Assembly (NCBI GenBank): GCA_026988525.1
Contig: JALSLC010000035.1
Span: forward strand, 1 to 64,000
From: Archaeoglobaceae archaeon
GTDB taxonomy: Archaea > Halobacteriota > Archaeoglobi > Archaeoglobales > Archaeoglobaceae
Direction of reading: 5' to 3'
DNA length: 64,000 nt
Below, piece after piece: positions 1 through 64,000 of the stretch. Under the pieces are notes generated by a model. That model had not been told where the DNA came from. It saw only the letters and a program-made list of their open reading frames with translations, and did not search any database. The first letter of the stretch is position 1. Each line of letters begins with the position of its first letter. The position numbers were made by a program, and so were the translations under genes.

Positions 1-60
1 CACAATACTTAACCTTTATCTTTACTTGTTGAAAATTAACTTTTATAGTTGAAAAAAAAA

Positions 61-74
61 AGTATATAAATAAA
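61..74 (+). promoter_or_regulatory. Putative TATA box for the small hydrophobic peptide gene
   Basis: An A/T-only element reading AGTATATAAATAAA fits an archaeal TATA box. It lies about 80 nt upstream of the ATG at 151, so a leadered transcript is expected. That fits the strong ribosome binding site AAGGTGGTGAT at 137-147. No operator-like palindrome is obvious between them. The assignment rests on base composition and spacing only. Confidence 0.45.
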
Positions 75-150
75 TTCATAATGTGTTGGAAATTTTTATA
101 TATTGGGAATGGTAAAAGTTATCAATAAGCAAGAATAAGGTGGTGATAGA

Positions 151-444
151 ATGTATGCGTATAAGGGGGTGAGTAGGGAGGAATGGTTGTTTAGGGGTTT
201 GGCTATTGCTACAATTCTTGCCTTGGTGGGAATGGCTGTGATGCCTATGGCTATTGGAGATATTGGACTAGTATACCTTGCAAATGGAGATGTACTAGCT
301 GGCCTTGGAAGAATCGGCGGTGGTATAGCACTAGATTCTGGAGCAATATTGGCAGTTGGGCTGTCAGGTGTAGAAACACTTAGTGCTTTGGCTCTTGTTG
401 GATTAATTGGAACGGGTATTGCAGCGGGCATTCTTATTGGTTAA
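151..444 (+). CDS. Small, very hydrophobic Gly/Ala/Leu-rich peptide; possible circular-bacteriocin-like precursor
   Basis: The product has 97 residues and no cysteine. Residues 1-13 are polar, residues 14-36 form a membrane or signal-type helix, and the rest is Gly/Ala/Leu/Ile-rich with few charges, ending GILIG. The start ATG has an excellent Shine-Dalgarno site at 137-147. I recognise no named family by sequence. The context is suggestive: a 3-TM protein and a SpoIIM/DUF95 membrane protein follow on the same strand, and DUF95 proteins are a hallmark of circular bacteriocin gene clusters. Size and hydrophobicity (a leader plus a core of about 60 residues) would suit such a precursor, but this is inference. 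It could equally be an uncharacterised two- or three-helix membrane protein. Confidence 0.6.
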   Translation: MYAYKGVSREEWLFRGLAIATILALVGMAVMPMAIGDIGLVYLANGDVLAGLGRIGGGIALDSGAILAVGLSGVETLSALALVGLIGTGIAAGILIG

Positions 445-485
445 TTGAATAAAGTATATTATTTTTTATATGGAGGTATTTAAAG

Positions 486-776
486 ATGGAGAAAGTAGAT
501 CTGGTCTACTACTTTATAACGTCGATAGGATATGCTATTTTTTGGGCATTATTGTTTGCTACGATCGCTAAATCGAACAAAAAAATATTAACTTTAGTAT
601 TAACTTTAATCGGGTTCGCAATTGGTGTCTGTTTTGGAATAGTGCTACTAAGTGCACCACCTATCGGTGCGTCCATTAGCAAAGTAAAACAGTTAATCGT
701 AATGTCATCTATGATAGCAGGGATTAGTGGCATTCTGATTCATAAGGGGCTAGCTCAAAAAAAACCATACATATAG
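486..776 (+). CDS. Small 3-TM membrane protein, possibly the N-terminal part of the SpoIIM protein
   Basis: A 96-residue protein with three predicted membrane helices (about residues 8-27, 34-55 and 68-87) and a Lys-rich end. It is preceded by GGAGGT at 472-477 with good spacing to the ATG. I do not recognise the family. The reading frame closes at TAG 774-776, just after an A8 run (757-764), and the SpoIIM frame is already open there. It may be a separate small protein, such as an immunity or maturation partner of the upstream peptide. Alternatively it is the front of a longer protein joined to SpoIIM by a -1 shift in the A-run. The helix-2 stretch IGFAIGV resembles FGFAIGV in the following SpoIIM segment. 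Confidence 0.55.
   Translation: MEKVDLVYYFITSIGYAIFWALLFATIAKSNKKILTLVLTLIGFAIGVCFGIVLLSAPPIGASISKVKQLIVMSSMIAGISGILIHKGLAQKKPYI
758..764 (+). other. A AAA AAA slippery heptamer at the junction of two membrane ORFs
   Basis: In the frame of the 3-TM protein the codons are CAA AAA AAA CCA, so bases 758-764 form the phase-correct heptamer A_AAA_AAA. A -1 slip here continues without a stop through to TGA at 1309, adding about 182 residues of SpoIIM sequence. Without the slip, translation ends four codons later at 774-776. Homopolymer sequencing error and a true inactivating indel are alternatives. Confidence 0.4.
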
Positions 777-1309
777 ATCATACATTAGTTACATTAGTTG
801 CTATCCCATTTATAATCTTTTGTTTTGGATTTGCGATTGGAGTATTACTCCCAGAATCCTATCCTATTAAAGATAAATTTTATATAATAATAAATTTTTA
901 TACAATATTAACGAATAATTTAAAAGCTACACTAATAGAAATTACTGGAGGGCTAATTATCATTCCAGTAATATACATATTGCTGATAAATGGAATAAAC
1001 CTTGGAATGATTTTCAAGTTTGCATTGGCTAACAATGACATTTCTCGTTTAATTGTTTTAACAATACCACATGGAGTTTTTGAGATCACAGGATTTATCA
1101 TAGCAGGAGCAGCAGGTTTTAAAATCCCCTATGAAATCGTTCGCTATTTAGCTGGTAAAAAGGAGCAAATCCTTACGAAGGAAGACATAAAAGAATATCT
1201 AACTCTCGCTTTAATTTCAATCATCTTAATCGTAATCGCAGCATGGATAGAGGCGAACGTAACGCTTAAGATAGCTAAAGCGATTCTAAATTCAACAAAA
1301 GGTATTTGA
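764..1309 (+). CDS. SpoIIM/DUF95-family membrane protein lacking a canonical start codon
   Basis: The frame open from 746 to the TGA at 1307-1309 encodes a complete-looking SpoIIM (DUF95) core. It has a first helix with FGFAIGVLLPE, a loop, a helix ending in NGINLGM, the family hallmark PHGVFEITGFIIAGAAGFK, and a last helix before a short Lys-rich tail. From 746 the first ATG, GTG or TTG is TTG at 980, inside the protein, and that start would delete the first two helices. The N-terminus must therefore come from a -1 frameshift out of the preceding ORF, from a non-canonical start such as ATA, or the gene is broken. DUF95 proteins occur in circular bacteriocin clusters and widely in archaea. 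The link to the upstream hydrophobic peptide gene is inference. Confidence 0.65.
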   Translation, partial: TIHIDHTLVTLVAIPFIIFCFGFAIGVLLPESYPIKDKFYIIINFYTILTNNLKATLIEITGGLIIIPVIYILLINGINLGMIFKFALANNDISRLIVLTIPHGVFEITGFIIAGAAGFKIPYEIVRYLAGKKEQILTKEDIKEYLTLALISIILIVIAAWIEANVTLKIAKAILNSTKGI

Positions 1310-1335
1310 TGTTAAATTCAACAAAAGGTATTTGA
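1287..1335 (+). repeat. 23-bp perfect tandem duplication spanning the SpoIIM stop codon
   Basis: The unit TAAATTCAACAAAAGGTATTTGA occurs at 1287-1309 and again at 1313-1335 (period 26). The first copy ends exactly with the SpoIIM TGA stop. This looks like a recent slippage duplication of the gene's last codons. Confidence 0.85.
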
Positions 1336-1357
1336 AGATTTGAATTGATTAACTACT

Positions 1358-1546
1358 ATGGTAAAAGTAATTGAAGCGATATATGTAGATGGAGTTTTCA
1401 AGCCTCTTGAGAAAGTAGATTTAAAGGAAGGAGAGAAAGTAAGAATAAGAGTAGAAAGGAGTTTGATAGAAATAATAAAGAGTTATCAAGAGAAGTTCAA
1501 GTTAGGAAAAGAGGATATAGAGAAGTTTTTGAAAGAGAGGAGATAA
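1358..1546 (+). CDS. AF2212-like (DUF104) antitoxin of a VapC-type toxin
   Basis: A 62-residue protein whose first half, with IEAIYVDGVFKPLEKVDL and KEGEKVRIRV, is the typical AF2212-like beta-barrel antitoxin core. The C-terminal half (about residues 35-62) is a charged helix of the kind that wraps the toxin. The stop is two bases before the PIN-domain toxin start, the standard antitoxin-toxin order with translational coupling. Such antitoxins usually autoregulate, but I saw no clear palindrome upstream. The family call is secure; which RNA the system targets is unknown. Confidence 0.88.
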   Translation: MVKVIEAIYVDGVFKPLEKVDLKEGEKVRIRVERSLIEIIKSYQEKFKLGKEDIEKFLKERR

Positions 1547-1547
1547 A

Positions 1548-1979
1548 ATGGTAATTATAGACACATCAGTATGGCTCGATCTATTCTTGGAAGATGAGGA
1601 GAGGAAGGAGAGAGCCGAAGAATTGATAAAAGCTGTAAAAACGGTTATTTACGAACCCAAAGTATTTAGAATAGAGTTGGCTGGAACGTTGTCAAGAAGA
1701 TTCAGAAGAGATGACGTTTTAAGTTTCATTGATGAAATATTGACTAAAGTTAGTTTGGTTGATAATCCAGAAGAGTTAGCATTTCAAATAGCCTTAGATA
1801 CCGGATGCAGAGCTGTGGACTCCTACTTCATAGCTACTGCAAAGCTTACTCATTCGATTTTGATAACGAACGACAAAGTTATGGCTAAGAATGCTAAGAA
1901 AGCTGGTATTGAAGCTTATTATCTGATTGAAGAGTTTGATAAAGCGTTGGAAAGAATAAAGAAGTTACAACAGCTTTAA
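1548..1979 (+). CDS. vapC: VapC-family PIN-domain toxin (ribonuclease)
   Basis: A 143-residue PIN protein. The acidic metal-binding residues are visible: D5 in MVIIDTSVWLD, E43 in FRIELAG, D91 in AVDSYF, and D109 in ITNDKVM. All four are intact, so an active Mg-dependent endoribonuclease is expected. VapC toxins of this class usually cut tRNA or rRNA and are neutralised by the upstream partner. The pair sits next to the 3' side of a tRNA-Arg gene, a common location for accessory modules. Its true cellular role, defence or persistence, cannot be read from sequence. Confidence 0.92.
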   Translation: MVIIDTSVWLDLFLEDEERKERAEELIKAVKTVIYEPKVFRIELAGTLSRRFRRDDVLSFIDEILTKVSLVDNPEELAFQIALDTGCRAVDSYFIATAKLTHSILITNDKVMAKNAKKAGIEAYYLIEEFDKALERIKKLQQL

Positions 1980-2009
1980 AATCGACCAAAGCTAATAAAA
2001 TCCATAAAC

Positions 2010-2080
2010 GCCCCGGCCGGGAATTGAACCCGGGTCTGGGAGTCCGCAGCCCCCAAGGATATCCGCTACCCCACCGGGGC
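2010..2080 (-). tRNA. tRNA-Arg (anticodon GCG by manual folding)
   Basis: Reading the minus strand, 71 nt fold into a cloverleaf. The acceptor pairs GCCCCGG with CCGGGGC, and the T-arm is CCGGG-TTCAATT-CCCGG. The D-arm is GGGT/ATCC with GG in the loop. The anticodon stem GGGGG/CTCCC carries the loop CTGCGGA, giving U33 and anticodon GCG. No CCA is encoded and no intron is seen. The anticodon assignment depends on choosing the 5-bp stem next to a 7-nt loop. Its 3' end faces the toxin-antitoxin and SpoIIM patch. Confidence 0.88.
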
Positions 2081-2155
2081 AGTATAGAAGGAATATTTAA
2101 TCTGCAAAAAAGAGTTTCGAAATAGTTATCATACTAATAAAAAATGTAAAACACG

Positions 2156-2782
2156 ATGATTGTCGTCTTATATCTCACTTTAATGATCTCAGGAGCGATA
2201 GGCTGTGCTATTAAACCTCAAAAAGACTATATATCAGGTCTTGAACCTGTAAAAAGTGCATTTATAACTTATTCAATTTTTGGATTGTTCGTTTTATCAG
2301 ATATTATTTATAAAAATATTAGAATATTTTTCGTTCTATTGCTGTTGCTTACTTCTCTGTTTGGGATATACTACACACTCCGATCAGGAAGTATAGCTAA
2401 GGATAGAATAAAAGATGTTGCTCTGTACATTTCTTTAATTTACATTATTTGCAAAAACTTTGAATTGCCTTTTCATGTTTTTTGCAAACCTGAAATTGAA
2501 GTAATAACGGGAATAATAGCTTTTGTTATCGTCGTTTATTCAATATTTGTTTCCCACAACTTCATTAGACTTAGCATATATCCAATAGTGGAAAAAATAG
2601 AGATTATACAAATTCAGTTTATGGTCATAGCTCTTACAGGTCTTTTTTGTATTACATATTCAGTAATACCACTAATTGTAGCCTTAGCTATAAGCATCTA
2701 TGCTCTAAAACTGATATTTGATGTTATCAAAAATAGCTTTGGCAACATAACACATTTTAGGTTATCCAAAAGAATTAAATAA
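2156..2782 (+). CDS. Polytopic membrane protein of unknown function
   Basis: A 208-residue protein with about six predicted membrane helices: near residues 2-17, 34-48, 55-72, 86-98, 115-135 and 150-190, the last stretch holding two. It ends in a basic tail (LSKRIK). I recognise no family. Two histidines and three cysteines fall near membrane segments, but no clear motif emerges. It ends just before the DtxR-type operator of the FeoA gene and lies on the same strand, so it may or may not belong to the iron-controlled unit. No Shine-Dalgarno is evident, and the AT-rich region before it could support a leaderless transcript. Confidence 0.65.
   Translation: MIVVLYLTLMISGAIGCAIKPQKDYISGLEPVKSAFITYSIFGLFVLSDIIYKNIRIFFVLLLLLTSLFGIYYTLRSGSIAKDRIKDVALYISLIYIICKNFELPFHVFCKPEIEVITGIIAFVIVVYSIFVSHNFIRLSIYPIVEKIEIIQIQFMVIALTGLFCITYSVIPLIVALAISIYALKLIFDVIKNSFGNITHFRLSKRIK
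2755..2771 (+). promoter_or_regulatory. Imperfect second DtxR-like palindrome
   Basis: TTTTAGGTTATCCAAAA is a quasi-palindrome sharing TTAGGTTA with the DtxR/IdeR consensus half-site. It lies within the last codons of the upstream membrane protein, 12 bp before the better site at 2784-2797. It could allow cooperative binding, but as an imperfect match it may be chance. Confidence 0.35.
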
Positions 2783-2783
2783 T

Positions 2784-2797
2784 TTAGGCTAACCTAA
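2784..2797 (+). promoter_or_regulatory. DtxR/IdeR-type iron box upstream of feoA
   Basis: TTAGGCTAACCTAA is an inverted repeat with arms TTAGG and CCTAA. It matches the core of the known DtxR operator TTAGGTTAGCCTAACCTAA. It sits between an A/T-rich TATA-like stretch (about 2774-2783) and the GTG start of feoA at 2804, where a bound repressor would block transcription. The DtxR-family gene itself is the second gene of the unit, so metal-dependent autorepression is likely. Confidence 0.75.
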
Positions 2798-2803
2798 TTA
2801 ATT

Positions 2804-3028
2804 GTGAGAGTTCCACTATCATCTCTTAAAAATGGTGAAATAGGAATTATCAAAGACATACTAGGTGGCGCTGGAGCCTATAGAAATTTAATGGATCTTG
2901 GAATAGTAGAGGGAAAGATTGTCAGAGTTATAAAAAATTCAGGAGGTGCAATTCTAATAACAGTTAACGGAACAAAATTGGTTATAGGAAGAGGATTAGC
3001 TATGAAAGTAATCGTAGAAAAAAAGTAG
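2804..3028 (+). CDS. feoA: FeoA-family SH3-like protein
   Basis: A 74-residue protein with the FeoA pattern: PLSSLKNGEIGIIKDILGG, NLMDLGIVEGKIVRV, and a closing RGLAMKVIVE. FeoA normally assists the ferrous iron permease FeoB on its cytoplasmic side. No feoB is in this window, and the next gene is a DtxR-type repressor that lacks its own C-terminal SH3 (FeoA-like) domain. The FeoA protein may therefore act with the regulator rather than with a permease (inference), or feoB may lie elsewhere. The GTG start follows the iron box by six bases. Confidence 0.9.
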   Translation: MRVPLSSLKNGEIGIIKDILGGAGAYRNLMDLGIVEGKIVRVIKNSGGAILITVNGTKLVIGRGLAMKVIVEKK

Positions 3029-3035
3029 AGAGAAT

Positions 3036-3488
3036 ATGAAAATGGAAAAACTAAGCAGAAGGACTGAAGATTATCTTGAAGCGATATACAATTTAAGTAG
3101 TACAAAAGGCTATACGAGAGTAAAAGAGATAGCTGAGTACCTTGGAGTTAAACCTGCAAGTGTATCTGAGATGCTATCAAAATTGGCTAAAAAAGGACTA
3201 ATTACTTACAAGAAAAGATTGTTCGTTTCATTAACAAAAAGTGGTAAAGAAGTAGCAAAGAACGTTAGAGAGAGAAGAGAGATCTTAGTAAAATTCTTAG
3301 TTACCTTAGGTGTACCCAAAGAAGTGGCTGAAGAAGATGCTTGCACAATGGAGCACATTTTACACAAAGAGACTATTACACAACTTAAAAAGTTCGTTAA
3401 ATTTGTAGAAGATAGTCCAGCTGATCCAATGTGGCTAAATCACTTTAAAGAGTACTGCAAAAGTGGTGTACACCCATGCTTAAAGTAA
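3036..3488 (+). CDS. DtxR/MntR-family metal-dependent repressor, two-domain form
   Basis: A 150-residue protein. The N-terminal winged helix (residues 8-75) has SRRTEDYLEAIYNL and IAEYLGVKPASVSEMLSKLAKKG. The dimerisation and metal domain (80-150) contains EEDACTMEHILHKETI, giving the Cys, Glu, His and Glu ligands of the family. It stops at about the length of MntR or short archaeal homologues and has no SH3 domain; the adjacent FeoA is an SH3-fold protein. With iron or manganese bound it is expected to bind the palindrome at 2784-2797 and repress its own unit. Which metal it senses cannot be decided from sequence. Confidence 0.9.
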   Translation: MKMEKLSRRTEDYLEAIYNLSSTKGYTRVKEIAEYLGVKPASVSEMLSKLAKKGLITYKKRLFVSLTKSGKEVAKNVRERREILVKFLVTLGVPKEVAEEDACTMEHILHKETITQLKKFVKFVEDSPADPMWLNHFKEYCKSGVHPCLK

Positions 3489-3510
3489 CTAAATCTTAAA
3501 GTAACTAAAT
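3479..3510 (+). repeat. 16-bp perfect tandem duplication across the dtxR stop codon
   Basis: CTTAAAGTAACTAAAT occurs at 3479-3494 and again at 3495-3510. The first copy contains the TAA stop (3486-3488) of the repressor gene. The second fills the gap to the convergent nicotinamidase gene and overlaps its last codons. It resembles the duplication over the SpoIIM stop. Confidence 0.85.
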
Positions 3511-4014
3511 GATCTTACATCCAAGCATTTCCATGTGTTTCAAAGCAAATTCCTCGTTTTCCTTGCTGGTTCCGGCAGTGCAGTTTTTAATAACTTTTAC
3601 ACTGTATCCATATTGTAATGCATCAATAGCAGTATGCATAACGCAAACATCTGTAGCTACACCCATTAGAGTTAGTTCTTTTACATTTTTCTCTAATAGT
3701 AGTAGTGGTAATTCAGTCATAAAAAACGCTGAATATCTTCTTTTTTTAACTACGTAGTCTGGTTTCCCTAATTCATCTATTATTTCTGCTCCCCAGCTAC
3801 CTTCTACACAGTGCTTAGGCCACAAATTAAATTCAGAGTCATCTACTCTATGCCAATCTTGGGTGAAGATAATTAAATGTCCGTTTTCTTTTGCTCTTTC
3901 TACTTCACTAACAATGTTTTCAATAATAGACTTACTTCTTTCCAAAAACAAAGAACCTCTTTCATTACAGAAGTCATTTTGCATATCTATAACCAATAAA
4001 GCCATCATACTCAC
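3505..4014 (-). CDS. pncA: Nicotinamidase / isochorismatase-family hydrolase
   Basis: A 169-residue cysteine hydrolase with the triad visible: D10 in LLVIDMQNDF, K90 or K91 in VVKKRRYSAF, and C124 in GVATDVCV. The metal ligands D53, H55 and H68 (TQDWH, WPKHC) mark it as the nicotinamidase subgroup, which converts nicotinamide to nicotinate for NAD salvage. The start overlaps the stop of the upstream phosphohexuloisomerase gene by four bases (ATGA). Their pairing in one transcript has no obvious metabolic logic. A related amidase specificity cannot be excluded. Confidence 0.88.
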   Translation of the reverse strand: MSMMALLVIDMQNDFCNERGSLFLERSKSIIENIVSEVERAKENGHLIIFTQDWHRVDDSEFNLWPKHCVEGSWGAEIIDELGKPDYVVKKRRYSAFFMTELPLLLLEKNVKELTLMGVATDVCVMHTAIDALQYGYSVKVIKNCTAGTSKENEEFALKHMEMLGCKII

Positions 4015-4589
4015 TCAAGAACTGCGTGTCTCTTTGCTAAATCGTTCTCAGTTAATCTTTTGATATTCATAATTTCGGCTACCAACCCATCGAGGAATAC
4101 AATAGCCATAAGCTCAAACATTGTTCCCAATGGAGCTATATTGCCAAATTCATCTTTTCTCTGGTATTTATTCTTCCCGCTAAGTAAAACTACAATATCG
4201 CTCATTTTTGCAAGAGTAGAATTTTCATTTTGAGTTATTGCAGCAAGCTTTGAACCTATTTCCTCCTTTGCTTTCCTGCTTATGTTTATAACTGAAGTAG
4301 TTTCACCCGATCCAGATATCGTTATAAGTAGATCTTCTTTTCCAATTCTCGGAGTTATCGTTTCGCCGACGACATATACATTATAACCGAGGTGCATCAG
4401 CCTCATGGCAAATGCTCTGGCTACAAATCCACTTCTACCAGCTCCCATCACAAATATTTTATTAGCCTGATCTATCGCATTCATTAGTTCCTCTACTCTT
4501 CTCATATCTAATGTTTTCTTTAAGTTCTCTATTTCTCTGGACACCACATCCAGAAACCTCAACAAGTTTACCCCCACAAGCTGCTGCAT
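4011..4589 (-). CDS. hxlB: 6-phospho-3-hexuloisomerase
   Basis: A 192-residue SIS-domain protein with sugar-phosphate-binding GAGRSGF (49-55) and SGSGETTS (92-99), and the typical C-terminus KRHAVLE. PHI interconverts fructose 6-phosphate and D-arabino-3-hexulose 6-phosphate. In archaea lacking the oxidative pentose pathway it runs with hexulose-phosphate synthase to make ribulose 5-phosphate. The synthase is not in this window and not fused here. The ATG follows GAGGTG by eight bases. The cupin PGI gene near 57.6 kb would supply the same fructose 6-phosphate pool. Confidence 0.92.
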   Translation of the reverse strand: MQQLVGVNLLRFLDVVSREIENLKKTLDMRRVEELMNAIDQANKIFVMGAGRSGFVARAFAMRLMHLGYNVYVVGETITPRIGKEDLLITISGSGETTSVINISRKAKEEIGSKLAAITQNENSTLAKMSDIVVLLSGKNKYQRKDEFGNIAPLGTMFELMAIVFLDGLVAEIMNIKRLTENDLAKRHAVLE

Positions 4590-4729
4590 ATATACCGCAC
4601 CTCGTCGTCGGCTCTCCCTAAGAATTCGCTAAACACGTATTTAATTTAAACTTTTCTAATGTTTAATGGTAGATAATAGTAGATAAAATAGGCGTAGGAA
4701 ATAAATAGAATTAATTTTCACAAATTATT

Positions 4730-5509
4730 ATGAAAGAGTTTGGTAAAAATTCAGAAGTAATTTACGAATTAGAAAATGGTATTTCATATATCACTATGAA
4801 CAGACCCGAAAAAAGAAATGCTTTATCTCTTGAAATGCTTAATGCACTTTGCAATGCTATTGATGAAGCCACGAATCCAGAAGTTAAAGCAGTTGTTATA
4901 AAAGGAAATGGTAAGTGTTTTTCAGCCGGACACGATTTAAAAGAGCTCTTAGAGAGTGATGAAAATTACATTAGAGTTGTGTTTGAGACTTGCTACAATT
5001 TGGTTAGAAAGATTAGACTGATAAAAAAACCTGTAATTGCACAAGTTCATGGATGTGCTGTTGCAGCTGGATGTCAGCTCGTTGCTGCATGTGACATGGT
5101 ATTTGCTGGAGAGAGTGCAAAATTCTCTTTGCCGGGCGTTAAAATTGGACTTTTCTGCACGACACCTGTAGCTGTTCTGAGCAAAAAAGTAAGTATGAAA
5201 AAGCTCTTTGAAATGGCATTTACTGGAGAGTTTATAGATGCAAAAGAAGCTGAAAAGATAGGATTGATAAACAAGGCAGTTCCAGATGAAAGCTTGGAAC
5301 ATGAAGTAAGAAGTATAGCAAAAAAGTTAACAAAGTTTAGTAGGTATGTTATAGGGAAAGGAAAAGAGTTTTTCTATAAACAGTACTGTATGAACGAGTT
5401 TGAAGCCCTTCTATATGGAATAGATGTAATAGTGGAAATGAGTCAAGAAAATGATGCTAAGGAAGGTATAAGAGCGTTTTTAGAGAAAAGAACTCCAAAA
5501 TGGGGCTAA
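4730..5509 (+). CDS. Crotonase-fold protein (enoyl-CoA hydratase/isomerase family, ECHDC3-like)
   Basis: A 259-residue crotonase-fold protein with PEKRNALSLEML, the oxyanion loop FSAGHDL (64-70) and HGCAVAAGCQLVAACD (107-122). In classical hydratases two glutamates act as acid and base. Here the first position reads Q116 (AAGCQL) and the second G136 (PGVKIGLF), as in the ECHDC3-like subgroup. It is therefore probably not a normal enoyl-CoA hydratase. Another acyl-CoA reaction, or a role without hydration, is more likely. It is monocistronic and overlaps the convergent YkgJ-type gene by four bases. Confidence 0.85.
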   Translation: MKEFGKNSEVIYELENGISYITMNRPEKRNALSLEMLNALCNAIDEATNPEVKAVVIKGNGKCFSAGHDLKELLESDENYIRVVFETCYNLVRKIRLIKKPVIAQVHGCAVAAGCQLVAACDMVFAGESAKFSLPGVKIGLFCTTPVAVLSKKVSMKKLFEMAFTGEFIDAKEAEKIGLINKAVPDESLEHEVRSIAKKLTKFSRYVIGKGKEFFYKQYCMNEFEALLYGIDVIVEMSQENDAKEGIRAFLEKRTPKWG

Positions 5510-6165
5510 TACAGATGTTTCTTTTTCATAAGCTCTATACCTTCAAGCATTTGTTCAACGTCATCTTCCTTTCTTCTGCATCCAAATTCATCAGCTAAGT
5601 CTCTTAAAGAATCTACATCATAACAAGCTGTGTAGAATTCAGCTATTTCCTCTCCATTTAATTTTTTTCCAGAAGTATATATGCCTAAAACCAACTCCGA
5701 AAAGATATCGTTCATTTTGTTGTAAATTTCAGCTCCTTGGCTTACTATCCAATCTCTAACAGTCCATTCTACATTTTGATTGTGTCCCTCACAAAAATCT
5801 TCGTAAACCATGTGATAGTATTCTTCATCAGTTTTCTTTATTCTAACAAGGGGATAAAGCCTACAGGAGGATGGTCTATCCTTATAAACGCTACATCCTT
5901 CAGAAGTTACGAAAGGACAGGCACCATCAACTTGCTTAACTACAACTACTGGTAATCCAGTTGCAGCACCAATATGCCAAGTTGTGTATTTTTCAAGAAA
6001 TTCACTGGATGTCAGACCAAGAGCATTTTTCAATCTAACTATATCATAGGGCATCAGCATAAGTGTTAAGTTCATACAACACTTGTTGAAACATTTTAGT
6101 TCTTTACTACAGGAGAACTTAAAAGTGTCATCAAATTTTAGCTTTTTTTCATTGTCTATTAGCAT
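5506..6165 (-). CDS. YkgJ-family cysteine-cluster protein
   Basis: A 219-residue protein with the YkgJ (CxxCxxCC-type) cluster: C19, C25, C29 and C30 near the N-terminus, then GACPFV, GCSVYKDRPSSCRLYP and a later Cys. These residues are predicted to hold a zinc or iron-sulfur centre. The family includes the flagellin lysine N-methylase of enterobacteria, but most members are uncharacterised. The C-terminal part (about 130-219) is helical and charged. It stands alone between convergent and divergent neighbours, so context gives no function. Confidence 0.82.
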   Translation of the reverse strand: MLIDNEKKLKFDDTFKFSCSKELKCFNKCCMNLTLMLMPYDIVRLKNALGLTSSEFLEKYTTWHIGAATGLPVVVVKQVDGACPFVTSEGCSVYKDRPSSCRLYPLVRIKKTDEEYYHMVYEDFCEGHNQNVEWTVRDWIVSQGAEIYNKMNDIFSELVLGIYTSGKKLNGEEIAEFYTACYDVDSLRDLADEFGCRRKEDDVEQMLEGIELMKKKHLY

Positions 6166-6257
6166 GAGATTCCTTAACTATATTTGTTTTTAAGTTTTTT
6201 ACTTTAATAAGTTTAACTGCTGGAAAAAATTTATTTCATGCAAACTAATTTTAATAT

Positions 6258-7274
6258 ATGGGGACTGACATAGGAGACATTCTCGAAAAAGAAACAGTAG
6301 AATTAGAATATTTTGCTGGAAAAAAGATTGCTATCGATGCTCTCAATACATTGTATCAATTTATATCTATAATAAGGCAACCAGATGGTACACCTTTAAA
6401 AGATTCTCAAGGTAGGATTACATCTCATCTCTCAGGGATATTATATAGAGTTTCAAACATGGTTGAAGAAGGAATTAGACCTATATTTGTTTTTGATGGT
6501 GAACCACCTGATTTCAAAAGAGAAGAATTAGAAGAGAGAAGAATTAGAAGAGAAGAAGCAGAAAAAAAATGGAAAGAAGCTATTGAGAGAGGGGAAGATG
6601 CAAAAAAGTACGCTCAAGCTGCAGCGAGAGTTGATGAATACATAATTCAGTCGTCCATAAAACTACTAAAATTAATGGGAATACCAGTAATTCAAGCGCC
6701 AAGTGAAGGAGAAGCTCAAGCAGCTTACATAGTTGTTAAAGGTGACGCTGACTATACGGGTTCACAGGATTATGATTCTCTACTATTTGGTAGTCCAAAG
6801 TTAGCTAGAAATTTAGCAATTACTGGTAAAAGAAAGTTACCGGGAAAAAACGTGTACGTTGATGTAAAACCAGAAATAATAGAACTTGAAAAGAATTTGA
6901 AAAAATTAAAGATTACAAGAGAACAGCTAATAGATGTAGCAATATTAGTCGGAACAGATTACAACGAAGGAGTTAAAGGCGTTGGTGCTAAAAAAGCCCT
7001 ATCCATTATTAGAAAGTGTGGTGATATCTTTAAAGCATTAAAACTTTTAAAAGCAAACGAGGATGTTGAAAAAATAAAAGCAATCAGAGAGTTTTTCCTA
7101 AGCCCACCAGTAACTAATAAATATGAAATAAAATTTGAAAAACCAGATATCGAAGGCATATTAGAGTATCTATGCGAAGAACATAACTTCAGTAAGGATA
7201 GAGTAGAAAAAGCCGTTGAAAAACTTAGTGCAGGTTTGGAAGCAAGACAGATGACACTTGAAAATTGGTTTTAA
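6258..7274 (+). CDS. fen: Flap endonuclease 1
   Basis: A 338-residue FEN1 of normal archaeal length. The N-region starts MGTDIGDIL and the catalytic acids sit in [20 protein letters not shown] and [12 protein letters not shown] helix-hairpin-helix follows at about 230-260 ([18 protein letters not shown]). The protein ends with a PCNA-binding box, QMTLENWF. It removes 5' flaps in Okazaki-fragment maturation and base-excision repair. The start lies close behind an A/T-rich element with no clear Shine-Dalgarno, consistent with a leaderless message. It overlaps the convergent small membrane protein by four bases. Confidence 0.96.
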
Positions 7275-7522
7275 AAAATTTTCTTTAACTCACTTACATA
7301 CATCTTCCAGTTTAAGGAGAAATGCAATATCGCCAAAGCTATAAGCAAAAATCCAGTGTAAGTATGATACAATACCCAATCCCTCTTAGGCAATAGAAGG
7401 TAAATTAGTTCTCCAGAATATCTCCCATGTGGCGCAGAATATAAAATTATACCCGTAACAGCCTGAAATAACCCTAAAAACAACATTAAAGTCGAAACAA
7501 TAGCCCTAAGTTTAGCGCCCAT
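7271..7522 (-). CDS. Small DUF4405-like membrane protein with paired histidines
   Basis: An 83-residue protein from the ATG at 7522, or 88 residues if TTG at 7537 is used. Three membrane helices contain [17 protein letters not shown] and the pair [17 protein letters not shown], a spacing typical of DUF4405/cytochrome b-like bundles where histidines can bind heme. Heme binding is inference. The TATA box at 7543-7552 places the transcript start almost on the ATG, favouring a leaderless mRNA and the shorter form. No enzyme partner is adjacent. Confidence 0.72.
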
Positions 7523-7542
7523 GAAGTGAGCAAACAACCTAC

Positions 7543-7552
7543 TATATATATA
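7543..7552 (-). promoter_or_regulatory. TATA box of the small DUF4405-like gene
   Basis: TATATATATA on the minus strand, centred about 25 nt before the ATG at 7522. That is the archaeal spacing from TATA box to transcript start and implies a leaderless mRNA. Confidence 0.6.
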
Positions 7553-7615
7553 CCTTTTCAGTTAATTTTATATTGCTTCATAATTGTCCATTTTACGCCT
7601 TTACGGTGATCTCTC

Positions 7616-8182
7616 ATGTACGCGAGAATTAAAGTTAGAGATACTGTTAGAGTTCCGCCCTCAAGATTAGGTGAAGATATAGTAGAAGTAATAAAAGACT
7701 TGCTTTGGGAGCAGTTTGAGGGCAGGCTGGATAGAGAGTACGGAGTACTTATTGGTATAGAAAAAATAGATGATATTGGTGATGGAAGAATAATTGAGGG
7801 AGATGGAGGAGTTTACTTTGATGTTTTGTTTACAGCCATAGTTTTTAAACCAATTTTACACGAAGTAGTAGAAGGACAGGTTGTAGAAGTTGTAGATTTT
7901 GGAGCCTTTGTATCCATTGGACCGCTCGATGCTTTGCTTCATATGAGCCAAATAACAGACGATTATATGGTCTATGATGAGAAAAACAAGAGATTAATAG
8001 GAAAAGAGACAAAAAAGAGTTTAACAGAAGGAGATCTTGTTAGAGCAAGGATAGTTGCCCTAAGTCTTAAAGAGAAAGATCCAGAAAAGAGTAAAATAGG
8101 ATTGACTATGAGACAACCATGGCTTGGAAATCTAAAATGGATTGAAGAAGAAATAAAAAAGATGGAGGAGGGTAATAAGTGA
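7616..8182 (+). CDS. rpoE1: DNA-directed RNA polymerase subunit E' (Rpo7)
   Basis: A 188-residue Rpo7. The N-terminal tip domain (1-78, YARIKVRDTVRVPPSRLG) is followed by the S1/OB domain (80-175) with VVDFGAFVSIGPLDALLHMSQ and the tail GLTMRQPWLG. With Rpo4 it forms the polymerase stalk that helps open complex formation and binds RNA. The ATG follows GGTGAT by five bases. It heads a conserved archaeal cluster; its stop overlaps the Spt4 start by four bases. Confidence 0.97.
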   Translation: MYARIKVRDTVRVPPSRLGEDIVEVIKDLLWEQFEGRLDREYGVLIGIEKIDDIGDGRIIEGDGGVYFDVLFTAIVFKPILHEVVEGQVVEVVDFGAFVSIGPLDALLHMSQITDDYMVYDEKNKRLIGKETKKSLTEGDLVRARIVALSLKEKDPEKSKIGLTMRQPWLGNLKWIEEEIKKMEEGNK

Positions 8183-8367
8183 CTGAATTAGCTTGTAGAA
8201 ACTGCAAGTTTATAAATATAAATACAGAAGTTTGCAAAAATTGCGGGAGTAACAAATTGACAAAAGAGTGGTATGGATACTTAGTAGTAATAGATCCAGA
8301 AAAGAGTCTAATTGCAAAAAAACTTGGAATAAAAATACCGGGAAAATACGCTCTAAAAGTTGGGTGA
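8179..8367 (+). CDS. spt4: Transcription elongation factor Spt4 (RNA polymerase subunit E'')
   Basis: A 62-residue zinc protein with ACRNCKFI and VCKNCGSNKLTKEWYGY, four Cys ligands, and a short hydrophobic C-terminal strand (LGIKIPGKYALKV). It pairs with Spt5 and raises polymerase processivity. The GTG start overlaps the Rpo7 stop (GTGA) and is served by GGAGGAGGGT at 8163-8172. Confidence 0.95.
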   Translation: MTELACRNCKFININTEVCKNCGSNKLTKEWYGYLVVIDPEKSLIAKKLGIKIPGKYALKVG

Positions 8368-8372
8368 AATAA

Positions 8373-8945
8373 ATGTTAAAGCTTACCGAAGAACTAAGAA
8401 GGGAACTGAAAAAACCGTACGGAAAAGTTTTCTTAGATGCGAAAAATGTTAGAAAACCAGACGCCTGTGTAGGAGATGTCGTAAGCTATACTTTTTTGTC
8501 AGCAAAATTGTTTCCAAAAATAATAGTTTTTGACGGGAAAAGTGAAAGAAAACCATTTAATAAAATCAAAGAATTAGAGGATTTATCTTCAGATTATATT
8601 AAAATTAAGGCTAAAAATCCTTCTTCTACTATAACAATTAATGTAATTGAAAAGATAGAAGAAGCCATCAATCTAATAGAGAAGGGAAACAAAGTGAAAA
8701 TTTTCGTTGAAGGGGAAGAAGATTTAACTTTAATGCCTCTTTTGTGTGCATTAAAGTTAGGTTCTACTGTTGTTTATGGTCAGCCGGGAAAAGGTATAGT
8801 TGAAGTGGAAGTGACAAGAGAGAAAAAATTACTAATACTCTATCTCCTGGAACAGATGGAGAAAGTTGTATGTAATGGTAAAAACGGTAATGAGATTGTA
8901 GAAGCTTGCAGGAGGTGGGCAAATGGAGATATTCGTGGAATCTGA
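8373..8945 (+). CDS. GTP-dependent dephospho-CoA kinase (DUF359)
   Basis: A 190-residue DUF359 protein with LTEELRRELKKPYGKVF, VGDVVSYTF, IVFDGKSERK, and the stretch FVEGEEDLTLMPL followed by VVYGQPGKGIVEVEV. Archaeal members phosphorylate dephospho-CoA with GTP, the last step of CoA synthesis, and differ from bacterial CoaE. It sits five bases after Spt4 in the Rpo7-Spt4-DPCK-S24e-S27e order common in archaea. Its last 23 bases overlap the S24e gene. The identification is strong by motif and context. Confidence 0.93.
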   Translation: MLKLTEELRRELKKPYGKVFLDAKNVRKPDACVGDVVSYTFLSAKLFPKIIVFDGKSERKPFNKIKELEDLSSDYIKIKAKNPSSTITINVIEKIEEAINLIEKGNKVKIFVEGEEDLTLMPLLCALKLGSTVVYGQPGKGIVEVEVTREKKLLILYLLEQMEKVVCNGKNGNEIVEACRRWANGDIRGI

Positions 8946-9234
8946 AAAACAAAATCCATTACTTAAAAGAAGGGAAGTTCGCTTTAGATTAAAGTATAGT
9001 GAGGAGGGGCAAACACCCTCAAGAACAGATGTAAGACAAAAAATTGCAAGTTTATTCTCTGCAGAGGTGGAAAGAGTTGTCATAGATCATATAAAACCAG
9101 AATTCGGTAAAACTGAGGCTAAGGGATATGCAAAGATATACGACAGTGTTGATGATTTGATGAAAATAGAGAGAGAACATATAATAAAGAGGAATTTTGG
9201 AAGTGGAGAAGAGAGTGAGGAAAGTGAAGAGTGA
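8923..9234 (+). CDS. rps24e: 30S ribosomal protein S24e
   Basis: A 103-residue S24e, with [18 protein letters not shown] at the start, [16 protein letters not shown] and the [13 protein letters not shown] signature. It ends in an acidic Glu/Ser tail. The ATG lies inside the end of the dephospho-CoA kinase gene, with AGGAGGTG seven bases before it. Confidence 0.96.
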
Positions 9235-9248
9235 AGGAGGTGATCGCT

Positions 9249-12744
<3,496 letters not shown>

Positions 12745-12811
12745 AACTTGACACCTGCTATAATGTTAACATAAGTTTTATTTAGAATTTCTGTAGTTTA
12801 AAAATTGAAGT

Positions 12812-14395
12812 ATGATTGCGAACAACTCAGAACAGTTAAACTTAGAAATACCAATGTACTATAAAAGATTAGTCCAGTTAGCTTACAAAGAAAATATTAC
12901 AGATTTAGACTTAAAACTGGAGAACGAAATAAGAAAAGAGGAAATTGTGCTGGAAAAATACTGGATAATACCATACTTCACCCAAGTATGTATAGTTATT
13001 AACCCGGAAACAAATAGAAAGAGATACCTTCTACTTGAACCAGTTTTGAGTGAAGATATAGCTGAGTTTACAAACGTTTTATATTCAGATATGAAAAGAA
13101 TATTAGCCTACAAAAGTGAAGAAAGTAAAGATAAGATTTCTGAAATATTTGACGTTTTTGAAAAGTTAATTGACAGTTATTCAGTTGAGATAGATGGTGC
13201 CACAAAACTTAAAATTATTTATTATCTAATAAGAAATTTTTTAGGTTTTGGGGTAATAGATGGACTAATTAACGATAATCAAATAGAAGATATATCATGT
13301 GATGGATATGGTATCCCAATTTACATTTTCCATAGAATTCACGGCAATATGGCCACTAACATTGCTATACCTGAAGATGAATTAGACTATTTTGTGTTAG
13401 TACTTTGCCAAAAAGCTGGAAAATTCGTTTCTCATGCTAACCCTCTTTTGGATGCTACTCTGCCCGATGGAAGTAGATTACAAGTAACTTATGGAAGCGA
13501 AATAGCTCCCAGAGGGACGAGTTTTACTATAAGAAAATTTAGAGCTAATCCACTAACACCCATAGACCTCATGAGGTTCGGAACTATGAATGCTGAGATG
13601 ATAGCTTACTTCTGGATGCTTGTTGAAAATAAAATGAACTTTATGGTAATTGGTGAGACAGCAAGTGGTAAAACTACTACATTAAATGCTCTAATGATGT
13701 TCATACCTCCTGACTCCAAAGTGGTATCCATAGAAGATACAAGAGAAATCGCACTTATGCACGAAAATTGGATAGCAGAAGTAACTAAAGTAGGTTTTGC
13801 TGGAGAAGAAGGAATAGAAATGTACGATTTGCTCAGAGCTGCTTTGAGGCAGAGGCCTGAGTATATAATAGTGGGTGAGGTTAGAGGAAGGGAAGCTTTA
13901 ACTCTATTCCAAGCTATGAGTACTGGACACGCTACTTATGCAACATTACATGCTGGAAGTGTAAGCCAACTGATATATAGACTTGAAAACGAGCCATTAA
14001 ACGTTCCAAGAATAATGATTCAGTTTCTTGATTCAGTCGTAGTTCAAACGCTTTGGATACATAAAGGAGTTAGAAAAAGAAGGGCAATAGATGTAAGCGA
14101 GATTTTTGGAGTTGATCCAACAAGCAAGGAAATGCTTGTAAACCCTTTATTTAGATGGAATCCTTACGATGATTCATTTGTTCAGGAATCTGATTCAAAA
14201 AAACTTGAGAAAATAGCAAATCTATCTGGGAAAGAAGTTTATGAGGTTATTGAAGAATTAAAAAGGAGAGCAGAATACTTAAGACTGCTGGACAGAGCAA
14301 ACGTTAGTGAGTTTAAGTCATTTGTCAAAGCAATTCAACAGTATTACAGTAACCCCGACAAAGCCTTTGAAGAGTATGGGGGGTTTGAAACTTGA
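12812..14395 (+). CDS. Type II/IV secretion system ATPase (GspE/ArlI/TadA-like)
   Basis: A 527-residue secretion ATPase. The N-terminal domain (1-230) is followed by Walker A GETASGKT (281-288), the Asp box around SIEDTREI, Walker B YIIVGEVRG (351-359) and the His box TGHATYATLH (371-380). All catalytic elements are intact. These ATPases power pilus, archaellum or pseudopilus assembly. The next gene, overlapping by four bases, is the matching TadC-like membrane protein, and the divergent gene is a pilin-anchored surface protein. No arlB/flagellin, arlH or prepilin peptidase is here, so an adhesion-type pilus or surface-protein secretor is more likely than an archaellum. Confidence 0.93.
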   Translation: MIANNSEQLNLEIPMYYKRLVQLAYKENITDLDLKLENEIRKEEIVLEKYWIIPYFTQVCIVINPETNRKRYLLLEPVLSEDIAEFTNVLYSDMKRILAYKSEESKDKISEIFDVFEKLIDSYSVEIDGATKLKIIYYLIRNFLGFGVIDGLINDNQIEDISCDGYGIPIYIFHRIHGNMATNIAIPEDELDYFVLVLCQKAGKFVSHANPLLDATLPDGSRLQVTYGSEIAPRGTSFTIRKFRANPLTPIDLMRFGTMNAEMIAYFWMLVENKMNFMVIGETASGKTTTLNALMMFIPPDSKVVSIEDTREIALMHENWIAEVTKVGFAGEEGIEMYDLLRAALRQRPEYIIVGEVRGREALTLFQAMSTGHATYATLHAGSVSQLIYRLENEPLNVPRIMIQFLDSVVVQTLWIHKGVRKRRAIDVSEIFGVDPTSKEMLVNPLFRWNPYDDSFVQESDSKKLEKIANLSGKEVYEVIEELKRRAEYLRLLDRANVSEFKSFVKAIQQYYSNPDKAFEEYGGFET

Positions 14396-16311
14396 AATTA
14401 TTTACTCCAAAAATATTGATAAGATATTACTCTAAAAAAGTACTTAAAGGTAAGTACAAGCATCTCAGAGAAGATATAGAAAAAGCAAGATTGCCAGTTA
14501 CAATTCAGGAGTTTCTGGCATTATCGCTGTTTTATGCAATAGTTACATTTTTTCTTGTTTTATCTATATTGCTTTTGTTGTTTGAAACATTCAAAAGAAA
14601 TTTTTTGAATGCTTCAGAAAACTTAGGAATAAAACTGCTAAATTTCATAGCAGAATTTTCCATAAAAGCACATTCAAGTTTGTTGGAAAATATAACAATA
14701 AAACTTTACTCATTTGGTAACTTAAAAGTGGGGTTAGTTATAATTTTTCTATTTTGCATTCTTTTTTCTTTGTTTTTTGCAAGTTTTGTTAGGTTTTTGA
14801 TATTATCATATCCTGAAATAATTTCATCGAAAAGAAAGGGAGAAATTGATCTTTACCTTCCCTACGCAATAAATATGCTACATGGAATGGCTTCTGGTGG
14901 TATTTCAGCTTATGAAATGATAAAAGCAATTGCAGAAGCCAAATTTATGTTCAGAGATTTAAGTAAAGAATTCGAAACAATTGTAAAATTGGTGGAGAAA
15001 TTTGAAGTGGATTTTATATCCGCAATGGATTACGTTAGAGAAACTACTCCAAGTGAAAAACTATCAAGCTTATTGGAAGATATTATCTTCATTCTAAAAG
15101 GTGGTGGAAAACTAAGTTCTTATTTCTCCAGCAAGTCCAAAGAAACCTTACAACAAGAGGAAATTAGTTATGCAAGTTACCTTGAATTTTTAAGTTTAAT
15201 GACAGAAACGTACATATCAGTTTTTATTTTGTTTCCATTATTTTTACTAATAATTTTAATAGTAATGAAGATTACTGGAGAAAGTTTACTAAATAAATAT
15301 ATTTATGTATTATATATTATTTTACCAATTGCTACAGTATTTTTTATATATATTTTAAAAATTTCAATACCCATAGCTCCTGCAAAATACACAAAATCCG
15401 AAATAAAAGATAAAATAAGTGTTAGAATTGGTAAAGTAGAATATCATTTCAAAGTAAAAAATTTTAGAAGATTAATTAAAAAATTATTTAAAACAGTTGT
15501 TACTTCATTCACAAATGAAATATATACAGTCGATATAAAAATAATTTTAATATATATAATTATTTTTTCTGCTATAGTGGGTTATTTTTCCTACAAATTT
15601 ATTCCAGAGCTTATGATGCCAGTAACCGTTTCTGCATTTGCAATACCAACTATAACTTTTTTTGAAATAAGAAATACTAAAATACGCAAAATAGAGGAAA
15701 AAATTCCTGCTATGTTTAAAGAGTTGGCTTTGTTAAATGAAGCTGGATTAACAATAATAGAGAGCCTAAAGATAGTTAGTAAGTTAGATTTTGGAGATCT
15801 AACTAAGGAGTTGTGTTTAATAAGGAAGAGAGCAGAGTTAGGTGAACCATTAACTAAGGCTTTTTTTACGCTTGAAAGAAGAGTAAAAAGTGAAATAACT
15901 GCCAAAATAATCCCAATATCTGCAAAAATACTTGAAGTTTCTCCAAGCTTTAAAGATGCTTTTAACACAATATCACAATTTGCAGAAGCAGAAATAATGT
16001 TAAGAAATAAAATAAGGAGTGGAATGTTGCTTTACGTTGTGATAATATACATGTCTTTCTTTGTTTTTTTAATTGTTGTGTATATACTGATACACAACAT
16101 GTTTTCTACACTGCATACGAGTTCTCAAGCCTTGGGTATATCAATGGATATTAATATATTTAAAAAGATATTTTATGAAGTGTCAATACTTGTAAGCATA
16201 CTGTCTGGACTAATTGCGGGCGTTATAAGTAGCGGTAGAATTTCAAGCGGATTTAAGCATATTTATATATTTCTTATGCTTACATACATCATGTTCAATT
16301 ATCTATTGTAA
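14392..16311 (+). CDS. TadC/ArlJ-like pilus assembly membrane protein with two T2SSF modules
   Basis: A 639-residue membrane protein with a duplicated T2SSF arrangement. The first unit is about residues 120-310 (LPYAINMLHGMASGGISAYE), the second about 400-635 (EKIPAMFKELALLNEAGL). Each has long membrane helices around a cytoplasmic helical domain. This double form is typical of archaeal pilus platforms that pair with a GspE-type ATPase. The start is TTG at 14392, inside the ATPase stop, so the two are coupled. Nothing downstream continues the unit; the CBS gene follows after about 70 bases. Confidence 0.88.
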   Translation: MKLFTPKILIRYYSKKVLKGKYKHLREDIEKARLPVTIQEFLALSLFYAIVTFFLVLSILLLLFETFKRNFLNASENLGIKLLNFIAEFSIKAHSSLLENITIKLYSFGNLKVGLVIIFLFCILFSLFFASFVRFLILSYPEIISSKRKGEIDLYLPYAINMLHGMASGGISAYEMIKAIAEAKFMFRDLSKEFETIVKLVEKFEVDFISAMDYVRETTPSEKLSSLLEDIIFILKGGGKLSSYFSSKSKETLQQEEISYASYLEFLSLMTETYISVFILFPLFLLIILIVMKITGESLLNKYIYVLYIILPIATVFFIYILKISIPIAPAKYTKSEIKDKISVRIGKVEYHFKVKNFRRLIKKLFKTVVTSFTNEIYTVDIKIILIYIIIFSAIVGYFSYKFIPELMMPVTVSAFAIPTITFFEIRNTKIRKIEEKIPAMFKELALLNEAGLTIIESLKIVSKLDFGDLTKELCLIRKRAELGEPLTKAFFTLERRVKSEITAKIIPISAKILEVSPSFKDAFNTISQFAEAEIMLRNKIRSGMLLYVVIIYMSFFVFLIVVYILIHNMFSTLHTSSQALGISMDINIFKKIFYEVSILVSILSGLIAGVISSGRISSGFKHIYIFLMLTYIMFNYLL

Positions 16312-16380
16312 AAATATCTAACTTAACAACATAGCAAAAATCTTTAAAACTCATAACCAAAGGTATTCGGGGTGTTACTG

Positions 16381-16920
16381 ATGCATGCAGATATACCAGC
16401 GAAAGAAGTAATGACAAGAGAAGTCTGTACAGCATCTCCAGAAGAGAGCCTATATATTGCTGCAAAGAAAATGATAGAGTTTGGAGTTGGCAGTATAGTA
16501 GTTGTTGAGAACGAGAAACCAAAAGGTATTGTAACTGAAAGAGATATACTACACAAAGTAATTGCAAAAAACAAACTACCGTCAGAAGTTAAATTAAAAG
16601 ATATTATGAGCAGTCCAGTTATTACTATTACATCAAAAACTTCAGTGAGAGAAGCTGCAAGAATAATGCTAAAAAAAGGAGTTAGAAGATTGCCCGTAAT
16701 AGATAATGGTAAGCTTATAGGAATTGTAACGGATACAGACATATTAACTGTAAGTATGGACATAGGAGAACTTTTGGGACTTATAAACGAGAAAAGTGTT
16801 GAAATTTTCGTTGAAGAGCTAAGTGGAAAATGTGAGAGGTGCGGAAAGCTATCTGATAGATTAATAGAAGTTAATGGTATGAAACTCTGTGAAGATTGTG
16901 CGGAAACTTATGAAGAATGA
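16381..16920 (+). CDS. CBS-pair protein with C-terminal zinc ribbon
   Basis: About 179 residues from the ATG at 16381, which has GGGGTG about eight bases upstream; GTG at 16372 would add three residues. Two CBS motifs cover residues 5-130 (KEVMTREVCTASPEES, LKDIMSSPVITITSKTS), and both carry the GIVTxxDIL nucleotide-binding ending. The C-terminal 35 residues form a ribbon: CERCGKLS and MKLCEDCAE. CBS pairs bind AMP, ATP or SAM. CBS plus zinc-ribbon proteins are common in archaea, but few have a known target. Confidence 0.88.
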   Translation: MHADIPAKEVMTREVCTASPEESLYIAAKKMIEFGVGSIVVVENEKPKGIVTERDILHKVIAKNKLPSEVKLKDIMSSPVITITSKTSVREAARIMLKKGVRRLPVIDNGKLIGIVTDTDILTVSMDIGELLGLINEKSVEIFVEELSGKCERCGKLSDRLIEVNGMKLCEDCAETYEE

Positions 16921-16969
16921 ACGTCATATTTAAAAATGACTTAGTACTAATTTAATTAGAGGTGTGTTA

Positions 16970-17845
16970 ATGAAAGTAAAAAAGCCCGGTAGTATAATGA
17001 ACATAGCTACAACTGACGTTGTAACTCTTCCCCCCACTACCACAATAATGGCTGCTGCAAAAACAATAAAAACCTACAGATTTAGAAGGCTACCAATAGC
17101 AGATCCAGGAACAAGAAGAATAGAAGGAATAATTACTGCAACAGACTTAATAAACTTTTTTGGCGGAGGAGATAAACACAAAATAATAATAGACAGATAC
17201 TCTGGGAATTATTTAGCTGCTATAAATGAGGAAGTAAGAAGTATAATGGAAAAGAATGTTTTATCTTTATCTTATACGAGTGATATAGAAGATGGGCTCG
17301 ATTTAATGTTGAAAAATGGAATTGGAGGTTTTCCAATAATCGATGAAGAAGATAGGATAGTGGGTATTGTAACTGAGAGAGACTATCTAAGTTATCTCGC
17401 AAACAAGTGTGAACTCGAAGGAAAAGTTTCAGATTATATGACCAAAGGTGTAATTACTGTAAATTCAGATACTGAGATAGATAAAGCTATGAAGCTAATG
17501 ATATCTAAAAAAATAAGAAGATTACCCGTAATAGATGATGGACTACTTATAGGATGGATTAATACACCAATGATAGTTAAATACTTCAGTAGCGAAGTAT
17601 TCAAGTCACTCATAACTGGTAATGTAAAAGATGCCTTATCTCAACCAGTATCAGTAATTATATCATCCAATTCCACGTACACTTCCCCCCTAATAGTTAC
17701 TCCCGACTTAACAATGTCCGAAGTTGCAAGGAGAATGCTCAATAGAAAAGTTGGTTGTGCGTTAGTAGTAAAAGATGAAAGATTGGAAGGTATTGTAACT
17801 GAAAAAGATATGGTTAAATTTTTATATAAATGTAAGATAAGATGA
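16970..17845 (+). CDS. Protein with four CBS motifs
   Basis: About 291 residues from ATG 16970, served by GAGGTG six bases upstream. It consists of two tandem Bateman modules: repeats at about residues 6-60, 75-135, 140-200 and 225-290. Repeated endings such as GIITATDLI, GIVTERDYL and GIVTEKDMV mark nucleotide-binding loops. There is no catalytic domain. The stop overlaps the start of an RNA ligase by four bases (ATGA), so the two are co-translated. An energy-sensing role towards the ligase or its RNA is possible (inference). Confidence 0.86.
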   Translation: MKVKKPGSIMNIATTDVVTLPPTTTIMAAAKTIKTYRFRRLPIADPGTRRIEGIITATDLINFFGGGDKHKIIIDRYSGNYLAAINEEVRSIMEKNVLSLSYTSDIEDGLDLMLKNGIGGFPIIDEEDRIVGIVTERDYLSYLANKCELEGKVSDYMTKGVITVNSDTEIDKAMKLMISKKIRRLPVIDDGLLIGWINTPMIVKYFSSEVFKSLITGNVKDALSQPVSVIISSNSTYTSPLIVTPDLTMSEVARRMLNRKVGCALVVKDERLEGIVTEKDMVKFLYKCKIR

Positions 17846-18981
17846 AGTTCGTAGCTGAGGCTTTATCTATTTCCGAGCCAGCAGTTAAAAGACTGTATAG
17901 AAGAAGTATTCTAAAGCAAGCTTATATCCCCCATCCTTTTTTTTCTGATATATCGGATGCCTACCTTTTATCAAAGAAATTTGGGTCTTATGAGGAAGGT
18001 ACTTTTTTGGCTATTTCATCTGAAAAAGTGTATATTGCAAGAGGTTTTCCAAAAATAAAGAGGACTTTAGTTCTTGGAGAATGCGTAAAAAGACATTTTG
18101 AGAAAAGTGAAGTAGCTGTAGAAGAAAAAATAAATGGATACAATGTTAGGATAATGAAAATAGGCAAAAATATCTACGCAATAACGCGAAGAGGATATAT
18201 ATGCCCATATACTACGGAAAGAGCAAGGGAGTTAATTAATATTGAATTTTTTAAAGATTGGCCTGAATTCATGTTATGCTGTGAAGCAGCAGGGCTTGAA
18301 TCGCCACACGTTCCAAAAGAGATATATGGTAAAAAACTTGATTTCTACCTTTTTGATATAAGAAATTCAAAAACAAACGAACCGATGAGTCTTGAAGAAA
18401 AAATAAAAATAGCTGAAGAATATGGTTTTAAGTTGGCAAGAGTGTTTGGTGTATGGAGTGGTGAGAAATTAATTGAGGAATCAATAAAAATAATTAAAGA
18501 ATTAGATAGAGAGGGTAGAGAGGGGATAGTTTTAAAAGACATAGAAATGAAAAAGAAAGCTGTAAAATACACAACCAGTTACTGCAATTGCTCTGATTTA
18601 GAGTATGGATTCAGATATTTTAATGACTTGGGTAGAGATTTTGTTTTAACAAGGGCTGTAAGAGAAGGTTTTCAGAGTTTTGAACTCGATAATAGTGAAG
18701 ATAGAGTTAAAAGGTATGAAAGAGTTGGGAAAGCGATTGTCGATGGGATTATAGGAAGTATTGAAGAAGTTAATAAAAGTGGAAAATTAAAAGAGAGAGC
18801 AAAACTTAGATTTAAAAGCAAAGAAGTTATGGAATTGTACATTCAACATACTAAAAGACTTACAAGAGCCAACTTTGAGTATGCGGGAATTGAAGATGGT
18901 TATCACATACTCTACATAGAAAAGTACATGGCCAGCACGTCAGATAGAATAAAAAATTTGATTTCAGGGGGATTTTGGTAG
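17842..18981 (+). CDS. ATP-dependent RNA ligase, archaeal Pab1020/Rnl3 type
   Basis: A 379-residue protein with ligase motif I K96-I-N-G (EEKINGYNVRIM). Motif III-like FYLFDI and motif IV EGIVLKD follow, then motif V as AVKYTT. An N-terminal region and a helical C-terminal dimerisation domain (about 240-379) match the homodimeric archaeal RNA ligase family that circularises or seals RNA with 5'-phosphate ends. The biological substrate is unknown. It overlaps the four-CBS gene by four bases. The convergent gene is a MazG-like hydrolase four bases away. Confidence 0.9.
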   Translation: MKFVAEALSISEPAVKRLYRRSILKQAYIPHPFFSDISDAYLLSKKFGSYEEGTFLAISSEKVYIARGFPKIKRTLVLGECVKRHFEKSEVAVEEKINGYNVRIMKIGKNIYAITRRGYICPYTTERARELINIEFFKDWPEFMLCCEAAGLESPHVPKEIYGKKLDFYLFDIRNSKTNEPMSLEEKIKIAEEYGFKLARVFGVWSGEKLIEESIKIIKELDREGREGIVLKDIEMKKKAVKYTTSYCNCSDLEYGFRYFNDLGRDFVLTRAVREGFQSFELDNSEDRVKRYERVGKAIVDGIIGSIEEVNKSGKLKERAKLRFKSKEVMELYIQHTKRLTRANFEYAGIEDGYHILYIEKYMASTSDRIKNLISGGFW

Positions 18982-18984
18982 TTT

Positions 18985-19263
18985 TCAATCCGGAAGATCC
19001 CAGTTTTTGGATGGATCTCCAATTAAGTATTTTTCTATTATTTTATCTTCTAAATTTACTTCAAACATGTTTGCCAGACAAAATATAACAAACGTAGCAT
19101 CAGCTAATTCCTCTTCAATAGCTTTTTTATCTCCCTTTCTTACTGCTTCTGCAACTTCACCTATTTCCTCCATTAAAACGGCAAGTAAAAACAATTTTCC
19201 AGATTTTTTATCAGTTTCAAGATATTTTTTGGCTATTTTTTCAAGCAAACTTTTTAACTCCAT
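18985..19263 (-). CDS. MazG-like nucleotide pyrophosphohydrolase
   Basis: A 92-residue all-helical MazG-type protein. The metal-binding pattern is clear: LMEEIGEVAEAVRK supplies two Glu pairs and EEELADATFVIFCLAN the next Glu and Asp. The short C-terminus ends DPSKNWDLPD. These enzymes hydrolyse NTPs or dNTPs to monophosphates and help clean the pool. It is monocistronic and convergent with the RNA ligase. Confidence 0.88.
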   Translation of the reverse strand: MELKSLLEKIAKKYLETDKKSGKLFLLAVLMEEIGEVAEAVRKGDKKAIEEELADATFVIFCLANMFEVNLEDKIIEKYLIGDPSKNWDLPD

Positions 19264-19316
19264 GCGTTTAATTCATTGGAATGTTTTAAATACAAAACGG
19301 TAGTCTAAGAATTTTA

Positions 19317-20756
19317 ATGGCTGAAAATGAAGTTGAAGTTTACGACCATGAATACGTAGTCATAGGGTGCGGTGCCATAGGTTTTGCTGTTATAAAAGAA
19401 CTTGTAAAGAAAAACAAAAGAGTGCTCGCTGTAGATATTTCAGAAGAAAGAGTAGAAGTGCTTAGAGATGAACACTACGATGCAATAGTAGGTAACGCTG
19501 AAGATCCAAAACTCTATAAAAAGTTTGATTATTCTAAAACTTCGGCTATACTTTTACTTGTGCCAGATGTTGAAGTTAATAAAAAAGCTGTCCAAATAAT
19601 AAGAAAAGTTAGTAAAGAAGTTTTCATAATAACAAGATCAAACAATCACAAACAAAAAGAAGAGTTAGAAAATCTTGGAGCTGATTTTGTAATATTTCCA
19701 TCTGAAGCTCTAAAAAATTCTGTAATTAACGCTTTAAGCAAAATGGAATCGTACAGAAAACTAAAAAAGTTGAAAAAAGTTATAGAGAGCGTTGGTAATG
19801 GTAAACTTGGAATTTTTACTCACGACAATCCTGATCCCGATGCAATTTCATCAGCTATGGCTTTAAAGGAGATTGCAAAAAAGTTTGGTGTTGAAGCAGA
19901 CATACTCTACTACGGAGAAATATTTCATCAGGAAAACAAAGCAATGGTGAATTTACTTCAAGTACCAATGGTTAGAGCCGAAGAAGTTAATTTGAAAGAA
20001 TACTCAAAGTTTGCAATAGTAGATGCATCAAAACCCGGTGCAAACAACTCAATTCCACCAACCATAAAGTTGCACATAGTAATAGACCATCATCAAGTAG
20101 AAGACGTAGAAGCTGAATATGTGGATTTAAGAGCTGATGTAGGAGCTACGGCAACCATACTTACAGAATACTTAAAAGAACTAAAAATAATACCAAGTAG
20201 AACTCTTGCAACAGCTCTATTCTTTGGAATTAGAACTGAAACCGATGACTTTAAGAAGAATGCAAAAACAGCAGACTTTATAGCTTCAGCATACCTATAT
20301 CCATTTGTTGATCACGAATTAATAGAAAAGATGGAGGGTCCAGCAATATCTACTGAAACTCTTGATGTGCTTGGAGCTGCAATAAAAAATAGACAAGTTT
20401 ATTCAAGCTTTCTTATAAGTTTTGCAGGATTTATAAATGACAGAGATGCTTTACCTCAGGCAGCTGACTTTCTATTAAGGCTAGAAGGTATTTCAACTGT
20501 TTTAGTTTTTGGTGTTGTAAAGGATACAATATATCTTTCAGCAAGAAACAAGGATGTTAGAATAAACATAGGAGAAGTACTTAAAAGAGCGTTTGGAGAC
20601 GTTGGTAGTGCTGGCGGTCATGCACACGCTGCAGGAGGTCAAATTCCTCTCGGCATATTTGGCAGTGTAAAGGATAAAGAAGCGTTAGGAAAACTTGTAA
20701 CTGAAGCTATAAAGAGGAGATTTCTCTCTGCTATAGGTATAGAATTGGAATCCTAA
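19317..20756 (+). CDS. TrkA-N (RCK) domain fused to DHH/DHHA1 phosphoesterase
   Basis: A 479-residue fusion. Residues about 10-140 are a TrkA-N Rossmann domain with VIGCGAIGFAVIKEL. Residues about 160-320 are a DHH domain: GIFTHDNPDPDAISSAMAL, IVDASKPG, and VIDHHQ, with metal-binding Asp and His intact. Residues about 370-475 are DHHA1, with GGHAHAAGGQIPLG. Relatives hydrolyse short RNAs or cyclic dinucleotides such as c-di-AMP. Fusion to an NAD-binding RCK-type domain, known from K+ channels, suggests nucleotide-sensing control. The exact substrate is unknown. It begins about 50 bases after the divergent MazG gene. Confidence 0.88.
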   Translation: MAENEVEVYDHEYVVIGCGAIGFAVIKELVKKNKRVLAVDISEERVEVLRDEHYDAIVGNAEDPKLYKKFDYSKTSAILLLVPDVEVNKKAVQIIRKVSKEVFIITRSNNHKQKEELENLGADFVIFPSEALKNSVINALSKMESYRKLKKLKKVIESVGNGKLGIFTHDNPDPDAISSAMALKEIAKKFGVEADILYYGEIFHQENKAMVNLLQVPMVRAEEVNLKEYSKFAIVDASKPGANNSIPPTIKLHIVIDHHQVEDVEAEYVDLRADVGATATILTEYLKELKIIPSRTLATALFFGIRTETDDFKKNAKTADFIASAYLYPFVDHELIEKMEGPAISTETLDVLGAAIKNRQVYSSFLISFAGFINDRDALPQAADFLLRLEGISTVLVFGVVKDTIYLSARNKDVRINIGEVLKRAFGDVGSAGGHAHAAGGQIPLGIFGSVKDKEALGKLVTEAIKRRFLSAIGIELES

Positions 20757-20777
20757 AAAATAAAAGTATTAAAAATA

Positions 20778-21482
20778 TTATTCTTCTTTAACTGCTTCAA
20801 CCATTTTCTTTTCCTCTTCTTTTGTAAATCTTTCGACGATCTCTATTTTTTCTATATCAAGAAGTTTAAACGCCTTACTTATCGCATCGTACTTTCCTAA
20901 TATGAATATTTGGTTCAAGGAAGCACCTTTTGGAGTAATTACCCTCACCAAACTATCTGATAGCTCTACTTCTACATCCATTCCTGTGTACATAACAAAT
21001 AGCGCTTTAACTTTTTCAGCCAAATCTTCAATTTTTTCTTTAATTTCTATTTCGAATACAATTGTTTTACCTGCGAGAGGGTGGTTGAAGTCTACTAAAA
21101 CCCTTCTTCCTATTACTCTTTCAACAGTACCAACTCTGTTACCAATTCTTACTCTCTGTCCAGGTTTAGGTCTTTCTGGAAATTTTCGCAAACTTACGAG
21201 TTCTCTCTTTTTTGGATCGTATTTACCAAACGCTTTCTCTGGTGGTACAACTATCTCCCCTTTAAAACCTACTTCTTTACCGACTAACTGTTCGTCTAAT
21301 CCCTTTACAACATTCCCCTCTCCAACTACAATAACTATATCCCCATACCTACCGTTTTCATCATACAATCCATATTCCTTTGCCAGTTTTTCATCTGTAG
21401 TATCTATTACAGTTCCATCCTCAAGTTTTGCAGTATAACTTATTTTAATGAAGTCTCCCTGCCTAACAGTTTTATCCGTCAC
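20778..21482 (-). CDS. FKBP-type peptidyl-prolyl isomerase (SlyD-like)
   Basis: A 234-residue protein from GTG 21482, chosen because AGGAGGG lies seven bases before it; the frame stays open 19 codons further upstream without another site. The FKBP domain (about 6-150) includes GDFIKISYTAKLEDGTVIDT and GLDEQLVGKEVGFKGEIVVP, with an inserted IF chaperone domain around VSLRKFPERPKPGQ. VDFNHPLAGKTIVFEIEI closes the fold. A C-terminal extension (about 160-234) is typical of archaeal long FKBPs. It folds proteins in the cytoplasm. Confidence 0.94.
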   Translation of the reverse strand: MTDKTVRQGDFIKISYTAKLEDGTVIDTTDEKLAKEYGLYDENGRYGDIVIVVGEGNVVKGLDEQLVGKEVGFKGEIVVPPEKAFGKYDPKKRELVSLRKFPERPKPGQRVRIGNRVGTVERVIGRRVLVDFNHPLAGKTIVFEIEIKEKIEDLAEKVKALFVMYTGMDVEVELSDSLVRVITPKGASLNQIFILGKYDAISKAFKLLDIEKIEIVERFTKEEEKKMVEAVKEE

Positions 21483-21580
21483 AATTATCCCTCCTTTTTT
21501 AAGGTGTTTGTTAATCCCGAAATTTGTGTATAAAAACATTCGTGCAAACAGCCAAGTTTTTAAGCCCTAAAAATAAAAGT

Positions 21581-21730
21581 ATGATTATGGGTTCTGATCC
21601 GGCAGATGACGAATTGCTTGAAGAAGTTGCAAAATCACAGATAAAAGCTAATTATAGAAAGTCTCTTGGAAAAGAGTACGTGAGAAAGAACTGGGATGAA
21701 GAAATAAAGAAAATATTCAAAAAGAAATAA
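21581..21730 (+). CDS. Small charged protein of unknown function
   Basis: A 49-residue protein from the ATG at 21581: an acidic front (DPADDELLEEVAKSQIK) followed by a basic second half (YRKSLGKEYVRKNW) ending in KKIFKKK. It looks like a helical hairpin. A TATA-like stretch lies about 25-30 bases upstream, fitting a leaderless message; starts further upstream (21524) would run into the divergent FKBP promoter. I do not recognise the family. It overlaps the convergent gene by 14 bases. Confidence 0.6.
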   Translation: MIMGSDPADDELLEEVAKSQIKANYRKSLGKEYVRKNWDEEIKKIFKKK

Positions 21731-22304
21731 TTTTCTTATAAAGATTGCCTTTCGCGGAACGTATAGATAGACCAGATAACTCCCCTGAAAACAAATGCCT
21801 AAATCCAAATTTTTCTGGATTTATTGGACATTCTCTTTCGAGATAGTAACCGCCAACCACAACCTTGGATAGAGCTTTGAATAAATTTTTTTCATCACAA
21901 ATGTTTCCCACTCTTATTTCCTTAGGCAAAGGCACTTTAACAAAGTAAACTCCTATTATTTCAGGAAGATAGACAGTTGCGTCAGCACACCAGTAATCCA
22001 AAATTACTTTCTCACCAATGTCTATGTAAAATCTCCAAGCTGGAAAAGATAAGTTTAATTTTTCTATTCTGAATTCGGAGATACTTTTTAACTTTTCTTT
22101 TATACCATTTATGTTAACTTCCGGAACATGAGAATCTATAAAAATGATCTTATTACCCAACAATATCCCATGTTCCACATCATCGCTGGATCCCGCATAT
22201 ACGGCAGGATATTCTATAACAGACTCCACTTCTTTGCAAACTTTTTTCAAAAAAATTGTTTCATTTTTTTCAAAATTAAATAGATCAACTCTCTCTAACA
22301 ACAT
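21717..22304 (-). CDS. Uncharacterised protein co-transcribed with ccmF
   Basis: A 195-residue soluble protein with alternating strands and helices; I recognise no family. Visible stretches include YAGSSDDVEHGILLGNKIIF, DSHVPEVNI and VVVGGYYLERECP near the C-terminus. Its start lies 20 bases inside the end of ccmF on the same strand, so it is translationally coupled. That position suggests a link to cytochrome c maturation, but a coincidental operon mate cannot be excluded. Confidence 0.7.
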   Translation of the reverse strand: MLLERVDLFNFEKNETIFLKKVCKEVESVIEYPAVYAGSSDDVEHGILLGNKIIFIDSHVPEVNINGIKEKLKSISEFRIEKLNLSFPAWRFYIDIGEKVILDYWCADATVYLPEIIGVYFVKVPLPKEIRVGNICDEKNLFKALSKVVVGGYYLERECPINPEKFGFRHLFSGELSGLSIRSAKGNLYKKIISF

Positions 22305-24117
22305 GTTTCTCCCTCTGAAGAGCAGAAATTAATCCGCCAAGGATTATTAAAATCGAACCGATCCATACAAATGAAACTAAGGGAACTACATAGAATTCAA
22401 AAGATGCTATACCTGTTTCAGTTACCCCGCCCATAGCGATGTATATGTCTTCAAATGGAAGAGATATTATATCAACAGATGCAACTATCCTATCATTTCT
22501 CATCAAATTGTATATAATTAATTTAGGATGCATAACTCCCAGAAACTTACCATCTTTATAAACGCTAACGTAAGCAATTACTGAAAATTTACCATTTCCA
22601 TTTACTTCGTTAAATCCATTTAATTTGAGCGTATAATCACCAACTTTAACACTTTGCCCAACACCCATACTTATGTGTGTATAACTCGATTCGTACATCC
22701 ATGAGCCCATTACTCCAATAAAAAGAAGAATCAATCCAAGATGTGCAGCTATGGCTCCAGCTCTTCTAAGGTCTATTTTTCTTGCTGAATATCCTTGAAT
22801 TATACTTAAAAGAGAGAAAAAGAATATTCCAGCTCCGATAGACGCTATAACAAGTTTTGTTATTGCATAGACGACTATTGTTGATATCAATCCAGCAATA
22901 AGGGATTTAATTATTTTCTTGTTCAAGTCTTTTTTATAAGCTAAAACACAAACACCAAGTAATACGACTAATGCCGTGCCCAACGGTATTTCTATATGCC
23001 TGTAGAATTCTTTTGTTACAGATGCTCTAATTAAGAGTGGTGTCAGTGTACCAATTAAAACAGTTACAGTAGAAAGAGATAAAATTAAAATGCACACTTG
23101 TATTAATCTATCTCTTAGATTTAACTCATAGCCTTTAAAAATATCTTTCCTTTTTAAAGCGACTACAAAAGCAAAAATTGAAGATAACAATATTAGCATT
23201 AAATAGGCATAAGCTTCTTTGTTTCTCGCAAATGCGTGAACAGAGCTTATTATACCACTTCTCGTTATAAATGTTGCAAGAATCACAAGATCAAATGTTA
23301 TAACAGCAAAAGCATAGTTTATTGCCTTTAAACCACCTTTTCCTCCCCCTTTCTCTTCAACAAGTATTCCATGAATTAAAGCTGAAGAAGTTAACCAAGG
23401 CAACAAGGAGGAGTTCTCAACTGGATCCCATCCCCAATAACCACCCCATCCAAGAGTTTTGTAAGCCCACCAAGCACCAAGAAGTATTCCAAGACCAAGA
23501 AAAGCCCAAGCAACCAATAAGAATTTTTTAACTCTAAATATCCAGCTCTCTCTATAATATGTAGCTGCAACTGCAAACGCAAAAGGTACAGTCATTCCTG
23601 CATACCCAAGAAATATTGCAGGCGGGTGCAAAGCCATTTCCGGCGTTCTTAAAAGTGGATTTAACCCCCATCCTTCCGGAGGTGTAAAATTTAATCTTAC
23701 AAATGGATTTGATGATGTTAATAATAGAAAATTGAAGAATATAGCTACTACACACATCAAAACATTAGCAAAAGCAGATATTTTATCCTCCTTACGTGTA
23801 GAAAGTAAAATAAATATGGATAAATAAAAAAGCCATAAAAGAAGAGATCCCTCCCTTCCAGCCCAAACAGCACTTATTGTATAAACTAAGGGCAAATGTG
23901 TATCAGAATAAAAGAATACGTATTTCACATTGAAATCTCTAACCAAAAAATAGTAGAGGAGTGTTAAAAAGGCTAAAGTTGTAAAAATTAAAGCTAAGAA
24001 ATTTAACTTTAAAACCTGACTCCATTTCGCTTTTCCTTTAGTGTATAGATAGGAAAATAAAATCGACGCACAAAAACTCAAAGTTGAGCCAATTAAAAAC
24101 AAATAGCCAATATCCAT
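22285..24117 (-). CDS. ccmF: Cytochrome c heme lyase CcmF
   Basis: A 610-residue polytopic protein. The WWD heme-handling region lies at about 216-235 (WWAYKTLGWGGYWGWDPVEN). HLPLVYT and the FTPPEGWGLNPLLR and MALHPPAIFLGYAG stretches hold conserved His and Pro residues. A periplasm-type domain precedes the last helix. CcmF takes heme from CcmE and attaches it to apocytochrome c outside the membrane. It follows ccmE by two bases. CcmA, B, C, G and H are not in the window, so either they lie elsewhere or a reduced pathway operates. Confidence 0.93.
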   Translation of the reverse strand: MDIGYLFLIGSTLSFCASILFSYLYTKGKAKWSQVLKLNFLALIFTTLAFLTLLYYFLVRDFNVKYVFFYSDTHLPLVYTISAVWAGREGSLLLWLFYLSIFILLSTRKEDKISAFANVLMCVVAIFFNFLLLTSSNPFVRLNFTPPEGWGLNPLLRTPEMALHPPAIFLGYAGMTVPFAFAVAATYYRESWIFRVKKFLLVAWAFLGLGILLGAWWAYKTLGWGGYWGWDPVENSSLLPWLTSSALIHGILVEEKGGGKGGLKAINYAFAVITFDLVILATFITRSGIISSVHAFARNKEAYAYLMLILLSSIFAFVVALKRKDIFKGYELNLRDRLIQVCILILSLSTVTVLIGTLTPLLIRASVTKEFYRHIEIPLGTALVVLLGVCVLAYKKDLNKKIIKSLIAGLISTIVVYAITKLVIASIGAGIFFFSLLSIIQGYSARKIDLRRAGAIAAHLGLILLFIGVMGSWMYESSYTHISMGVGQSVKVGDYTLKLNGFNEVNGNGKFSVIAYVSVYKDGKFLGVMHPKLIIYNLMRNDRIVASVDIISLPFEDIYIAMGGVTETGIASFEFYVVPLVSFVWIGSILIILGGLISALQREKHVVRES

Positions 24118-24119
24118 TT

Positions 24120-24518
24120 TTAATCCCTTTTAACGATTTTTTTAGTTGAGTAATTTTCTTCCAACACTTTATACTTACTTGGACATTTCAGCAAAACTTC
24201 TTTTGCATGAAAAACTCCATCAAAGTAGCTACCAACTACAACTGCTGGTATTCCCTCTTGATAGTGAGATAAAATGCCGTGATATATTACTCTCATCTGA
24301 GTCTTCCCATCCGATAAATTAAACATTAAAGTGTTGTTGGACAATATTTTTGTGCTTCCCGGAACAATCGTACCGTTTACCTGCACATTACTAACTTTAC
24401 CTTTCGAAACTACATAACTTACACTAACGTAGGGACAGAGTTCACTTTTAAAAGATGTTGCAAGAATGATGCCAAACACTATAATTGCGACACCAACTAT
24501 AATACTAACTTTTTTCAT
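24120..24518 (-). CDS. ccmE: Heme chaperone CcmE, CxxxY-type
   Basis: About 132 residues from the ATG at 24518 (24533 is the alternative), one N-terminal membrane anchor and an OB-fold domain. The heme-binding motif reads CPSKY (C-x3-Y) instead of the H-x3-Y of bacterial systems; the cysteine variant is known from archaea and some sulfate reducers. It carries heme to CcmF, encoded two bases downstream. A TATA element (24541-24549) is spaced for a transcript start near the shorter ATG. The region ILSNNTLMFNLSDG and VVGSYFDGVFHAKEVLLK fits the family. Confidence 0.9.
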   Translation of the reverse strand: MKKVSIIVGVAIIVFGIILATSFKSELCPYVSVSYVVSKGKVSNVQVNGTIVPGSTKILSNNTLMFNLSDGKTQMRVIYHGILSHYQEGIPAVVVGSYFDGVFHAKEVLLKCPSKYKVLEENYSTKKIVKRD

Positions 24519-24666
24519 CTCACTGAAAGTCATCGGGAGTGTATATAAGTGTTTTTACCGATTTGCGAACTTCAGTAGTTCGAATTCATAGTAATCCCAA
24601 CATTTTAATGATTAGTATTACATTAAAATGCAAAGATAAAAGTATAAATTGGGGGGAATAAAGAAA

Positions 24667-26175
24667 ATGAGAAAAGATCACTTCGAAGTTACACATAGAG
24701 ATGTTTTGGGTAGAGTTGGAAAATTACGCACACCACATGGAGTTGTTCAAACTCCAGCACTTATGCCAGTCGTAAATCCAAATATTGAGTTCATAAAACC
24801 TTCCGAGATTAAAAAGTTGGGAGCTGAGATACTGATAACTAATTCTTATATAATCTACAGAAGTAAGCTGAGAGAGATTGCAAAAGATAAAGGATTACAC
24901 AAATTGCTTGGTGTAGATATTCCAATAATGACAGATAGTGGTAGCTACCAGTTAATGGTTTACGGTGATGTAGAAGTAAAAAATTCGGAGATACTAAACT
25001 TTCAAAAAGAAATAGGTAGTGATATTGTAGTTCCTTTGGATATCCCAACGCCACCAGATGCTGAGGAGGAGTTGATTTTGGAGGATATGAAAATTACCAT
25101 TGAAAGAGAAAGAGAGGCTGCAGAAATATTTAATGGATGTGAAAATTTGCTTGCATTCCCAATACAAGGATCAACAAATCCAAAAATGAGGAGAATGTTT
25201 GCAGAAGAAGTGAAAAAAATTTGTGAATTATATGATGTAAAGCCAATATTTCCAATTGGAGCTGTCGTTCCATTACTTGACACTTATCGTTTTTCAGATG
25301 TTGTAACTTCAATACTCGAAGTTAAATCGGTTTTACCCCCATCTTGCCCGGTACACTTGTTTGGAGCGGGACATCCAATGATGTTTTCAATTGCTACCGC
25401 CTTAGGTTGTGATTTATTCGATTCCGCAGCTTATGCCTTGTATGCAAAAGATGATAGATACATGACAGTCAGAGGTACTGAAAAATTGGAAGAAATAAAT
25501 GAATTTCCATGCTCATGTCCCGTCTGTTCAGATTATACTCCAAGAGAACTTAGAAGTATGGAAAAGAAAGAAAGAGCTAAACTTTTAGCAAAACATAATT
25601 TATATGTTAGTTTTCAGGAAGTAAGAACAGTTAGACAAGCTATAAGAAGTAAAACCCTTTTTGAATTAGTTGAAAATAGAATTAGAGCTCATCCATACTT
25701 GCTTGAAGCATGGAGGCAGATAAGGAAGTACGGAAAGTTAATTGAAACGTACGATCCAAATATAAAAAGTAGATTTTTCTATACTGGTATAGAGAGTTTG
25801 ATGAGGCCTGCCATACAGAGATACATGAACAAAATATTAGACATTCCACCAGATAAAGAAGAGTTGGTTGTTACAGACATGTACTCCAATTTAAAAGGAG
25901 ATTTATACCTCAGACCTTGTTTTGGGATAGTATTTCCAGAACTAATAGAGAGTTATCCTGCTGGACATGCTGAAATGCCAGAAGACGGATTGATTGATGA
26001 TATGGCTATAAAAACGGCTGTAAATTGTTTTTTAAAGTACGCTGAAAAATATAAAAATATAAAATTTATAGTTAAAGTCAGCAATCGATGGAACATTATA
26101 AAAGAGTTGGCTGAAAAAAGAGGATTAAAAAACATAGTTGTAGAGAGGGAATCAAATGATGAGTTACAACATTAA
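24667..26175 (+). CDS. tgtA: tRNA-guanine(15) transglycosylase (archaeosine)
   Basis: About 502 residues from ATG 24667, with GGGGGG about nine bases upstream; TTG 24649 lies before that site. The TGT barrel has PALMPVVNP, MTDSGSYQLM with the catalytic region, DIPTPPDA, AFPIQGST and FDSAAYALYA. The zinc site is CSCPVC with a following cysteine-histidine region. C-terminal extension domains (about 360-502) are typical of archaeal TGT. It swaps guanine 15 in the tRNA D-loop for preQ0. Its end overlaps the ArcS-like gene by 20 bases, giving a two-step archaeosine operon. Confidence 0.95.
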   Translation: MRKDHFEVTHRDVLGRVGKLRTPHGVVQTPALMPVVNPNIEFIKPSEIKKLGAEILITNSYIIYRSKLREIAKDKGLHKLLGVDIPIMTDSGSYQLMVYGDVEVKNSEILNFQKEIGSDIVVPLDIPTPPDAEEELILEDMKITIEREREAAEIFNGCENLLAFPIQGSTNPKMRRMFAEEVKKICELYDVKPIFPIGAVVPLLDTYRFSDVVTSILEVKSVLPPSCPVHLFGAGHPMMFSIATALGCDLFDSAAYALYAKDDRYMTVRGTEKLEEINEFPCSCPVCSDYTPRELRSMEKKERAKLLAKHNLYVSFQEVRTVRQAIRSKTLFELVENRIRAHPYLLEAWRQIRKYGKLIETYDPNIKSRFFYTGIESLMRPAIQRYMNKILDIPPDKEELVVTDMYSNLKGDLYLRPCFGIVFPELIESYPAGHAEMPEDGLIDDMAIKTAVNCFLKYAEKYKNIKFIVKVSNRWNIIKELAEKRGLKNIVVERESNDELQH

Positions 26176-27748
26176 GCTTAGGGATGGCTTTTCAAAACTT
26201 GGAGTAGTTAAAATAGATGGAGAATCTTTTCAAACTCCGGGAGTTATACCTTTTGAAAAATTAAAAAATTTGAATAGTCGCGTTTCTTTAAAACTTAAAA
26301 TAATAGACGAGAGAAGATTTGAAGTTTTGAGAGTGAAAAGTGAAATCTTCATTTTTAACACACCTCTTGATAATCCCTTTGATTTCGTATCACTTTTAAA
26401 AGACTACTTATTAAATAACAAAGAATTTAGAGTGTTTTACGCTCCAGCAATGGCAACAGCATACAACATACCGATTTTATCTTACTTCGGAATGGACATT
26501 TTTGATACGGCTTTAGCAGAGCTTGCAGCAGAACTTGGAATTTTTATGACTGAAAGTGGGAACATCAATGCAAGTAAAATAAAAGAAAATTTCTGTCACT
26601 GCAGTATATGTGAAAAAGAGGGTGAAGAAGTTTTAAAAAATAGAGAGTTGTTAAAAGAGCATAACATAAATCTAATGATGAGCAGAGCTAAGCTTACAAG
26701 AGAGTTGATAAGGAGAGGAGAGTTAAGAAATTTTATAGAAAGCGAAGTTAAGCATAGTACTTTTTACACAGCAGCCCTAAGACTTTTTGATGGTTGTTGG
26801 GATAAAGAGCATCCATTTCAAAGATTTAAAAAAAGTAAAGCTATTTTTTGCTCTCAAGAATCTTTTTCAAGATCTGAAGTTTTGTACTTTCTAAAAAGGG
26901 TAGAAGAAGTTTATGAGCCCAAAACCAAAGTAGCCTTAGTACTTCCATGTTCTGCAAAAAAACCGTATTTACTATCAAAAACACATTCCAAGATAAGGCA
27001 AAAGCTTAAAGGAATTAATAAAAGCGTTAATGAAATAATTATATCTTCTCCTCTTGTAACTCCAAGAGAGTTCGAATTATGTTATCCAGCATGTAATTAC
27101 GATGTTGCTGTTACTGGTTCTTGGGGAGAAGATGAAGTGGAGTTTGTCTCTAAAAAATTGGTCTCACTTTTAAAGAACTTCGAGATTGTAGGAGGTTACG
27201 TCTCAGGAGGATATAGAAAAGTCTTTGAAAGAGCATGTAAAATGGCTGGAATAGATGGAATAATCTTAGATGATCTGGAAGAGGTTAAAAAATTTGTAGA
27301 AAAAATGGGTGAAAAACATTTTGATTTGTACTTAGAAATGTTCAAAGCTGTTTCAAACTACCAGTTCGGATGTGATATACTTAGTTGGATAGACAGTAGA
27401 AAGAACAAAGTCAAAGTAAAAGGCAAGTATCCAGAAATAGAACTGTTTTGTGGAAAAAACAGAGTAGCCAGATTTGATGTGTCAAGAGGTATGATTGATA
27501 TATATATTCCAGATTTTTTCAAAAAAACGGAATATAAAGTAGAAATAGAGGATTTTAAGCCGAAAGGAACTATTTTTGCAGCAGGGGTAAAAAAAGCAGA
27601 TTTTTCCATTAAACCGGGAGATCTTGTAGGATTTTTTGGAGAGAACTGGAAAGGAGTTGGTATTGCAAGAATATCTGGGCGAGAAATGGAAGATCTCAAT
27701 GAGGGTTATGCTATAGATGTAAAAAGAGTTGAGAAAAATTTGAGTTAA
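26156..27748 (+). CDS. arcS: Archaeosine synthase ArcS (TgtA2-like)
   Basis: A 530-residue TGT paralogue. The N-terminal barrel is degenerate but keeps CHCSICEKEG for zinc. The ArcS core motif LPCSAKKPY (about 262-270) follows, and a PUA-like RNA-binding domain closes the protein (about 450-530; RFDVSRGMIDIYIPDF, KPGDLVGFFGENW). ArcS converts preQ0 at position 15 towards archaeosine, adding the amidine nitrogen. Overlap with tgtA supports coupled translation. Length and domain order fit the euryarchaeal form. Confidence 0.92.
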   Translation: MMSYNIKLRDGFSKLGVVKIDGESFQTPGVIPFEKLKNLNSRVSLKLKIIDERRFEVLRVKSEIFIFNTPLDNPFDFVSLLKDYLLNNKEFRVFYAPAMATAYNIPILSYFGMDIFDTALAELAAELGIFMTESGNINASKIKENFCHCSICEKEGEEVLKNRELLKEHNINLMMSRAKLTRELIRRGELRNFIESEVKHSTFYTAALRLFDGCWDKEHPFQRFKKSKAIFCSQESFSRSEVLYFLKRVEEVYEPKTKVALVLPCSAKKPYLLSKTHSKIRQKLKGINKSVNEIIISSPLVTPREFELCYPACNYDVAVTGSWGEDEVEFVSKKLVSLLKNFEIVGGYVSGGYRKVFERACKMAGIDGIILDDLEEVKKFVEKMGEKHFDLYLEMFKAVSNYQFGCDILSWIDSRKNKVKVKGKYPEIELFCGKNRVARFDVSRGMIDIYIPDFFKKTEYKVEIEDFKPKGTIFAAGVKKADFSIKPGDLVGFFGENWKGVGIARISGREMEDLNEGYAIDVKRVEKNLS

Positions 27749-27837
27749 GGATGAGTACACATAATCTTTTAACAATACCAAAGTTTTTTATAAGGTTTAG
27801 GAAAACTAAGATAGTAAAAATATTAGGGATGATGATT

Positions 27838-29364
27838 ATGAAAATAAAACAAAAATCAAAGGCAATATCTCCTATAATAGGAATGATATTAATTTTGGCT
27901 ATTATAGCTGGGGTAATGAGCATCATTCAATCTGAGTACGTTCCTCAATGGGATTATCAAAAAGAAGCTCAAACTTTTAGAACGCTTTTATCAGAAATGA
28001 ATAGCATTCCATCTATACTAACTCAAAAATCTACTTCTACTTCCATCCAAATACATGCAGGAGTTAAATACCCTCAGTATCCTTTCCTCATTAACCCTTC
28101 CGCAAGTTACGGTATTTTAAAAACCGTTCCCGAAAAAGTAAAAGTGAGTTATAAGGTATATGGTAGTTCAATAAAAGAAGAGTTTAATTCATCCGCAATT
28201 GTAGTGACTCCTCTCTACCTCTACATGAATCCCATAAATATAACTTACGAGCATGGAGCAGTAATAGAGTATGGAAAAAATTATAGAAAACCTATAATGC
28301 TAAGTCAGGTAGCTTTCTCCAAAAACGAAATAAATATACCTATAATCACATCCAAAAATACATCTTATGCAGCAGAAAGCGTTACACTTCACTTTTACAT
28401 GATTAGCAGTGGTAAGGAAAAGAAAGTTTATAACTTAAGCTTGAGCTTTGAAACCCTTTACCCAGAATTGTGGAAAACAACTCTCGAAAAAATATATGGA
28501 AAAGATGCAACTGTAAAAGTTTCTGGAAATTATATAACAATATCGTTTAATAGAAGCTTATATCTTGCTATTCCAGCATGGAGTCTAAGCACACAACCAA
28601 CAACATCGATAAGCAATACTTCAAGCTACTCAGTTTCAGCCATATTGGTAACTCCACAACACATATACCTTAATCCCGGAGAAGTAGATTCAGTCTCAAT
28701 GCAAATTTTAGATAAATACGGAAATCCTATGAAAAATGCTACAGTCGAAGTGAAAGTTGAAAATGACTCAGTATGTAAGATTTTAGCAAACAACAACACT
28801 GTAACAGACAAAACTAACTTAACTACAGACTTCAATGGAATATGCAGGGTTTATCTAAAAGGATTCTTACCCGGATCAACGAAAGTTATCGCAAAAACAG
28901 ACATTCCTTCATCCCCATCCGGTAGTAATGAAACTGTATTCAATGTTACTGTAACAAACAAAGAGGCTGGTAGCAGTTATGAACTGAAAGTTATACATGC
29001 CAACGGTACAGAGATAGGATACTATAGTGAGGGCTGCCACAAATGTAGATGTAGATGTTCTAGTTATTACCCAGTTTACTTATATGATATACTAGTTAAA
29101 GTAACAAAGAATGGCAAAAGTGTAAAGAATGTACCAGTAAACTTCTACTTAATAGACTCAGAAGACAACATTGTTTACATGGGAATTGCTTTCACAAACA
29201 CAAGCGGATATGCACACTTAATGCTGACCGCTGGAATATTGAGTGAGAGTGCATCAAGTTCTGAATATGCTACACCACAAGTCCTAATAAATACTAAACC
29301 TGTAAAAGTAATTATAGAAGCGGGAAGTTCAGGAAAAGGGATTGCGACCATAAATTATATATAA
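27838..29364 (+). CDS. Pilin-anchored surface protein with Ig-like domains and a Cys cluster
   Basis: About 508 residues from ATG 27838; 27829 and 27832 are alternative ATGs close to AGGGATGAT. Basic residues then AISPIIGMILILAIIAGVM form a type IV pilin-like signal and helix. Residues about 35-260 are homologous to the large surface protein at 10390-12744. A Big_1-like Ig domain follows (about 265-375). A second Ig-like domain contains CHKCRCRCSS, five residues of which are Cys or His, inside an otherwise Cys-poor protein. It lies outside the cell if the topology holds. It follows arcS on the same strand after 89 bases, with its own TATA-like TTTATAAGG near 27787. Confidence 0.78.
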   Translation: MKIKQKSKAISPIIGMILILAIIAGVMSIIQSEYVPQWDYQKEAQTFRTLLSEMNSIPSILTQKSTSTSIQIHAGVKYPQYPFLINPSASYGILKTVPEKVKVSYKVYGSSIKEEFNSSAIVVTPLYLYMNPINITYEHGAVIEYGKNYRKPIMLSQVAFSKNEINIPIITSKNTSYAAESVTLHFYMISSGKEKKVYNLSLSFETLYPELWKTTLEKIYGKDATVKVSGNYITISFNRSLYLAIPAWSLSTQPTTSISNTSSYSVSAILVTPQHIYLNPGEVDSVSMQILDKYGNPMKNATVEVKVENDSVCKILANNNTVTDKTNLTTDFNGICRVYLKGFLPGSTKVIAKTDIPSSPSGSNETVFNVTVTNKEAGSSYELKVIHANGTEIGYYSEGCHKCRCRCSSYYPVYLYDILVKVTKNGKSVKNVPVNFYLIDSEDNIVYMGIAFTNTSGYAHLMLTAGILSESASSSEYATPQVLINTKPVKVIIEAGSSGKGIATINYI

Positions 29365-29381
29365 TGTAAAAAATAAAATTT

Positions 29382-30233
29382 TTAAATATTTTTATTTACT
29401 CCTTTTTTGTTTGGTGCAGGCACAAACTCTACACCCTGTCTCTGCATCATTGGTTGTGGATAGAGATCCATTAACCTGTAAACTTCTTCTGGCACATCAG
29501 TAGATACTTGTAAACCCAGCTCTCTTGCAACTTCTACTGTAATAGGATAGTCGTGAGTCCACCTGCCTTCAGTCATTATCTTAGCAACTTCCTTAGCTTT
29601 CTCCTCACCCATCTTATCTTTTAACAATTCGAAAACAAACTCTCTAACCTGAATTATCGCTTTTTCAGCCACGTCAGCCAGTATTAAAGTTTCGTCGTCA
29701 ACATCTTTTGGTTCTTTCTGCTTAACAGCTTTAACTATGGATGGAGCTGGATAGTTCATTAACTGTGGATCTACTGGACCAAGCACAGCATTTGGATCCA
29801 TAACAATCTCATCAGCAGCAAGAGCGATTAAAGTTCCACCACTCATTGCATAGTGTGGAACTATAACAGTTGTTTTTGCTTTGTGAGATTTTATAGCCTT
29901 TGCAATTTGGCTCGCAGCTAAAACTAAACCTCCGGGTGTGTGAAGTATGAGATCTATTGGCTTATCTGGAGGAGTATTTCTTATCGCTCTAAGGACTTGC
30001 TCACTATCTTCTATGCTAATAAACCTATAAAAAGGAATCCCAAACAAACCTATACTTTCCTGCCTATGTATCATTGTTATAACATTACTTCCTCTCTTTT
30101 TTCCAAGTTTCATCATAACGTTTTTCCTTGCAAGCTCAAGTTGCTTATACCTTAGTTGCGGGGCTACTATTATCCACACAAGAAATAACCACCAAAGAGC
30201 GCTCATAAATCCCGACGCAAAGTCCGATGCCAT
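29382..30233 (-). CDS. Membrane-anchored Clp-fold serine protease (SDH_sah / SppA-like)
   Basis: A 283-residue protein with one N-terminal membrane helix (about 9-25) and a Clp/crotonase-type protease domain. Conserved parts are DLILHTPGGLVLAASQIA, the catalytic serine in VPHYAMSGGTLIALAADEI, and VLGPVDPQLM. The end (about 225-283) contains GRWTHDYPIT and a Pro-rich tail. This family (serine dehydrogenase proteinase, PF01972) is widespread in archaea and is thought to cut membrane proteins or signal peptides. It is monocistronic, divergent from the hsp20 promoter. Confidence 0.9.
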   Translation of the reverse strand: MASDFASGFMSALWWLFLVWIIVAPQLRYKQLELARKNVMMKLGKKRGSNVITMIHRQESIGLFGIPFYRFISIEDSEQVLRAIRNTPPDKPIDLILHTPGGLVLAASQIAKAIKSHKAKTTVIVPHYAMSGGTLIALAADEIVMDPNAVLGPVDPQLMNYPAPSIVKAVKQKEPKDVDDETLILADVAEKAIIQVREFVFELLKDKMGEEKAKEVAKIMTEGRWTHDYPITVEVARELGLQVSTDVPEEVYRLMDLYPQPMMQRQGVEFVPAPNKKGVNKNI

Positions 30234-30316
30234 TGTAAAGATTTATTGTAGAAATATTTAGAAGTTGCTAAAACTAACTTAAATTATTTTCAGTAAACTC
30301 AATTTCTTGTACTAAC

Positions 30317-30329
30317 CGAGTAATACTCG
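30317..30329 (+). promoter_or_regulatory. 13-bp palindrome upstream of the hsp20 TATA box
   Basis: CGAGTAATACTCG is a perfect inverted repeat around a central base. It lies about 20 bases before the TATA element of hsp20 and about 84 bases from the divergent protease start at 30233. It could be an activator or repressor site for either gene; no known archaeal regulator is assigned by me. Confidence 0.5.
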
Positions 30330-30342
30330 AAAGAAATACTAT

Positions 30343-30357
30343 CGAAATATTTAAATA
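30343..30357 (+). promoter_or_regulatory. BRE/TATA promoter of hsp20
   Basis: CGAAA (BRE-like) followed by TATTTAAATA at 30348-30357. The HSR1-type operator begins eight bases downstream, at the expected transcript start, so a bound repressor would block polymerase recruitment. Confidence 0.7.
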
Positions 30358-30364
30358 CAAAAAT

Positions 30365-30385
30365 TTACTAACTTGTAGTTAGTAA
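30365..30385 (+). promoter_or_regulatory. HSR1-type heat-shock operator (CTAAC-N5-GTTAG)
   Basis: TTACTAAC-N5-GTTAGTAA is a perfect palindrome with 8-bp arms. The core CTAAC-N5-GTTAG is the published binding motif of the heat-shock regulator HSR1 (AF1298) of Archaeoglobus fulgidus, which controls an hsp20 operon there. Its place between the TATA box and the hsp20 start supports the same control here. The regulator gene is not in this window. Confidence 0.85.
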
Positions 30386-30412
30386 GAAAAATTAAAAAAG
30401 GAGGTGACAGCC

Positions 30413-30811
30413 ATGATACCCGATCCTTTTGAAGAATTAAAAAGAATACAAAGCAGAATAAACAGACTTTTTGAGGAGTTTGGAGGTTTTGGGTTTGAAA
30501 TGCCTGCAGATGTTATAGATGAAGGAGACAAAATAAAAGTAGTTTTAGATTTACCGGGATTTAGAAAGGAAGACGTTGAGATATACGTGGAAGGTAATGA
30601 TTTAGTAGTTAGAGCTACAAGAAAAGAAGAAGTTGATGAAAAGAAAAGCAATTATATAAGAAGAGAAAGAAGGTATGGAGAAGTTTATAAGAGAATACCA
30701 CTGCCAGAAGGACTTGAAATAGAAAAAGCGAAAGCCAACTACAACAACGGTGTATTAGAAATAGAGATACCGAGAAGTGAAAAAGCAAGAAAGAAGATTG
30801 ATATAAGCTAA
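30413..30811 (+). CDS. hsp20: Small heat-shock protein Hsp20
   Basis: A 132-residue alpha-crystallin protein. A short N-terminal helix (IPDPFEELKRIQSRINRLF) precedes the ACD (about 28-120; KVVLDLPGFRKEDVEIYV), with the conserved NGVLEIEIP near the end. The C-terminus lacks a clear I-x-I after IPRSEKARK, ending KIDIS. ATG 30413 is preferred because GGAGGTG lies six bases upstream; GTG 30404 falls inside that site. It binds unfolding proteins during heat stress. The promoter carries the HSR1-type operator. Confidence 0.94.
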   Translation: MIPDPFEELKRIQSRINRLFEEFGGFGFEMPADVIDEGDKIKVVLDLPGFRKEDVEIYVEGNDLVVRATRKEEVDEKKSNYIRRERRYGEVYKRIPLPEGLEIEKAKANYNNGVLEIEIPRSEKARKKIDIS

Positions 30812-30874
30812 TTTTTTATTGATTTATTGATTTTAATCGTAAATTTTAATTACTATAAATAAATTAATACAACC

Positions 30875-31231
30875 ATGGGAACATCAATTGGATTAGCAGA
30901 AAACGTAGAAGCTGCCTTAACTTATCTTTTAGGACTCATTACAGGAATAATATTTTTAATATTTGAGAAAGACAGTGAATTCGTAAGATTTCATGCCATG
31001 CAGTCTACAGTAGCATTTGGAAGTTTGCTCGTCCTAAAAATAGCTCTTAGTATTTTCTTAGTGCCTCTCGCTCTACTTATACCTCCAGTCATTTTCTTAA
31101 TCGCTTTATTTAGAGGTATAATAGGTCTTGTAGCACTTCTAATTTGGATTTTGTGCATGTACAAAGCATACATGGGTGAGTGGTTTAAACTGCCAATTGT
31201 CGGTGAAATAGCAGAAAATTTAATTCGTTAA
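30875..31231 (+). CDS. UPF0132/DUF4870-like small membrane protein
   Basis: A 118-residue protein with three membrane helices and the family stretches [31 protein letters not shown] and [17 protein letters not shown]. The fold is Tic20/DUF4870-like. Function is unknown across archaea and bacteria. TATAAATAAA lies about 15-25 bases before the ATG, so a very short leader is expected. It follows hsp20 by about 60 bases but has its own TATA-like element. It overlaps carB by 12 bases, tail to tail. Confidence 0.85.
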
Positions 31232-34200
31232 TTCTTTATGGTAATCCTGTATTGATTTTACAGAAAGTTTTCCTCTTTTTATAGCCTCTATACCCATCAC
31301 TGCCGCTCTTGCTCCACTAATTGTAGTTATGTATGGTATACCATAATCAACTGCAGCCCTTCTTATCATGTAACCTTCAGTTTTACCACCCTTACCACTC
31401 GGAGTGTTTATAATTAAGTCTATCTTCTTGTTAATTATTGCATCTAAAACGTTTGGCCTACCCTGACTTATTTTGTTTATCACTTCAGCCTCTATACCGT
31501 GCTCTTTTAAGAATTTAGCGGTACCATTAGTTGCTAAAATTTTGAAACCCAGCTCCTTTAATTTTTTGGCAACTTCTACTATTTTTTCCCTATCCGACTT
31601 TTTCACACTTATGAAAACCGTCCCCTTTTCAGGTAATTTCATTCCAGCTGCTAATTGGGCTTTGTAATAAGCTAAACCAAAGTCGTAGTCTATACCCATA
31701 ACTTCTCCAGTAGATTTCATTTCAGGGCCAAGAGTGGGGTCAACTTCTGGAAGCTTTATAAATGGAAAGACTGCCTCTTTAACAGCTATGTGCTTTAACT
31801 TTAATCTCTCTTTAACTCCAAGATCTCTCAATTTTTTACCACACATAAGTTTAGCTGCTATTTTTGCAAGTGGCAATCCAGTTGCTTTACTTACAAAAGG
31901 CACAGTTCTACTTGCTCTTGGATTTGCTTCCAAAACATATACTGTATTATCTTTGACAGCATACTGAATATTTATAAGGCCAACTACTTTTAATTCAAGA
32001 GCCATTTTTCTTGTATAATCTATAATTTTCTCTATTACTTCTTTACTGAGTGATTGAGGTGGTAAAACACATGCAGAATCTCCACTGTGAACTCCAGCTT
32101 CCTCTATATGTTCCATTATTCCCCCAATAATTACCTCTTCCCCATCGCAAAGTGCATCAACTTCAACCTCAATTGCATCCTCCAAAAACTTATCAATCAG
32201 AACTGGTTTTTCAGGACTAACATCTATAGCTTCTTCCATGTATCTTATCAAAGCTTGTTCATCGTAAACAATTTCCATAGCTCTTCCACCTAAAACATAA
32301 CTTGGCCTAACTAATACAGGATAGCCTATTTTTCTTGCCACTTCTATAGCTTCATCTACACTGTAAGCTATACCATTCTCAGGCTGTGGTATGTTCAGTT
32401 TCCTACATAATTCGCTAAACCTCTCCCTATCCTCCGCTATATCAATTGAATCAACAGATGTACCAAGTATTTTAACTCCTCCTTCCTCAAGTTTCTTTGC
32501 TATATTCAGCGGTGTTTGTCCACCAAACTGAACTATTGCTCCCTCAGGCATTTCATTTTCATATATATTCAATACGTCCTCGCTTGTTATTGGCTCAAAG
32601 TAAAGTTTATCCGAAGTGTCGTAATCTGTTGAAACAGTTTCAGGATTGTTATTCACCATTATAGTTTCATAGCCATCTTCTTTTAAGCTAAAAACAGCAT
32701 GACAACAACAGTAATCAAACTCTATTCCCTGCCCAATTCTGTTTGGTCCACCACCAAGAATCATTATTTTTCTATTCTCACTTTTTTTAACCTCATTTTC
32801 ATCTTCATAAGTAGAGTAGTAATAAGGTGTTTTAGCTTCAAATTCCGCAGCACAAGTATCAACCATTTTAAATACAGCACTAATACCAAATTTTTTCCTC
32901 AAACTCCTAATTTCGGATTCGCTTAACCCAAATATCTTAGATAGTTGTAAATCAGAAAAGCCAAGTTTTTTAGCTTTGATTAATGCACTCCTAATTTCTT
33001 CGCTATCTAAATCACTTATATTATTTATATTATTAGCTAATTTTTTAAGATAATTTTCAAAATCTACCAAGTTTTTGATTTTATCTATAAACCATTTATC
33101 GATGCAAGTCAGCTTAGATATTTCATCTACGCTGATTCCAAGCTCAATTGCTCTTTTAATATAAAAAATTCTATCTGCATTTGGCGTTCTAAGCATAAAT
33201 CTAACAATATCTATATTTGCACTTGCTATATTTTTCTTTAATTCAAGTCCATATATTCCTATTTCCAAACTCCTTAATGCTTTTTGCAAAGCTTCTTCAA
33301 AAGTCCTTCCTATAGCCATTACTTCACCAACACTCTTCATTTGAGAGCCAAGAATTGATTTTGCTGCTGGAAACTTATCAAAAGCGAAGCGGGGTATTTT
33401 TACTACCACGTAGTCTATTGTTGGTTCAAAACTTGCAGGAGTTTCTTTGGTTATATCGTTTGGTATTTCATCCAAAGTATAACCAACCGCAAGTTTTGCA
33501 GCTATTTTTGCAATAGGGAAACCTGTAGCTTTAGAAGCCAAAGCTGACGATCTGCTAACTCTCGGATTCATTTCTATTGCCACAACTCTACCATTTTCAG
33601 GGTTTACTGCAAACTGTATATTACTTCCACCTGTTTCAACCCCAATTTCTCTTATGATAGATATTGAGTAATCTCTCAAAAGCTGGTATTCAACATCGCT
33701 AAGTGTTTGAGCGGGTGCAACCGTAATACTATCTCCAGTATGAATGCCCATTGGATCAAAGTTTTCTATTGAACAAATTATTACAACATTATCAGCTAAG
33801 TCTCTCATTACTTCAAGCTCAAACTCCTTCCATCCTATGACACCTTCCTCAATCAATACTTGGTTAATCATTGACATTTCTAAACCGTGAGAGGTTATCT
33901 CTTTTAATTCCTCCCTATTGTAAGCAATTCCACCTCCAGTTCCTCCAAGAGTGAAAGCAGGTCTAACAACAACAGGATAACCTATTTCTTCAGCAATAGA
34001 TAAAGCCTCCTCTACATTTTCTGCAATATCACTTTTAGGCACGTCTATGCCTATTTTTTTCATACATTTCTTGAAAAGTTCTCTATCCTCTGCCTTTTTT
34101 ATCGCCTCAAGTTTAGCTCCTATTAGTTCTATCCCATACTTTTCTAAAACACCCATTTCTCCAAGCTGAACAGCTATATTTAACGCTGTTTGACCACCAA

Positions 34201-34468
34201 GAGTTGGTAAAATTGCATCTGGAGTTTCAATTTCCACAATCTTTGCCACTATTTCTGCAGTAAGTGGTTCTATGTAAGTTCTATCTGCCATTTCCGGATC
34301 AGTCATTATAGTTGCAGGATTTGAGTTTACAAGGACTACTTTGTACCCCTCCTCCCTCAAAGCTTTACAAGCTTGACTACCGGAATAATCAAATTCAGCT
34401 GCTTGACCGATAACTATTGGACCTGAACCTATGACCATTATTTTTTGAATATCTTCTCTTTTTGGCAT
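31220..34468 (-). CDS. carB: Carbamoyl-phosphate synthase large subunit
   Basis: A 1082-residue full-length CarB from ATG 34468, which has AAGGTGG six bases upstream. It has two ATP-grasp halves, each starting with a nucleotide loop ([19 protein letters not shown] and [17 protein letters not shown]). An oligomerisation region lies at about 400-550 and an MGS-like allosteric domain at the C-terminus (about 935-1082; [31 protein letters not shown]). With CarA it makes carbamoyl phosphate for arginine and pyrimidines. CarA is encoded 1.5 kb away, separated by a divergent surface-protein gene. Confidence 0.97.
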
Positions 34469-34637
34469 GCTACCACCTTTGTTAGTATCAACTTTCAACG
34501 AGCTATTCTACTTTTATACGTTTTTATTGTTCAAATCAAATATGAATAAGAACTTGCAAAAATAGAAACAAAAATATAAACAAATATACCTACATATCCG
34601 ATAAATTTATTACTATCATCATTGTTACATTATTATT

Positions 34638-36035
34638 GTGAGAGTTAGAATAATACTAATCATAGCATTAGTCGTGTTGCTTATAAGTCCTGTAAAAGCT
34701 TTAAATGTAAGTTTATCAAAGTACTTTACAGTAAATTTTCAAGCTAATACAGTAGGTATTTCTGGAAGAACAGCTATATATGGAGGTAATCAGCTCGTAG
34801 CCTTAAACGATTCAGGTATTTTGTGGAAGAAAAATATTCCAGTAAAAATGATGGATGTTTCAGGAGATTACATTGCAATAGCCAATGGAAATAAAGTTAG
34901 CTTACTAATTTTAAATGGAACAATACTTTGGAGTAGGGATGTTGAAAATCCTGTTAGCGCAATATCCGTTACTAAATACGGTAACGTTAGTGTTGGAACT
35001 GTGAGCGGAGACATATATTTATTCAACAAAACGGGAGGTTTAGTCTGGAAATATAAATTAAAAATAGGGGTTCAAAGTGTAAGTTCTATAAAGAATTTTA
35101 TTGCTGTTAGTGATTTTAGAGGGAGGATATACTATTTTGAAAAATTTGGCAAATTTCCATGGAGATATACGTGTAACACTTTACTAAATTGGATATACAA
35201 AACTGGATGGTGTATATGGGAATATGACGGAATTAGTAACCTATGCACGTATCCTGAAGTTTACTTAAAAGTTACAAACAACGGAGTTTTTGTAATTTCG
35301 AAATTCATGAGATATGCCTATTTATTTAGTAGAGATGGTTACCTACTATGGAATAAAAGTTTTTCAGATAAACCAATATCATTTGACGGAAACGGAAAGA
35401 TTTTTGTTATTGGATTTAATAATGGAAAAGTTTGTGCTTTTAATCGTGAAGGTAAACTCCTTTGGAATGTCAATTTTAGGAATCCAGCTATTGTATCTGT
35501 TTCAATTAATTATACTGCAGTTGGAAGTAATAAGCTTTTAGCACTGTTAAGTAACGAAGGTAAAGTACTTTGGTTTAGCAATACACCAGAAAAAATTGAA
35601 AAATTGGCAATATCAAATTCAGCAATAGCAGTTTGTGATGATAACATATACTACTACGTTCCAAATGTTCTTGTAAAAAAACAAAAAAGTGAATTGAATA
35701 CAACTATTTCGAATAAAAGTATCAAAAATAAAACGAAAAATAAAATGATCAAAAATAGTATTAAAAAAAGTATTAAAAAAGTTCCAAACAATCTAAGTAA
35801 AAATTCGAGCAAAAAAATTGAAAGTAAAGTTAAAAAGATAACTGAAAAAAATACATCAACAAAGAAAGGATTGTTTGATTTAAAGAGTTTAATTATGATT
35901 GCTGGATTGGCTGGGGCTGGTGGAGTATCTGTAATACTGCTAAAAAGAAGGGCATCCAATACAAAAAGAACATCTAACACAAAGAAGGGCGTTAAAAGAA
36001 AGAGTAAAGCAAAAAAGAAAGTTAAAAAGTCTTAA
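34638..36035 (+). CDS. Exported beta-propeller protein with C-terminal anchor and Lys-rich tail
   Basis: A 465-residue protein. Residues 1-21 are a signal peptide (IILIIALVVLLISPVKA). About 25-350 form PQQ/WD-like blades, each with a G-x-L-W-x motif (DSGILWKKN, NGTILWSRD, GGLVWKYK, DGYLLWNKS, EGKLLWNVN, EGKVLWFSN). About 355-410 is an Asn/Lys/Ser linker, 414-428 a membrane helix (MIAGLAGAGGVSVILL), and the last 35 residues are almost all Lys, Arg, Ser and Thr. The propeller should face outside and the basic tail inside. Function is unknown; binding of a ligand or sensing are options. Confidence 0.75.
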   Translation: MRVRIILIIALVVLLISPVKALNVSLSKYFTVNFQANTVGISGRTAIYGGNQLVALNDSGILWKKNIPVKMMDVSGDYIAIANGNKVSLLILNGTILWSRDVENPVSAISVTKYGNVSVGTVSGDIYLFNKTGGLVWKYKLKIGVQSVSSIKNFIAVSDFRGRIYYFEKFGKFPWRYTCNTLLNWIYKTGWCIWEYDGISNLCTYPEVYLKVTNNGVFVISKFMRYAYLFSRDGYLLWNKSFSDKPISFDGNGKIFVIGFNNGKVCAFNREGKLLWNVNFRNPAIVSVSINYTAVGSNKLLALLSNEGKVLWFSNTPEKIEKLAISNSAIAVCDDNIYYYVPNVLVKKQKSELNTTISNKSIKNKTKNKMIKNSIKKSIKKVPNNLSKNSSKKIESKVKKITEKNTSTKKGLFDLKSLIMIAGLAGAGGVSVILLKRRASNTKRTSNTKKGVKRKSKAKKKVKKS

Positions 36036-37104
36036 TCATCTCCAAAAATCTATCAAAAAAGAAGTAAGTATCATGTGGCCCGGGTGATGCCTCAGGATGA
36101 TACTGAACGCTGAATAAAGGCAGTTCCTTATGTTTTAAACCTTCAACTGTACCATCATTTAGATTTATTTGAGTTACTTCAACATTCTTTGGGAGGGTTT
36201 TTTCATCTACAGCAAAGCCGTGATTTTGACTTGAAATAAAAACCCTACCAGTTTCAAAATCTTTTACAGGCTGATTTGCCCCTCTATGACCAAATTTTAA
36301 CTTAAAAGTCTTTGCATCGAGTGCAAGACTTATAAGCTGGTGGCCAAGACAAATTCCGGCTAAAGGCACTCTACCAATTAACTTTTTTAAACATGCTATT
36401 GTATCTTTAACTCTTGACGGATCACCCGGCCCATTAGAGACAAAAACACCATCTGGATCTAATTCAAGTATTTTTTCAGCTGAATAGTTGTAAGGTACAA
36501 GAGTTACACTCACATTTCTTTTTAAGAGTTGTTTTGCTATACTCATCTTTATACCACAATCAATTATTACTACTTCGTACTTTCCTTCTTCGTTTATAGT
36601 AACTGGCTCCTTTACGCAAACTTTTCCCACTAAGTCTAATTCAGTTATAGATGGTTGTTCCACAGCCCTTTTCAACATCTTTTCTCTATCATAATCTCCA
36701 GTTGCCAATACAGCTTTCATAGCTCCATATATTCTTATTTTTCTTGTCAAAGCCCTCGTATCTATACCCTCTATACCCGGTACTCCATACTCTTTTAACA
36801 GCTCATCAACACTCATTTGACTTCTCCAATTACTGGGGTTTTTACAAAGCTCTTTTACAACAAACCCCTCAACTTTTACGCCATCACTTTCAAAGTCATC
36901 TTTACAAACGCCATAATTTCCTATGAGTGGATAAGTCATCATCAAAATTTGTCCAGCATAACTTGGATCGGTTAAAGCTTCCACATAACCAGTCATAGCT
37001 GTGTTAAATACCAACTCTCCTTCAACCCAGCTATCATCTTCATTCCCAAATGCATATCCCTCAACAAAAGTACCATCTTCAATAGCTAAAGCAGCTTTTT
37101 CCAT
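36022..37104 (-). CDS. carA: Carbamoyl-phosphate synthase small subunit
   Basis: About 360 residues from ATG 37104, with AAGGTGAT five bases upstream. The N-terminal CarA domain (LAIEDGTFVEGYAFG, FNTAMTGYVEALTDPSYAGQ) precedes the glutamine amidotransferase domain with GICLGHQLISLA, where the Cys is catalytic. SVQYHPEASPGPHDT supplies His and Glu. It delivers ammonia to CarB. It is the last gene of the propeller-ftr-moaC-purC-carA run, and overlaps the divergent-strand propeller gene by 14 bases tail to tail. Confidence 0.97.
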   Translation of the reverse strand: MEKAALAIEDGTFVEGYAFGNEDDSWVEGELVFNTAMTGYVEALTDPSYAGQILMMTYPLIGNYGVCKDDFESDGVKVEGFVVKELCKNPSNWRSQMSVDELLKEYGVPGIEGIDTRALTRKIRIYGAMKAVLATGDYDREKMLKRAVEQPSITELDLVGKVCVKEPVTINEEGKYEVVIIDCGIKMSIAKQLLKRNVSVTLVPYNYSAEKILELDPDGVFVSNGPGDPSRVKDTIACLKKLIGRVPLAGICLGHQLISLALDAKTFKLKFGHRGANQPVKDFETGRVFISSQNHGFAVDEKTLPKNVEVTQINLNDGTVEGLKHKELPLFSVQYHPEASPGPHDTYFFFDRFLEMIKTF

Positions 37105-37115
37105 GCTATCACCTT

Positions 37116-38141
37116 TCATATATCGTACTTTTCAACTACCTCCAACAGTTCTTTCACAACCTTGGAGAGTTTATCCACATCAAAGAATTTAATTCCAGTT
37201 ACCTCATTACAGAAGGCTTTATACATATTCGACACAACATTCAAAAGATCTGCAGGCAACTTTGGTGGTTTTGCTTTCTCTCTCCAATTGTTATCTAAAC
37301 TTTTTAGTTTTTCTATTGTTTTATACCAATCCGTTTTTCTATAGTACTTTCTAATTACTTCTTTACTGATTTGAACACTATTAATACTAAATCTACATTC
37401 ATCGGGTGTGCCAATCGCATCAATGAAAACTAATTCCCTATTCTCATCCAAAGCAAATTCAAATTTTCCATCTAAGTTTTCAATACCTAATTTTTCAACT
37501 TCTAAGCTTATTATGTTGTCCATTTCAAGAGTTAAACTCTTTAAATTATTTAGCTCATCATCACTCAAACCAGAAATTTCCTTAGCCTCTTCCCAAGTTA
37601 TGTATCTATCCTCACTTTCGAGTTTTGTGCTCACATCAAGTATTGGTTTTTCAAGTTTTTCACCCGGTTTAGGGTAGTGGTCAAGTCCAATCTGACTTAA
37701 AGATAAAGAGCCGTTTTTCAGCCTTTTAAAGACACTCGATCCTTCAGGAAGAACATTTCTATATATTATCTCGAGGGGTATAAGATAGTTCTTTTTTGCA
37801 TTTTTTATTAAAGAATAATCGTATCCCAATTCGTTTTTAATTGGTTTTATTACTCTGTATAGTTTTACCTCCATTGTATCTACTGCTTCACTTAATTCAT
37901 TTAGTCTGCAAATTTTTCCTTCCTCAACTAAACCCAAATAATGTGTTTTAAACCCCATTTTTTCAGCTTTTTCAAAAAAATATGCCGACACCAAACATAG
38001 TGCTTTACCTTTACCTTCTATTTTATCGGGCATTACCCCATAATCAAAAACAGAATACCTGTCTGAAAAAAAGAATCTGCCCCTGCCCGGTTTATCCTCC
38101 TTGGGATTAGATAAAATTTTGAGATCTTTTACGCTACCCAT
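37116..38141 (-). CDS. purC: Phosphoribosylaminoimidazole-succinocarboxamide synthase (SAICAR synthetase)
   Basis: A 341-residue PurC. The opening GSVKDLKIL and FFFSDRYSVFDYGVMPD, then IEIIYRNVLPEGSSVFKR and DAIGTPDECRFS, identify the family. It joins CAIR and aspartate in purine synthesis. It is longer than the compact bacterial form, by an extra C-terminal helical region (about 260-341), as in several archaea. Its last bases contain the CarA ribosome binding site. Confidence 0.93.
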   Translation of the reverse strand: MGSVKDLKILSNPKEDKPGRGRFFFSDRYSVFDYGVMPDKIEGKGKALCLVSAYFFEKAEKMGFKTHYLGLVEEGKICRLNELSEAVDTMEVKLYRVIKPIKNELGYDYSLIKNAKKNYLIPLEIIYRNVLPEGSSVFKRLKNGSLSLSQIGLDHYPKPGEKLEKPILDVSTKLESEDRYITWEEAKEISGLSDDELNNLKSLTLEMDNIISLEVEKLGIENLDGKFEFALDENRELVFIDAIGTPDECRFSINSVQISKEVIRKYYRKTDWYKTIEKLKSLDNNWREKAKPPKLPADLLNVVSNMYKAFCNEVTGIKFFDVDKLSKVVKELLEVVEKYDI

Positions 38142-38168
38142 ACTCGAAACTTAAATTAGATTACTATT

Positions 38169-38648
38169 TTAACATTTTTCCTTGATTTTTCTTACAACTT
38201 TTATCCATTCTATAGCCGTTTCAGGGTATTGACCGTTTTCTTTTTCCATAGACTTAACCATGTCCCAAATAGTAAGAAGGGCGACGCTAACTCCAGTCAA
38301 AGCTTCCATCTCCACTCCTGTTTTTGCTGTGGTTTTCACCTCACAAATAACTTTTATACCATTTTTTATGTCATCACTTACAACTTCAAAGTCCAGTTTA
38401 ATTGATGTAATTGGCAAAGGATGACACATTGGTATAATTTCTGAAGTTTTCTTTACAGCCATTACCGCCGCAATGTTTGCTGTTGTTAAAACATCTCCTT
38501 TTTCTACATTTCCTTTCTTTATAGCCTCTATTGTCTCTCTTTTCAATTTTATAAAACCTTCAGCCTGTGCAAGTCTAAAAACATCTTTTTTGTTTGTGAT
38601 ATCTACCATTCTAACTCTACCTTTTTCATCTATATGAGTAAATTTCAT
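38169..38648 (-). CDS. moaC: Cyclic pyranopterin monophosphate synthase MoaC
   Basis: A 159-residue MoaC with [17 protein letters not shown], the active-site [11 protein letters not shown] and [21 protein letters not shown]. It completes cyclic pyranopterin monophosphate for molybdopterin or tungstopterin. Its start overlaps the ftr stop by four bases. The formylmethanofuran dehydrogenase that acts before Ftr carries this cofactor, which may explain the pairing (inference). Confidence 0.95.
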
Positions 38649-39553
38649 GTATGACCCTCATTTAATAAATCTCTCAAGTAGATTTTATACTTGCCCAATT
38701 TTCCGCCGTAATTTCCTGCAGAAATTTTTAAAACACCTTCAACATTGCTTGCCACCTTCATACATAAGTACATCGCTTTTTTAACACATTCTAAGTTAAT
38801 ACCGTTTATCACGATTTCAGGTATAGATCTAACACCATCCGGCACCTTTGAATCAGGTATCTTACCCTTTAAAGATGGACAGTATGGATGATTTGTTGTA
38901 GGACCTATATCTGGATACTTCGTTTCAACCTTAGATCCTGCAGAACATATATCGAATGAAGTTATTACACCTTCTACATTTCTTAAAGCTTCTACAGCAA
39001 GTTCTCCAGCTTCTAAAGCAGAATCCTCACTATCACAAAAGAACCAAACATTACCGCCTGCTACACCCTCAGAATAACCGATATACCTTTCTATAGCAAA
39101 CTCTCCAAACATTATCGGTATTATTATCATTTCTCTGTTCCATCTTTTTTCAAACCACTGATAATCGTCACCACACCTTCCAATGTTTAAATTTGCATCA
39201 AATTTTTCAGATAAATTGCATGCATTGAAAACTCTTGTAGTAGGTACAACAAGTATTCCCTGCCTTATTCTCTTACCAGTTTCTCTTAATAGTTTTTCAT
39301 AAAAGTTTTTAGTTTTTGGAATCCATATTTGAAGTACAGCTCCATGCCTACCGTCGGGAGTTTCTTCAGGAGTAAGAAACTTTTCTACTCCTCCTTCAGA
39401 TTCTCCAAAAACAGTTGAGGGTAGAGCTGTTGCTCCGTAAGCCGCTTTTTTTAACAACCACCTATGTTTTGCAGTTACAATTATCCTTGTGTATATACCT
39501 TCAAAAGCTTCGCAATAAGTATCTTCAACTTCAACACCGTTTATTTCAAGCAT
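38645..39553 (-). CDS. ftr: Formylmethanofuran:tetrahydromethanopterin formyltransferase
   Basis: A 302-residue Ftr from ATG 39553, matching the family N-terminus [17 protein letters not shown]; the frame is open 13 codons further upstream without a ribosome site. Signature parts include [47 protein letters not shown] and NHPYCPSLK. It moves the formyl group between methanofuran and tetrahydromethanopterin in the archaeal methyl branch of C1 metabolism. Together with cytochrome c maturation genes it favours Archaeoglobales over most methanogens. Confidence 0.96.
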
Positions 39554-39566
39554 AAAAAAAATAGTA

Positions 39567-40475
39567 CTAATTTGTTGATAAACATTTTTCAAATGGCATA
39601 ATATTTAATCCATTGTTGTAATAAAAAGCTCCAATTCTACAAATTCCAATAGCTCTTCCCTGAAATTCTGCATTCCAAATTAATTTATCTTTCCAAAATA
39701 TAAAAATTTCTCCATCACACATAACATATATTTTACTATTATCACACATTACTTTAACTATATTACTGCTTGCTTCAAAACTCCATAGCTCTCCAAATTT
39801 CTCGTCTAAAATTTTAAGCATATTACCATCTACAGCATAAATGTAGTTACCACACTCTCCCGCAAAATCACAATATATTGAGTTTTTTGAGTTTTTTACA
39901 TCCCCACAGAATACAAGTTTCCCAGAATGCTCAAAAACGCAATTAACTTTACCTTCATCCTCAAGGATTAATTTTCCTTGTCTATTAAAAACAAATACTC
40001 TATCTTCAGTCGTCACAACAATGTTTTCCCCAGCAAAAACATTGATTATATCTTCATCAAATCTACGTTCAAACAATCTATACCTACCAAGTGTAAATAC
40101 ATACACATAATCATGCATGAATTGGGTTGTAACAGCTACAACATCCTTTCCTATGGAGACGTTAGTAACATCCTCAGGTCTCCACCCCAAGCTTGCAATT
40201 GTTGCAAACTGCTGTTCCCACAATTTTTTTCCTTTGTCTGTAAAAATGTACAATTTTCCATCCATAAAGTTTGTTCCAACAGCCACATATTTTTCATTTG
40301 TATTTATAGCCGAAATTTTTACATCAGTATACGGATCTCTATAAAAAGTAGTTGAGAATTTATTTTTCCAGACACAATCCTTACTTATAAATAACATTGT
40401 ATTCCCATTAGCAAAAACAGCATGATTTTTAGAAAATGAAAATAAGTCAGGATATTCTTTAAGCAACGTTTTCAT
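39567..40475 (-). CDS. Cytoplasmic beta-propeller protein of unknown function
   Basis: A 302-residue protein with no signal peptide or membrane helix. About six blade-like repeats carry K/Y-x-Y-V/I-F motifs: GKLYIFTDKGKKLWEQQF, DYVYVFTLGRYRLFE, DRVFVFNRQGKLIL, KIYVMCDGEIFIFWKDKLIW. Several cysteines (CVFEHSG, FCGDV, CDFAGECG, CDNS, CRIG) are unusual for such a protein. It ends 13 bases before ftr and heads that operon. It shares the propeller idea with the exported protein at 34638 but lacks its signal and anchor. Function cannot be assigned. Confidence 0.72.
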   Translation of the reverse strand: MKTLLKEYPDLFSFSKNHAVFANGNTMLFISKDCVWKNKFSTTFYRDPYTDVKISAINTNEKYVAVGTNFMDGKLYIFTDKGKKLWEQQFATIASLGWRPEDVTNVSIGKDVVAVTTQFMHDYVYVFTLGRYRLFERRFDEDIINVFAGENIVVTTEDRVFVFNRQGKLILEDEGKVNCVFEHSGKLVFCGDVKNSKNSIYCDFAGECGNYIYAVDGNMLKILDEKFGELWSFEASSNIVKVMCDNSKIYVMCDGEIFIFWKDKLIWNAEFQGRAIGICRIGAFYYNNGLNIMPFEKCLSTN

Positions 40476-40505
40476 AAAATACCCTCCGTTTAAAAAATAA
40501 AAAAT

Positions 40506-41900
40506 TTAACCAAGAGTACCTATGCTCGACCAGTACCATCCAAGTATATACACAGACATTATGAATCCAAGTATTACATTGACTATAGCTCCGGAGGAGA
40601 ATGCTATCCATGGCTTCTTACCGGTAGCTGCAAGTTCTCTAAATCTCGTTGTTAGTCCAATGCTGAAGAATGTGAATATGAATGTCCAAGTTCTCATAGT
40701 CTTTATTGGGCCAATTAACAGTGGTTTCATTTTATGCAAATAAACATCAAGAGGTACGCCTGCAGTAATAGCAGTCATTACAAGAGATGCGGCAAAGAAA
40801 CCAAGAACGAACTTAGGAAATCTCCACCATATTTCCATTGCAGATGGTTTTTGGCCACTTTCAGCAACTTCCCATTTTGTGGTAGCAATTATAGCCATAA
40901 CGAATGCCCAGAGGCCTATCCACATATCTCTTCCTATGACCTTCATCAGAGTGAAAGCCCATATCGCAATATCCGCTCCGAAGCCATACTTTGCCTGATA
41001 CATAAGTCCATACTGCATTGCAGCTGCGAATCCTGCTGCATCTGCAAATTCAGAAGTTCCAACCCAAGCACCCACTATTCCGGGATGCAAGTGCATAGCC
41101 CAGCCAACATATGGTATAATGAATATCATTATTATTGCCCATACTATAACACACGTAATACCCATTGCTACGTGCTCTTTTTTAGCTCTTACAGCCGCAG
41201 CCATTGCAATAGATGCTGAAACTCCACAAACAGCTCCTCCAGCACCAAGAACTGCTGCAAATCTTTTATCAAGATTTAATATTCTTGTTCCAACAAAGTA
41301 TATAGTAACAAAAGTCGACACAGCTATCGTTGTAGCTTGTGCAAAAGCTACTGGACCCGCATAAACTATCAACATAAATGGCAAAGTAGCACCAAGCAAA
41401 ACTATACCAGTCTTAATATAATATTCAACTCTGAATCCCGCATCCATCCATCTCGGTAGTTTTATTGCGTTACCGATTATTAGACCAACTATAAGTGCAA
41501 ACAGTGGAGCTTCCAAGTTGTAGTGGTGAGCTGTTTCGTTTGCTGAGAATATCGCTATTAGAATAGATGCAATGTAAACGAATGTAAATGACGGCACAAA
41601 TTCGCTTGGCTTAAATCCAAGAATGGCGCTGCTTATAGTAAATACTACAAGCCAGAATACATAGTTAGCAAGATACCAAGAGCCATGCTGTTGGAAGTGC
41701 TGGATTAATTTAGCCCATCCTTCCGGTGTAAAGCTCCATTTTGGTGGGTACACTGCCAAGGGTTTTAAAGTAGATCCATTGAAGTACAAAATTGCCGCCA
41801 AAGCTATTATAAGAAAGGCTATCCACACTGCCCACCAGTCCTCTGTTTTCCATAGTGTTTGAATGCCCCTCACTACTTCAACTTTTTCATCATCAGACAA
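40506..41900 (-). CDS. YeiH-family (UPF0324) membrane transporter, putative sulfate/anion exporter
   Basis: About 464 residues with some 11-12 membrane helices. The family segments GLIIGNAIKLPRWMDAGF, IKTGIVLLGATLPF, LGAGGAVCGVSASIAMAAAV and SIGLTTRFREL are clear. TTG 41900 is preferred because GGAGGTG ends five bases before it; GTG 41906 abuts that site. Members are thought to export sulfite- or sulfate-related anions, with taurine metabolism in some bacteria. The stretch before it contains repeated ACTGTCAA motifs and the next gene upstream encodes a PAS/HTH membrane regulator. Confidence 0.85.
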   Translation of the reverse strand: MSDDEKVEVVRGIQTLWKTEDWWAVWIAFLIIALAAILYFNGSTLKPLAVYPPKWSFTPEGWAKLIQHFQQHGSWYLANYVFWLVVFTISSAILGFKPSEFVPSFTFVYIASILIAIFSANETAHHYNLEAPLFALIVGLIIGNAIKLPRWMDAGFRVEYYIKTGIVLLGATLPFMLIVYAGPVAFAQATTIAVSTFVTIYFVGTRILNLDKRFAAVLGAGGAVCGVSASIAMAAAVRAKKEHVAMGITCVIVWAIIMIFIIPYVGWAMHLHPGIVGAWVGTSEFADAAGFAAAMQYGLMYQAKYGFGADIAIWAFTLMKVIGRDMWIGLWAFVMAIIATTKWEVAESGQKPSAMEIWWRFPKFVLGFFAASLVMTAITAGVPLDVYLHKMKPLLIGPIKTMRTWTFIFTFFSIGLTTRFRELAATGKKPWIAFSSGAIVNVILGFIMSVYILGWYWSSIGTLG

Positions 41901-41928
41901 AACCACTCACCTCCAATGTTAGTTTATG

Positions 41929-41979
41929 ACTGTCAATCAATATGCCAATGTTGTCAGTAAAACTGTCAAAAACTGTCAA
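41929..41979 (-). repeat. Repeated ACTGTCAA motifs before the YeiH-type gene
   Basis: ACTGTCAA occurs at 41929-41936, 41962-41969 and 41972-41979, the last two inside a 10-bp perfect tandem repeat (AACTGTCAAA twice, 41961-41980). A related TTGTCAGT is at 41951-41958. On the coding strand this reads as serial TTGACAG boxes between the regulator stop and the transporter start, so they may be operators for the transporter. Confidence 0.55.
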
Positions 41980-41981
41980 AA

Positions 41982-44108
41982 TTATACAAACTCGTATTCA
42001 TAGTCGTTAAAGACTTCTTTACCTTTCTGAGTTAAAGTCACAACTTTAAACCTGCCATCTTTGTTAACTCTAACCAATCCAAGATTTTCAAGTTGTTTTA
42101 CATATTTTTTAATAGTGTTTCTCGACATTCTAAAGACGTCCATTAAATCCGCAAAAGAGACATTCTCTCCAACCCTATTTTGCATGTAAACATGTCTCAA
42201 TATCTCATAACACTTATTTGGCAAACTTAGATTTGTTGGCTTTGTTTTAACCATTTCACACTCCTTAGCCAAAAATGTCAACTTGTCTCCAACTAAATTA
42301 CTATCCACTACAAAAAGAACTGTGCCTTTACCAACGATGTAAAGAAAATCTCTAAGATTCTGAACAAATTCAAGAACTTCGTGGAACTCTTTTTTCATTA
42401 ACAAATAGTCGAGCTCAACTAAGATTAAATTGTTCCAACCCGGAATACTGACAATAGCTTTTTCTATGTCCTTTAAGTTAGGATAAATAAAGTTTACACC
42501 CTTTCTCTCAGAAAATCTAAGGTTTTTAACACCTTTTATTTCTAAGTATCTTGAAAGAGTAAGGACATTACACCCGCACTTAATATAATCTTCAGCTATA
42601 TCCTTAGCAAGTTGAACGTCATCAGTTAAATACACTTTTCCTCTTTCCAAATCGTATTTCAAAATTCTTCTAAGTATTTTACTTTCAACTTCTATTTTTG
42701 CACCTATATCTCTTGCAATTACTGAAAATCCATTTACTTTCTTCTCACTCCCATACGTAGGTGAAATAGTTACTTCTACATTGATCACTTTCCCGTTTTT
42801 GCTAATTCTCCTAGTCTCGTAAGTTAAAGAAGTTATACCTTCCTGTATTTTCTTCAAAATAAGTTCAGTTTCGCCCTTTAACTCATCAGGCAAAAGCTCA
42901 TCTGCGTACATACCAATTACTTCTTCTTTTTTCCATCCAAACATTTTTTCCGCAGTTCTATTCCAGCTTGTAATTTTGCCTAAGGTATTAACGGAATATA
43001 TTGCATCACTTGAGTTTTCAACTATATTTGCAAGATATTCAAGCTCTTTTCTGCTTTTTATTAGTTCAACTGTCTTTTCTTTTAATTCTAAGTAAGCTTT
43101 TCTAAGCTCTTCTTCAGACTTCTTTCTCTCGGTAATATCTCTTGCAATAATTGCAAATTTTCCGGCTACTTTTGTTAAAGTTACGTCCAGTTTGATTTCC
43201 CTTCCATCTTTTTTTATACCTGAACTTTCAAATCTAACGTAGTTTTCAACTGATCTTATTTTTTCTTCCCAAAGTTTACGTTCTCTACTTGGTATAAGAA
43301 CAGAGTAATGTTTGCCAATAACTTCACGAGAAGCATAACCGAAAGTAATCTTAGCCCCTTTATTCCAGCTTAATATTTTACCAGATGTATCGAGAGCAAT
43401 TACAGCATCTACAACATTTTCAACTATATTGGCTAAGTACATCAATTTACTTTCTGTTCTCTTTCTTTCAGTAATATCTCTACAAACAACTCTATACCCC
43501 CGTAATTTTTTGGATGATGAAAAAAATGGTTTAAAGGATGCCTCTGCTATAACAGTTTTGTTTTTCCCAATAAATTCAAGTTCAATTCTCTTAGGCCTAT
43601 CGCCCAATTTTAATTCTTTATTTAAAAATTCATTTATATTCCTACCAATCAATTCCCCAATATCAAAACCAAGAAAATCTACAACCTTAGGACTTACGTA
43701 AGTGAATTTTAGGTTTTCATCAAGCTCAAACACCCAATCGTTTATTTCTTCAACGAGATTTCTGTACCTCTCTTCACTTCTTTTTATCTTTTCTTTTTGT
43801 TCAAATATAACCATTGACATGTAATTAAAAGCATTTGCTAATTCTTCAAGCTCATCACCACTATTAACTTCTACTTCAACACGTTTCCATTTCATTAACT
43901 CTTCAAAACCTCTTCTTAATTCATTTATTGGGCTAATAATAGATCCAGCAATAAAGAAAGATATGCCAACAACTATGACAAACATGTAAAATAAATAAGC
44001 TAAAACTGCTTTCTTAGGTGCATGAGATATAGCAAGGTAAATAAGTAAACTCAATACTGAGAAGAACAGTGAAGTTAACACCAACTTAATAAATATCGGT
44101 AATCTCAT
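41982..44108 (-). CDS. Membrane sensor with HAMP, three PAS domains, DUF835 and winged helix
   Basis: A 708-residue protein. Two membrane helices (about 7-27 and 37-57) enclose a very short loop. HAMP follows (about 57-108; SPINELRRGFEEL), then PAS1 (113-215), PAS2 (222-340) and PAS3 (350-475), each ending in the R-D-I-x-x-K/E linker of PAC motifs. DUF835 (about 490-615; YLTDDVQLAKDIAEDYI, VELDYLL) and a winged helix (about 625-705; FRMSRNTIKKYVKQLENLGLVRV) close it. There is no histidine kinase domain. It looks like a membrane-bound one-component transcription regulator. Its neighbour is the YeiH-type transporter with repeated motifs in front, a likely target (inference). Confidence 0.85.
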   Translation of the reverse strand: MRLPIFIKLVLTSLFFSVLSLLIYLAISHAPKKAVLAYLFYMFVIVVGISFFIAGSIISPINELRRGFEELMKWKRVEVEVNSGDELEELANAFNYMSMVIFEQKEKIKRSEERYRNLVEEINDWVFELDENLKFTYVSPKVVDFLGFDIGELIGRNINEFLNKELKLGDRPKRIELEFIGKNKTVIAEASFKPFFSSSKKLRGYRVVCRDITERKRTESKLMYLANIVENVVDAVIALDTSGKILSWNKGAKITFGYASREVIGKHYSVLIPSRERKLWEEKIRSVENYVRFESSGIKKDGREIKLDVTLTKVAGKFAIIARDITERKKSEEELRKAYLELKEKTVELIKSRKELEYLANIVENSSDAIYSVNTLGKITSWNRTAEKMFGWKKEEVIGMYADELLPDELKGETELILKKIQEGITSLTYETRRISKNGKVINVEVTISPTYGSEKKVNGFSVIARDIGAKIEVESKILRRILKYDLERGKVYLTDDVQLAKDIAEDYIKCGCNVLTLSRYLEIKGVKNLRFSERKGVNFIYPNLKDIEKAIVSIPGWNNLILVELDYLLMKKEFHEVLEFVQNLRDFLYIVGKGTVLFVVDSNLVGDKLTFLAKECEMVKTKPTNLSLPNKCYEILRHVYMQNRVGENVSFADLMDVFRMSRNTIKKYVKQLENLGLVRVNKDGRFKVVTLTQKGKEVFNDYEYEFV

Positions 44109-44166
44109 TGAAGAATACTTTACCTGAATTATAAAATAATTTTGTTATAAGTTAAAATAAAAAAAT

Positions 44167-44526
44167 TTAGTGAGTCCACTCCACTACCTTTACATCTATA
44201 CCCTTAGCCTCTCCACATTTCTTTGCCACGGATTTAACTGCTTTAACTATATTCTCCCAATTAGGACATGGAAAAGCTACTCCAACTGGGTATCCTTTAC
44301 TTATGCAAGAAGAAAGAACTATCGTATCCGCTCCTTTGTTTACAAGGGCTCTAACTTTTGAAGATACCTTTTTCCCCGGACATCCTCCGCAAGTCATAAC
44401 TCCTACAAGCTCTATCTCCTCATCAATTCCTTCAAAAGCACCGCTTTTCTCCCTCATACTTTTAAGACAAGATGCTGCAGGACAGAATTCTGACACTATT
44501 TCACACCTTATCAAACCAACTTTCAT
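44167..44526 (-). CDS. CGGC-domain protein
   Basis: A 119-residue protein of the CGGC family: IRCEIVSEFCPAASCLKSM, the name-giving TCGGCPGKK, and SSCISKGYPVGVAFPCPNW. The many conserved cysteines suggest metal or Fe-S binding. Function is unknown; members occur in anaerobes. It lies singly between the PAS regulator and the PINA gene. Confidence 0.85.
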   Translation of the reverse strand: MKVGLIRCEIVSEFCPAASCLKSMREKSGAFEGIDEEIELVGVMTCGGCPGKKVSSKVRALVNKGADTIVLSSCISKGYPVGVAFPCPNWENIVKAVKSVAKKCGEAKGIDVKVVEWTH

Positions 44527-44587
44527 AAGAAAAATTTGTACTCAAAATTATTAAAATTTGGCCTATTTAGGAAAAACCTAAGAGAGG

Positions 44588-46366
44588 TCAAACTCTAACG
44601 TATATATTTTCACCCCTCATTAAAGCCTGTTTTATTGCTTTTCCGGCATCTCTATCTTTTCTAACTTTTATCGTGCCTTTTCTACCAACAGATGCTGTAA
44701 AAAGATACTCATCGCCCGCATAAACACTAACTCTTCTCCCCTCAAAACCCTCTATATGCAATATCCAATGTTTTTTTGCTTCTTCTACTCTTACAGGAAT
44801 TTTTTCCTCCATAGGTTGAACATCTATACCCATTTTAAGTGTATCCTCTATTTTCTTTATCCTTCTACCTTTTTTACCAAGTAAAGAAGGTATATCATCA
44901 GGAGGTACTTTTACTACTGCTCTACTGTTGCTTAATACGTCTATTTCGTAATCAGAAACATAAGAGCTTATAACTCTTTCAATTTTCTTTTTTAATTTTT
45001 CCTCTTCTTCTTTTTCCATTTTAACAGGCATCACGACTACTTGTTCTCCGTAAGTGTATATCTCATATTCAACTTCTTTACTTTCAAAGTCTATTACCTC
45101 TATTACTGGTCTGGCTAAATCTGCTTCAAACATTCCGTGCGGTACTTTTACTGTAAATTTTAATTCATAAACTTTCTCTATCCTACCTGCATCGATAAAT
45201 ATGACCGTATCAACTACTTGGGGTATAACTCCCAACTCCACTCTTCCAATCATTCTCTGAATCGCATCTATTGCTCTGGTTGCATGAGTAACTCCAATCA
45301 TACCAACTCCAGCAAGTCTCATATCTGCAAAAACTTGAAAATCTTCGGATTTTCTAACTTCATCATATATTGTATAATCCGGTCTAACCAACAAAAGTAT
45401 GTCTGCTGTCAGCCTCATATCCCCCTCTAAAGGAGCGTACTGTGTTATTTCGTCCCTTACCATTAAATCTCTTGGACTTTCCATTGTTTTAACCATAAAT
45501 CCCTTTTCCATTAGATAGTTTGCAACACTGGCAGCAAAAGTAGATTTTCCAGCTCCGGGAGGTCCAGAAATTAGTATTCCTCTCTGTTTTTCAATAAATC
45601 TATTCTTTAATTCTTCACTAACACCATAGTCATCTATACTAAGTTTGGCAACTGGTCTAACAGCTGTAATCTCCATTCTGTCAGCAAAAGGTCTTTCAGC
45701 TATAGCTATTCTTAACTCTCTAAGTTGAACTACCGTAACCCCCTCTCTCTCTATTTCTATCGTACTTTCTTCATCTTGTCTTGCAGCTTCCAATATTTCA
45801 TGAGCTATCTCCTGCAATTCTTGTAGTGTCATTGGCTTATCTCCTATTTCAACTAATTTTAATTGGCCTATCTTACCTCTTTTCGCGTAAGGTTTTACAC
45901 CTTCCCTCAAATGTACACTTGCAGTATCCTCAGTAAAGTAACTCATTATTATTGTGTCCTCTGGCCTTATTTTTTCTTGTTTGATGTAAATCGCTTCAAT
46001 ACCCTTAGCCACTGCAACTGTGTATTGGATTCTATCACTCGTTATTAATACAGCATTTTCCTCTTCAGCTATCTTCCTAATTATAGCATCTATTTCTCCA
46101 GCTTTGGCTAACCTTATTTGATCAGGAGATGGCCTATTTCCAAGAAAAAGAATTAAAATACCCTTAGATTTACTTATTTCCCTGATTTTTGCAACTTCCT
46201 CTAACCCCTGTATTCCCGTAAGTTTGCCCCTATTAGCTTGTGCTTCTAACTCAGCCATAACTGCCTCTGGTATAATTATAGTGCTACCTTCTTCAAAATC
46301 TCCTCTTTCAAGCATCTGAGATATTCTGCCATCTATTAGTACACTTGTATCTGCTACGTATTTCAT
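44588..46366 (-). CDS. PINA: PIN-domain, PilT-like ATPase with KH domain
   Basis: About 592 residues from ATG 46366, with GAGGTGAT upstream. The N-terminal PIN domain (1-130) has VADTSVLIDGRI and acidic residues at LITSDR. A hexameric PilT/VirB11-like ATPase (about 200-400) has Walker A GPPGAGKST and Walker B-like YTIYDEVR. A KH domain (about 475-545; IPSLLGKKGRRIKKIEDTL) and a small basic domain end it. Archaeal PINA is reported to unwind DNA and to work with the Holliday-junction resolvase Hjc. It ends the pair with hisI, three bases... upstream gene spacing is about 12 bases. Confidence 0.9.
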   Translation of the reverse strand: MKYVADTSVLIDGRISQMLERGDFEEGSTIIIPEAVMAELEAQANRGKLTGIQGLEEVAKIREISKSKGILILFLGNRPSPDQIRLAKAGEIDAIIRKIAEEENAVLITSDRIQYTVAVAKGIEAIYIKQEKIRPEDTIIMSYFTEDTASVHLREGVKPYAKRGKIGQLKLVEIGDKPMTLQELQEIAHEILEAARQDEESTIEIEREGVTVVQLRELRIAIAERPFADRMEITAVRPVAKLSIDDYGVSEELKNRFIEKQRGILISGPPGAGKSTFAASVANYLMEKGFMVKTMESPRDLMVRDEITQYAPLEGDMRLTADILLLVRPDYTIYDEVRKSEDFQVFADMRLAGVGMIGVTHATRAIDAIQRMIGRVELGVIPQVVDTVIFIDAGRIEKVYELKFTVKVPHGMFEADLARPVIEVIDFESKEVEYEIYTYGEQVVVMPVKMEKEEEEKLKKKIERVISSYVSDYEIDVLSNSRAVVKVPPDDIPSLLGKKGRRIKKIEDTLKMGIDVQPMEEKIPVRVEEAKKHWILHIEGFEGRRVSVYAGDEYLFTASVGRKGTIKVRKDRDAGKAIKQALMRGENIYVRV

Positions 46367-46378
46367 TTCAATCACCTC

Positions 46379-46702
46379 TCAAAGTTTTTCACAATTCCAA
46401 TCAAATTTTCTGAAAAAACAGGAGTAATTTCCAGTGTGGCAGGCATTTCCTTTCTGCTTAACTAAGTACAATATAGCATCACAATCGCAATCAATTCTTA
46501 TATCTACTATTTTTTGCAAATTTCCTGATGTCTCACCTTTTTTCCATAGTTTTTTTCTACTTCTGCTCCAATAGTGAGCGTAACCAGTCTCAAGTGTTTT
46601 TCTCAAAGCTTCTTCGTTAGCGTAAGCCAACATTAAAACTTCCTTAGTTTCAGCATCTTGAACTACTACGGGAACCAACCCTTTTTCATCAAACTTTATC
46701 AT
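46379..46702 (-). CDS. hisI: Phosphoribosyl-AMP cyclohydrolase
   Basis: A 107-residue stand-alone HisI. The core [38 protein letters not shown] and the metal site [13 protein letters not shown] plus [12 protein letters not shown] are all present. It opens the purine ring of PR-AMP in histidine synthesis. No HisE fusion is present. The PINA gene follows after a 12-base gap; other his genes are not in the window. Confidence 0.96.
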
Positions 46703-46759
46703 GCTTTACTGTTATACATGGTAAACAATTTATAAGTTGCGAGAATATTCCTACAATAT

Positions 46760-47470
46760 ATGTCAGTGAAGCGTTTCAAAACAGGCATAGTTACTATTGA
46801 TGGACAATTAAGAGGTGGCATCCCAGAGAGTAGCGTTGTGTTAATTTTAGAGGAGCCGGGAGCAGGAGGAGATATATTTACATACCACTTCACAATTGAA
46901 GGTGCTAAAAATGATGAAAAGATACTGTATGTAACAACTGATGACCCAGCTGATTATATAATCAAAGATATAAAGGAAATGGCTGACAAGTATGCAAGTA
47001 AAATTGACGAAAACGTTGAATTTCTCGATTTTGTTTCTGGGAGAGTTATAACTACTGCAAAACTTAGGGAATGTTTAAAAAAAAGATATGACCCATTTAA
47101 TGCGTTCAGAAATATATTAGAAAGTAATAGCTACGATAGAGTTGTCGTTAATAACTTAACTTACTTTTTTCTACACTATCCAAGCAACGACGTAATAAAA
47201 CTTGTAGAAGATTTTTCTGATTTTGCAAAAAGAGATAAATCTGTATTTCTTGTCTTGATGACTAAGGGCATGCTCGACTCAAGGATAGAGACAACGATCA
47301 AGCATCTCGCAGATGCGGTTATAGAAATGTCTATAAAAGAGTTAGAAAACGAAATACAAAGAAGGTTAAAGTTTATAAAATTCAAGCGAACGATCGTTCC
47401 AAAAACTATACTTAGGTACGATCTATCTGAAAAAGGAATAGTGATGGAATCTGTAATGAGAGTTCTTTAA
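46760..47470 (+). CDS. KaiC/RadA-like protein with degenerate Walker A
   Basis: A 236-residue RecA-fold protein of the archaeal KaiC-like group: FKTGIVTIDGQLRGGIPESS at the start, LYVTTDDPADYI, and VVVNNLTYFFLHY in the Walker B place. The P-loop reads EEPGAGGDIFTYHF (31-44), where GxxxxGK[T/S] is expected; the lysine and the following Thr/Ser are absent. ATP hydrolysis is therefore doubtful, and a regulatory or adaptor role is more likely. It is divergent from hisI and convergent with MarC, in a single-gene unit. Confidence 0.82.
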   Translation: MSVKRFKTGIVTIDGQLRGGIPESSVVLILEEPGAGGDIFTYHFTIEGAKNDEKILYVTTDDPADYIIKDIKEMADKYASKIDENVEFLDFVSGRVITTAKLRECLKKRYDPFNAFRNILESNSYDRVVVNNLTYFFLHYPSNDVIKLVEDFSDFAKRDKSVFLVLMTKGMLDSRIETTIKHLADAVIEMSIKELENEIQRRLKFIKFKRTIVPKTILRYDLSEKGIVMESVMRVL

Positions 47471-47523
47471 AAAATAAAAATAATAAAAATTAAGAAATTT
47501 AAATTATTTAATTATTTGTTTAG

Positions 47524-48186
47524 TTATCTAATCATTTTTATGTTTTTCATAAACTTAGTTATTTCACCAAAAATACCCTGAGAGATGTATTCAGCGGCAA
47601 TCCCTGCCAAAAATATAGCCATAACTCTTGCAAATATATCTGCTCCACTTCTACCAAGGATCTTAGTTATTTCCTCACTAAAAATGTGTGTTAATCTCAC
47701 TAGTATGTATATTAAAATTATACTCAAAATTAAAAATCCCATTTTTATGAAGTCTTTTGCTTCTGATGCTAAAACTATGGCTGCAGTTATAGCACCAGGA
47801 CCGGAATAAATTGGAAGTGCTATTGGAAATACTGCAAGACTATCCACATCTTTGTGCTGCATACCTTTCTTAAAGTACTTTTCACTTGAAGGTGTGCCCT
47901 TGAGCATGTCTATTGCAACCATAAAAAGCAGTATGCCTCCAGCTATACGTAAACTATCAACAGACACTCCAAAAAATTTAAGCACTGCTCCCCCACTTAT
48001 AACAACTACTATTAGTAAGCCAGCGGCAATTACAGTAGCTCTCTTTGAGACTCTCTCTCTAAGTTCCTCACTCAAATCTTCTGTTAAAGCTATAAAGAAA
48101 GGTATATTACCAATGGGATCTATAATTGCAAAAAGTGTAGCAATACAAGTAAAAAAGTAGCTAATATCTGATAATATATTAATCAC
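47524..48186 (-). CDS. MarC/UPF0056-family membrane protein
   Basis: About 220 residues with six membrane helices and FAIIDPIGNIPFFIALTEDL, RIAGGILLFMVAIDML and FPIALPIYSGPGAITAAIVL, all typical of MarC. One archaeal member has been linked to amino-acid transport; otherwise the role is unknown. The start is uncertain. GTG 48186 lies inside the strong ribosome site GGGGGTGAT, ATG 48210 lies before it, and the best-spaced codon after it is ATA 48177. All options overlap or abut the upstream MetE-type gene, so the two are coupled. Confidence 0.85.
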   Translation of the reverse strand: MINILSDISYFFTCIATLFAIIDPIGNIPFFIALTEDLSEELRERVSKRATVIAAGLLIVVVISGGAVLKFFGVSVDSLRIAGGILLFMVAIDMLKGTPSSEKYFKKGMQHKDVDSLAVFPIALPIYSGPGAITAAIVLASEAKDFIKMGFLILSIILIYILVRLTHIFSEEITKILGRSGADIFARVMAIFLAGIAAEYISQGIFGEITKFMKNIKMIR

Positions 48187-49138
48187 CCCCGTGGATGGCA
48201 GTATAAACATTTTCTAGTAGTTTCATAGCACATTTCTGATTTGGAAAACTAAAGAGTCCGCAATCCGGTCCAACGTATTTCAAAAGATTTCCAAATTTTT
48301 CTTTTGCTTTTTCAAATCTTCTCTTTATAACTTCTACGTTCTCAATCTCATCAACAGCTTTCACAGAAAGTTCTTCATCTTTCCAAGCGTTTACCCCATA
48401 CTTTTGATTGAACTCTGCCAATATTGAATCAATATCTGTTCTCGCTATTCCAACTCTAAGACCCTTTTCAGCTGATTCTATTTCCTCTACATCTATTATG
48501 TCAAGAACACTTTCGTCTTTTGCAGCTTCTACTCCAAAGACATCTATGTTATCAACATTAAGAAGTTTCCTATAAAATAGAGGGGAGTGCAAATGAATTT
48601 GAACATCTACATCAAATTTCATAGGTTCGTAAGCTAAGTTAATTTGATCTTCCGTAGGCTGTAGTTCAGGATTTAATCCAAGACTTGGTTCATCAAGGCT
48701 AATTGAACAAACTTCATCGAGAGTTTCTACAGCATACTCCGCAAACCTTGAAACACTCTTAGCTAAGTTCTCTAATAAATCTTCGTAGATTACTGGGCCA
48801 AACTCTCTATAATATAGTTCAAAAGGACCAGTAATACAAACTCTAACGGGATCAGGATACCCCATTTCCGCTATAATTTTTACTTCTTCAATAACTGCAA
48901 AGTCTCTGGAAATTAAGTATGCATCTTCCTGCATTTTTGGATTTTTTATTTTACTCATAAACTGATTTATCATATCTCTAAATTGAGGATAATTTGGACA
49001 TTCAACTACTGAAGACTTCATTAAAAAAGCTCTTCTTACCATCTCCCCATATTCAGGTGTTGTAAAATTTTCTTCAGCCCAGCTTCTATCTATGCCCTCA
49101 GGTAATGGAAAACTACCAATATCATCATACACTACCAT
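48179..49138 (-). CDS. MetE-type (core) methionine synthase, folate-independent class
   Basis: A 319-residue protein corresponding only to the catalytic barrel of MetE, as in archaeal core enzymes that take methyl groups from corrinoid proteins. Visible motifs are DDIGSFPLP, CITGPFELYYREFG, SLDEPSLGLN, and the zinc-region GPDCGLFSFPNQKCAMKLL. Where bacterial MetE has H-x-C, this protein reads IHLHSPLF, so a zinc ligand may differ. ATG 49138 has GAGGTGAT five bases upstream. It makes methionine from homocysteine, which the DUF39/UPF0280 operon at 53-55.5 kb should supply. The start overlaps the PLD gene end by 14 bases. Confidence 0.88.
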   Translation of the reverse strand: MVVYDDIGSFPLPEGIDRSWAEENFTTPEYGEMVRRAFLMKSSVVECPNYPQFRDMINQFMSKIKNPKMQEDAYLISRDFAVIEEVKIIAEMGYPDPVRVCITGPFELYYREFGPVIYEDLLENLAKSVSRFAEYAVETLDEVCSISLDEPSLGLNPELQPTEDQINLAYEPMKFDVDVQIHLHSPLFYRKLLNVDNIDVFGVEAAKDESVLDIIDVEEIESAEKGLRVGIARTDIDSILAEFNQKYGVNAWKDEELSVKAVDEIENVEVIKRRFEKAKEKFGNLLKYVGPDCGLFSFPNQKCAMKLLENVYTAIHGGD

Positions 49139-50414
49139 CCACATCACCTCTCGTTTTCTTTTTCTCCATTATAATTTTCCATGCCTCCTTAGCATGAATT
49201 GTTGTTTCGTTAAGTTCTATAGTATCTTCGGAGTTCCAAACTATATCAAAGAAGTTTTTAGCCTGCTTAGCCAATTTTTCATTTTTTGCATGAAATCCAA
49301 TTTCATAATTCTCCCACAACCCAGTTTGGGTTAAATTAGCAGTAGTAATCATTACTTCTTTCTCATCAACAACCACCATTTTTGCATGAATGTTGTCGTT
49401 TAGCCTTACAGTTCCTGGAGGAAACATCTCAAGAAATCTTTTTAAAGTGAAATACTGCTTTCTATCTTCCCTAACTTCCTCAACATTCTTAAAAACTTTC
49501 CTCTCATAGCTAGGCCAAGTAATTAATCTGACTTTAACACCTCTATCAATTGCAGGTTTCAATTCAGCAGTTAGCCAATCCGTATAGTATATGTGTGGAG
49601 ATGTTATAAGTATTTCCTTATTTGCCCTGCCAAACATCTCTCTTATGTTTGAAACCAAGTTCCCTCCCCAAGGAGTGCTAAATAAAATTTTCATTTCTTT
49701 ATAGCTTTTTTCAGAGCGATAATTTAAGTAAAGTAAAGTTATAAATGCTAAAAAGATTACAATTACAGCTAAAACGTCAACTGCCATTAAATTTAGTATT
49801 TTTTGAAATTGAACGAATGCTACTACTTGAGAAGTTGGATTTATAAAATACCATTCTATCCTACTTACGCCATTCAGAGAGTTATAAAATATTTCAGAAT
49901 TAGAACTAACTGAAATTACTCTGTACTCGAAAAAAGGTTCCTGAGGAAAATTAATACTAATTTTTATTGAATCAACCGGTATATTCAAATCATTAAAGTA
50001 GTTTGGATATTCTACTGCTGTAAATCTATAAACACCATTTCCCAAATCGTCAATAAGACCTTTTGCCACTCCATCAACTATAACTTTGTACTTCTCAAAT
50101 GGGGAAAGAGTTTTAGATATTCTCAAAATAAGTACTCTCCCATTTCCTATTTTTTTTACTGTATAACAAACATAACCTCTTGGTATATCTTTTACAGTAA
50201 AATTATCAAGAAACAGAGATAAGGGTACTTCAATATTTAGCATAGTTGTGTTTTTCCCAGTATTTTTAAAGGTAAGAGTGAATGTATCTTTTATTGTATT
50301 TTTAGATATAACTGTATAATCTGCACTAATACCTACAACTATTTTTGAATATCCGGGATGTATTATGTACAGTAGCACAATCAATGTTATCACTGCTTTT
50401 GCTACCTTTGACAC
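49125..50414 (-). CDS. Membrane-anchored phospholipase D-like protein with extracellular domain
   Basis: A 429-residue protein from a GTG start. A signal-type helix (5-23) precedes a beta-rich outer domain (25-205; many N-x-S/T sequons) and a membrane helix (about 211-232). The inner PLD-like domain (about 240-410) has a single HKD motif HAKMVVVD (H-x-K-x4-D) followed by ITTANLTQTGL. PLD-fold enzymes of this size usually act as dimers on phosphodiesters in lipids or nucleic acid. Joining an outer sensor-like domain to an inner PLD domain suggests signal-controlled hydrolysis (inference). It lies upstream of, and overlaps, the methionine synthase gene. Confidence 0.8.
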   Translation of the reverse strand: MSKVAKAVITLIVLLYIIHPGYSKIVVGISADYTVISKNTIKDTFTLTFKNTGKNTTMLNIEVPLSLFLDNFTVKDIPRGYVCYTVKKIGNGRVLILRISKTLSPFEKYKVIVDGVAKGLIDDLGNGVYRFTAVEYPNYFNDLNIPVDSIKISINFPQEPFFEYRVISVSSNSEIFYNSLNGVSRIEWYFINPTSQVVAFVQFQKILNLMAVDVLAVIVIFLAFITLLYLNYRSEKSYKEMKILFSTPWGGNLVSNIREMFGRANKEILITSPHIYYTDWLTAELKPAIDRGVKVRLITWPSYERKVFKNVEEVREDRKQYFTLKRFLEMFPPGTVRLNDNIHAKMVVVDEKEVMITTANLTQTGLWENYEIGFHAKNEKLAKQAKNFFDIVWNSEDTIELNETTIHAKEAWKIIMEKKKTRGDVDGSV

Positions 50415-50438
50415 GAAACAAACAAGTGTTCTAACATT

Positions 50439-50972
50439 TTAATATTTTTCTTCAGAAATACCAAATAGTGTATAGTGGTAAGGATACAAATCGTACTCTT
50501 CAAATTTAAAATTCTTAAATAATTTTATAACTTTCTCCTTCTCAATCCTATGGCTTACTGGTGGTCCTATAGGAGAATCTTTCTTCCAATCAATTATAAT
50601 AACGTGCTTGGATATCTTACACCACTCAGCATATTCTTCAATTTTAGAAATTTCGTGTATAGAATCAGCAAATAAAACTAAATCGATCTTAAAATCTATT
50701 TCCAGTGGTTCTTCTGAAATAATAATACCCACATTTTTTATATTCTTTGAATGTAAAATTTTAGCTAATTTTTCACTTCTCTCAACTGCGTAAACTTTCT
50801 TAAAGTGTTTTGCTAACACTTCTGTAAAGTAACCAGTTCCAGCACCAATATCAAATGCAATACATCTATCTTTTATCTTTTTAAGGATTGTAACTATTTT
50901 TTCAGGTGGTTCTCTATTTCTCCTCTCTTCACTTTCAAGAATTTCCCACTTATCCTCTGGAAAGACGTGCAT
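50439..50972 (-). CDS. SAM-dependent class I methyltransferase
   Basis: About 177 residues from ATG 50972. Starts as far upstream as 51035 exist but would overlap the divergent protease gene. Motif I is AFDIGAGTGYFTEVLAK, followed by VYAVERSEKLAKIL and DLVLFADSIHEI. The tail contains HHxx-free YDLYPYHYTLFG. The fold is Rossmann-type; the substrate is unknown, and arsenite-, small-molecule- and protein-methylating relatives all look alike. It shares a strand with the PLD gene, 24 bases before it. Confidence 0.85.
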   Translation of the reverse strand: MHVFPEDKWEILESEERRNREPPEKIVTILKKIKDRCIAFDIGAGTGYFTEVLAKHFKKVYAVERSEKLAKILHSKNIKNVGIIISEEPLEIDFKIDLVLFADSIHEISKIEEYAEWCKISKHVIIIDWKKDSPIGPPVSHRIEKEKVIKLFKNFKFEEYDLYPYHYTLFGISEEKY

Positions 50973-51026
50973 TATTTTGAAGTAATCTAACAAAAGTTTA
51001 AATTTACGGAGAGTATCAAAAAACGT

Positions 51027-52154
51027 ATGAGTCAATCTTTAAGAATTTTTAGAATATATGGCATTGATGTTAAAGTTCATTTTAGTCTAATATTTATATT
51101 GGCGTTCCTAATTTACGCTTTCTACATTATGCCACCACCATACGGATATTCTGATTTTCCAAATAATGTGAGGTTTGCAATGGCTGTAATAACTTCAATA
51201 GTGTTTTTTGTTTGCATACTTTTCCATGAGCTTTGTCATTCTTACTTTGCAATAAAATTTGGTTCAAAAGTTAAGGGGATAATTCTGTTCATATTTGGTG
51301 GAGTTTCATTAATAGATCCAATACCAAAGGAGCCAAAAAAAGAGTTTTTAATGGCGATAGCTGGGCCAATTGGTAGTTTTCTCATCGCTTTTATTAGCTA
51401 TATACTGTTAATACTGATACCAATACCCGTTTTAGATCGATTTTTCTACATAATGTGGTACTTCAACTTAATACTTGGAGCTTTTAACCTAATACCTGCT
51501 TTCCCTATGGATGGAGGAAGAGTTTTAAGAAGTATTTTAGCCGAAAAAATGGGATTTATAAAAGCTACAAAAGTTGCAGCCGAAGTAGGAAGATTTTTAG
51601 CAATAACAATGGCTATTCTCGGTTTAATAATGCCAAATATATGGCTAATACTTATTGCCTTGTTCGTTTACTTAGGTGCTGGAGAAGAAGAGAGACATGT
51701 TACTCTTGAAGGAATACTAAGTAAATTTAGAATTTCAGATATAATGACACCAAATCCAATTTGTGTAACCCCTGATATGCCAAAAGAACAAGTTATAGAG
51801 TTAATGCTCAAGTATAAGCATCTTGGCTATCCAGTAGTTGATGAGTATGGGAAAATTGTTGGGATAGTTACTCTACACGACATACTAAGTAAGCAGGGTG
51901 AATTAATTGGAGAAGTTATGTCAAAGAACATAGTTGTACTGACCCCAAATGATACAGCTGATAAAGCTTTAAAGTTAATGACTGAGAAGGGAATTGGTAG
52001 ATTACCAGTAGTTGATGAAAATGGCAGAATTATTGGAATTGTTACAAGGAGCGATATAATGAGAGTATCTGAAATAGTGGAAGTAATAAATCACTACAAA
52101 AATCTATACAACAGTGAAACTAGTGAGCCAAGTAAAATTCAACACCTGCAATAA
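51027..52154 (+). CDS. Site-2 protease (M50) with C-terminal CBS pair
   Basis: A 375-residue membrane metalloprotease. HELCH (67-71) gives two zinc ligands and the third lies in NLIPAFPMDGGRVLRS (about 150-165). Six helices form the core (15-220), followed by two CBS motifs (about 235-350; DIMTPNPICVTPDMP, EVMSKNIVVLTPNDT). It cuts within membranes and may be controlled by nucleotide binding to the CBS pair. Close relatives from archaea include the structurally known mjS2P. It overlaps the convergent DMT gene by 35 bases. Confidence 0.93.
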   Translation: MSQSLRIFRIYGIDVKVHFSLIFILAFLIYAFYIMPPPYGYSDFPNNVRFAMAVITSIVFFVCILFHELCHSYFAIKFGSKVKGIILFIFGGVSLIDPIPKEPKKEFLMAIAGPIGSFLIAFISYILLILIPIPVLDRFFYIMWYFNLILGAFNLIPAFPMDGGRVLRSILAEKMGFIKATKVAAEVGRFLAITMAILGLIMPNIWLILIALFVYLGAGEEERHVTLEGILSKFRISDIMTPNPICVTPDMPKEQVIELMLKYKHLGYPVVDEYGKIVGIVTLHDILSKQGELIGEVMSKNIVVLTPNDTADKALKLMTEKGIGRLPVVDENGRIIGIVTRSDIMRVSEIVEVINHYKNLYNSETSEPSKIQHLQ

Positions 52155-52983
52155 TTAAAAAAGCTGCAAAAAAGAACCTTAAATTAAATATTTCAGACCT
52201 TCTAAGAAACATACTGGAGAGTATATATGTAAAAATAGGATATATACTTATAAAAGTTTCAACGGTACAAACACTATAGCTTGAGAGAGCCAAATATCTT
52301 AAAAAATGTCCAAAACCAACAAAGAACCCACCCACCACAAACGGTAGATAGTTCTTTAAATTCACATCAATACTATTTCCAATACTACTTTTATAAAAAA
52401 TCAAAAAAACAGAAAAAATAAGGAGGGAAACAAAATAACCCAACGCTGTTCCTACTATCGCTTCCAACCAAGTAGTAGTAAAATTAGTAAGCATGCATTC
52501 CTTAGCATAAACTGAAGCTAAAGCTGTAAAGAAACCAGTAGATACACCCAAAAAAATACCATACAAATCAGAAACAACTTTAAAAGTTAAAACTGCAACA
52601 CCTAAGAACACCATTACTGCCATGACTGTAGTTTTAAAATCAATACTCTCTCCAAGAAGTACGTATCCCAAAAACGCTGAAAAGAATATTCTTGTGGTTG
52701 CCAGAGTTGCAGCAACGTTTGCTCCAACTCTCGATATACATTGATAAAATAAAGCTCTTGCAAGCATAAAATGTAATATTCCCGCAATTACAGCAAATTC
52801 AACGAAACTTTTTAATTTTACTAAATTTAAATTAGTCACAAATAACGCAGATAGAGAAATAAAGAGTAGAGTTGTAGTAACAATGCTGATAAAAGTACCA
52901 TAAAGAGTGTTTGCTTTTAACGTACCCTTTCTAACACATACTTGGTGCAAACTAAACAAAAAAGCTATTAGTAGAAGTATCAT
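52120..52983 (-). CDS. EamA/DMT-family membrane transporter
   Basis: A 287-residue protein with ten predicted helices in two EamA repeats (about 1-135 and 145-287). Typical repeat-end features are GANVAATLATTRIFFSAFLGYVLLGE and YSVCTVETFISIYPIFTYIL. The family moves drugs, amino acids or metabolites; the substrate is not predictable. It is encoded after UPF0280 in the homocysteine operon direction with no gap, so it may export or import a sulfur compound (inference). Confidence 0.86.
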   Translation of the reverse strand: MILLLIAFLFSLHQVCVRKGTLKANTLYGTFISIVTTTLLFISLSALFVTNLNLVKLKSFVEFAVIAGILHFMLARALFYQCISRVGANVAATLATTRIFFSAFLGYVLLGESIDFKTTVMAVMVFLGVAVLTFKVVSDLYGIFLGVSTGFFTALASVYAKECMLTNFTTTWLEAIVGTALGYFVSLLIFSVFLIFYKSSIGNSIDVNLKNYLPFVVGGFFVGFGHFLRYLALSSYSVCTVETFISIYPIFTYILSSMFLRRSEIFNLRFFFAAFLIIAGVEFYLAH

Positions 52984-53682
52984 TTACATCGTAATAATTT
53001 TTTCATCATAATTAGCCTCTACTAAGTTTACGTTTCCAACAAAGCCGATATACTCATCTTTGACCACTACAATACCATCAATGTATTTTTTAGCTTTTTT
53101 CCAGAAGTTCTCCATCGCTTCCTCTATCTCACTTTTACCAAAATGAGATTTTATTTCGTTTCCAAGTGCTGTAGCAAAAGCATCAGCTATATAACCGTCC
53201 TCAGCCAAAACAACGGCAGCATCACAATCCCCAAAACTTATAGAGTGTCCATATCGCCCACTTGAAGTACAAACTGAGTAAACTCTCTCTTTTTCAAATT
53301 CAAGTTTTAAAGCAAAGTTTACAGGAAAAATACCAATAAGTGCTTCTTTACATCTCATTACTATATCTCCTCCGTTATCAATAATTACACTTTCTTTAAT
53401 AGATTCAACTGCATATTGAGCAATTCCTCCTGCAACAGCTGCCATAGGACCAACTCCAGCAATTTTTGCCGCTTTACACATCCTCTTTGCAACAGGTAAA
53501 TCAAGTTCAAACTCTATTGGTTCAAGAGAAGTATAAAAAATTGGACACTCCAAAATAGCTTTCTCTACTTGGCTTCTTGCATCGAGTACAGCTTCAATAA
53601 CTCTGCTGAAAACTTCTTCGTTTTCAGCCAGCACAGTTATGGATGTCTCAAGATGTTTAAATTTAAATCTTTTAAACTTCAT
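52984..53682 (-). CDS. UPF0280 (COG2122) protein, homocysteine synthesis accessory
   Basis: A 232-residue UPF0280 protein related to ApbE in fold: RFKFKHLETSITVLAENEEV, ITxx-like AKIAGVGPMAAVAGGIAQYAV, DNGGDIVMRC and SSGRYGHSISFG. In Methanosarcina this COG acts with DUF39 (COG1900) and a NIL-ferredoxin protein to assemble homocysteine from aspartate semialdehyde and sulfide. All three are adjacent here, overlapping by 11 and 4 bases. Its own chemical step is not settled. Confidence 0.9.
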   Translation of the reverse strand: MKFKRFKFKHLETSITVLAENEEVFSRVIEAVLDARSQVEKAILECPIFYTSLEPIEFELDLPVAKRMCKAAKIAGVGPMAAVAGGIAQYAVESIKESVIIDNGGDIVMRCKEALIGIFPVNFALKLEFEKERVYSVCTSSGRYGHSISFGDCDAAVVLAEDGYIADAFATALGNEIKSHFGKSEIEEAMENFWKKAKKYIDGIVVVKDEYIGFVGNVNLVEANYDEKIITM

Positions 53683-54064
53683 ACAACGCCAAAGCTTTTA
53701 CTGGACAAACTTTAATACAATTTCCACATAAAACACATTTATCTGAAAATTCAATTCTTCCGTCTTTTTCAATTGTTATTGCTTCTACTGGACATATACT
53801 TACACATGCACCACAGTGAACACAATTCTCGTTTCTTTCAACTTTTCTTTCGAGCCTATAAACTTCCACATCAAGTTCTCTAAACGCTTTTTCTACTTTT
53901 TCCGCAAAATCATCATCCACTTCAACTATCAATTCTCCCCTTCTTGGACCTACTTCAGCTTTTATTATGTTAATTAGTGCAGAAGTTTTTAAAGTTACAG
54001 CAGATATTACAGGTTTTCTAACAGCTTTTGAATTAAATTTAAGCTTTAAAAGCAAAGTTATCAC
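53672..54064 (-). CDS. NIL-domain 2[4Fe-4S] ferredoxin
   Basis: A 130-residue protein. The N-terminal NIL domain (about 3-72) precedes two cluster motifs, CVHCGACVSICPVEAI and CVLCGNCIKVCPVKAL (about 80-128). It corresponds to the MA1822-type partner of DUF39 protein in homocysteine synthesis and probably supplies electrons for sulfur transfer. It overlaps both neighbours. Confidence 0.93.
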   Translation of the reverse strand: MITLLLKLKFNSKAVRKPVISAVTLKTSALINIIKAEVGPRRGELIVEVDDDFAEKVEKAFRELDVEVYRLERKVERNENCVHCGACVSICPVEAITIEKDGRIEFSDKCVLCGNCIKVCPVKALALYEV

Positions 54065-55533
54065 CTCGCAAGAAGTTTACTCAAATCTTCACTCGTCACT
54101 ATACCTACAACTCTCCCATCTTTATTTACTACTGGTAATGCAGATATATCGTGCATTTCCATTTTCTTAGCTGCTAATTCAATTGCCTCATCTGGAGTTG
54201 TAGTTATAACTTTCTTAGTCATTATTTCCTCAACTTTTCCTATCTTTCCAGACGCTACAGCCTTAGCAACATCCCAAGATGTAACTATGCCGATAATTTT
54301 TTTCTCTTTATCAATTACAGGAAGGTGATTTAAGCCTTTTTCAATCATCAATTTTGCAGCTTTTTCAACTGATGTATCAGGATATATTAAAACAGGTTTA
54401 TCCATAACACTTCTAACGAGTTTTGTTGCCATTTTCATGGGTTTTAAAGGTTCGCCCATGCTTAATTTCTCAACTGGAGAAGTTAAAAAGAATTGGCCTT
54501 TTTCTATTCTACTTTTAAGCTCCTCCATTATTTTTCTTGCCATGTAAATGCTGGAGAGGGGAGAAACTCTAACTAATTCACCATTTATCTCCACTTTACC
54601 ACTCTTAAGCTCAGCATAACTAACTTCTCTTACAACTGGTCTATCTCTTCTCTGAACTCCAAAATCAATAATTTTTGTTTTTATCTCTTCATCTCTAATC
54701 ATCAAACATTTTACTATTTCTTCATCTAAAACAGGAATGGGGACTCCAATACCTACAAAGATCGTAACGCCGTAACCCGGCATGTAAGCAGCCTTCATAA
54801 ACTCAGGACTCATTTCTTTTAAGTTTCCTTTAACCATAAGCGTTGCATAACCCGGACAATGTTGGGTTCCATGCCCAATTATGTATCCTTTTCCGCCACA
54901 AAGCAAAATCTTAGTCCCCAAGCCAATAGTCCTAAACTTAGGATCATTTTGTAAGGGAGATATCTCACCACATCCAGCAAAAGTTACGTTTCCGAAGTTG
55001 GGTAACAAAGTACCCATGTAAGTTCTTAGGATTCTATTAGATGAGTTTGTAGCAGCATTGTATCTTTGATAAGCATTTCTCGGGTTTACCATTTCAGCAA
55101 AGTTCAAATCCTCAAGAGTTACCACAGTTCTAATTTCTTTTGCTGGATAACAGTCCGTTCCCTTGGATGTTGCTTTTAATTCTACTTCTTTCCCCCTAAC
55201 AAGTTCTTCAATTACATGAGCGCCGCCGTACTCCTCATCTTTTTTTGATTGTTGAGTTGCACCCAAGTATGCATCTACCGCAGCAATACCTGTGTAAGCC
55301 TCAACATCATTTAACCATACTCTTTGCATTTTTATAGGTGGGTCAGAATGGCCAAAATTCAGAAAAACACCTGTAGAACACATAGCTCCAAACGTACCCG
55401 TGGTAACAACATCAACTTCTTTTGCTGCTTTTTCAACCCCAATCTCGCTTACTATTTTTTTCATTTCTTCAGCAGTTACAACACAGACGTTACCTTCCTT
55501 AATTTTTTCATTAATCTCCTTAATTGTTTTCAC
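54061..55533 (-). CDS. Homocysteine biosynthesis protein (DUF39, COG1900) with CBS pair
   Basis: A 490-residue protein. DUF39 (about 1-365) has VVTTGTFGAMCSTGVFLNFG, GTDCYPAKEIRTVV and GCGEISPLQNDPKF, with conserved cysteines likely used in sulfur transfer. A CBS pair (about 370-488; DKPVLIYPDTSVEKAAKLMI, IMTKKVITTTPDEAI) closes it. It leads the operon DUF39-CBS, NIL-ferredoxin, UPF0280. Aspartate semialdehyde plus sulfide to homocysteine is the role shown for the family in methanogens. A CBS pair suggests control by SAM or adenylates (inference). TATATAAATA lies upstream near 55553-55562. Confidence 0.93.
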   Translation of the reverse strand: MKTIKEINEKIKEGNVCVVTAEEMKKIVSEIGVEKAAKEVDVVTTGTFGAMCSTGVFLNFGHSDPPIKMQRVWLNDVEAYTGIAAVDAYLGATQQSKKDEEYGGAHVIEELVRGKEVELKATSKGTDCYPAKEIRTVVTLEDLNFAEMVNPRNAYQRYNAATNSSNRILRTYMGTLLPNFGNVTFAGCGEISPLQNDPKFRTIGLGTKILLCGGKGYIIGHGTQHCPGYATLMVKGNLKEMSPEFMKAAYMPGYGVTIFVGIGVPIPVLDEEIVKCLMIRDEEIKTKIIDFGVQRRDRPVVREVSYAELKSGKVEINGELVRVSPLSSIYMARKIMEELKSRIEKGQFFLTSPVEKLSMGEPLKPMKMATKLVRSVMDKPVLIYPDTSVEKAAKLMIEKGLNHLPVIDKEKKIIGIVTSWDVAKAVASGKIGKVEEIMTKKVITTTPDEAIELAAKKMEMHDISALPVVNKDGRVVGIVTSEDLSKLLAR

Positions 55534-55614
55534 ATTTTCTGGAGATTTAAAAGAGTATATAAATATTTTCGGAAATAAAATATTACTAGCAGTAATACAA
55601 AAAAAAAGAGTGAT

Positions 55615-55806
55615 TTATTTTCTCTTCTTCTTTATTACTTCTTCGAGTTTCTTTTCTAATGGTTCTTCATGAGTATACGGACACATTAGGTAGTGTTCAA
55701 CTGCCTTGGCTATTGCATCCTTAGTCGCACTCTCTCCAGTCTTTTTCTTCAATTCCTCCAATACATGTTCTGGGAGGACCGTTTGGGCATGAACAATTTT
55801 GACCAT
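55615..55806 (-). CDS. DUF5371-type small protein
   Basis: A 63-residue protein: KIVHAQTVLPEHVLEEL, a TGESATKDAIAKAVEHYL helix-turn-helix-like segment, CPYTHEEPL, and a Lys-rich C-terminus. The ribbon-helix-helix-like front and basic tail hint at nucleic-acid binding. Similar short proteins are common in methanogens and Archaeoglobales, without known function. GGTGATG precedes the ATG. It is a single-gene unit. Confidence 0.75.
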   Translation of the reverse strand: MVKIVHAQTVLPEHVLEELKKKTGESATKDAIAKAVEHYLMCPYTHEEPLEKKLEEVIKKKRK

Positions 55807-55915
55807 GCTACATCACCTAACTTAATTATAGTAATGAGGTGTATTTAAGCTTTACTCATAATAATGATGTTGAAAATTGTTTAGTTTAACTGTTCATTAA
55901 TTTTACAATAAATCA

Positions 55916-57271
55916 TTAAAAATTTAAAACTCTTTTAACGTAGTTCTTTACATTTTCAATCTTTAGCTCTATTGTACCTAAGTATTTTTCTGGATTTAAA
56001 AGTTCTTTTATTTCTTCCTTGCTTAACATACTCGAAATCATAGGGTTTTCCAATAAAGCTTCTTCAAAATCTTTACTTTCAGAATAAACTTTCATTGCCG
56101 CCTCTCTCACAAGTTCATGAGCTTTTTGTCTATTCAATCCTTTTCTTGTTAAAGCAACCATTATGGCTTCACTTAAATTCACTTTTCCAACTTTATCAAG
56201 ATTTTCTCTTGCTTTTGCTTCGTTTACCTCAAGTTTTTCAATAACTTTAATCATCTTAGTTAGTATGTGATCGGTTAGAACTGTAGATTCTACGAGAGTT
56301 ATTCTCTCTGCAGAAGAATTGGTTAGATCTCTTTCCTCCCAAAGAATAGAACTCTGTCTTTGTGGTTCATCAAATCCTCTTACTACCCTTGCCAATCCAC
56401 AGATATTTTCACAATCAATGGGGTTTCTTTTATGGGGCATGGTAGAACTACCAACTTGTTTTTCTCCGAAACTTTCCATTACTTCAGATACTTCTGCTCT
56501 CTGCAAAATTCTTATGTTTGTAGCTATTTTTTCGAGTGTTGCTGAAAGATTTGAAAGAAAAGAAATATACTCGCAATAATGATCCCTTGGAATTATTTGA
56601 GAAGATATCAAAGCTGGTTTAAGACCTAAGATTTTCATGACTTCTCTCTCAATATCTATACCATCCCTACCAAATGCAGCTTGTGATCCCACAGCACCGC
56701 TCATTTGACCCACAATCAATCTCGGTTTTAATTCTCTCAATCTCTCTATGTATCTCGCTATTTCTGCCGCCCAAAGAGCAAATCTAAAGCCATAAGTTGT
56801 GGGAAGAGCTGCCTGACCGTGGGTTCTCCCTAAGCAAATTGTTTTTTTATATCGCTCAGCTTTAAGAATTAAGTGTTCTGCAAGTTTTTTTAGTTTTCTT
56901 TCAAGTATTTCAATAGAATCTCTTAGCTGTGTAGCAGTAGCTGTATCAATTATGTCATTTGATGTTGCACCAAAGTGTACCCATCTTGCTGCTTCCGGAC
57001 TTACTTTTTCAACTTCTTCAGATATTGCTTTAACTAATGCCATAACATCGTGCTTTATCTCTGCTTCTATTTCTTTTACTCTCTCTACAGTTACTTTTTC
57101 TGCTGCTTTTTCAGCTTTTTCTACCTCACTTTCACTTAAATATCCTTTTTTGGCAAGAGCTTTTAAAAGTGCAATTTCTACGGCAATCATTCTTTTTATT
57201 TTTGAGTTTTCGCTCCATATAGATTTCATTTCTTTTGTGCCGTATCTGTAATCTATTGGATGAATTATCAA
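55916..57271 (-). CDS. purB: Adenylosuccinate lyase
   Basis: About 451 residues from TTG 57271, five bases after GAGGAGGTG; GTG 57277 abuts that site. The family signature SSTMPHKRNPIDCENI lies at about 285-300, with HFGATSNDIIDTA and GRTHGQAALPTTYG for substrate binding. It removes fumarate from SAICAR and adenylosuccinate. It overlaps or abuts the upstream pgiA stop (TGA 57274-57276), so the pair is co-translated. PurC of the same pathway is encoded at 37.1-38.1 kb. Confidence 0.96.
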   Translation of the reverse strand: MIIHPIDYRYGTKEMKSIWSENSKIKRMIAVEIALLKALAKKGYLSESEVEKAEKAAEKVTVERVKEIEAEIKHDVMALVKAISEEVEKVSPEAARWVHFGATSNDIIDTATATQLRDSIEILERKLKKLAEHLILKAERYKKTICLGRTHGQAALPTTYGFRFALWAAEIARYIERLRELKPRLIVGQMSGAVGSQAAFGRDGIDIEREVMKILGLKPALISSQIIPRDHYCEYISFLSNLSATLEKIATNIRILQRAEVSEVMESFGEKQVGSSTMPHKRNPIDCENICGLARVVRGFDEPQRQSSILWEERDLTNSSAERITLVESTVLTDHILTKMIKVIEKLEVNEAKARENLDKVGKVNLSEAIMVALTRKGLNRQKAHELVREAAMKVYSESKDFEEALLENPMISSMLSKEEIKELLNPEKYLGTIELKIENVKNYVKRVLNF

Positions 57272-57273
57272 TG

Positions 57274-57984
57274 TCACACCTCCTCAAAAACATCGTATTC
57301 AACACATTCAGGATTAACTAAGAATTCAAGATTTTCTAAATTTTCTATTAGAGAATACATACTTTCTTTTTTGGAAATACCAAGCCAGTCTGGAATGATT
57401 GGTTTTACAATTCTGATGTTTGGAGATTTGTAGTTTTCGTTTTTTATCCATCCCTTTTCAGTATAGTAATAGCAAGCTCCTCTTAATTTTGAAAAAGGAT
57501 CATAAATAGAAGAAAAGGACCTACATACCCAATTAGCCATTTTTAATGTTTTATCAGATGGATTTATTGTTACATGTCCATAGTCCGGAGGAATTATGAC
57601 TTTATCACCATCCTTAGCGTAAACGGCTAAAACATCAACTATCTCAGAATCTCTTGCACCTCTCTTTTGCAAAAGGAAAATAGCCTCCCCTTCAAGAACT
57701 TCATATATTTCTGGATAACTTACTTTATTTTTCTTCGGATGATAGTGCCCAAAAGTCTTTATAAACTCAATTCCAATTTTTGCAGGGGGAATTACAGTTA
57801 TATCATATCTCAAATCAAATTTCCTTATTATTTCCCCCTCTTCTTCGTTTTTATATAGATCTCTGTACATGTAGTAAGCTGGAAAATTCTCATCTATTGG
57901 CGTCATTAAAACTGGTTTTAAATCGGCAACCATCCTAACATCGGGTTTTTTTTCAATGTTTCCAAACTTAATCGTAGGATACAT
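57274..57984 (-). CDS. pgiA: Cupin-type glucose-6-phosphate isomerase
   Basis: A 236-residue archaeal cPGI. The cupin metal motif is GHYHP (two His), EIYEVLEGEAIFLL (Glu), and the later H in DYGHVTINPSDK. It interconverts glucose and fructose 6-phosphate with a bound metal; the same enzyme type is known from Archaeoglobus and Thermococcales. The C-terminal extension (about 190-236) is a little longer than the core. It ends exactly where purB begins. Confidence 0.94.
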   Translation of the reverse strand: MYPTIKFGNIEKKPDVRMVADLKPVLMTPIDENFPAYYMYRDLYKNEEEGEIIRKFDLRYDITVIPPAKIGIEFIKTFGHYHPKKNKVSYPEIYEVLEGEAIFLLQKRGARDSEIVDVLAVYAKDGDKVIIPPDYGHVTINPSDKTLKMANWVCRSFSSIYDPFSKLRGACYYYTEKGWIKNENYKSPNIRIVKPIIPDWLGISKKESMYSLIENLENLEFLVNPECVEYDVFEEV

Positions 57985-58117
57985 AAAATAGTATTTGTTT
58001 TAAAAAGTAAAAAACGTTGTTGCTTAAGCTTATGGTAGTTAGCACTTAGACACTGCGTGTAGTCATCAGCGAAGAAAAAATAAATAATAAATAATAAAGT
58101 TTAATATTTTGTATCCA

Positions 58118-59203
58118 ATGAATATTAATAGTTATTCACAACACTACTGTCGGTATTATCTACTAAAAATTGAGGAGTTGAAAGTTCACTTAAAAACCGA
58201 ATTTGGAGTCGTTAGGGCTGTGGATGGAGTGAGCTTCGAAGTTGAAAGGGGAGAGAAGTTCACGCTAATAGGGGAGAGCGGTAGCGGGAAATCAGTTTTA
58301 GCCCAATCAATTCTCAGACTCCTCCCCAAGAACGCCCACGTGAGCGGTAGAATAATATTCGAGGGCAGAAATCTGCTTGAACTTGGGGAGGAGGAGATGA
58401 GGAGGATAAGGGGGAGGAAGATAGCCTGGATTCCTCAGAGCCAGAGTTCTCTAAATCCCGTTCTTACCGTCGGATTACAGTGTGCGGAACCGGTTATGGA
58501 GCACTTCAAAACTGACAAAAAATCAGCTCTGCTGAAGGTTGCAAGGATGTTCGAGTTCTTCGGAATGGGAAGAGGTAGGATCTCCGACTACCCCCACCAG
58601 TTCAGCGGTGGGATGAGGCAGAGGGTTCTCGTAGCAATGGGAATCTCGGCTGATCCGGAATTTCTCATAGCTGACGAACCGACTAAGGGATTGGATGCCT
58701 CTAAGAGGAAGAACATAGCGGAGCTGTTCGAGAAAATCGACAAAACCATGCTTATAATAACTCACGACTTGGAATTCGCGGAACGGGTTTCCGACAGAAT
58801 CGCTGTTATGTATTGCGGGGAAGTGGTGGAAATATCTCCGGCGAAAGAGTTCTTCAGGGAACCTCTCCATCCATATTCCAAGGGTTTGCTCGAATCCCTT
58901 CCTTCGAGGGGATTAAAGCCTATAAGAGGATTTCAGCCGAGCATGATAAACCCTCCAAGTGGTTGCCGTTTTAGGGAGAGGTGCGAGTTCGCTAAAAAGA
59001 TATGCGAAAGAGCTCCGCCGGAATCGATCGTGGATGGAAGGATCGTGAGGTGCTGGATGTATGCTTACGAGGAGGGGGTTCGTAAAGTTGGTAGCTTTGG
59101 GTTCCGCAAGCCTTCTGTTGGGCTGTGCCAAAAAGGAAACACCCGTCGTAACTCCAACCGAAACTCCGGTAAAAACCGCAACTCCAACGGAATACAAGGC
59201 TGA
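58118..59203 (+). CDS. Peptide/nickel ABC transporter ATPase (DppD/OppD/NikD type)
   Basis: About 361 residues from ATG 58118 (TTG 58109 also open). Walker A GESGSGKS (52-59), signature FSGGMRQRV, Walker B FLIADEPT and switch IITHD are intact, as is the oligopeptide C-terminal cysteine region GCRFRERCEFAKKIC. From about residue 316 the frame runs 143 bases into the binding-protein gene and encodes a Ser/Arg/Asn-rich tail of no family. The normal stop may have been lost. The first 14 residues lie in AT-rich DNA unlike the rest. The usual second ATPase (DppF) is absent. Confidence 0.85.
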   Translation: MNINSYSQHYCRYYLLKIEELKVHLKTEFGVVRAVDGVSFEVERGEKFTLIGESGSGKSVLAQSILRLLPKNAHVSGRIIFEGRNLLELGEEEMRRIRGRKIAWIPQSQSSLNPVLTVGLQCAEPVMEHFKTDKKSALLKVARMFEFFGMGRGRISDYPHQFSGGMRQRVLVAMGISADPEFLIADEPTKGLDASKRKNIAELFEKIDKTMLIITHDLEFAERVSDRIAVMYCGEVVEISPAKEFFREPLHPYSKGLLESLPSRGLKPIRGFQPSMINPPSGCRFRERCEFAKKICERAPPESIVDGRIVRCWMYAYEEGVRKVGSFGFRKPSVGLCQKGNTRRNSNRNSGKNRNSNGIQG

Positions 59204-60668
59204 ATTCGTCTTGGGATACGGGAGAGATCACAGGCTTAAGGGTGGAAAGTGGGGTATAGGATTCTTTCCCAAGATACACGTTTTGGAGAGGCTCGTCGAA
59301 TACGACTTGAAGAACGACTAATACATACCTTATTTGGCAAAGAGATGGGAGATCGAAAAGGACGGCAAAATAATAACGTTCGAACTGAATAAGGGAATAA
59401 AGTTCTCCGACGGCACGGAACTTAAGGCGGATGCGGTGAAATTTACGGTGGAGTGGCTCGCAAAGAATCATCCCCTCGGGCAGGAGACTTTTGAAAGTGC
59501 TGAAGTGGTCGATGACTACACGGTATCGATAAAATACAAGGAGGAGGGGTTCTTCAACTTGGCTAAGATGGCCGAATTCCACATGAGCATAATGTCGCCG
59601 AAATCGGTTAAGCCCGAGGGGGATCCGAAAGGAAATTTCGTGTGGCCGATAGGATCCGGCTGTTTTAAGGCGGTAGACTATAAGGAGGAGCAATACGCCA
59701 TATACGAACCCAACCCATACTGGTTCGAGAGATTCGGATTGAAGCCGAAGTTCAGGAGATTTGTGGTCAAGTTCATAAAGGACGAAGACACGAGGGTTAT
59801 GGCACTAAAGGGCGGGCAGGTCGATGCTATTTCCGACTTCATCCACGGAGGTAGCGACTACACACCGAGAAACCAGTTGAGCGTCTTGGAAAGTATGGGT
59901 TTCAAGGTTTTCAAGAGGAACATACCTCTAACTTGGATAATAGCATTCAACTACAAAAAGGAGCCTTTCAACGACGTAAAGCTGAGGAAGGCGGTAGATT
60001 TGGCTATAAACAGAGATGACGTTATCAAGATATTCGATAAGCAGGTTCTTCCAGCAAAGACCCTGTTCATTGAAGATGCTCCGGGAATAAAGGAGGCGAA
60101 AGCTCAGGGAGTTATATACGAGTTCAAGCCCGATGAGGCGAAGAGGATCGTGGAGGAGAACGGATACAAAGGTTTGAGCGTGGACATGATCGTCGATAAG
60201 AATCAGAGCGATCAGATTCTCGTTGCCCAGTTAATCCAGCAGAAACTGAGGGATATTGGAATAAACGTTAAATTGGAGATTCTCGAAACCGGAGCATACA
60301 GACAGAGGAGAGATGCCGGAGAATACGATATGAGGCTCTACTACATAGGGGGAACGGACAGAAGGTTCTACCTTAGAATGTTCTGGAGGTTCTATCCCGG
60401 GCAGAAGTGGAGCGCATACGTGAGCGATAGGACAGGAGAGCTCTGCAAGAAGATACTGAAGGAGTTCGATGAGAAGAAGAGGAAACAGTATCTTGTTGAA
60501 TTCTACAAGGCCATTCACGACGAACACGGAGTTGTGCCACTCTACTTCGACATAATGACCGCAGTAACTGCGAAGAATGTCGTGGCCGATTACTACCACG
60601 TCTTCCACTATCCCAACGGAATCCCGTTCGGAGAGCCCCTCTTCTACTACGTAGGAGTGAGGGCATGA
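59061..60668 (+). pseudogene. Family 5 peptide/nickel-binding protein interrupted by an in-frame TAA
   Basis: The gene starts with a Tat-type lipoprotein signal, TRRGFVKL followed by lipobox LLGC (about residues 3-22) and a Thr/Pro linker. At 59319-59321 a TAA stops the frame after DLKND; the same frame continues at once with YIPYLAKRWEIEKDGKII, the expected family sequence. The remaining 448 codons are intact to 60668 and include GIKFSDGTELKADAVKF, GSGCFKAVDY and KLRKAVDLAINRDDV. One base change explains the damage. The final sense codons overlap the permease start by four bases. A sequencing error is the main alternative. Confidence 0.85.
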
Positions 60669-61600
60669 AGAAATACCTGATCAGGAGAGTACTTCAAATA
60701 TTTCCCACACTTTTTGGAGTTTCTCTTCTATCCTTTTCCCTCCTATACCTCTTTCCCGGCGATCCTGCGGAGTTCGTCGCTCAAATTAGATACGGGGTTG
60801 AACCTTCTCCTCAGATAGTGGAGGAGGTAAGAAGGGAGTTGGGATTGGACGAGCCCTTTCTAATTCACTACTTCCACTGGCTTACGCACGTTCTCAGGGG
60901 GGATTTCGGCGTATCTTGGACTGAGGGAGAACCGGTTTCGAAGCTGATAATGCAGAGATTGCCGGCTTCAGCTGAGCTGTTCTTCACAACTTTTGCCATA
61001 TCCGTCGCTTTCGCCATGATTTTGGGAGTTATATCGGCGGTTCGTAAGGATAAGGCTATAGATCACTTCTGCAGGATATTCTCTCTTTTGGGAATAAGCA
61101 TTCCAAGTTTCTGGCTCGGACTGATTCTGATATGGATATTCTCCGTCCAATTGCATCTCCTCCCGGCTTTCGGATACGGGGGAATAGAACATCTAATTCT
61201 GCCCGTTCTAACTTGGAGCTTCTCCTTCATGGCGATAAAGACGAGGTTCGTGAGGAGCTGTCTGCTCGAAGCTTTATCGCAGGATTACGTGGTAGTCGCC
61301 AAAGCTAAGGGTTTGAGGGAGAGAGTCATAGTTTTCAGGCATGCTCTGAGGAACGCTCTGATTCCCATAATAACATACTTCTCCCTCTCGATCCACCACC
61401 TGATAATAGGTTCGATAATGGTCGAAGTCGTCTTCTCTTGGCCCGGCTTGGGTTCTTTACTCGTCGAATCGGTATTCAAGAGGGACTTTCCAGTAGTTCA
61501 GGCTTTGGTGCTCATTTCGGGAGTCGTGTTCGTCATAGTCAACCTGATCGTGGATCTGCTCTACGCGATTATAGATCCACGAATAAGATTCGGTGATTGA
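60665..61600 (+). CDS. ABC transporter permease, DppB/OppB type
   Basis: A 311-residue permease with the DppB N-terminus YLIRRVLQIFPTLFGVSLLSF, six helices, and the coupling loop KAKGLRERVIVFRHALRNALIP (EAA motif) near 210-230. Reading frame is intact. The start overlaps the binding-protein stop (ATGA). It should form a heterodimer with the next permease. Confidence 0.94.
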   Translation: MKKYLIRRVLQIFPTLFGVSLLSFSLLYLFPGDPAEFVAQIRYGVEPSPQIVEEVRRELGLDEPFLIHYFHWLTHVLRGDFGVSWTEGEPVSKLIMQRLPASAELFFTTFAISVAFAMILGVISAVRKDKAIDHFCRIFSLLGISIPSFWLGLILIWIFSVQLHLLPAFGYGGIEHLILPVLTWSFSFMAIKTRFVRSCLLEALSQDYVVVAKAKGLRERVIVFRHALRNALIPIITYFSLSIHHLIIGSIMVEVVFSWPGLGSLLVESVFKRDFPVVQALVLISGVVFVIVNLIVDLLYAIIDPRIRFGD

Positions 61601-61601
61601 C

Positions 61602-62453
61602 ATGGAAGTCGTCGCGTTCAGAATGGGAATATTCAGGAATACTCTCTGCACTCTGGGATTGGGGATAATAGTTTTCATAGCCTTGATGGGTTTGCTTGCT
61701 CCGATAATAGCTGGGGATCCCTACAAGACGAACATGAGCGAAAGGCTAAAGCCTCCAAGCCTTAAGCATCTCTTTGGAACGGATCAGCTCGGCAGAGACG
61801 TTTATTCGAGGATAGTATGGGGGGCAAGGACTACTCTACTCGTAGCTCTGACAATCTCTATTATTTCGATGACGGTAGGCTGTCTTTTGGGAGCTATAGC
61901 CGGATACTTCGGCGGGATTGTTGACGATGTCATCGGAAGAATAATAGACACGTTTTTGGCTATTCCCGAACTCGTTTTTAACATAGCTTTGGTCGGAATC
62001 TTCTGCGTGGCATACGGAACATCGATCTGGAACGTCATTTTGGCAGTTGTTGTTACGAACTGGGTCAGCTACGCGAGGGTTATGAGGAGCATAGTTCTAT
62101 CGCTGAAGGAAAGGGAGTTCGTGATATGCGAGAAGGCTTTGGGGGCCGGGGATTGGTATATATTACTAAGGCACGTCATTCCGAACGCGTTGGGTCCGAT
62201 AATAGTTCTGGCAACGCTGAATATGGGAAACGTCATCATGACCATTTCGAGCCTGGGGTTCTTGGGATTGGGAGTTCAGCCTCCCACACCCGAATGGGGT
62301 CAGATGATAAACGCGGGAAAGAACTACATAACAACAGCCCCATGGCTAACGTTCTTCCCCGGCCTATTCATAGCTCTCTCCGTTTTGGGGTTCAACTTGT
62401 TGGGCGAAGGATTGCAGGAGGTCATGGGAAAAACTAAAGCTGTATTGGAGTGA
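61602..62453 (+). CDS. ABC transporter permease, DppC/OppC type
   Basis: About 283 residues from ATG 61602, just after the DppB stop. The family front LKHLFGTDQLGRDVYSRIVWGARTTL and the EAA loop EKALGAGDWYILLRHVIPNALGP are present, as is FLGLGVQPPTPEWGQMI near the end. The frame is intact. It is the last gene of the GC-richer block; normal AT-rich sequence resumes directly after it. Confidence 0.94.
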   Translation: MEVVAFRMGIFRNTLCTLGLGIIVFIALMGLLAPIIAGDPYKTNMSERLKPPSLKHLFGTDQLGRDVYSRIVWGARTTLLVALTISIISMTVGCLLGAIAGYFGGIVDDVIGRIIDTFLAIPELVFNIALVGIFCVAYGTSIWNVILAVVVTNWVSYARVMRSIVLSLKEREFVICEKALGAGDWYILLRHVIPNALGPIIVLATLNMGNVIMTISSLGFLGLGVQPPTPEWGQMINAGKNYITTAPWLTFFPGLFIALSVLGFNLLGEGLQEVMGKTKAVLE

Positions 62454-62516
62454 TTTCCAACTTATTTTAATACATCTTTAAAAAGAGATTTATATTAATT
62501 TGTCAATTTAACGTAC

Positions 62517-62747
62517 ATGGTTATAGGTGTAACAATGGTAAATGTATCCCCGGGCAAGGAAAAGGATGTTTATATGGCTATAAAAGATATGAAGAACGTT
62601 AGGGAAATATACCATGTTTTTGGAGAGTTCGATTTTGTTGTGATAATTCAAGCAAACAGCCTTTCCGAGCTGAATAGCACAGTTGACGAAATAAGAGGTA
62701 TTGAAGGAGTGACAAGAACTCAAACTGTAGTTGGTGCAGAAATTTAA
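62517..62747 (+). CDS. Stand-alone Lrp/AsnC effector (RAM) domain protein
   Basis: A 76-residue alpha-beta protein equal to the ligand-binding half of Lrp/AsnC regulators: VIGVTMVNVSPGKEKDVYMAI, VREIYHVFGEFDFVVII and GVTRTQTVVG. There is no DNA-binding helix-turn-helix. Such single-domain proteins can bind amino acids and may associate with full-length regulators. It precedes top6B by ten bases and may share its transcript. Confidence 0.9.
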   Translation: MVIGVTMVNVSPGKEKDVYMAIKDMKNVREIYHVFGEFDFVVIIQANSLSELNSTVDEIRGIEGVTRTQTVVGAEI

Positions 62748-62757
62748 GGGATAGCAA

Positions 62758-64000
62758 ATGAAAGAAGTAGCAGAAGAGCTTGCAAAAAAACAAAAAGAAA
62801 TTAGCATAGCTGAATTCTTTGAAAAAAATAAACATATTCTTGGTTACTCAAATCCTTCAAAAGCTATAATAACTTGTGTTAGGGAGGCAATAGACAATAG
62901 CTTAGATGCTTGTGAGGAGGCCGGTATTCTCCCAGATATATTTGTAAAAATAGACAAAATCAACTCTAAGTTCTATCGCGTTACAGTAGAAGATAACGGT
63001 CCCGGTATAGTTGAAGAGCAAATACCCAAAGTATTTGGAAAACTTCTCTATGGTTCAAGATTTCATGCTATAAGACAGAGTAGAGGACAACAAGGAATAG
63101 GAATTTCCGCAGCTGTACTATATGCACAATTAACAAGTGGAAAACCAGCAAAAATAATATCTAAAATTAGTCCCGAAAAAAAAGCCATTAAAATTGAGCT
63201 GTTCATTAATACTCGAAAAAATGAACCGGAAATAGTAAGTAGAGAAGAAATAGACTGGTATTTGTCAAGAGGGACAAGAATAGAACTTGAATTAGCTGGA
63301 AATTATGTAAGGGAAAGAAAGCAAAGCGTTTACGAGTACATAAGAGAAACTTCTGTCGTTAATCCACATGCAAAAATAACATTCGTTGAACCGGATGGTA
63401 CAATTCATGAATTTCCAAGAGTTGTTGAAGAATTACCAAAAATACCTAAGGAGATAAAACCTCACCCCCACGGAATAGAGCTTGGATTACTTATGAATAT
63501 GCTAAAAACAACCAAAGCAAGAGATCTTAAAAGCTTTCTAAAACAGGAATTTGTTAGAATTGGAGAAAAAACAGCAAAATCAGTTATAGAGAAAGCAAAG
63601 TTGGATGCTAACCTTGATCCAAGAAGTATGAGTAGAGAAGAAGCTATATCCTTACTTGAAGCGTTTATGCAAACAGACTTTCTTCCTCCTCCAACTGATT
63701 GCCTATCACCAATTGGAGAAAGAAACATAGTAAAAAGCCTTCAAGAAGGGTTTAGACCTGAATTCGTATATGCAATCACCAGAAAACCAAAAGTTTACTC
63801 AGGTCATCCATTTTTGGTGGAAGTTGGAATAGGTTATGGCGGTGAAATTTCAGAAGATAAAACGTCAATACTGAGATATGCAAATAAAATACCTCTGTTA
63901 TACCAACAAGGTGGTTGTGCATTAACTAAAGCTGTTATGAGTGTAAAATGGAAAAATTATGGACTTCAACAAAGTAAAGACAGTTTGCCAAACAGAACAA
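62758..64000 (+). CDS. top6B: DNA topoisomerase VI subunit B, 5' part (cut by window end)
   Basis: The first 414 codons are present, without a stop, to the window edge. The GHKL ATPase shows [12 protein letters not shown] (N-box, about 41-52), EDNGPGI (78-84), [11 protein letters not shown] (108-118) and the transducer domain begins near residue 230. The complete protein is usually 500-600 residues, so roughly three-quarters is seen. With Top6A it relaxes supercoils by double-strand passage. ATG 62758 follows AAGGGATAG. Confidence 0.95.

Follow-up and report, generated by a model that had tools for sequence, protein, structure and literature searches.

The window (the whole 64,000-nucleotide stretch of DNA analysed) comes from an Archaeoglobaceae genome and begins where contig C35 ends. 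At its left end a precursor peptide gene (151-444) is followed by a small ORF whose product has 3 transmembrane (TM) segments, referred to here as ORF2 (486-776), and by a SpoIIM/DUF95 frame (746-1309). A preliminary description of this DNA had reported the three frames in this order, with coordinates that proved correct. They are not chance frames: a paralogue with 58% identity to the peptide adjoins another SpoIIM gene of the same genome (on contig C5), and sister genera have homologues. The features of the region are as follows.

1-127, no strand: exact match over 127 bp, in reverse complement, with the beginning of contig C18
Off the window, divergent, with its ATG roughly 168 bp upstream of that of the peptide gene: Yip1-family gene, from the contig overlap and a PF04893 match of 97.2 bits
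151-444, plus strand: precursor peptide gene, 97 aa, with a leader (residues ~1-37) and a hydrophobic Gly/Ala-rich core (residues ~38-97)
151-261, plus strand: leader MYAYKGVSREEWLFRGLAIATILALVGMAVMPMAIGD, supported by column conservation and by a leader profile with matches in 21 of 55 genomes of the family
262-441, plus strand: variable core, related to a core from genome G016 (49% over 51 aa)
486-776, plus strand: ORF2, 96 aa, 3 TM, cationic (+7), candidate dedicated immunity protein
757-764, plus strand: run of eight A at the end of ORF2, where a -1 slip would fuse ORF2 to SpoIIM
767-1309, plus strand: SpoIIM/DUF95 (PF01944), likely start ATA at 767, in a frame open from 746 (187 codons)
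767-1063, plus strand: variable N-terminal half of SpoIIM
1064-1306, plus strand: constant C-terminal half of SpoIIM, in which the window copy is 93% identical to the query consensus
1358-1979, plus strand: VapBC-type pair, with an AF2212-like antitoxin (1358-1546) and a PIN toxin (1548-1979)

The 127-bp match at the left edge is an assembler k-mer overlap, and the contig break falls within the promoter region common to the Yip1-family gene and the peptide gene. If C35 is joined to C18 through this overlap, the divergent Yip1-family gene lies immediately to the left of base 1, so that the cassette appears to extend beyond the window on this side, one of two possibilities raised from the window itself. 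A divergent Yip1-family gene also stands beside 21 of the 28 Archaeoglobales peptide genes whose loci include enough upstream sequence.

The SpoIIM frame carries the hallmark motif PHGVFEITGFIIAGAAGF and scores 93.7 bits against Pfam PF01944 (cut-off 26.9), bearing out its initial assignment to SpoIIM/DUF95. Its start is unusual. A start at TTG 980 was rejected: no stop interrupts the frame to the left of it as far as 746, and the SpoIIM ATG of the closest relative (locus L035) aligns with ATA 767 of the window. The window gene may thus use a non-AUG codon, carry a mutated start codon, be expressed as an ORF2-SpoIIM fusion by a -1 slip on the run of eight A, or contain a base error. Because its SpoIIM has no standard start codon, this copy of the cassette is possibly impaired. 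The end of the gene, including its stop codon, lies within a 26-bp tandem duplication (1282-1333, 92%).

The peptide is free of Cys and its gene stands behind a strong ribosome site, AAGGTGGTGATAG. Across copies, conservation of the leader drops just past the residues MP, and the 60-residue core that follows is very hydrophobic (GRAVY 1.49) with a net charge of -2. Archaeoglobales cores are slightly acidic in general (median charge -2), a point that counts against a bacteriocin-like role. The preliminary description likened this peptide to the precursors of circular bacteriocins. None of the 31 peptides compared matched those or any other known bacteriocin family in Pfam or NCBIfam, and the AS-48 profile (PF09221) gave nothing over its cut-off in the genomes of 55 relatives. 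A search of PDB sequences with the peptide profile reached only E 5.1 at best. AF2 models of the peptide, meant to show whether the core has the saposin-like multi-helix fold of circular bacteriocins, were built from alignments of 31 and 5 sequences and were of low confidence (mean pLDDT only 59 and 52); Foldseek returned 0 matches for the first of these.

We collected further copies with 81 residues of the SpoIIM C-terminal half as query and then took the flanking sequence. Dozens were found over the family, from 0 to 6 cassettes per genome, and nearly all intact copies have the order leader peptide, small hydrophobic ORF, SpoIIM. The leader profile detects about 43 genes in its 21 family genomes and 1 more in another, sister family within the order. 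Among 394 genomes of the phylum it gave strong matches in Archaeoglobales only; matches outside the order were weak (E above 1e-4) and fell mostly within long unrelated frames. When named genomes were scanned, a precursor turned up in Thermococcus sp. JdFR-02, which has matches in 18 of 94 Thermococcaceae genomes within cassettes of the same design. The Thermococcaceae precursors have a leader of their own, MWRKALVLGLVLMAIGMVVGGAVE, which has in common with the Archaeoglobales leader a hydrophobic pattern that stops just before the variable core. Overall, Archaeoglobales loci contain 36 peptide genes with a leader, of which 32 are followed by SpoIIM, and Thermococcaceae loci contain 34, of which 27 are. 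The pairing with DUF95 thus recurs in other Archaeoglobales, where a search for it had been suggested, and homologues that never lie near DUF95 genes, which would have spoken against the initial reading, are not what is found. That reading, of a minimal cassette in an archaeon, was an understatement: the locus belongs to a hypervariable, multi-copy system present in two archaeal orders. Mobile carriage was considered and rejected, as viral contigs and plasmids contained no relatives of the SpoIIM.

The cassettes have constant ends and a variable middle. Across 27 complete Archaeoglobales cassettes the mean pairwise identity is 54% for the leader, 30% for the core, 23% for ORF2, 29% for the N-terminal half of SpoIIM and 82% for its C-terminal half. 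The variable parts change together: similarity of the core correlates with that of ORF2 (Mantel r = 0.57) and of the SpoIIM N-terminal half (0.44), and hardly at all with that of the C-terminal half (0.05). In a second test, on 55 cassettes from both orders with near-identical pairs left out, ORF2 was also similar in 19 of 72 core-similar pairs, where label permutation predicts 2.0 (p = 0.0002); for pairs spanning the two orders the figures are 3 of 21 against 0.7 expected (p = 0.03). Co-inheritance of whole cassettes could partly account for both results. Two core types occur in both orders together with their ORF2, as exemplified by the cassettes of G004 and G404 (core E 1e-8, ORF2 E 5e-6) and of G062 and G419 (core E 1e-7, ORF2 E 2e-7), and the leaders and SpoIIM C-terminal halves are order-specific.

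At the DNA level, three neighbouring cassettes in genome G020 are similar over the 150 bp upstream (86-91% identity), the leader (73-100%) and the SpoIIM C-terminal half (87-95%), and are at or near random identity between leader and C-terminal half, and also downstream. A pair of cassettes from G062 and G020 has the reverse pattern, with 89-91% identity in the block, 73% in the leader and 82% in the C-terminal half. Both patterns are those expected after recombination through the constant ends, and at the level of sequence they indicate that the variable block has been exchanged. Between genera, recent gene conversion was rejected as a sufficient explanation of the constant C-terminal half: identity at its four-fold sites is just 37%, so its constancy is due to selection at the protein level. 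Within some genomes gene conversion is accepted, for example in G020, where four-fold sites are 83-100% identical.

The partner encoded by ORF2 has the properties expected of a protective protein. Its homologues are small and hydrophobic with a median of 3 TM, and 90% of 30 Archaeoglobales copies are cationic; the dedicated immunity proteins of circular bacteriocins are likewise small, cationic and hydrophobic (PMC6131525). In five Thermococcaceae genomes (loci L210, L216, L217, L219 and L221), moreover, ORF2 homologues belonging to families other than that of the window occur in runs that are not directly preceded by any detectable leader peptide. L216 has 3 in tandem and L219 has 4 downstream of SpoIIM, and they are mostly 45-90% identical to cassette ORF2 genes elsewhere. 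Such orphan runs are what immunity genes would show, and ORF2 is probably the cognate immunity protein of its peptide.

Taken together, these observations make it likely that Archaeoglobales and Thermococcales possess a polymorphic bacteriocin-like system, of which the locus represents one copy and in which a leadered peptide with its cognate immunity protein is handled by SpoIIM and Yip1 and diversified by block swapping. In the mechanism we envisage, the precursor would be made with its constant hydrophobic leader and variable Gly/Ala-rich core, and the leader would direct it to a membrane machine of SpoIIM and, probably, Yip1 for export and/or maturation. The constant C-terminal half of SpoIIM would supply the shared function of this machine and the variable N-terminal half would fit the particular core. 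After removal of the leader, the released core would act on the membranes of sensitive relatives, and the cationic ORF2 product, of 2-3 TM, would shield the producer. New specificities would arise when the block of core, ORF2 and SpoIIM N-terminal half is swapped between copies through the leader/promoter and SpoIIM C-terminal ends. We also advance, tentatively, a more specific proposal: that these are modular ribosomal peptide weapons of archaea that mature as head-to-tail rings, and that a specificity block of about 1 kb (core, immunity gene and the substrate half of SpoIIM) is swapped by homologous recombination between the constant leader/promoter and SpoIIM ends, both from genome to genome and across the divide between Archaeoglobales and Thermococcales, with orphan immunity genes kept as banks.

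The cassette resembles the circular bacteriocin systems of the AS-48, circularin/uberolysin and gassericin types in its leadered hydrophobic precursor, its core of about 60 aa and its SpoIIM/DUF95 protein, and further in its small cationic hydrophobic partner, comparable to their dedicated immunity protein, and in the frequent presence of Yip1 (PMC6131525, PMC8659200). Circular bacteriocin clusters have been described as a class defined by their SpoIIM protein (PMC11580447), and Yip1 is recurrent in them (PMC8659200); when a bacterial DUF95 gene was knocked out, mature circular leucocyclicin Q stayed inside the cells (PMC6131525). On the other hand, the archaeal cassettes have neither a profile match to these families nor a conserved ABC ATPase: we found no conserved linked ATPase in the Archaeoglobales cassette loci, and no conserved protease or cyclase in the cassette. 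They also combine a constant leader with a hypervariable core, whereas the bacterial circular families show their greatest diversity in the leader and stronger conservation in the core (PMC8659200), and their SpoIIM is split into variable and constant halves with exchange of blocks. Of the earlier proposal of a circular-bacteriocin-like cassette, the bacteriocin-like character and the link to DUF95 are therefore well supported, and its circular component stays a conjecture: judged from sequence, the cassette works like a bacteriocin cassette, and its membership among circular bacteriocins is not established. Several Thermococcus loci (L225, L215 and L218) do have ABC-2 type transporter genes near the peptide gene, which could provide an export ATPase there or merely share the chromosomal site. 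Leaderless bacteriocin clusters also contain Yip1-type membrane proteins and a hydrophobic peptide (PMC11580447), but the archaeal precursors differ in having a strongly conserved leader and in the presence of SpoIIM.

The design is also familiar from systems of another kind. Polymorphic toxins and the class II bacteriocins and microcins couple a constant delivery part to a variable active part and its cognate immunity protein, and have orphan immunity genes. The archaeal cassettes share with them constant delivery, a variable effector, a co-varying partner and orphan copies of that partner, the predicted immunity gene ORF2. They depart from polymorphic toxins in having a short hydrophobic peptide as effector in place of a large toxin, and in that half of the delivery protein is itself variable.

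Related genes have been read differently in the past. In its passages on these families, Makarova 2014 (PMC4158269) counts arCOG01996, in which the window SpoIIM is placed by description and lineage only, among the families most often met in archaeal dark-matter islands, and suggests a variable membrane-associated defence, and those of Makarova 2015 (PMC5898192) interpret arCOG01996/arCOG02054 cassettes as membrane remodelling with Yip1. What these passages describe resembles the present cassettes: SpoIIM with Yip1 and small, highly diverged membrane proteins, in Archaeoglobi and Thermococci, variable and possibly defensive. They conclude on remodelling or generic defence, and mention neither a leader/core precursor, a cognate immunity partner, a constant/variable mosaic nor orphan immunity genes.

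The remodelling interpretation, transferred to this locus, would make SpoIIM, Yip1 and the small membrane proteins a complex that remodels the cell's own membrane or forms vesicles from it, with the 97-aa protein as a structural subunit. It is a published inference from Yip1 and SpoIIM homology, in the relevant passages of PMC5898192, and the same gene families are present here; yet a housekeeping complex should not come in 0-6 copies with hypervariable cores that co-vary with one partner, runs of orphan ORF2 genes and block exchange, and we regard this explanation as unlikely. The suggestion of membrane-associated defence (in the same passages of PMC4158269), together with the VapBC pairs found directly 3' of SpoIIM in 16 of 91 C-terminal-half copies, the window among them, could instead favour an intracellular conflict system, for toxin-antitoxin or antiviral purposes, whose peptide depolarises the producer's own membrane if ORF2 or SpoIIM fails. 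The conserved leader and the export-type neighbourhood of SpoIIM and Yip1 nevertheless point outward, and the orphan partner runs are more easily read as protection against the peptides of others, so that we consider such a system quite improbable. Signalling by a strain-specific quorum or pheromone peptide with ORF2 as receptor would also suit a leader, a variable core and a co-varying membrane partner, but cores of about 60 residues that are very hydrophobic and Gly-rich look like bacteriocins rather than signals, runs of non-cognate ORF2 are hard to square with receptors, and we hold this to be very improbable indeed.

As far as we have checked, several features are new: the precursor of leader and core, the partner that co-varies with it, the division of SpoIIM into two unlike halves, the mosaics and the runs of orphan ORF2. 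Some of the genes may nevertheless have been flagged by a survey of archaeal antimicrobial peptides published in mBio in 2019. The family looks like a set of previously unrecognised archaeal peptide weapons with a swappable specificity block. To our knowledge, peptide antibiotics from hyperthermophilic archaea are almost unknown. The cassettes offer dozens of concrete candidate pairs of precursor and immunity protein, some of them in relatives of genetically tractable Thermococcales, and should the peptides be rings, antibiotics would be available from organisms whose growth temperature is very high. The cassettes also constitute a natural experiment on the role of SpoIIM/DUF95 in circular bacteriocins: one half of the protein varies with the cargo and the other is near-invariant, which suggests a substrate face and a machine face that can be tested.

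Some further observations concern the surroundings of SpoIIM. The association with VapBC is recurrent: the same VapC type lies directly downstream of SpoIIM in 16 of 91 cassette copies, compared with 20 matches to it in 746 kb of loci; in the window, a tRNA-Arg gene (GCG) follows on the minus strand just past the pair (2008-2081). At L104:4637 and L105:5137 (genomes G006 and G027), a 57-residue fragment 96% identical to the constant half of SpoIIM sits in a 193-aa frame, and VapBC comes next. Further solo fragments of the C-terminal half are scattered over the family and are probably remnants.
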